The notes below the pieces were generated by a model. That model saw only the letters and a list, made by a program, of their open reading frames with translations, did not search any database and was not told the origin of the DNA. Both the position numbers and the translations under genes were made by a program. A DNA stretch of 22,064 bases from a virus. Below, piece after piece: positions 1 to 22,064 of the stretch (the stretch's first letter is position 1; the number at the start of each line of letters is the position of its first letter). The DNA lies in IMG/VR virus record IMGVR_UViG_3300032304_001672, positions 1 through 22,064 of that record; one strand, given 5' to 3'.

Positions 1-28
1 AAGATATTTTTTCGTAATTATCAATCAT
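1..28 (-). CDS. 5' end of a further leftward gene (truncated by window)
   Basis: An ATG at 28-26 overlaps the TGA of the upstream glycosyltransferase-like gene (27-25) in the ATGA arrangement common in this gene block. The frame stays open to the window edge and reads MIDNYEKIS. Nothing can be said about function from nine residues. It is called because of the coupled overlap and the same orientation as the seven genes before it. Confidence 0.5.
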
Positions 29-786
29 AGTTTTGATAAATCCAATTCACTAGCATGAACCAACTTTGCTTTTCTGTTTAAATAAAAATGTTTCTCGAAT
101 ATTTTATTAATATCTTTGCCATTATCCCAACTGATATTATCACCAACTCTATATTCTGGTTTCCAATCTTCTGCTTTCCATACCACTAAACATTCTTTGT
201 TTAATAAATCGGCAATCATACCAATACCAGTAAAATTTGTAATGAAAGGTTTTGGTGATGTACTGATAATATAACAATTGGTCAGGAGATCATTATTGTA
301 GTCTAGGAACTTACAATTATTCAGGTGTGATAGTACGCCAGTCTCTCTACGGTCATCGATCCCCTGATGATTCCAACGATCACCGACATAAATGGCATCC
401 ATGTCAACTGGTACATTACATTTTGGAAACTTTATTACAAAATCATCATCCACATCAAATTCAAATTGGTATTGATCTTTTAACCAATTCTCATAACGGC
501 AAGTTTCTATAGGACGATTAACATCACCTTTATCTTCTCTAGTCCAAGAACTTACAACGTAAGCAGGAAGCAATTTTGATCCATATTCTGTTGCTTCATC
601 ATCAAAACAAACAGTTTCAAAAAGGTCTTGATATTTTAAAAATTCTACCAAGCCTTTGAATTTTTTCATGTCGTGCCTTATAACAAAATTTACTTTGCCA
701 TACTTTTTGACAAAACCTGATATTACAGGTAAGACTTGAACAAAGTCTCCTAAATTTGCGGTACAATTAAGATAAAGTGTTATCAT
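25..786 (-). CDS. GT9-like (heptosyltransferase-like) glycosyltransferase
   Basis: The N-terminus (MITLYLNCTANLGDFVQVLP, then an early lysine-rich region and VNFVIRH) resembles the start of ADP-heptose:LPS heptosyltransferase-type GT9 proteins: a first beta strand, a GD turn and a helix. The family uses a GT-B fold to add sugars to lipopolysaccharide or related glycans. The substrate here is unknown. I place the start at ATG 786, with AAGGA 8 bases upstream; an earlier in-frame start at 807 has no better support. The gene overlaps the HtrL-like gene by 20 bases and belongs to a block of glycosyltransferase-like genes, which supports the call. At 253 residues it is shorter than cellular GT9 enzymes (about 320-350), so this may be a divergent or minimal form. 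Confidence 0.45.
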   Translation of the reverse strand: MITLYLNCTANLGDFVQVLPVISGFVKKYGKVNFVIRHDMKKFKGLVEFLKYQDLFETVCFDDEATEYGSKLLPAYVVSSWTREDKGDVNRPIETCRYENWLKDQYQFEFDVDDDFVIKFPKCNVPVDMDAIYVGDRWNHQGIDDRRETGVLSHLNNCKFLDYNNDLLTNCYIISTSPKPFITNFTGIGMIADLLNKECLVVWKAEDWKPEYRVGDNISWDNGKDINKIFEKHFYLNRKAKLVHASELDLSKL

Positions 787-1567
787 GATATTCCTTAAAT
801 ACAACAAACCAATCTTGATTCGATACTTTGTGTAATTGGAATATATCCGGATTAGACAAGTAAGACATCAACAATAAAGTTTGATCATCATCAATTAAAT
901 TGTTTTCTAATAGTTTCATTGTGTGTGTATAAACAAGATGTTCAAGTTTGTGCCACATATCACGACCACCAACAATACATGGCCCCGTTACGTGTACATC
1001 ATTATTTGCAATAACATCTTGTATTAAAGTATCTTCAACCCAATCTTTGATATTGAAGAAATGAATCTTATCTTTTGCAAACGGATAAAACCATTTTTTA
1101 ACACCGTTGAGGGTAGATTCATCACGGCAATAACCAAAATCTAACCAAGCAATCAAATCAGTTTTCAAATGATTCATTGATTGATTCACAAAAGTTGATT
1201 TTAGTAAATTGACCAGAACGTAGTCAGCCGACCAATATTCTGGATTTCGCACTTGCATGGGATTTATTTTGCTTAAATATTCTTCACTCTTTTGTACCTT
1301 AGTGATATCTTCTCTAAGTTGCGTGAAGTTCTTTTCAAAGTCAACAATAACGACTTCGGTAGGACGCTCTGCTCGATATAGCTTAACATCCTTAACAAAT
1401 TGTTTTGATGTGTACACAACCATAGGATTTTCTAGTTGTGCCATGTGTCGAAAACGATGTAGGTAAGTATCGTTTGTTCGGTGTAGATAATGTGGCAGTC
1501 CTTTGTCTGGTGTCCATTCACCACGGCCAATATCAAAGAAAGCAGTTACTATTCCAATTTCATTCAT
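767..1567 (-). CDS. HtrL/YibB (WlaTC)-family protein, likely glycosyltransferase
   Basis: The N-terminus (IVTAFFDIGRGEW, then YLHRFRHMAQLENPMVVYTS) matches the HtrL/YibB family signature: 'TAFFDIGR', a conserved YxxRF, and 'NPMVVYTS'. Later landmarks are an AWLDFGYCRD segment, which would carry the acidic residues of a GT-A site, and CIVGGRDMW. Members sit in bacterial LPS and capsule loci (yibB near the E. coli rfa genes, wlaTC in Campylobacter) and are thought to transfer sugars. I start at ATG 1567 (MNEIGIVTAFF) rather than 1618, because the family begins at this strand and the longer form adds an unrelated tail inside the upstream gene. It overlaps the upstream stop by 8 bases. The Shine-Dalgarno is weak, so translation may be coupled. 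Confidence 0.75.
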   Translation of the reverse strand: MNEIGIVTAFFDIGRGEWTPDKGLPHYLHRTNDTYLHRFRHMAQLENPMVVYTSKQFVKDVKLYRAERPTEVVIVDFEKNFTQLREDITKVQKSEEYLSKINPMQVRNPEYWSADYVLVNLLKSTFVNQSMNHLKTDLIAWLDFGYCRDESTLNGVKKWFYPFAKDKIHFFNIKDWVEDTLIQDVIANNDVHVTGPCIVGGRDMWHKLEHLVYTHTMKLLENNLIDDDQTLLLMSYLSNPDIFQLHKVSNQDWFVVFKEYHDNTLS

Positions 1568-2300
1568 AATAATATTTCTTGTAGTTGTTAATAATCTGAG
1601 TGCCTGTTGGCATTTCATTCATAAATTTTTCATAATCAAAACCGGCGTGATGATTATGTGTATCCACTAAAAATAAATTCTTCGTATACTGTTTACCACA
1701 TAACAGATAATATACAACCATGAAACAATCTATCCAGCCTATCGTTGGATAATATTTTTGTATTTCTTCTGTATTTTTAGAAAACCAATCTACAACACGG
1801 TCATAATTCTTTATGAAAGTATCAATCTTATATATTGAACCTCCACCACCTCCATAACACTTTGACCTTTCTTCAACTTTAACACCAGAAAAGTCCTCTA
1901 TCATTTTCAACACTTCTGAGTGAATGAAATTGCCTCCCTCTATATCATGGCAGGCTATTTCCCACGAATCATCGACAGTAACTCTATTGTTCAACCAAAC
2001 ATCATCCTCTAACATCATTATGTGTGTTGCTGGTGATCGTTTGCAAGCTTCATAAAATCTCTCTAGAAATTTTAAAACTTTATCTGTTTGATAACCATAT
2101 GGTTGTTGTGGGCCACCAAGTTTCTCAATGTAGTATCGATAATCAGTTTTATATGATTCTGCAAGATAAGAAAAGTTTTGAGTTGCATCTACACAAAGAA
2201 AATAATAATCATCAGGATGATATTTGCGAGTATTCTCTACAACTTTTTCTGTTGCAGTTTTATAGATTGAAGCGCAATGAAAAAATGATATATTAGACAC
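1560..2300 (-). CDS. Probable GT-A type glycosyltransferase
   Basis: This 246-residue protein has the plan of a GT-A nucleotide-sugar transferase: a hydrophobic first strand (ISFFHCA), a helix, a second strand (DYYFLCVDAT), then a strand ending in an acidic cluster (THIMMLEDDVWLN, about residues 92-104) where a DxD metal site is expected. A glycine run (YGGGGGSIY) and a late IGWIDCFMV segment probably form the acceptor side. I do not recognise the exact family. The start appears to be GTG at 2300, overlapping the methyltransferase stop by 8 bases. No clear Shine-Dalgarno is present and the next methionine is far inside, so coupling to the upstream gene is likely. Confidence 0.55.
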   Translation of the reverse strand: MSNISFFHCASIYKTATEKVVENTRKYHPDDYYFLCVDATQNFSYLAESYKTDYRYYIEKLGGPQQPYGYQTDKVLKFLERFYEACKRSPATHIMMLEDDVWLNNRVTVDDSWEIACHDIEGGNFIHSEVLKMIEDFSGVKVEERSKCYGGGGGSIYKIDTFIKNYDRVVDWFSKNTEEIQKYYPTIGWIDCFMVVYYLLCGKQYTKNLFLVDTHNHHAGFDYEKFMNEMPTGTQIINNYKKYYYE

Positions 2301-2820
2301 GTTGTAAAATTGTTAGACCGTTATTGTTATATCTGCGTTCAATCATTTTCCATTCTGGATGTGAATCTATAAATTCTTGAATTGCAGGCCATATACCTTT
2401 GCCACCAAACTCACCATTAAATTCGTATGATGTTGTGTCATGAAATCCAATATATTTTCTTGCTTTGGCTGCATGAAGTCTTAATTCTTCCTTAACTTGT
2501 TCATATACATGAAGGCTATCAACAAATAAAAAATCTGTTTCTTCTATCACAACTTTTCGTGTGTCGGCCACATGAAATTTAACATCACGACCACCTTTTC
2601 GAGCATTGACAAAAAACTCCATAACTCCTGGAAGTGGATCAAATTCGTATGAGTGCAGTTCATTACCGTGTCTCAAAAAAGCTCTTGTGCTTTGAGCCCA
2701 ACCAACACCAAGCTCTGTTACTTGTTTACACTCTGATGCCAACTCAGACAGACGAGGCAAATGTTCGTTTATGTCTGTTGACTTATTGCAAGCGTCAATA
2801 AATTCTTGTTCATAATTCAT
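2293..2820 (-). CDS. Class I SAM-dependent methyltransferase (Methyltransf_24-like)
   Basis: Motif I is clear: VTELGVGWAQSTRAFL (about residues 34-49), the glycine-rich SAM loop after the first strand. It is followed by HSYEFDP, whose acidic residue should bind the SAM ribose. FLFVDSLHVYEQVKEEL (about 97-113) matches the 'FVDGxHxYxxVxxD' block of small methyltransferases in sugar and antibiotic modification clusters, and GFHDTT follows. At 175 residues it is a bare catalytic domain. The neighbours are glycosyltransferases, so a sugar or glycan is the most reasonable acceptor, though this is inference. The start is ATG 2820 with AAGGA 6 bases upstream, one base from the previous stop. Confidence 0.75.
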   Translation of the reverse strand: MNYEQEFIDACNKSTDINEHLPRLSELASECKQVTELGVGWAQSTRAFLRHGNELHSYEFDPLPGVMEFFVNARKGGRDVKFHVADTRKVVIEETDFLFVDSLHVYEQVKEELRLHAAKARKYIGFHDTTSYEFNGEFGGKGIWPAIQEFIDSHPEWKMIERRYNNNGLTILQRV

Positions 2821-2821
2821 T

Positions 2822-3679
2822 TTATGTCCTTATCACTATTAAATCTTCTAATGAATATTTCTTCATCACACTTTCTTTCCATTCTGGAACTCTATCGTAC
2901 TGATGTACAATATAAAATTCTTCGCCATCAGCATTATAAACTTTGCCATCTTTAAAGATAGGTTCCTTTTCCGTTAGATTTGGCCTGAAATGTTCTATTT
3001 TACTTGGATCAACCACAGTTCCCGCTTGACAAGCAAACGCATCAGACATTTGTGCTAAGTATGTAATATCTTTAAAAGGTTGTTTGCCAATTAATACATT
3101 GAATACTGCTTGATCAACAATCGAAATAGGACGGTTTACGCCATTCGTAAAGATATGAAATACTAAGTCTTTAATGTATTCAGCACGGCCGCCTAGTACT
3201 CCAACATTGTAAATAACTTTATCTTTATATTCGTCATACACATACTGCCCATAAGTTTGCATTAAGTTATCATTACCCCATGGTTCATCTTTATATTTCA
3301 AACATTCAGAACCACAAACGATACCATATGAGAGTATATCTTTATCGAATTTTTTTTCTATCCATTCAAATGGATTTTTTTGAAAGTAAACATCTTTAAC
3401 ATCTGTTGTTACAACATAACGATATTCTTGCCAATGTAATTTTAAATATTCATAAATGTAAAGAAAACGAAGCACATGAATGGGAATATTTGTATCATTT
3501 GGCATTTGAACTAATTTGAAATTTCTTTTCAGTAATTCTTCTTTAGTTTCGTCTGACGAATTGCCAACAACCATAACTTTATCACCAGTGAATCCACACT
3601 CATCGATGGACTCAACCCACGGTTTTAATTGATTGTAATTGTAGTTGGTGAAACCACCAATTATGAGGTCTTTCTCCAC
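2822..3679 (-). CDS. GT-A-like glycosyltransferase with DxxD motif, GTG start
   Basis: The protein begins with a strand-helix-strand (LIIGGFTNYNYNQLKPWVESI, then KVMVVGN), typical of a Rossmann-like nucleotide-sugar fold. A central segment reads YRYVVTTDVKDVYFQKNPFEWI (about residues 86-107). In several GT-A families the same place holds 'hhDxDhhhhxxP', the metal-binding motif followed by NP or DP. Later VYNVGVLGGRAEYI resembles the 'xNxGhhhG' acceptor-side motif, and a C-terminal IVHQYDR histidine could be a further ligand. No named family is certain. Translation starts at GTG 3679, supported by GGAG 9 bases upstream. The gene overlaps the upstream GT2 gene by 19 bases. Confidence 0.6.
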   Translation of the reverse strand: MEKDLIIGGFTNYNYNQLKPWVESIDECGFTGDKVMVVGNSSDETKEELLKRNFKLVQMPNDTNIPIHVLRFLYIYEYLKLHWQEYRYVVTTDVKDVYFQKNPFEWIEKKFDKDILSYGIVCGSECLKYKDEPWGNDNLMQTYGQYVYDEYKDKVIYNVGVLGGRAEYIKDLVFHIFTNGVNRPISIVDQAVFNVLIGKQPFKDITYLAQMSDAFACQAGTVVDPSKIEHFRPNLTEKEPIFKDGKVYNADGEEFYIVHQYDRVPEWKESVMKKYSLEDLIVIRT

Positions 3680-4371
3680 GGGTACTCTCCATTATATTTT
3701 TTTCGCATTACTTCATTTCCGTTATCAAAGAATTCTTTATTGACTGATCCTGGCCCACCGTCAACACGATAGTTTGCAGTATAAAGTCCCGTGCAATCCC
3801 ATTTTGTAAAATGTTGTGATATTGTGGATAAGAAAACTCTGTCTTGGCCCCAGCCACCATGCCATACAGAAGCTAATCTTATCGCAACTTCTGTTTTAAG
3901 GCAATATGTATTGGTGTCAATATGGTTTATTCCATGATATGTTTTCCACTTGCCTAGAGATTCACAATCATCGTTGCATAGATAATCACCACTCTTACTG
4001 TATATCTTTCTAAGAGAATAACACCAATCTAAATCATTTTTCCTTATATTATCTATACAAGATTTTACATGATTTTCATCATACCAATTATCTTGATCTA
4101 GATACATTATATAATCAGTATCAACAAGGTGAGTGAAGGCCGCATAAACACGATGGCCATAGAAACCATTCGCACCAACATTTATGGGAAGGTGGCACAG
4201 TTTAATATTTTCTGATGAGTATTGTTTTACGATTTCATCTGTTGCTTGATGAAATTTTGGTCCATCAGCAACAACATAACAAGTGGTGAGATATGTTTGA
4301 TTTAATACGGAGTCAATCGCACATTTCAACTCTGGAGAACCAGTAGTTGGTATAATCACAGTAGCAGACAT
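3661..4371 (-). CDS. GT2-family glycosyltransferase
   Basis: This is a classical GT-A family 2 protein. It has ATVIIPTTGSPELKCAIDSVLNQTY at the N-terminus (first strand, switch and helix), CYVVADGP for the second acidic position, and YIMYLDQDNWYDENHV (about residues 91-106), the DxD-like metal site seen as 'DxDD' in other GT2 enzymes. It would transfer a sugar from an activated nucleotide. I choose ATG 4371 because AGGA lies 7 bases upstream; the in-frame TTG at 4377 overlaps the previous stop and is less convincing. At about 236 residues it is catalytic domain only. The acceptor is unknown, and the gene block suggests phage surface or host envelope glycans. Confidence 0.8.
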   Translation of the reverse strand: MSATVIIPTTGSPELKCAIDSVLNQTYLTTCYVVADGPKFHQATDEIVKQYSSENIKLCHLPINVGANGFYGHRVYAAFTHLVDTDYIMYLDQDNWYDENHVKSCIDNIRKNDLDWCYSLRKIYSKSGDYLCNDDCESLGKWKTYHGINHIDTNTYCLKTEVAIRLASVWHGGWGQDRVFLSTISQHFTKWDCTGLYTANYRVDGGPGSVNKEFFDNGNEVMRKKYNGEYPWRKTS

Positions 4372-4373
4372 AA

Positions 4374-4652
4374 TCAAGTCCTAGTAAGTTTCAATATTCT
4401 TTCTATTTGTTTTTCAATAACTGGTTTACGGTTTGGCCAATAGATATATTCTTTATCGCCTGTAGTATGTAGTTTAGTTAGGAAAGGAATAATGATCTTT
4501 TCAACTTGTTGAAGTCTCTCTCTAAATTCTTCTACCGTATCAGCTTTTTCTGAAATAACCTTATTATATTCTTCTTCGCTGACAGCAGAAAATCCAAAAT
4601 CATCATCCATCTCATACTGTTTTGCCAATTTATCAAAGTCAATGAGTGCCAT
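4374..4652 (-). CDS. Small acidic conserved-type phage protein, unknown function
   Basis: A 92-residue protein. The N-terminal half is acidic (DFDKLAKQYEMDDDFGFSAV) and is followed by a predicted long helix (EEEYNKVISEKADTVEEF through IIPFLTKL) and a short basic C-terminus. The 'DDDFGFSAV' motif resembles short proteins I associate with marine T4-like phages, but I cannot assign a role. There is a good Shine-Dalgarno (AGGA) 6 bases before ATG 4652. It lies 8 bases after the 429-residue unknown gene and its stop overlaps the leader of the GT2 gene. Confidence 0.7.
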   Translation of the reverse strand: MALIDFDKLAKQYEMDDDFGFSAVSEEEYNKVISEKADTVEEFRERLQQVEKIIIPFLTKLHTTGDKEYIYWPNRKPVIEKQIERILKLTRT

Positions 4653-4660
4653 AATTATTC

Positions 4661-5950
4661 CTATTTTGCAATAATGAATTTACCAGAATCATCTGTTCTG
4701 GAAGTTATGTATTTAAATAATTCTTGTATCAATCTATCTGAGGGTGAAACATAATCTTGTGCATTTGAAATGTTTCTTTTGTTTTTTTCTAACCAATCTA
4801 TAAGTGTAGGAAAAACCTCATTTGTAACCAACATAGCACTTAAAGCACCACGTTCTTGATCAAAATCTGCTCTAGCCATTTTTTTAGCTTCTGGTTTTCT
4901 TAACCTTCTATCTTTTTGTTCCCACTCTTTTCGTAATTTAGTAGCTTGAACTTTATATTTCTCATTACCTCTTTTGTAATCATTAAGAAGTTTTGTAGCC
5001 AACTGTTTGTCGATATATGAAACGATATCACAGAATATATTCCATGATCCAATAGAACCACCTCTTGCCTCCATATCTCTGCTTTCAAATTCTGCTTTCA
5101 TTGTTGCAGTTGAAGCATCGTGTCTAATTTTAATCATTTCACGATCAGATTGGGAAAATTTTATTTGTAGATCTCTAGTTTGTGGTTGGTTTAATGTGTA
5201 TTTTTTCCATGGTTGTTTTAAACCGTGATATTCATATTTTAGTATCGCTGTTTGTTCTTCAACTTTATCGAAATTTACTTTTTTAATTGTAACTGTATTT
5301 GTTTGTTTTTTTAATGATATGGGTAATAGATCTCCTGATGTTATCAGTTCGCTAATCATATTGTTCATGATATCAAAACCATAACTTTTACCACGACCTG
5401 TTACATATAAATCTACATTTTCTTTTATTCTTTTTGAAGCCTTATCTGTAGCGAAATAGATATCGGCTGGCGACCATTTATTAATGTCACCGAATTGTGG
5501 TGCGGCCTTATTTTTATTTGCTTCTTTGAAAAGTGACTCAATATTTTTCATAATCATTTTGTCACCACGATAGTACCAAACATCACTAATGTTAGGTTTT
5601 TTGGCAAATCCAGTTGAGATGGTGGTTATATCTTCTACTAATTTTTTACCAATCAATGCAGAAGAAATGTACCATGTTTTTTCTGTTATTAAAAAACCTT
5701 CTATATCACCGTAAGGAATTTTTTGAGCTCCAGTTGAAGCTTCAGTAAATTTATCGTATATGAATTGTAATGAATCATTCTTTGCCTTGAAAGCACTTTT
5801 CCATTTTTTGTCAAATTTGGAAAACTCATCCAATTCTTTATTTTTTGGATCTAAGAATTCGCCTAAGCTTTTTCCTTTGATTTGCAAATAATCTGCAATC
5901 GCACAAAAGAAAGCTTGTGATGATTCAGCTAGTGAGGTAGTATCGGCCAT
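4661..5950 (-). CDS. Unknown 429-aa protein with a PADI...SLKK signature
   Basis: I do not recognise this protein as a named family. It is soluble and lysine-rich, with no signal or membrane segment. The middle holds NKWSPADIYFATDKASK (about residues 156-172) and, 40 residues on, GDLLPISLKKQ. A D at the end of a strand followed later by S-L-K-K resembles the D...(E/S)xK core of some PD-(D/E)XK nuclease-fold proteins, but the usual glutamate is missing, so the resemblance is only suggestive. The C-terminal third is basic and predicted helical (RKEWEQKDRRLRKPEAKKMA). No clear Shine-Dalgarno precedes ATG 5950. A GATAAATA box lies 17 bases upstream of the ATG, so the gene may have its own late transcription, with a short leader. 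Confidence 0.75.
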   Translation of the reverse strand: MADTTSLAESSQAFFCAIADYLQIKGKSLGEFLDPKNKELDEFSKFDKKWKSAFKAKNDSLQFIYDKFTEASTGAQKIPYGDIEGFLITEKTWYISSALIGKKLVEDITTISTGFAKKPNISDVWYYRGDKMIMKNIESLFKEANKNKAAPQFGDINKWSPADIYFATDKASKRIKENVDLYVTGRGKSYGFDIMNNMISELITSGDLLPISLKKQTNTVTIKKVNFDKVEEQTAILKYEYHGLKQPWKKYTLNQPQTRDLQIKFSQSDREMIKIRHDASTATMKAEFESRDMEARGGSIGSWNIFCDIVSYIDKQLATKLLNDYKRGNEKYKVQATKLRKEWEQKDRRLRKPEAKKMARADFDQERGALSAMLVTNEVFPTLIDWLEKNKRNISNAQDYVSPSDRLIQELFKYITSRTDDSGKFIIAK

Positions 5951-5967
5951 TTTAAATTAAATAAAAA

Positions 5968-5975
5968 TATTTATC
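5968..5975 (-). promoter_or_regulatory. Candidate T4-type late promoter (GATAAATA)
   Basis: The minus strand reads GATAAATA, one base from the T4 late consensus TATAAATA, which is recognised by the phage late sigma factor with the sliding clamp as activator. It overlaps the TAA stop of the DruA-like gene and lies 17 bases before ATG 5950. Expected transcription starts a few bases before the ATG. The same octamer also occurs inside a coding region at 14238 on the plus strand, so chance occurrence is possible. Confidence 0.4.
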
Positions 5976-7074
5976 TGATTATTTGTATGTCTTTTCCAGA
6001 GGTCCAGATTTCGATTTCGTTTCTTAATCGACCATCAGACTTTAGATTCTCATAACGGTTTATTGCCTTCTTTTTCCACCAGTCTATGATATTTGACAAA
6101 TCAAACTTATCGTAGTTTTCATCTGGTATCAACTTGTCTGTTTTGCAATTCACATAATCAATAAAGTTCTTGAAACCATAATTAGAATAATAGTATCTCT
6201 TTTGTTCGGTCAAGTTCTTTGCATTACTGATTATCTGTTCGAATTTTTCTAGTTTTGGACTATCTTTTAATGCTGACCTAGTCAATGAAATAATCTTCAT
6301 GCTGATCTTTAATTTTCTACTTGAAATATTGTCATCAACAATTTTACCAAGCTTATCTTCAACAAAGTTTTTCAAATCTTCGTATGGTTTACCGTGCATC
6401 ATAGGCAAAAAATCTGAATCTGTCAATCCTTGATAACGAATTAGTGGTTTCATGCCATCATATTGTGAAACTTGTTTGGTACTACCATATAAACTGGTTG
6501 TTTCAAAGAGGCAAGTTTCCATATTGTATTTTTTGTCTAATAATTTTTTCACCTGGTGAGAACAACAAATAGCAGCAAGTAATTTACCACCAAGATAATT
6601 ATAACCAAATGGTTGTGATGGTACAATAACAAAACCCATGATTGCAGACTGATTGAATCGTTTAGACCAGTCAGGATTCTGCGTAAAAACTTGTCCAAGA
6701 AGATCATTACGAGGTTTACAGTTGATGACTGGTGATCCCATTCGAATGAACCCCACATACTTTCCCGTATTCTTCTCTTTAATACCAACTCTGAGTTGTT
6801 TGCCTACCGGTTGAATGTTCACATGGGAACTGGTAATTGCCAAAAGTGTTTCCCATGTTTCATTTGGAGTTTCCTCAATAACAAAATCCATGTCTGCTGG
6901 TGACATAGAGAAATCTGAAAACAGATCATCTTCTGGTGGAAATAATGATGTGGGAATCTCTGATAGTGAATTTATCTTTTGATCACGCATATATTCATCT
7001 ATGCGATCAAAATTGCCAAAGTAATCCTCAAAGACTTTTGCACAATGCAAAGCGTCATCGACACTCAATTTCAT
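5971..7074 (-). CDS. DruA-like (DUF4338-like) protein downstream of helicase 41
   Basis: Residues about 104-225 follow the pattern of the DUF4338/Druantia DruA domain: VGFIRMGSP, then CKPRNDLLGQ (compare 'RDxxIGW'), IMGFVIVPSQPFGYNYLGGKLLA (compare 'RFLILPxxxxxNLASxxL'), and KYNMETCLFETTSLYGSTKQVSQYDG (compare 'YGxPxxLLETFVDxxxxxGTxYxAAxW'). DruA belongs to the bacterial Druantia anti-phage system; its biochemical activity is not established. The phage copy has extra N-terminal (1-100) and helical C-terminal (about 230-367) regions. It overlaps helicase 41 by 4 bases (ATGA), which ties it to replication rather than to a defence island. The domain match is by motif reading, not a search. Confidence 0.6.
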   Translation of the reverse strand: MKLSVDDALHCAKVFEDYFGNFDRIDEYMRDQKINSLSEIPTSLFPPEDDLFSDFSMSPADMDFVIEETPNETWETLLAITSSHVNIQPVGKQLRVGIKEKNTGKYVGFIRMGSPVINCKPRNDLLGQVFTQNPDWSKRFNQSAIMGFVIVPSQPFGYNYLGGKLLAAICCSHQVKKLLDKKYNMETCLFETTSLYGSTKQVSQYDGMKPLIRYQGLTDSDFLPMMHGKPYEDLKNFVEDKLGKIVDDNISSRKLKISMKIISLTRSALKDSPKLEKFEQIISNAKNLTEQKRYYYSNYGFKNFIDYVNCKTDKLIPDENYDKFDLSNIIDWWKKKAINRYENLKSDGRLRNEIEIWTSGKDIQIIR

Positions 7075-8462
7075 ACTTTGAATCCTTGAAAGCTTTTCTT
7101 TTCACCATTACCAAAAGTATTGATAGGTTTGTCTTGGCCTTTATGACCAGCATCAACAATATTATTTTGTGCAGCCTGTTCAATATCAAATAACTTCATT
7201 TTTGCTCTGTCGATACCAACAGTAAATCTCTTATGAAATGTTGGATCATTATAACGATTCTTCAATTGTTTCACCATAATTTGGCCAAGTTGGTCCAAAT
7301 CTTCAGATGAAATCAAAGCAAACATTAAGTCCGCTGTCGCAGGTAAGCCAAACGATTCTGAAGTATCTTCCAGTCCCGGATCACTTGATGTATACCCGCT
7401 TCTAGTGGTTTGGGTCGCACTAACAATAGGTACATTGAATTCCACAGCCAGTCCCCGTAACTCCTCAGCAATTGCTTTGACATAGGTGTACGAGTTAATA
7501 GAAGCGCCAGGTTTAATCCTAGCAGAACAGCAAATATTAAGGTAGTCAATAAAAATAATATCGGGAACAAAAGAACGCTTAAGATTAAGTTCATTTAGTA
7601 GAGTTCTGAAGTGAATTACTGAAGCTGATGCGGTTGGATATTCTTTGATGATTAGTTTGCCGGTCGTTTTATCTCGAACACGAGCGACCTTCTTATCATA
7701 TATATCTTTCGGCAATTCTTGAAGATCACCGATATCAACATTTAAAAGATTTGCATCAATACGTTCTGCAATCTTTTCTTCAGACATCTCTAACGTGAGG
7801 TAAAGAACATTTTTACCTTGAACCATACAGCCAGCGGCAACATGGCACATAAAAAGAGACTTGCCAACACCAGTGCCAGCAAGGGCAATATTAAGAGTTT
7901 TGTTTGGAAGGCCACCTTTTGTAATCTTGTTAAAATATTCAAGATCAAATGGGATTCTTTCTTCTTTTCTGTGATAAAATTCGAATCGGTCATCAGAGTT
8001 CTCCAAATAGTCATGCCCAACAGAATTATCAAAACTTACCGATAAGGCGTCCGATAATATCTTGGGAATCTGACCTTTGTCGTGTTGTTTGTCTTTGCCA
8101 TCGAGAATAGAAATAGACCCAAGTACTGCGTTGTATATTGCTTTCTCTTGACAAAACTTTTCGGTTTTATCAACAAGCCATTGAATTTCGGTACTTGTTT
8201 CTTTATTATCTTGTATTTCTTTGAGATAATCCTCACATCTCTGTACTTCATCATCTGTGAGATTAGTCTTTTCTTTGACGGCAATACTAAGTGCTTCAAT
8301 TGTTGGCGAGCTATTGTAAGTTTGAGTGAATGATGTAATTTCATTGTAGATTACCTTTTCGGCATTCGTTGTAAAATACTCTTTCTTTAAAAATGGTAAT
8401 ACTTTTCTTAGATAATCCTCATTAAACACCAGGTTTTTCAGTATCGTTTGTTCCAACTTCAT
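7071..8462 (-). CDS. 41: Replicative DNA helicase, T4 gp41 (DnaB-like)
   Basis: A RecA-fold hexameric helicase that unwinds the fork 5'-3' with the polymerase and primase. The N-terminal helical domain starts MKLEQTILKNLVFNEDYL. The Walker A is LAGTGVGKS (about residues 194-202 from the chosen start), LYLTLEMSEEKIAERIDANL is the DnaB-type H1a region, FIDYLNIC is Walker B, and VSATQTTRSGY is the H3 sensor. Length, about 463 residues, is close to T4 gp41 (475). Two adjacent ATGs occur; I choose 8462 because GAGGA lies 5 bases upstream, against 2 for the ATG at 8465. The gene overlaps the upstream gene by 41 bases and the DruA-like gene by 4. No separate loader (gp59) is seen here. Confidence 0.95.
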   Translation of the reverse strand: MKLEQTILKNLVFNEDYLRKVLPFLKKEYFTTNAEKVIYNEITSFTQTYNSSPTIEALSIAVKEKTNLTDDEVQRCEDYLKEIQDNKETSTEIQWLVDKTEKFCQEKAIYNAVLGSISILDGKDKQHDKGQIPKILSDALSVSFDNSVGHDYLENSDDRFEFYHRKEERIPFDLEYFNKITKGGLPNKTLNIALAGTGVGKSLFMCHVAAGCMVQGKNVLYLTLEMSEEKIAERIDANLLNVDIGDLQELPKDIYDKKVARVRDKTTGKLIIKEYPTASASVIHFRTLLNELNLKRSFVPDIIFIDYLNICCSARIKPGASINSYTYVKAIAEELRGLAVEFNVPIVSATQTTRSGYTSSDPGLEDTSESFGLPATADLMFALISSEDLDQLGQIMVKQLKNRYNDPTFHKRFTVGIDRAKMKLFDIEQAAQNNIVDAGHKGQDKPINTFGNGEKKSFQGFKV

Positions 8463-8760
8463 CATTGTCCTCAATTTTCATAGCTAATAGATGTACCAAA
8501 AAGTCTCCGACATATTTGATAAAATCCGAATCTTTTTGTAATTTTTTTGGCTTTGTATCTTTACATTCTATCACATCAAAAGCAAATTGTAAATGAGCAG
8601 CATCATCTTTTTCTTCAATTTTTATTTTACCATACCTAATAGTGGTATCTGCATATTTGCCTTTTAAGAATTTAATGTGTACAGATTGTGTATCATTGGT
8701 TGGTGTTTGAAAAGAATAATCAATACCAACAACCATACTGTTTGAATAATCATCACTCAT
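8422..8760 (-). CDS. Small unknown protein between uvsX and 41
   Basis: A 112-residue acidic protein without membrane segments. It has an N-terminal MSDDYSNSMVVGIDYSF, a middle that looks like beta strands (VHIKFLKGKYADTTIRYGKIKIEEKDDAAHL), and a C-terminal helix (FIKYVGDFLVHLLAMKIE) with an acidic tail. The position between uvsX and 41 is that of T4 gene 40, but I see no convincing similarity to gp40. The ATG at 8760 overlaps the uvsX stop by 8 bases; the longer reading from 8772 lies wholly inside uvsX. Its 3' end overlaps helicase 41 by 41 bases, so the two are probably translated in a coupled way. Confidence 0.7.
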   Translation of the reverse strand: MSDDYSNSMVVGIDYSFQTPTNDTQSVHIKFLKGKYADTTIRYGKIKIEEKDDAAHLQFAFDVIECKDTKPKKLQKDSDFIKYVGDFLVHLLAMKIEDNDEVGTNDTEKPGV

Positions 8761-9835
8761 CCGTATCACCATTTATCGTTGCAACTTCAAATGCTTCATC
8801 AACATCTTCATTCTTAATAATATCTGTTGCTGCTACACGATATTTCTTTTCGACAAATTCACGGAACTTTTTGTCTTTTAATATTGACATCCAAAAGTCT
8901 TTACTGTCAACTTCTTTGATTCTATATTTCTTATCTTCAATTTCACCAGTTTTTACATCAACCTTACTGTACCAACCGTTGGATGGCTTAATAACGTGGC
9001 CAGATTCGAGTGCAATATCAAGTAAACCAGACCAACGGCTAATGCCGCCGTCAAAAGATACAGTAACGGGAATTTTAGATTTTTCTTTAACATAACGAGA
9101 TTTTTCAACATTGATAATAAAGTTGTAACCGACAATTTCTGTTCCTTCCTTTTCTTGTTGTCGCCCAATAATAAAAATATTATCGGCAGAATAATACGAA
9201 CCTGTTCCACCACCAACAATATCTTTTGGAAACATACCAATTTCTTTGTAAGTATGATTAACAACAATCATTGGTATGTCTTTCAATGATAAGTGTGGTG
9301 TGACCATACGAAATAAACTTTTAACTTGTTTTGCACGGGACATATCTGCAACAGATTTTTGTTCTAAGGCATCTTCAACTTCTTTTTTAGATGCTAGATT
9401 ACCAATCGAATCAACAACAATAATCAACCTGTCTCCACGCTCGAGATTGGTTAACTGTTGCATGATATCAAATTTTAATTGCTCAATGTCGGTAATAGGA
9501 GTGTGCAGAACACGATTAGTGTCAATACCAAAGCTGTCAAAGTAGGATTGAGGAGTACCAAATTCTGAATCATAGAATAAAAGCGCTGCATCATTATATT
9601 TCTCCAAATAAGATTTTGCCATCAATAATGAAAATGCGGTCTTAAAATGTTTTGATGGACCTGCCCACATTGTAAGACCTGGTGTTAAACCGCCATCCAA
9701 TTTACCACTAAGTGCCACATTAACAATTGGCACAGAAGTAGGAATCATATCTTTCTCAGTAAAGAATTTTGATTTCGCTAGAATAGAAGAATCTTTGATA
9801 CTACTATTCTTTTTAATTTTGTCAAGTATTCCCAT
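8753..9835 (-). CDS. uvsX: RecA-like recombinase UvsX
   Basis: This strand-exchange protein drives recombination-dependent replication and repair in T4-like phages. Walker A is GPSKHFKT (residues 59-66), the UvsX form of the P-loop. LLFYDSEFGTPQSYF follows, with the catalytic acidic residues; LIIVVDSIGNL is Walker B; and MIVVNHTYKEIGMFPKDIVGGGTG includes the L2 DNA-binding loop region. At 360 residues it is slightly shorter than T4 UvsX (about 390) and ends in a short acidic tail (INGDTDE). The start at 9835 has AAAGGTGA 4 bases upstream. It sits between a membrane protein gene and the gene preceding helicase 41. Confidence 0.95.
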   Translation of the reverse strand: MGILDKIKKNSSIKDSSILAKSKFFTEKDMIPTSVPIVNVALSGKLDGGLTPGLTMWAGPSKHFKTAFSLLMAKSYLEKYNDAALLFYDSEFGTPQSYFDSFGIDTNRVLHTPITDIEQLKFDIMQQLTNLERGDRLIIVVDSIGNLASKKEVEDALEQKSVADMSRAKQVKSLFRMVTPHLSLKDIPMIVVNHTYKEIGMFPKDIVGGGTGSYYSADNIFIIGRQQEKEGTEIVGYNFIINVEKSRYVKEKSKIPVTVSFDGGISRWSGLLDIALESGHVIKPSNGWYSKVDVKTGEIEDKKYRIKEVDSKDFWMSILKDKKFREFVEKKYRVAATDIIKNEDVDEAFEVATINGDTDE

Positions 9836-9845
9836 AATTCACCTT

Positions 9846-10853
9846 TCAATTGAATCCATCGTTTCTATTTCTTTTTTCTTTAAAAGCATACTCTGCATCA
9901 TAATCATACTTAGGTTCTAGTTTTTTAACCGGTTCTTCTGTGTATACTCCAGGAGAAATGTGTGTGGTCTTTACTTCTGGTGGAGTAACATAATCTCCAG
10001 GTCTTTTCATAGGCATATCCTCTTGTTTGCCTATCGGAGGTATTGTCACACCAGACACAGGATCAATTTCAATATCGGCTAAATTATTTTTTTCAATCTC
10101 AACAATATTTTTTTTCTTTGGCTCTGGTACAGGTACAAAAACAGGTATTTCAATATCACTTTTTTCAGGTGGTGTTTCTTCTTTACGTGGTTTTGCCTGA
10201 TTCATTGACATATTTGCTGCTATCAATAATAACACAGCCAAAGGATCAAATACAACCATAATTAACATTATTACCAGGCGAACTGCTTTATTAATACCAT
10301 CAGCATCTTCTGTGCCATATACCAAATCACCAATATATTTGATTGGTCCAACTTCGGCAAGTAATTTTGTTTCTTCTTGTAATAGTGGTAATCTTCTTCT
10401 GTTAATCTCAGTCAATTCTTTTTGTGAATCTTGAATTTGTCTATCTATTCTTGCTGATGCAGTTTCAGGATCACCTGCACGCTTTAACAGATACTCTAAT
10501 CTTTCTTTTACAATTTTTTCTTGTTGATTGAGTGTCCTTATTTCAACAGAATTGGCCCCCGCTGTTAGGGTAGAATCGATGTGGGCTTTCGATAAAAAAC
10601 CAAAGATACCCATACTGGTGATTATCATCAGTATAACAACAGCAGATGTCAAATATGATTTAAGAAGCCGTGGGCATATGTGCCAATTTCGATACAACCA
10701 AGAAGCAGTAACTAGTTTACTAGCCTCTAGCACCGATCCCATAATGACGATTGGCCAAAATGCACCCGTAAAGATGGCAGCCAGACCAATAATTGAATAG
10801 TATGCAGCAATTACAGAAAGAGCAATTGCAGTTGCAAATGTTAAAAGAATCAT
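9846..10853 (-). CDS. Four-helix membrane protein with coiled coil, unknown
   Basis: Predicted transmembrane helices lie at about residues 2-22, 25-48, 67-88 and 190-213. Between the third and fourth is a roughly 95-residue charged coiled coil (VEIRTLNQQEKIVKERLEYL through LLQEETKLLAE). After the last helix is a proline-rich, hydrophilic tail of about 120 residues (KPRKEETPPEKSD, VPVPEPKKK, VTPPEV). I know of no assigned function. Similar-looking membrane proteins occur as unknowns in marine phages. It overlaps polymerase 43 by 4 bases (ATGA) and is 10 bases from uvsX, so it is co-expressed with replication genes. It could tether replication to the membrane, but that is speculation. Confidence 0.8.
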   Translation of the reverse strand: MILLTFATAIALSVIAAYYSIIGLAAIFTGAFWPIVIMGSVLEASKLVTASWLYRNWHICPRLLKSYLTSAVVILMIITSMGIFGFLSKAHIDSTLTAGANSVEIRTLNQQEKIVKERLEYLLKRAGDPETASARIDRQIQDSQKELTEINRRRLPLLQEETKLLAEVGPIKYIGDLVYGTEDADGINKAVRLVIMLIMVVFDPLAVLLLIAANMSMNQAKPRKEETPPEKSDIEIPVFVPVPEPKKKNIVEIEKNNLADIEIDPVSGVTIPPIGKQEDMPMKRPGDYVTPPEVKTTHISPGVYTEEPVKKLEPKYDYDAEYAFKEKRNRNDGFN

Positions 10854-13393
10854 GAGAAAAAGTCCTCTAAAGAATTAGTTTTCTCTACTGCCCAGCCGAC
10901 AAGGTTTAAAATTGTTTTAATTGGTTCTAAGAATGTTTTCTCAAACTGCAAATCATAATCAATGAATTCTTGTATACCAAATTCAGGAGGCAATCTTGAA
11001 GGATAAGAAATCACAGTATCTTTAAATGGATTTGGCATCTTTAGATATGTGAATTTCAATTTATCACCATCTTGAACAAACGGATATTTCTTCGTTAATT
11101 TCTTTTCTTTTAGAAAGTGATTGTAGAGTATCGCACCCTTAACATGAATGGGTGTTCCTTTCTTATATAGTGTAAGTGAATCGGAGTAATTACTTAGACC
11201 GTTACATCCTCTCGGAAAAGATACTTCTTCAGCCGGCAAACTATTAAAGTGCTTTCTAAAATCTTCAATATAATCGTGTAACTCAGATTCGGTGCCTGTT
11301 ATGATTAGTTTAATAGTTTCTTTCATCCTCTCACGAATTATAGCCGGCGTAGAAGATTTTACCATTTCTAAGCCCATGACTTTCATCTTAGGCTCTTTGT
11401 ATTGCACACCCTCATTATTATAAACATTTAGTACATATCGTTTCTTAGCAGTCCATAAACCTCTACTTGCAAGTGCTTCTCGCTTCATTTCCATTTTCTG
11501 TTGATAAGCGTGAACATAATCAGCAAGTTCCTGATAACTCTTGTCAATGTACGGCTGAATTTTATCTTCACAGACCTTGTCCATGAAGGAGATGACTTTC
11601 GCATGATCTTCGCTTCCAGAGCGAAAGACAGAATCCACCAACGATGCAAGATTGAGATAAATCGAATCAGTATCGGACGCAATGACATAATCTTCTTCCG
11701 TTTTTAATAGTTTATTGAGATATTCATTTAACTTATTTTCAATCCAACGAATCGATAATTGGCCAGCCAATGTAACTGCAAGAGCCATTCGTAGATCATA
11801 GAATCTGAAGTATTGTGAACCAAGAGCACCATAAGCAGAGTTCAACGAAACTTTTTTAGCCAATTGAATATTGTTATACTTAGCAATTTTCTTTTCTAAT
11901 TCTTTTTTCTTTTCTGCATCTGTTTCGTTTTGATATTCTTGTTGTGCAGCCAACATAAACTTTTTAAACTTTTTACGGTCTTGATACATTTCTTCCATCA
12001 TCTTAGGCAAGAAACCTTGAAAATCAGTTCTAAAGAATTGACCGTTCGGTGTTAATGTTGCTCCTTTTAGATTCGAGGTGTCAATCTGCGATTTCAAAAG
12101 TTTATCAACTGTAATACCTTGAGATAATACATCACGCATCTCTTGTGTGTAATTTTGTGGTTCAATCAAAGTTTCAGGAGATATATTATACTGCATCATC
12201 AAATGTGGATATAGACTGTTCAAATCGAATGATGCAACCCACTTGTGTAAGCCTGTTTGTGGTTCTTTAACATATGCACCCTCAAATGCAGAATCTTTAT
12301 CTTTAACGATTCTTGGTGGAACAATAATTTTTTTCTCCAACAAATAAGAATATGTTAGAGAATCCCACATACGAGTTTGTGCAAATACATCTTCATAATT
12401 TGTCTTAGTGTCATATGCAAGAGTTACTGCCAACTCCAACAATTTTAACTTATCTTCCAACTTCAATATGAGATCAACGTCTTTGATGTTATATTCAATA
12501 AATTTTTGATAGTTGAGTTTGTATAATTGGTGTAAACTATCATACTCATCATACGACAATTTCTTTTCGCCTAATTCTACATTGGCAATATTATCGAGTT
12601 TGTAGGATTCTTGTGACTTGCCTCCTGGTGCATACCATTTGTACAGTTCGATATAATCAAGTGAAGCTAGACCAACCAACTCATATGCAATTAATTGTCT
12701 GCCATTAATAACAGTAGTTCTTTCGTTGATTCTATTCCAAGGCGACAACTTCTTACAGTCATCTTCGCCTAGAATTTTTTTGAATCGATTTATCAAATAA
12801 GGCACATCAAAGAACTTTGTATTCCAGCCAGTTATGATGTCTGGTGTTTTCTCTGACCACATCCTAAGAAAATGTTTACACAACGACCATTCATCTTTAC
12901 ACTTATGATATGTGACATTTTCTGGATCATTATTCTCATATGAACCACAACCATAAACATATTTGTGTCCGTTGATATAGTGAATAGCAATAGCTGTGAT
13001 TGGTTCATTTGCTTCGTATGGATCAGGGAAACCATTTTCTGATCCGACCTCAATATCAATAATTGCAATTTCTAATTTATCGAAATCGTAGTCAATCATG
13101 CCTTGGTGTTGATCAGCAATAAAGGCATATTCGAAACGAGTTTGTCCATAGATTTTAGGACCATTGGAAACACCATCAAACTGTTTGATATAATCTCTGG
13201 CTTCTTTCATTGTGCCAAAGATTTTTTGATCTAGATAATCACCATCTAGTGATGTGAAGTTTGTGATGCGTTTGGATGGGATATAGAGTGAAGGAGAATA
13301 TTCAACTCTCTGCTTCACTCTTTTTCCGTTCTGTATACCTCTGTACAGTATGTTACTGCCAAAGGTTTGAACATTAGTGTAAAATGTTTTCAT
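10850..13393 (-). CDS. 43: Family B DNA polymerase, T4 gp43
   Basis: The replicative polymerase with proofreading. The exonuclease domain has Exo I AIIDIEV (D113, E115; T4 has D112, E114), Exo II GWNTKFFDVPYL and Exo III YNIKDVDL. The palm has motif A DLNSLYPHLMMQYNISPETL, motif B KKVSLNSAYGALG and motif C ASDTDSIYLNL with both catalytic aspartates. The C-terminus ends NSLEDFFS, a probable sliding-clamp-binding peptide. Length is 847 residues against 898 in T4, and all catalytic motifs are intact. The gene overlaps its neighbours on both sides by ATGA. In T4, gene 43 follows regA directly; here it has been separated from regA by about 5 kb. Confidence 0.97.
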   Translation of the reverse strand: MKTFYTNVQTFGSNILYRGIQNGKRVKQRVEYSPSLYIPSKRITNFTSLDGDYLDQKIFGTMKEARDYIKQFDGVSNGPKIYGQTRFEYAFIADQHQGMIDYDFDKLEIAIIDIEVGSENGFPDPYEANEPITAIAIHYINGHKYVYGCGSYENNDPENVTYHKCKDEWSLCKHFLRMWSEKTPDIITGWNTKFFDVPYLINRFKKILGEDDCKKLSPWNRINERTTVINGRQLIAYELVGLASLDYIELYKWYAPGGKSQESYKLDNIANVELGEKKLSYDEYDSLHQLYKLNYQKFIEYNIKDVDLILKLEDKLKLLELAVTLAYDTKTNYEDVFAQTRMWDSLTYSYLLEKKIIVPPRIVKDKDSAFEGAYVKEPQTGLHKWVASFDLNSLYPHLMMQYNISPETLIEPQNYTQEMRDVLSQGITVDKLLKSQIDTSNLKGATLTPNGQFFRTDFQGFLPKMMEEMYQDRKKFKKFMLAAQQEYQNETDAEKKKELEKKIAKYNNIQLAKKVSLNSAYGALGSQYFRFYDLRMALAVTLAGQLSIRWIENKLNEYLNKLLKTEEDYVIASDTDSIYLNLASLVDSVFRSGSEDHAKVISFMDKVCEDKIQPYIDKSYQELADYVHAYQQKMEMKREALASRGLWTAKKRYVLNVYNNEGVQYKEPKMKVMGLEMVKSSTPAIIRERMKETIKLIITGTESELHDYIEDFRKHFNSLPAEEVSFPRGCNGLSNYSDSLTLYKKGTPIHVKGAILYNHFLKEKKLTKKYPFVQDGDKLKFTYLKMPNPFKDTVISYPSRLPPEFGIQEFIDYDLQFEKTFLEPIKTILNLVGWAVEKTNSLEDFFS

Positions 13394-13701
13394 CCTGTAA
13401 TAATTTGTTTTTGTCCTGGTACAACAATACCACTACCAAAAATCTGTTCGTAGTTTCTCACAAAATCTTCAGCTGGAACATACGAGTATACTATATTTTT
13501 CTTTCGTATGGCAATAGTTGCCCCTGTTTTTTGTTCAGAATGGATAGGAAAAGGTGCGAATCCTACATTAGGTGTGCCATCTTTACCACGCATGACTGCA
13601 ATACCAACAGGATTAGTAAAAACAATTTCCGTTTCGGATTCTCCTTCGACTTCACCAAGGATATCTTCTCCTGTAATAAGTTTAGCTGCTAAAATATTCA
13701 T
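13390..13701 (-). CDS. Small beta-rich protein, possible Sm-like fold
   Basis: A 103-residue protein, first in the polymerase operon. The opening AAKLITGEDILGEVEGESETEIVFTNPVGIAV resembles a type of short phage protein with an Sm-like strand order ('KLxSGExIxGxV... hxNP'). That is a fold guess, not an assignment. The C-terminal half has a strand-rich IAIRKKNIVYSYVP and a short helix (EDFVRNYEQIFG). The start at 13701 has AAGGG about 8 bases upstream. It is the first gene after promoter P1 and overlaps polymerase by 4 bases. Confidence 0.7.
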   Translation of the reverse strand: MNILAAKLITGEDILGEVEGESETEIVFTNPVGIAVMRGKDGTPNVGFAPFPIHSEQKTGATIAIRKKNIVYSYVPAEDFVRNYEQIFGSGIVVPGQKQIITG

Positions 13702-13717
13702 AATAATGCCCTTTTTA

Positions 13718-13725
13718 TATAAATA
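13718..13725 (+). promoter_or_regulatory. T4-type late promoter for the rightward block
   Basis: The plus strand has a perfect TATAAATA, the T4 late -10 consensus. It is upstream of the only rightward genes in the window, whose first ATG is at 13802. Transcription should begin around 13732-13736. The box lies in the leader of the leftward polymerase operon, so this promoter and P1 oppose each other. Confidence 0.65.
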
Positions 13726-13745
13726 ATAATATGAGTTGAATAGAA

Positions 13746-13774
13746 AGTATACTGTTTTCTGGCTACATTGTCAA
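13746..13774 (-). promoter_or_regulatory. Promoter P1, sigma70 type, for the polymerase-uvsX-41 operon
   Basis: The minus strand reads TTGACA (13774-13769), 17 bases, then TATACT (13751-13746). This is a perfect -35, optimal spacing and a -10 one base from consensus. The transcription start should be near 13739, about 38 bases before ATG 13701. The strength suggests early expression by host RNA polymerase. Confidence 0.85.
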
Positions 13775-13801
13775 TTAAAATAAAGGTATACTTTAAAAAT
13801 C

Positions 13802-13921
13802 ATGGATTACATCGCATATGGCATAGCAATAATATCTCTGGCCATCTCCATATATGTATTGTTTGAAATCCAAGAAATTAAAAACTTAGATTTATTCGAT
13901 ATATTCAAAAAACAAAAGTGA
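13802..13921 (+). CDS. 39-aa single-pass membrane protein
   Basis: The ORF begins at ATG 13802 and ends with TGA at 13919-13921. Residues about 3-21 (YIAYGIAIISLAISIYVLF) are a clear hydrophobic helix, followed by a hydrophilic tail (EIQEIKNLDLFDIFKKQK). There is no close Shine-Dalgarno; AAAGG lies 15 bases upstream. It is the first gene downstream of the late box at 13718. Function is unknown. The case for a real gene rests on the membrane pattern, position and orientation shared with four other small membrane proteins. Confidence 0.55.
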   Translation: MDYIAYGIAIISLAISIYVLFEIQEIKNLDLFDIFKKQK

Positions 13922-13972
13922 CTTGATTGAATTTGAATTGTTTGGTATTACAAATTTGATTTAGGAACTAAA

Positions 13973-14416
13973 ATGGAAAAATTAGATTTAAGTGCAGGTA
14001 AGTCTGCTCTTGGCTCTATTAAAGAAGCCAAAAATTTAGGTAAAGAATTTGGTGGTATGATCACCGATGAACAGGCTGAAAATGAACGCCTTATCCAAGC
14101 ACAACATAAAAAAAGAATAGAAGAAAAAGAAAAAGCCATGAAATGGGCAGAGTTTGCCGAGTTTCGTGCCGTAAAAGAATACGAGAAACAAAAACAAAGA
14201 GAAGAAGAATTAGCCAAATTAAAAAAATCCGTTACTGATAAATATGGTAATGCAGCTTGGGCTGAAGTAGAAAAAATTAAAGAAAAACAAAATCAAGAGC
14301 ACGATGAAGAAAAATCTCTGATTGACGATGATCGGCACAAGATAAATGATCTAATGTGGTGGTGTGTTACAGTAGCGGCTCTCATAACATATTTTTTCAA
14401 GTTATACAAAATATGA
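13973..14416 (+). CDS. Coiled-coil protein with C-terminal membrane anchor
   Basis: A 147-residue protein: an N-terminal MEKLDLSAGKSALGSIKEAKNL, then a highly charged coiled coil from about residue 35 to 120 (EQAENERLIQAQHKKRIEEK and on), and one C-terminal transmembrane helix (LMWWCVTVAALITYFFKLY, about 127-145). It is therefore probably tail-anchored. I know the 'LDLSAGxxALGSIxEAK' start as a conserved unknown of marine T4-like phages. A good Shine-Dalgarno (AGGA) lies 6 bases before the ATG. The next gene starts inside its stop codon (ATGA). A late role is plausible given the upstream TATAAATA. Confidence 0.85.
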   Translation: MEKLDLSAGKSALGSIKEAKNLGKEFGGMITDEQAENERLIQAQHKKRIEEKEKAMKWAEFAEFRAVKEYEKQKQREEELAKLKKSVTDKYGNAAWAEVEKIKEKQNQEHDEEKSLIDDDRHKINDLMWWCVTVAALITYFFKLYKI

Positions 14417-14565
14417 AACCGCCTAGAAAAAGTAATCAACCAGCCATCGCAATCATTACAATTATCGCTATGATAATTATGATGTATCTGGAATTTTACT
14501 CCGCTCAAGTTAAGAAACGAGCAGATTGGGAAGCAGAAAGAAAAGCTGAAACAAGAAATAGGTGA
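14413..14565 (+). CDS. 50-aa single-pass membrane protein
   Basis: The start is ATG 14413, overlapping the previous TGA by 4 bases. An earlier in-frame opening at 14356 lies inside the previous gene. A hydrophilic basic start (MKPPRKSNQ) is followed by one hydrophobic helix (PAIAIITIIAMIIMMYLEFY, about residues 10-29) and a charged tail rich in lysine, arginine and glutamate. The positive residues before the helix favour an N-in, C-out orientation. Function is unknown. Its stop codon lies within the Shine-Dalgarno of the next small gene. Confidence 0.7.
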   Translation: MKPPRKSNQPAIAIITIIAMIIMMYLEFYSAQVKKRADWEAERKAETRNR

Positions 14566-14572
14566 TTTTTTT

Positions 14573-14656
14573 ATGAGACTAGCTCCGAAGGTTGCATTAA
14601 TAACAATACTGTGTATTTCATTATTGTTTTTATTAGAATATCTAAAAATTAAATGA
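14573..14656 (+). CDS. 27-aa hydrophobic membrane microprotein
   Basis: From ATG 14573 to TGA 14654-14656. The product is a basic start (MRLAPK), one transmembrane helix (VALITILCISLLFLLEYL) and KIK. A strong Shine-Dalgarno (AGGTGA, 14560-14565) lies 7 bases upstream and contains the previous gene's stop. This is good evidence that so short an ORF is translated. The next ORF overlaps by ATGA. Function is unknown; small hydrophobic late proteins of phages include holin and spanin partners, but no specific signature is visible. Confidence 0.55.
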   Translation: MRLAPKVALITILCISLLFLLEYLKIK

Positions 14657-14748
14657 AACATCCAATCGAAATTTATATGGACTTTTGTACCAATATGTTT
14701 TTAATTTGGTACTTTAGTCTATATGACATCACCAAGTATAAAATCTAA
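14653..14748 (+). CDS. 31-aa microprotein, end of rightward block
   Basis: An ATG at 14653 overlaps the previous TGA by 4 bases, and TAA is at 14746-14748. The product (MKHPIEIYMDFCTNMFLIWY, then FSLYDITKYKI) is aromatic-rich with a short hydrophobic stretch too weak to be a definite membrane helix. It has no Shine-Dalgarno of its own and would depend on coupling. Support is limited to the overlap pattern. Confidence 0.35.
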   Translation: MKHPIEIYMDFCTNMFLIWYFSLYDITKYKI

Positions 14749-14937
14749 AATCACTTTTTCAAATCTTTGAATCTTTGGAATTTTTTTCGGAGCCGGATTC
14801 AAAAATTTCGAAATTTGGAGCGGTCGGCCGCTATGCTCGGCTAAACTAAGTGGGAACTCAATTCGTACTATTACAGACCGCATTTATAATATTATATATA
14901 CACTCTCACAAAAAATCAATACTACTTCTGGTAAACT
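14749..14937. other. Convergent intergenic region with G+C-rich foldable island
   Basis: This gap lies between the rightward block and leftward tRNA-Arg. It holds a perfect 14-base palindrome, AAATTTCGAAATTT (14803-14816), and a G+C-rich island at 14819-14881 in A+T-rich surroundings. Possible pairings are AGCGG/CCGCT around a TCGG loop (14819-14832) or, alternatively, GCCG/CGGC (14827-14841); AGT/ACT around GGGA (14849-14858); and an enclosing GCGGTC/GACCGC (14820-14825 with 14876-14881). Convergent genes need termination here, yet no hairpin is followed by a T run. It may be a terminator of another kind or a small RNA. Strand is undecided. Confidence 0.4.
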
Positions 14938-15013
14938 TGGCCTGACCAGGAGGAATCGAACCCCCGTATAGATGCTTAGAAGGCACCTGCGTCATCCACT
15001 ACGCTATGGTCAG
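14938..15013 (-). tRNA. tRNA-Arg(UCU)
   Basis: A full cloverleaf on the minus strand. Acceptor CTGACCA pairs with TGGTCAG; the T arm is GGGGG-TTCGATT-CCTCC; the anticodon arm GGTGC-CTTCTAA-GCATC carries UCU at positions 34-36 with U33. CCA is encoded at 14940-14938. It decodes AGA (and AGG by wobble), codons common in A+T-rich phage genes. The first base pair is C-G and the discriminator is G. It is the last gene of the P2 unit, 54 bases after the YkuK-like gene. Confidence 0.95.
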
Positions 15014-15067
15014 TTTTATTCTTCTACAACCAATATATTTTTTTATGACGCTGATCGAAAAAAACAA

Positions 15068-15538
15068 TTATGCCATGTTTAAAGTTTTTAATCTATCAGC
15101 CGCATATGATGCCGCAAAGGCTTGAGGTTTGACCATTGGTATGACATTACAGGTACCACGAATATAACCAATGGCTTCGTTGATAACACAATTTGAACCG
15201 TGCATTTCATTTGGATTAATGTCCAGATGAACTTCAACATCACGACCTTCTAAAACATCTGCAAGTTTTAAATATAAATCACTTACACGATAAACTTCAT
15301 TCATCAATCGATATCTTGGACGATTTTGTTTTTGATCATAATCTTTTTCACGGTACACTTCACCAAACAATTTGCATCCGTGTTTTCCATCAATATGAAT
15401 TACAATTGCTAGAACATAATCTGCGTACCACACTTTATCAATCTTGAATCTTTCAGAATCACAACCAATATAAATTTTTGTTTCTGCACTTTGGTTTTCA
15501 ATAAAGTTTTTTACTTCTTCAAGATTGATTTTTTTCAT
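15068..15538 (-). CDS. YkuK-like (DUF458) RNase H-fold protein
   Basis: The pattern matches the DUF458/YkuK family, predicted RNase H-like: IYIGCDSERF (first strand with the DS acid), ADYVLAIVIHIDGKHGCKLF, RPRYRLMNEVYRVSDLYLKLAD (helix with R and E), VEVHLDINPNE (second acidic strand), and IGYIRGTCNVIPMVKPQAFAASYAAD. The activity is not established; nucleic acid processing is likely. It is full length at 156 residues. The start at 15538 has AAGGTGA 5 bases upstream. A tandem 50-bp duplication covers its ribosome site and first 12 codons, so a copy of both lies just upstream as a short leader ORF. Confidence 0.8.
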   Translation of the reverse strand: MKKINLEEVKNFIENQSAETKIYIGCDSERFKIDKVWYADYVLAIVIHIDGKHGCKLFGEVYREKDYDQKQNRPRYRLMNEVYRVSDLYLKLADVLEGRDVEVHLDINPNEMHGSNCVINEAIGYIRGTCNVIPMVKPQAFAASYAADRLKTLNMA

Positions 15539-15602
15539 AAAGTCACCTTTTTAAAGTTTTTTACTTCTTCAAGATTGATTTTTTTCATAAAGTCACCTTT
15601 TT
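15502..15602. repeat. Perfect 50-bp tandem duplication over a gene start
   Basis: Bases 15502-15551 are repeated exactly at 15552-15601, and base 15602 continues the period. On the minus strand each unit contains the Shine-Dalgarno AAGGTGA, ATG and the first 12 codons of the YkuK-like gene. Zero mismatches over 50 bases suggest a recent event or an assembly error. Confidence 0.95.
15535..15588 (-). CDS. 17-codon leader ORF made by the duplication
   Basis: The upstream copy of the repeat gives its own AAGGTGA ribosome site and ATG at 15588. It reads MKKINLEEVKNFKKVTL and then stops at TGA 15537-15535, which overlaps the ATG (15538) of the YkuK-like gene. The first 12 residues are identical to those of the gene it precedes. 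It would be translated with the same efficiency of initiation and could feed ribosomes to the real start by reinitiation. Confidence 0.45.
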   Translation of the reverse strand: MKKINLEEVKNFKKVTL

Positions 15603-15928
15603 GGTTTTGGTAATTGTGGAAGTTTTTTCCACTCCTCTATCCATTTGTCTTGATCTAATTGTTTATCGATCACTTTATCAAGTTTTTCATTTGTTTCTTT
15701 TAATCGTTCTATCACAATATCGTTTTTATCTCTTGTATCATGTATGACTTTATGCATACCATCTAATCTACCTTCAAATATAAGTATCCGTTCTTTGAAG
15801 TAGTCAACATCACGGCCTCTCGACCATGCAATGGCTAATATAACTAATGTCGTACAAAATAGTGCTATCAAAAACAATAACAATATTTCTTTTTTATCTT
15901 TTTCTGAAAGCTCTTTTAATATTTTCAT
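15593..15928 (-). CDS. Membrane-anchored coiled-coil protein, unknown
   Basis: A 111-residue protein: a charged cytoplasmic start (MKILKELSEKDKKE), one transmembrane helix (ILLLFLIALFCTTLVILAIAW, about residues 15-35), then a coiled coil (YFKERILIFEGRLDGMHKVI through NEKLDKVIDKQLDQ) ending in a basic proline-rich tail (PQLPKPKR). I choose ATG 15928; an in-frame GTG at 15934 is possible, and neither has a strong Shine-Dalgarno. It begins 18 bases after the CCA of tRNA-Pro, and its stop codon is part of the ribosome site of the leader ORF. Function is unknown. Confidence 0.75.
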   Translation of the reverse strand: MKILKELSEKDKKEILLLFLIALFCTTLVILAIAWSRGRDVDYFKERILIFEGRLDGMHKVIHDTRDKNDIVIERLKETNEKLDKVIDKQLDQDKWIEEWKKLPQLPKPKR

Positions 15929-15946
15929 ATACACTACTCTAAAAAA

Positions 15947-16024
15947 TGGTCGGAGTAGTAGGATTCGAACCTACGACCCTCTGCTCCCAAAGCAGATGCG
16001 CTAGCCAGGCTGCGCTATACTCCG
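15947..16024 (-). tRNA. tRNA-Pro(UGG)
   Basis: Minus-strand cloverleaf. Acceptor CGGAGTA pairs with TACTCCG; the D arm is GCGC...GCGC; the anticodon arm TCTGC-TTTGGGA-GCAGA carries UGG; the T arm is GTAGG-TTCGAAT-CCTAC. The discriminator is A and CCA is encoded at 15949-15947. It follows the candidate structured RNA and shares promoter P2 with it. Confidence 0.96.
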
Positions 16025-16168
16025 TGTCTGGTGCCTTCATCCGGATTTACAGTCCGGTGCAGTAACCTGTTCTGCTCGCTACCCAATGATAAGGGGCACA
16101 CCAAGCGTTTCCCAACGAGTGGCTGTTGTTTAAGAGTAGGCGTGTCGATGCCGCTCACTCCCCCTTTT
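16025..16168 (-). ncRNA. Candidate structured RNA with a tRNA-Tyr-like 3' part
   Basis: About 144 bases, clearly richer in G+C than the genome, with no ORF and located between P2 and tRNA-Pro. The 5' domain folds as a junction closed by AAGGGG/CCCCTT (16166-16161 with 16096-16091). Inside are a near-continuous 9-bp hairpin (16160-16152 with 16142-16134, one G-U and one A-C) and a hairpin CGTT-GGGA-AACG with a GNRA loop (16117-16106), extended by CCA/TGG. The 3' part looks like the 5' half of tRNA-Tyr: GGGTAGC (16084-16078), a D arm GCAG/CTGC with GGTTA in its loop, and the anticodon arm CCGGA-CTGTAAA-TCCGG (GUA, 16057-16041). A T arm and 3' acceptor strand are absent. It may be a tRNA-Tyr remnant or a distinct RNA. 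Confidence 0.5.
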
Positions 16169-16189
16169 ACTTTTTAAAGAACAAATACA

Positions 16190-16218
16190 ATCATAACATT
16201 GCCACATTAATTTGTCAA
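16190..16218 (-). promoter_or_regulatory. Promoter P2, sigma70 type, for the RNA/tRNA-Pro/YkuK-like unit
   Basis: TTGACA (16218-16213), a 17-base spacer, then TATGAT (16195-16190) on the minus strand. The expected start near 16183 is 15-20 bases before the structured RNA. A terminator for the preceding unit lies just upstream, so this promoter opens a new transcript. Confidence 0.85.
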
Positions 16219-16244
16219 GCGAGCTGTTGTCTTTTATTCCAAAA

Positions 16245-16276
16245 AAAACCTCAAGATTTTTAGGCCTTGAGGTTTT
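16245..16276 (-). terminator. Intrinsic terminator after the metalloprotease gene
   Basis: An 11-bp stem, AAAACCTCAAG (16245-16255) with CTTGAGGTTTT (16266-16276), and a 10-base loop. On the minus strand it is followed by a run of eight T, a textbook leftward terminator 17 bases after the stop at 16293. The plus-strand copy has a weaker T-rich tail. Confidence 0.9.
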
Positions 16277-16292
16277 GAATTTTAATTATAGT

Positions 16293-16829
16293 TTAAATTT
16301 GACTTACAAAATCCTCTTGCTGACCCTCTATCCAACCAATTGGTTCTGGTACTATAGGTGTGTCTGGATCTTGAATATTTTTAAATACTTTATGTAATTG
16401 TTCTTTAATAACAAATTTAGTAAATAATCCTGTGCTCATACCGTAGGCTTCTATTTCCCATGGTTCAAACCAATAATCCATATTATCCACGTTGACTTTA
16501 GTACCACGCCAACGGGTTGATGATTCATTCATCTCAGAATAGGCATATTGTTTAACATGAACCATTTCGTGAGCGAGTGTTTCTAAAATATCTCTTGCAC
16601 CAATGCCTGGATTCAATTCAATTAAAAATTCTCTTGGTTTTCCAGAATCATTGTATTCTTCAACACTAGCATATCCATACACATCTATTTTATCATTAAA
16701 CTTGATTTGTACATAGATATTATCCATTAATTTCTTGGATAGCAAATTTTCGGCATAAAAGAGAGCTGCACGCTTCACGTAAGGACGGAAGCGTTCTTTA
16801 TCAGGACATTTAACGATGCTGAGTTTCAT
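16293..16829 (-). CDS. SprT-like zinc metalloprotease (HExxH)
   Basis: TLAHEMVHVKQY contains the zinc-binding, catalytic HExxH (H87, E88, H91). FEPWEIEAYG (about residues 121-130) provides a probable third ligand (E125 or E127), as in other minigluzincin and SprT-like proteins. The N-terminal 70 residues hold a helix and two strands before the active-site helix. There is no signal peptide, so it should act in the cytoplasm; the target is unknown. SprT-like cellular enzymes cut DNA-bound proteins, but that role is not shown here. ATG 16829 has AAAGGA 8 bases upstream. A GATAAATA late box precedes it, and it ends at a strong terminator, so it may be expressed both early (from P3) and late. Confidence 0.75.
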   Translation of the reverse strand: MKLSIVKCPDKERFRPYVKRAALFYAENLLSKKLMDNIYVQIKFNDKIDVYGYASVEEYNDSGKPREFLIELNPGIGARDILETLAHEMVHVKQYAYSEMNESSTRWRGTKVNVDNMDYWFEPWEIEAYGMSTGLFTKFVIKEQLHKVFKNIQDPDTPIVPEPIGWIEGQQEDFVSQI

Positions 16830-16855
16830 CTAAGGTCCTTTCCCTTGATATACAT

Positions 16856-16863
16856 TATTTATC
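16856..16863 (-). promoter_or_regulatory. Candidate T4-type late promoter (GATAAATA)
   Basis: The minus strand reads GATAAATA in the 37-base gap between the dCMP deaminase stop and the metalloprotease start, 26 bases before ATG 16829. It is one base from the T4 late consensus and identical to the box at 5968. Intergenic position and spacing make it more convincing than a chance hit. Confidence 0.5.
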
Positions 16864-16866
16864 TGA

Positions 16867-17340
16867 CTAATTAATTTCACCAGGTGAAATTTCTACTTCT
16901 ATATTGCATTGTTTCAAAAACTCGATTCCGTGGCTGTCACGATAATGTTTTCGAAAGTAAACCTTTTTAATTCCAGAGGTGTAGATTTGTTTCGCACAAT
17001 CTATGCACGGGGCATGGGTTAGGAACATCGTGGAACCTTCTCCTGATTCAGGACCTTTAGCGAGTTTCGCAATCGCATTGGCTTCTGCATGGATGACTTC
17101 TGGTTTGGTCTTTAGATTATAACTTGTGCCATCTTCTTCACGGAATTCATGTTCGTATGGTGATCTATAATCTCGGTATTCACAATCGTTTGTCCAACCG
17201 GCAGGCATACCATTATAACCAATGGAAATGATCCTGTCATCTTTGACAATAATTGCACCTACCTGTAAACGCTTTGCAGTTGATAACTGAGCAAAGCGGT
17301 GTGCAACATCCATGTATGCGTCAATATATTTTTGTTTCAT
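16867..17340 (-). CDS. cd: dCMP deaminase
   Basis: This zinc enzyme converts dCMP to dUMP and so feeds thymidylate synthesis. VIHAEANAI (H84, E86) gives the first zinc ligand and catalytic acid, and HAPCIDCAKQI (C112, C115) gives the other ligands. The N-terminal LQVGAIIVKDDRIISIGYNGMPAG is the usual strand pair with the nucleotide-binding asparagine. FLTHAPC and KKVYFRKHYRD follow family patterns. Length, 157 residues, is somewhat shorter than T4 Cd (193). There is no Shine-Dalgarno: the ATG is only 7 bases after the encoded CCA of the CAU tRNA, so tRNA 3' processing would leave a nearly leaderless mRNA. Confidence 0.93.
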   Translation of the reverse strand: MKQKYIDAYMDVAHRFAQLSTAKRLQVGAIIVKDDRIISIGYNGMPAGWTNDCEYRDYRSPYEHEFREEDGTSYNLKTKPEVIHAEANAIAKLAKGPESGEGSTMFLTHAPCIDCAKQIYTSGIKKVYFRKHYRDSHGIEFLKQCNIEVEISPGEIN

Positions 17341-17347
17341 AATAAAA

Positions 17348-17424
<77 letters not shown>

Positions 17425-17428
17425 AGAA

Positions 17429-17617
17429 TCACCAATAACCGTCATCAATCCAAATTCTAAAAGTTAAACATAACATTTCAATAACCACAGTATCATTATC
17501 AATAACCCATTCATCAGATTTCGTTATATATGCATCAACTCGCCAATGAAAAGGATTACATTTAAAAGTTATATTGAAACCAGAATATCTCAAATAATTT
17601 AAAATTTTATTTGACAT
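17429..17617 (-). CDS. 62-aa unknown protein
   Basis: Starts at ATG 17617 inside the end of the upstream gene (11-base overlap); a TTG at 17623 is less likely. The sequence MSNKILNYLRYSGFNITFKC, followed by NPFHWRVDAYITKSDEW, is rich in aromatic residues and looks beta-rich, ending CLTFRIWIDDGYW. I do not recognise a named family, though it resembles small unknowns of marine phages. The stop is 4 bases from the 5' end of the CAU tRNA, so the mRNA and tRNA are joined in one transcript. Confidence 0.6.
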   Translation of the reverse strand: MSNKILNYLRYSGFNITFKCNPFHWRVDAYITKSDEWVIDNDTVVIEMLCLTFRIWIDDGYW

Positions 17618-17804
17618 ACTCAATATTATCTTTTTTAATATAATGAACTTCTTTCAAAGAATCATTATTTGGAATAAATTTATTAACAGGAATAAAAGTG
17701 ATGCCGTCAATATTTTTTGACGGCCAATGTGACCAAGTATAATAGGTCTGCTGGTTCGTTTTGGTACGAACAGTTAAAATGGTAGGAGTTTTCACTTTTT
17801 TCAT
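17607..17804 (-). CDS. 65-aa unknown protein
   Basis: Begins MKKVKTPTILTVRTKTN and continues as a strand-rich, lysine-rich small protein (YYTWSHWPSKNIDGITFIPVN). No family is recognised. It is the first gene after promoter P3, whose predicted start is at or within a few bases of ATG 17804, so the mRNA may be leaderless; no Shine-Dalgarno is visible in the A+T-rich bases before the ATG. It overlaps the next small gene by 11 bases. Confidence 0.6.
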   Translation of the reverse strand: MKKVKTPTILTVRTKTNQQTYYTWSHWPSKNIDGITFIPVNKFIPNNDSLKEVHYIKKDNIEYVK

Positions 17805-17810
17805 AATATA

Positions 17811-17839
17811 ATGATACTACAAAAGGAGAGGTATGTCAA
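17811..17839 (-). promoter_or_regulatory. Promoter P3, sigma70 type, nested in a terminator hairpin
   Basis: TTGACA (17839-17834), a 17-base spacer, then TATCAT (17816-17811) on the minus strand. The -35 lies in the loop of the Hsp20 terminator (17825-17849). The predicted start is near 17804, the ATG of the first gene. Confidence 0.8.
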
Positions 17840-17849
17840 GTACCTCTCC
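17825..17849 (-). terminator. Intrinsic terminator after Hsp20
   Basis: A perfect 9-bp stem, GGAGAGGTA (17825-17833) with TACCTCTCC (17841-17849), and a 7-base loop. On the minus strand it is followed by TTTTGT. It starts 13 bases after the Hsp20 stop. The T run is short, so termination may be partial. Confidence 0.75.
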
Positions 17850-17862
17850 GTATTATTACCAA

Positions 17863-18312
17863 CTACTCATCACCGTTAATGGTAATCCTCTTAATGGCAT
17901 CTTGAGTTTGTACCAGATTTTCTAACCAAACTTTTAACATACCATTTACCATTTCGGCATTTTTAATTTCAATCTTGTCTGCCAATGTAAACGTGCGAAT
18001 AAAGTTGCGGTTAGCAATTCCTTTATAGAAGTATTGATCAGCATCTTCATCTTCTTTTGCGGAACCTTTGATAACCAATTTATTACCCTCTAATGTGACT
18101 TCAATATCAGATTTGGCAAAACCTGCTACTGCCAATTCAATAATGTATTTGTTTTTCTCAACTTGTTTGATATTGTAAGGTGGGTAATTTGCAATTGCTT
18201 TTTTACCAATCTCAGTTGTCATTTGTGATACTTCATCAAAAAACTTATCAAAACCGATAGAAAAAGGTTGCAAAGTTTTTGAATAGTCAATAAGGCTAGG
18301 GAATGTAGTCAT
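17863..18312 (-). CDS. Hsp20-family small heat shock protein
   Basis: An alpha-crystallin domain covers about residues 42-146: YPPYNIKQVEKNKYIIELAVAGFAKSDIEVTLEGNKLVIKG, then YFYKGIANRNFIRTFTLAD and a late AEMVNGMLKVWLEN that corresponds to the conserved 'A.(M/L)xNGxLxVxL' strand. These proteins bind unfolding proteins in large oligomers without ATP. Hsp20 homologues are frequent in marine T4-like phages, where a role in virion protein folding has been suggested. The C-terminal IxI-like anchor may be ITI near the end. A strong AAGGAG lies 8 bases before the ATG. It is co-transcribed with the preceding 78-aa gene from P4 and followed by a terminator. Confidence 0.92.
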   Translation of the reverse strand: MTTFPSLIDYSKTLQPFSIGFDKFFDEVSQMTTEIGKKAIANYPPYNIKQVEKNKYIIELAVAGFAKSDIEVTLEGNKLVIKGSAKEDEDADQYFYKGIANRNFIRTFTLADKIEIKNAEMVNGMLKVWLENLVQTQDAIKRITINGDE

Positions 18313-18323
18313 AATATATCTCC

Positions 18324-18560
18324 TTAAACAGCTGATTTGAAAGGTTTGAATGCTTTTTCGAAAGCACCAGCGAAATCATATTTTGTGGCAGAATCAATAA
18401 AAACATCAGAGGCGTGAACCATTTGACGAGCGAATTGTGCCTGAGCATCTACAAAAAGTTGTAGTGGCTCACGAATGACTTCTTCATTTACAAATGTGTT
18501 AAGGAATTGAGTTTTGGCGTATTGAACTGAATCAATAGCTGTGTTGAGGTACTGTTTCAT
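18324..18560 (-). CDS. 78-aa helical protein, faintly phasin-like
   Basis: An almost entirely helical small protein. Its middle, EPLQLFVDAQAQFARQMVHASDVFIDSATKYDF, resembles the amphipathic helices of phasin-type granule proteins, but the match is weak and could reflect general helical bias. No membrane segment is present. A strong AAGGAG lies 6 bases before ATG 18560. It is the first gene of the P4 unit and precedes Hsp20 by 11 bases, so both are made together. The leader contains a hairpin at its predicted 5' end. Confidence 0.75.
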   Translation of the reverse strand: MKQYLNTAIDSVQYAKTQFLNTFVNEEVIREPLQLFVDAQAQFARQMVHASDVFIDSATKYDFAGAFEKAFKPFKSAV

Positions 18561-18594
18561 AAGTTTCTCCTTGGTTAAGCGAGTTAATCAAAAT

Positions 18595-18615
18595 TGCCGC
18601 CCAATAGGCACGGCA
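18595..18615 (-). promoter_or_regulatory. 5'-terminal leader hairpin of the P4 transcript
   Basis: TGCC and GCC pair with GGC and GGCA around a 5-base loop, with a 2-base bulge. P4 should start near 18614, which places the hairpin at the extreme 5' end of the mRNA, where such structures can slow RNase E-type decay. It is 35 bases before ATG 18560. Confidence 0.4.
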
Positions 18616-18620
18616 CATAT

Positions 18621-18649
18621 ACTATATCAGTATTTATACTAATTGTCAA
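18621..18649 (-). promoter_or_regulatory. Promoter P4 with an embedded late box
   Basis: TTGACA (18649-18644), a 17-base spacer, then TATAGT (18626-18621) on the minus strand. The -35 overlaps the regA stop codon. The spacer contains a perfect T4 late consensus TATAAATA (18638-18631) in the same direction, so the gene pair behind it could be driven early by host sigma70 and late by the phage sigma. Confidence 0.85.
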
Positions 18650-19053
18650 TAAGTTCCTGGTTTTTTACCAATATTATATTTGGTAACCAGATTCCAGTCT
18701 TCCTTCTCTTTATGAGAGATTATCTTAATCTGTGAAAGGAATATTGGTTGTGGTGTTTCCACGCTACTGCGGTTGACAATATTTACTAAGCCCCAATCTT
18801 CAAGTAATTTAGCAATGGCGTTTCTGCGTGAAAGGTCGTTCTCAGAAATATCATTAGGTTTACCATCTAAGGCAAACAATTCTTTGAAGTGTACTATGTA
18901 ATATCTTCCTTGTTTGTGGAGAATATGACAAGATTGGTATAAAGTTCTGTCTTTTTTGGAAGCCACACCGATTCTAGTAAGAGTTTCACGCACCTTCAAG
19001 AAATCATCTTTTTCTTCTAATGTAACTTCTATTAAATCTGTAATCGAAATCAT
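18646..19053 (-). CDS. regA: RegA translational repressor
   Basis: A homologue of T4 RegA, which binds the translation start region of many early phage mRNAs and lowers their expression. Diagnostic stretches are DDFLKVRETLTRIGVASKKD, LYQSCHILHKQGRYYIVHFKELFALDG, RRNAIAKLLEDWGLVNIV and a C-terminal KYNIGKKPG. Length, 135 residues, is a little over T4 RegA (122); the extra residues are mainly at the N-terminus (MISITDLIE), which may be an extension or a late true start. It overlaps gene 62 by 4 bases (ATGA), as in the T4 order 45-44-62-regA. Its stop overlaps the -35 of P4. Confidence 0.95.
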   Translation of the reverse strand: MISITDLIEVTLEEKDDFLKVRETLTRIGVASKKDRTLYQSCHILHKQGRYYIVHFKELFALDGKPNDISENDLSRRNAIAKLLEDWGLVNIVNRSSVETPQPIFLSQIKIISHKEKEDWNLVTKYNIGKKPGTY

Positions 19054-19442
19054 GATTTTTTCATTCCGCCTTTGTCTGTTCTTTTTCTTATCTCAGCGAT
19101 TTGTTCATCATTTAGAATACGCAAAGCTTCTTTGGCTTTCTCATTAGAGTAACCGAAATACTGTTTGACACATTCTAGATCTTTATGGACCGATGCTTTC
19201 TGCCACGGTTCGAATTTCCGTTTCATCGGCCTAATGGTATTTAGAAGGTACTGGAACTGTAAATCTGGTGACAGTCCAGGATTCTTGTTCATCTCATTAA
19301 CATAAAGTACACAATCCATGTGGTATGACAATGCACGGTTAACGACAAAACCGTTATAATCCTTTAGATCCAATTCGTCCCTAAAGGGGTTCTTTTTGGT
19401 CTGTAGTATGGAGGGTATAATTTCTTTAAACAGATCAGGCAT
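19050..19442 (-). CDS. 62: Clamp loader small subunit, T4 gp62
   Basis: A gp62-type subunit that joins four gp44 subunits to open and load the sliding clamp. Recognisable parts are FKEIIPSILQTKKNPFRDEL at the N-terminus, FVVNRALSYHMDCVLYVNEMNKN, and the RPMKRKFEPWQKASVHKDLECVKQYFGYS stretch found in T4-like gp62 proteins. At 130 residues it is much shorter than T4 gp62 (187). Its start codon overlaps the gene 44 stop by 1 base (TAATG) and its end overlaps regA by 4 bases, so translation is coupled on both sides. Confidence 0.9.
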   Translation of the reverse strand: MPDLFKEIIPSILQTKKNPFRDELDLKDYNGFVVNRALSYHMDCVLYVNEMNKNPGLSPDLQFQYLLNTIRPMKRKFEPWQKASVHKDLECVKQYFGYSNEKAKEALRILNDEQIAEIRKRTDKGGMKKS

Positions 19443-20374
19443 TATTTAAATTCACAATCTACCATGATTTCGGTCAAACAGGCTGTAGTATTGATTTCAT
19501 GGTCAGCAACAAAAGCTGCCTGATATTGATACTTGGCCAAGATTAGAACCAGTTGAGGCACGGATTGTGGCTTTAGAACATCATAAAGACCTTCATATAA
19601 TTTTCGATATAGTTTTGTTGGGTCATTATCCAAATTATTTGTAACCCATTTTCGAGCAGATGAAAAATCTTTTTCTTTCAATGCTTTGATAAGGTTAGAC
19701 AAATCAACATCTGCAACACTACCAAGAATACCTTTATCGATTACACCAGATACGGAATATCTTTGTAATTCATTTAGAATTCTACGATTATCAGGAAAAT
19801 GTTTTGTGATGAGTGCAGCAAGAACTGGCTTTTCATATTCTACCTTTTCTATTTCAAGAATATATTCAATGCGCTTCATTAGTGAAGCAGCCATTTTCTG
19901 TTTGCAACCATTGATCTTAAAATCAATAACTGCACAACGAGAATGAATGGGATCGATAATACGATTCTTGTAGTTACAAGTAAAGATGAAAGAACAATTG
20001 GATGCAAATTCTTCAATTGCACCACGCATTGCAGGTTGAGTTGAATTGGGATTTAGATAATCGGCCTCATCGATGATTACAACTTTTCGTCCTCCCATGA
20101 GGGAAACAGATGAGGCATAGTTTTTGATTTTGTTCCGCAAAACATCAATGCCTGATTCGTCTGAACCGTTGATAATGATATAATCACAACCAACTTGTTC
20201 ACACAAAGCTCTGGCTACTGTTGTTTTGCCGACACCTGCACTACCAGATAAAAGTAGATTAGGAATTTCTTTACGATTTACATATTCTTGAAATGTGTTC
20301 TTTAACGCATCAGGAAGAATACATTCTTCAATAGTTTTAGGACGATACTTCTCCACCCATAATAAGTGTTCCAT
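19442..20374 (-). CDS. 44: Clamp loader large subunit, T4 gp44 (AAA+ ATPase)
   Basis: The ATPase that opens the sliding clamp at primer ends. The N-terminus LLWVEKYRPKTIEECILPD is the usual clamp-loader start. Walker A is SGSAGVGKTT (43-52), Walker B is VVIIDEAD (98-105), and the SRC arginine-finger motif is HSRC (144-147). After the AAA+ core a helical collar domain continues to residue 310, close to T4 gp44 (319). GGAG lies 7 bases before the ATG. The order 45, small gene, 44, 62, regA matches T4 apart from the inserted small gene. Confidence 0.96.
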   Translation of the reverse strand: MEHLLWVEKYRPKTIEECILPDALKNTFQEYVNRKEIPNLLLSGSAGVGKTTVARALCEQVGCDYIIINGSDESGIDVLRNKIKNYASSVSLMGGRKVVIIDEADYLNPNSTQPAMRGAIEEFASNCSFIFTCNYKNRIIDPIHSRCAVIDFKINGCKQKMAASLMKRIEYILEIEKVEYEKPVLAALITKHFPDNRRILNELQRYSVSGVIDKGILGSVADVDLSNLIKALKEKDFSSARKWVTNNLDNDPTKLYRKLYEGLYDVLKPQSVPQLVLILAKYQYQAAFVADHEINTTACLTEIMVDCEFK

Positions 20375-20404
20375 TCACAGACTCCATAATATAAAAGTAC
20401 AACA

Positions 20405-20680
20405 TCATTTTACTTCATTCATGCCTTCAAATAAAGCAACAAACTCATTGAATTCAGCAGTTTCACTTTGAATTGATTGATTGTATTGTGCTTTAGCTAA
20501 CTTCTTAATAATTTTTTTAGGAACATTCAACGAATCATATGTAGCATTAACAATATCTTTTATTGCTTCATTTTCTCTTTCAATTTTATTCATTGAATCA
20601 TTAATTTCTTCAATTGCAGATTTCAATGCTTTCAATTGTTCATCGTTGAAATTTCCAAATAATGTTTGAACTGTTGCCAT
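20405..20680 (-). CDS. DsbA-like small DNA-binding protein
   Basis: A 91-residue helical protein. Its central IERENEAIKDIVNATYDSLNVPKKIIKKL aligns by eye with the T4 DsbA pattern (N-E-L-I-K-D-I, then L-G-V and a lysine), and ETAEFNEFVALFE matches the acidic C-terminal helix of DsbA. T4 DsbA binds double-stranded DNA and assists late transcription. If correct, its place between the clamp (45) and loader (44) is notable, since the clamp itself activates T4 late transcription. In T4 dsbA is elsewhere. The Shine-Dalgarno is GGTGA before ATG 20680. The identification needs a profile search. Confidence 0.6.
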   Translation of the reverse strand: MATVQTLFGNFNDEQLKALKSAIEEINDSMNKIERENEAIKDIVNATYDSLNVPKKIIKKLAKAQYNQSIQSETAEFNEFVALFEGMNEVK

Positions 20681-20683
20681 AAT

Positions 20684-21361
20684 TTATTCACCAATTTTAG
20701 TGAGTTTACTTTCAAAAGCAATCCAGTACTGAATATCTTCTTTTGTATTTTTGAAGTTGACCATTCCTTTGAATGAAATGCTAACAGCATAAGAACCATT
20801 AATCATTTTCATATTTTCAATATTAAAAACAATCTTGTACTTCTTGCCATTACCTTTGCCAACAGTAATTGAGTTAACGTGTGCGGCATCATCTTTTGCA
20901 TCAAAGGAAATAATTTCAATGTTTTCGCCATCTGAAACGATGCCAATATTAGGTGATGAGAGTGTTTGTGCTGCTTCTTTTAAGTCTTGAAAATCTTCAG
21001 CAGATAGAGTGAAACTATCATCAACAGATGGCATTACGAGTTCTTTCTCAGGAGGAAGAACTAAAGTTTCTTTTGCAGACATACGATATGTGGTCGTATT
21101 CTTTCCTTTTTGTTTGGAAAGAATAATGTTTGAATCGTTAAGATCAATCTCACCATCTTTATATAAACGTTGTATTGATAAAAATTGATTCAAATCATAG
21201 ACACAAAAATCTGAAGGAAAATTATCTTTGATATTTGCCTGTGCCAAGATAGATTTGGTAGATGAAATGGTACTTATTTTTGAACCTTTTCTGACAAGAA
21301 TATTTCCATTAATTGATGAAAAATTCTTTAGTACTTCTAGTGTTTCATTAGATAACTTCAT
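20684..21361 (-). CDS. 45: Sliding clamp, T4 gp45
   Basis: The trimeric ring that holds gp43 on DNA and, in T4, activates late promoters. The start MKLSNETLEVLKNFSSINGN is nearly T4-like (MKLSKDTTALLKNF). Later landmarks are FCVYDLNQFLSIQRLYKD, ITVGKGNGKKYKIVFNIENMKM and the C-terminal strand IQYWIAFESKLTKIGE. I choose ATG 21361 rather than the in-frame 21373, since the T4 protein starts here and GGAG lies 8 bases upstream. This gives 225 residues (T4 228). It is the first gene after P5. Confidence 0.95.
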   Translation of the reverse strand: MKLSNETLEVLKNFSSINGNILVRKGSKISTISSTKSILAQANIKDNFPSDFCVYDLNQFLSIQRLYKDGEIDLNDSNIILSKQKGKNTTTYRMSAKETLVLPPEKELVMPSVDDSFTLSAEDFQDLKEAAQTLSSPNIGIVSDGENIEIISFDAKDDAAHVNSITVGKGNGKKYKIVFNIENMKMINGSYAVSISFKGMVNFKNTKEDIQYWIAFESKLTKIGE

Positions 21362-21384
21362 TGTACTCTCCATAATAAAAATTT

Positions 21385-21413
21385 ATAATATCACAAATCT
21401 TACTTATTGTCAA
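21385..21413 (-). promoter_or_regulatory. Promoter P5, sigma70 type, for the clamp/loader/regA operon
   Basis: TTGACA (21413-21408), a 17-base spacer, then TATTAT (21390-21385) on the minus strand. The -35 lies within the last codons of the DUF5664 gene. The start should fall near 21378, giving a leader of about 17 bases before ATG 21361 that just includes the GGAG ribosome site. Confidence 0.85.
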
Positions 21414-21738
21414 CAGAATATTTGACATCATGCTCATAAAGAAAATAAAGGCAACACATAGCGTGTGCTAAGTGGTGTATTCCAGATTCAGTATCTATAA
21501 TTTCTCCTTCTTTCCAAGCCCATAGATGCCTTTGCATAGCATCAAAATATCTGCGCTTGGAATCAGGAACATATTTCCAATTATCTGGTTCATATTTTTC
21601 CGCACCAAAGGTTAATACTTTAACCATTTCCTTTAGTGCAAGAGGTGGAACTAAACCATATTGTAATTTTCCGCCATCAAATTTACGACCACCGGTGTCC
21701 GCATTTTGTGAGGCTTTGACTACATCTTTTATTCTCAT
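21400..21738 (-). CDS. DUF5664 protein (dATP/dGTP diphosphohydrolase N-terminal-like)
   Basis: The whole 112-residue protein matches this family: GGRKFDGGKLQYGLVPPLAL, VLTFGAEKYEPDNWKYV, RRYFDAMQRHLWAWKEGEIIDTESGIHHLAHAMCCLYFL. The helical H, E and D residues resemble the MazG/dUTPase-like all-alpha pyrophosphatases that need metal ions, and some phage members hydrolyse dATP/dGTP or related nucleotides. A role in shaping the dNTP pool would suit dCMP deaminase in the same window. The start overlaps the upstream gene by 1 base (TAATG); no Shine-Dalgarno was identified. Confidence 0.85.
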   Translation of the reverse strand: MRIKDVVKASQNADTGGRKFDGGKLQYGLVPPLALKEMVKVLTFGAEKYEPDNWKYVPDSKRRYFDAMQRHLWAWKEGEIIDTESGIHHLAHAMCCLYFLYEHDVKYSVDNK

Positions 21739-22064
21739 TACATTTCACCAACAAAATTTGCAACAGCAGGCATATCTCCTTGGAAATGATATGTGCCGAT
21801 ATGTGAAGTTCTCATCCAAGGACATAACCAAATTTTTCCTCCGATGTTTCTCCACCATTGGCAGAACATATAATCTTCTGAAAGATAGCGCTCTGATTTT
21901 TCATCAATTACTGTATCAAAGTAGGCATGAATATAACGGGTACCATCAAAGTTTGCTTGACCAATGTGATCTGGTTTATAACGAAATTCTGGATATGCTT
22001 TTTCCCATTTAGGAAATACTTCACGTTTAACCATCATAAATCCTGTTCCAATCTCCATAACTTC
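21738..22064 (-). CDS. Glycosyltransferase-like protein, 5' end outside window
   Basis: The frame runs open to the window edge (upstream codons read E-V before the methionine at 22058), so the gene is truncated and the true start is not visible. The remaining C-terminal part has a GTGFMMVKREVF motif, then YLSEDYMFCQWWRNIGGKIWLCPWMRTSHIG. 'GTGFxxhxRxxF' followed by 'SEDxxFCxxxxxxGxxhxhxPxxxxxHxG' is the acceptor side of GT2-like transferases in phages. Thus it is probably a GT-A enzyme whose nucleotide-binding half lies upstream. It overlaps the DUF5664 gene by 1 base. Confidence 0.65.
   Translation of the reverse strand, partial: EVMEIGTGFMMVKREVFPKWEKAYPEFRYKPDHIGQANFDGTRYIHAYFDTVIDEKSERYLSEDYMFCQWWRNIGGKIWLCPWMRTSHIGTYHFQGDMPAVANFVGEM

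Follow-up and report, generated by a model that had tools for sequence, protein, structure and literature searches.

The minus strand of a 22,064-base viral record (the window, by which the whole stretch of DNA analysed is meant) carries at positions 16090-16164 a 75-nt sequence which, on comparison with its relatives, is a covarying structured RNA. Beside it, at 16041-16084 on the same strand, lies the 5' half of a tRNA-Tyr(GUA) gene which, as judged by alignment, is a separate broken gene, a deletion scar. The initial annotation had taken the 144 bases at 16025-16168 as one object; they resolve into these two units plus a 16-nt remnant. That the region holds a structured RNA plus a broken tRNA is almost certain. 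The RNA matched no described family and is considered a new one, with the reservation that large published candidate lists may contain it.

All parts of the RNA were placed on the minus strand. P1 is formed by GGGG (16161-16164) and CCCC (16093-16096), the latter followed by a UUA tail (16090-16092). The P2 hairpin, GAGUGAGCG-loop-CGCCUACUC, occupies 16134-16160 and the P3 arm (CAACAG...GGUGUG), with a GGGA (GNRA) apical loop, 16097-16128. The joint J2/3, UUAAA, lies at 16129-16133 and was the same in 65/65 rows of alignment A4, where it was mostly fixed by the search patterns. The sequence scored 86.5 bits (E 2.1e-18) with covariance model R1 and 74.9 bits with R2, and belongs to the training sets of both. 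The family architecture is a three-way junction with P1 of the form GGGR/YCCC, P2 closed by GAGU/ACUC-type pairs, J2/3 UUAAA, P3 beginning CR/YG, a KUR tail and variable apical arms. RNA length ranged from 53 to 164 nt across 78 loci, with a minimal form of 53-59 nt. Relative to the window, L093 had 3 differences in the 75 nt, all within the P2 loop, L097 had 4 in the P2 loop, and L002 had 2, one in the P2 loop and one in P1.

Several elements listed in the initial annotation were recovered on the minus strand, namely the AAGGGG/CCCCTT closing stem, the GGGA (GNRA) hairpin, the D-arm-like hairpin and the GUA anticodon arm. The G+C enrichment was also reproduced (0.535 in 16025-16168 vs 0.342 in the window). 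The hairpin described as 9 bp was present, but contained one A-C mismatch. No complete tRNA had been claimed for 16025-16168, and neither ARAGORN nor Rfam called one there; the only call adjoining it was tRNA-Pro(UGG) at 15947-16024 (minus strand; ARAGORN, Rfam), the next gene of the unit. ARAGORN found three tRNAs in the whole window.

Family members were collected with sequence patterns and covariance models. An initial pattern, comprising both P2 strands with a free loop, gave 17 stretches, of which 6 were known contigs, 5 were new members and 6 were non-members; its new contigs had the same core with quite different flanking genes. Pattern CTACTCTTAAAYRACAG (pattern 1) gave 31 viral-contig stretches, and 31/31 records matched R1, with the architecture also plain by eye. 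R1 was built from 20 sequences of that set, and because of this the agreement is partly by construction. The same pattern occurred in 19 stretches of the bacterial and archaeal genome collection, of which 0/19 had the RNA architecture (by eye). Two further patterns gave 53 and 42 stretches, yielding 41 and 34 new records; R2 matched 41/41 of the former (42/42 with L150) and 33/34 of the latter. Whole viral records matching the covariance models numbered 32/32, 42/42 and 33/34, a total of 107 including the window, some of them near-identical. Patterns had brought up nearly all of the 107 in the first place, and some served as training sequences of the models.

Pattern 1 fixes the P2 3' strand and UUAAA-YRACAG, pattern 2 fixes CUUAAAC-RACAG and GYGCCCCUUA, and pattern 3 fixes UCUUAAAC-RAC and GYCCCKUAG. 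The constancy of UUAAA is therefore to be read from five members found by model (L150, the second copy in L197 and three other second copies), because the patterns fixed these letters elsewhere; the models also reward UUAAA. Alignment A4 was drawn from 64 sources, after removal of sequences that were near-identical, truncated or wrongly started. For counts of position, 78 loci were used. L307, a chance pattern match, was not counted.

The evidence for the fold is comparative; single-sequence energies were unremarkable. In A4 (65 rows, 63 distinct), standard pairs filled 97.7% of pair cells, falling to at most 63.4% when partners were slid by 1-3 columns. Changes on both sides were seen in 8/15 pairs (5.1 in shuffles) and in 86 double-change cells (24.5 in shuffles), with a covariation score of 0.291 (0.137 in shuffles); 0/500 shuffles reached the observed number of double-change pairs or cells or the covariation score. 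The earlier alignment A2 gave the same picture. The initial annotation had named a lack of compensatory changes as grounds against its structured RNA; in the upstream domain such changes were frequent.

Because A4 was fitted to the model, members were also split by the pattern that found them. Every P1 cell was paired in the pattern-1 group (n = 21), in which P1 was left free, and P1d had G-C to A-U double changes in 5/21; the split followed locus names, so the second copy in L197 was counted here. In the pattern-2 group (n = 20), where P2 was free save for the closing C, P2c occurred as G-C, G-U, A-U, U-G, C-G and U-A and was paired in 20/20; P2b was unpaired in 2/20 and P2d in 1/20. At P3b, A occurred with U, and G with U or C; A with C was never seen. 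The 5' letter of P3b was restricted to A or G; for its 3' letter, pattern 2 allowed C or U, and patterns 1 and 3 any base. Three divergent second copies kept UUAAA with P1 and P2 changed, for example to UGGG/CCCA and GAUUUGC/GCAAAUC (by eye). Arm length was a few nt at the shortest and over 100 nt at the longest, and several members had GNRA or UNCG-type loops (by eye).

Folding energy was rejected as evidence of structure. The convincing folding described in the initial annotation did not hold when judged by energy, the 151-nt strand giving z = 0.16, with 110/200 shuffles folding at least as well. The RNA domain alone gave z = -1.57 (15/200 shuffles at least as good), and eight members folded individually gave z of -0.6 to -2.8. 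For two of these eight, L190 and L187, the minimum-energy fold differed from the three-way junction, and RNAalifold with its own prediction on A4 recovered P1 alone.

A GNRA hairpin, GUCGGGAGAC, was noted just upstream of the RNA in L259, L294, L296, L300 and L320 (by eye). It lies outside the RNA and is similar, again by eye, to the P3-capping hairpin of some other members.

Close relatives of the window were found via the neighbouring dCMP deaminase and metallopeptidase genes. L002 aligned with the window at 97% from upstream of the promoter, across the RNA, to the anticodon arm; L002 continued with a complete tRNA-Tyr and then a tRNA-Thr (ARAGORN), and its match to the window resumed just before tRNA-Pro. 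Intact tRNA-Tyr genes were located 6 nt after the RNA in six related contigs (L002, L092, L093, L094, L095 and L097). The half gene in the window retains the acceptor 5' strand, D arm and anticodon arm and is collinear with its intact orthologues; 44/44 nt agree with L002 and L093, and the deletion starts where the anticodon arm ends. The T arm and 3' acceptor strand of a functional tRNA-Tyr are deleted. Approximately 120 nt of L002 are missing, and ATGAA is joined to GGCACCA, the remnant of the tRNA-Thr end; the whole junction, ATGAA + GGCACCAGACA, spans 16025-16040 (minus strand; alignment with L002) and includes remnants of the tRNA-Thr 3' end and spacer. By this alignment, a deletion fused the tRNA-Tyr 5' half to the CCA end of the tRNA-Thr that followed it. 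The suggestion in the initial annotation of a decayed tRNA-Tyr fused to another RNA is thus borne out by the six contigs with an intact gene at the same place.

Its other suggestion, a half-tRNA mimic that binds tyrosyl-tRNA synthetase or acts as a processing guide, fared badly, the half tRNA being found in the window alone among the 7 contigs compared. That the whole 144 nt would be a single tRNA-Tyr mimic, or mere decay, is scarcely credible: the sequences of the D arm and anticodon arm are undamaged, but a complete tRNA-Tyr stands at the same place in the six relatives, and covariation of the RNA domain extends to lineages in which the nearby tRNAs are others or absent. A permuted-tRNA reading of the upstream domain, in which CUACUC could pair with GGGUAG (by eye), was dropped because the relatives hold an intact tRNA-Tyr. 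No further decay was seen in the tRNA-Tyr half, from which the deletion would be recent, or possibly an assembly fault of this metagenomic contig. A perfect tandem duplication of period 50, in two copies, was also observed at 15502-15602, over the start of ORF 15068-15538; like the tRNA deletion, it is either recent or an assembly fault.

The proteins of the window include a dCMP deaminase, a clamp loader and an Hsp20 (PHROGs). The nearest named phages to the clamp loader, at approximately 60% identity, were mostly marine (pelagiphage, cyanophages, methylophages), together with one Stenotrophomonas phage. A T4-type capsid gene was present in 6/39 records, the records being fragments. In the collections searched, the RNA family is viral. 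No match was obtained in a sample of 369 bacterial genomes from the class of Thalassotalea marina (Gammaproteobacteria); stricter filters were used there, in a search that lacked a positive control, and this is weak evidence. R2 was also run on 152 loci reached via the two genes flanking the RNA, many of them too short to reach the place, and the RNA was found in L150 only; the same search took in 11 unrelated loci. None of 49 whole related records had the RNA.

At E<=0.1, 101/107 records had one match and 6 had two (G026, G029, G503, G507, G508 and G510), three of the six second matches being weak (E 0.004-0.008). One copy is a lower bound, because divergent copies may escape the models and each of the records is a fragment. 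A tRNA on the same strand lay within 100 nt of the RNA in 43/78 loci, and on both sides in 20/78. Where a tRNA was within 20 nt, the gap was 7-14 nt for upstream tRNAs (25 loci) and 4-19 nt for downstream tRNAs (29 loci). In 27 of the other 35 loci, an ORF (60 aa or longer) stopped 8-21 nt before the RNA began. The RNA was overlain by an ORF of this size on the same strand in 7/78 loci. The loci held up to 29 tRNAs, and the genes flanking the RNA varied between them. A gene-specific cis switch is disfavoured because the neighbouring genes differ.

The initial annotation reported a strong promoter, and a sigma70-type TTGACA-17-TATGAT (11/12 matches) was indeed located upstream at 16190-16218, minus strand. 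It is followed by 25 nt, including a boxA-like stretch, and then by the 16025-16168 region. The scan for promoters and terminators covered the surroundings of the window copy. The promoter hexamers and spacing were also present in L002, L094, L095 and L286, and were more diverged in L093 and L097 (by eye). The 13-mer TGTTCTTTAAAAA, at 16171-16183 (minus strand), appears similar to a boxA antitermination sequence. It occurred within 90 nt upstream of the RNA in 8/78 loci (the window, L002, L093, L094, L095, L097, L286 and L290).

This setting would suit a cis-acting element, that is, an antitermination, transcript-stabilising or processing leader of the tRNA unit comparable to boxA/nut or put sites. 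The window copy may be compared with such a leader, as it comes early after a strong promoter and has letters of its own, CUUAAACRACA, that appear similar to a boxA core. The orientation is in keeping with it, as ARAGORN made 803 tRNA/tmRNA calls on the strand of the RNA and 0 on the opposite strand in the 78 loci (near-identical loci counted separately). Unlike boxA/nut and put sites, the RNA is closely flanked by tRNAs in 20/78 loci and has inconstant flanking genes; the 13-mer is missing from the other 70/78 loci, and the RNA's boxA-like letters are partly paired in P2 and P3. In the window the RNA would stand at the start of a transcription unit, and in 20/78 loci it has tRNAs within 100 nt on both sides. 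As an account of the family, a cis-acting element is unlikely, although a cis antitermination role may apply in the window lineage because of the boxA-like sequence and the first position in the unit.

A new self-cleaving ribozyme that separates transcripts would have a precedent in the theta ribozymes, HDV-like RNAs described beside phage tRNAs (PMC10879173). They too are small structured phage RNAs adjoining tRNAs, and a compact junction with a constant unpaired joint and tRNA neighbours is what a ribozyme might look like. The RNA is, however, a nested three-way junction in which no HDV pseudoknot was recognised by eye, it matched no Rfam ribozyme family, and it occurs mostly as one copy though loci reach 29 tRNAs. 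Its spacing is not flush either. Of the tRNA-associated theta ribozymes, 77% are reported to lie within 1 nt of the tRNA (PMC10879173), against a gap of 7-14 nt after the tRNA in the 25 loci here; if cleavage is assumed to occur at the 5' end of the RNA, this gap is wider than the distance of about 1-5 nt from the tRNA 3' end expected of theta cleavage. A self-cleaving ribozyme is accordingly rated a distinctly unlikely reading.

A riboswitch-like aptamer might likewise combine variable arms with a constant joint in a three-way junction. We consider it very improbable: the RNA has no constant downstream gene, tRNAs stand within 100 nt on both sides in 20/78 loci, and an unsystematic look noticed no expression platform.

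The initial annotation called the RNA uncharacterised, and this has held. An Rfam covariance search of 16025-16168 gave no match at the gathering threshold or at E<=5, and none of the 4227 families of Rfam 15 matched the RNA in the loci searched (eleven loci were searched at gathering score, the region in the window at E<=5, six loci at E<=3, and L187 and L304 at E<=2). The sole match touching the RNA was GHRLOS, at its edge in L304, at chance level (11.3 bits against a cut-off of 48, E 0.57). No published description of the motif was found in a literature search by titles and abstract openings that covered few subscription papers. Fremin et al. have reportedly published a long list of candidate structured RNAs from viruses and phages, which may include this family. 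Newness refers here to the RNA family; phage RNAs near tRNAs to which no function is assigned are a known setting.

Within that setting, GOLLD (RF02032) and ROOL are likewise phage-borne structured RNAs, described as lacking a known function and as often lying near tRNA islands (PMC12286853). They differ in being hundreds of nt long and forming nanocages, in contrast to the 53-164 nt of the present RNA. The GOLLD model had no match in the window; in L268 it matched at 8336-8801 and not at the RNA (4754-4846). This GOLLD match (plus strand) overlaps a tRNA-Ile; the new RNA is present in the same contig. The stable RNAs C and D of T4 (species 1 and 2) are similarly small stable RNAs beside a tRNA cluster according to the record notes, a comparison of manner of working only. 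In the 7-kb T4 tRNA region, the best R1 match (9.8 bits, E 0.18) fell outside rnaC and rnaD, and R2 had no match at E<=1.

Searches of named phages gave no member. Blastn with five members returned nothing credible (weak negatives, the queries being short). One candidate from a Lactobacillus phage, matching the L257 core at 23/23 nt (E 0.03), was rejected; it lies within a tape-measure gene and scored 5.3 bits with R2 (E 0.26). R2 had no match at E<=1 in the whole genome of phage Melnitz, and tblastn with the gene upstream of the RNA in L257 found no named phage.

A second recurring structured RNA was observed in the fetched loci, with the core UACUGUGACCCGCAGGA...GGGUGGU...ACCGAAAGGC CGCUGGCAAUGC. 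It was aligned (A5) from L016 2479-2639 (plus strand), L027 7143-7303 (plus strand) and further loci (L145, L147, L149, L166, L174, L186, L187, L192-L194, L197, L199, L258, L286 and L311). A regular expression applied to the fetched loci gave 20 distinct sequences, and for 12 of these the first RNA was present in the same contig. RNAalifold on 17 sequences gave 25 pairs, of which 14 had double changes. No Rfam match at E<=2 was obtained for L155 6370-6640 or L258 12950-13110. By blastn against named phages, the best 15 of 45 records matched the neighbouring tRNA-Thr alone.

Permuted (two-piece) tmRNA genes were also noted by ARAGORN a few kb downstream of the RNA, in L252, L257, L258, L260, L261, L263, L266, L267, L270, L272, L274, L281, L282, L288, L289, L291 and L185; the betaproteobacterial Rfam model matched those that were checked. 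Two-piece tmRNAs of aquatic phages have already been described (PMC9004378). Beta-type tmRNA (E<1e-20) was found in 28/47 RNA-bearing records (25 above the Rfam cut-off) vs 6/49 related records that lack the RNA, the 47 being a non-random set, of which 36 were picked since their loci lacked or seemed to lack tRNAs (14 of those 36 had tRNAs elsewhere in the record). Fragment length and lineage explain much of this contrast, because all 5 of the 49 RNA-less records longer than 130 kb have beta-type tmRNA. A functional link between the RNA and tmRNA is not claimed, given this effect and the choice of the 47. In L255, a contig that also has the new RNA, a group I intron match was noted near tRNAs (13185-13378, minus strand).

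Taken together, the explanation we offer is that of an accessory phage structured RNA, processed and trans-acting, beside a separate broken tRNA-Tyr; as a whole it is on balance probable, if only just. On this explanation, 16090-16164 would be a gene for a small structured noncoding RNA with a constant core and variable apical arms, which phages would carry as an accessory gene, mostly in single copy, on the same strand as tRNA arrays and often inside them. Host tRNA-processing nucleases would most likely cut it from the tRNA precursor, RNase P cutting at the 5' end of the next tRNA and 3'-end nucleases acting after the preceding one. The freed RNA would persist as a stable RNA and, in the course of infection, may act in trans on a target of the host or of the phage. 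A trans-acting accessory RNA fits better than a gene-specific switch because of the copy number of about one, the changing neighbours and the patchy occurrence. Processing, stability and trans action are what we infer from sequence, and on these the balance tilts slightly against. A cis role may apply in the CDS contexts because no obvious processing enzyme is at hand there. Only tentatively, and with somewhat less confidence again, may the RNA be proposed as a previously undescribed class. Its members would share a compact three-way junction built round a UUAAA core, would have spread in large aquatic phages as a movable tRNA-array gene, and would either cleave themselves or bind and reprogram a conserved part of the machinery of host translation or RNA processing.

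For the reading of viral genomes, the case illustrates how an eye-catching 'half tRNA' may turn out to be a deletion scar, with the feature of real interest next to it. Besides tRNAs and tmRNAs, large phages carry a few structured RNAs. The clear covarying core, more than 100 examples and a minimal form of 53-59 nt make the present family a convenient object for synthesis, probing, cleavage assays and bait experiments. The role of tRNA-array RNAs for phages would thereby become directly testable.
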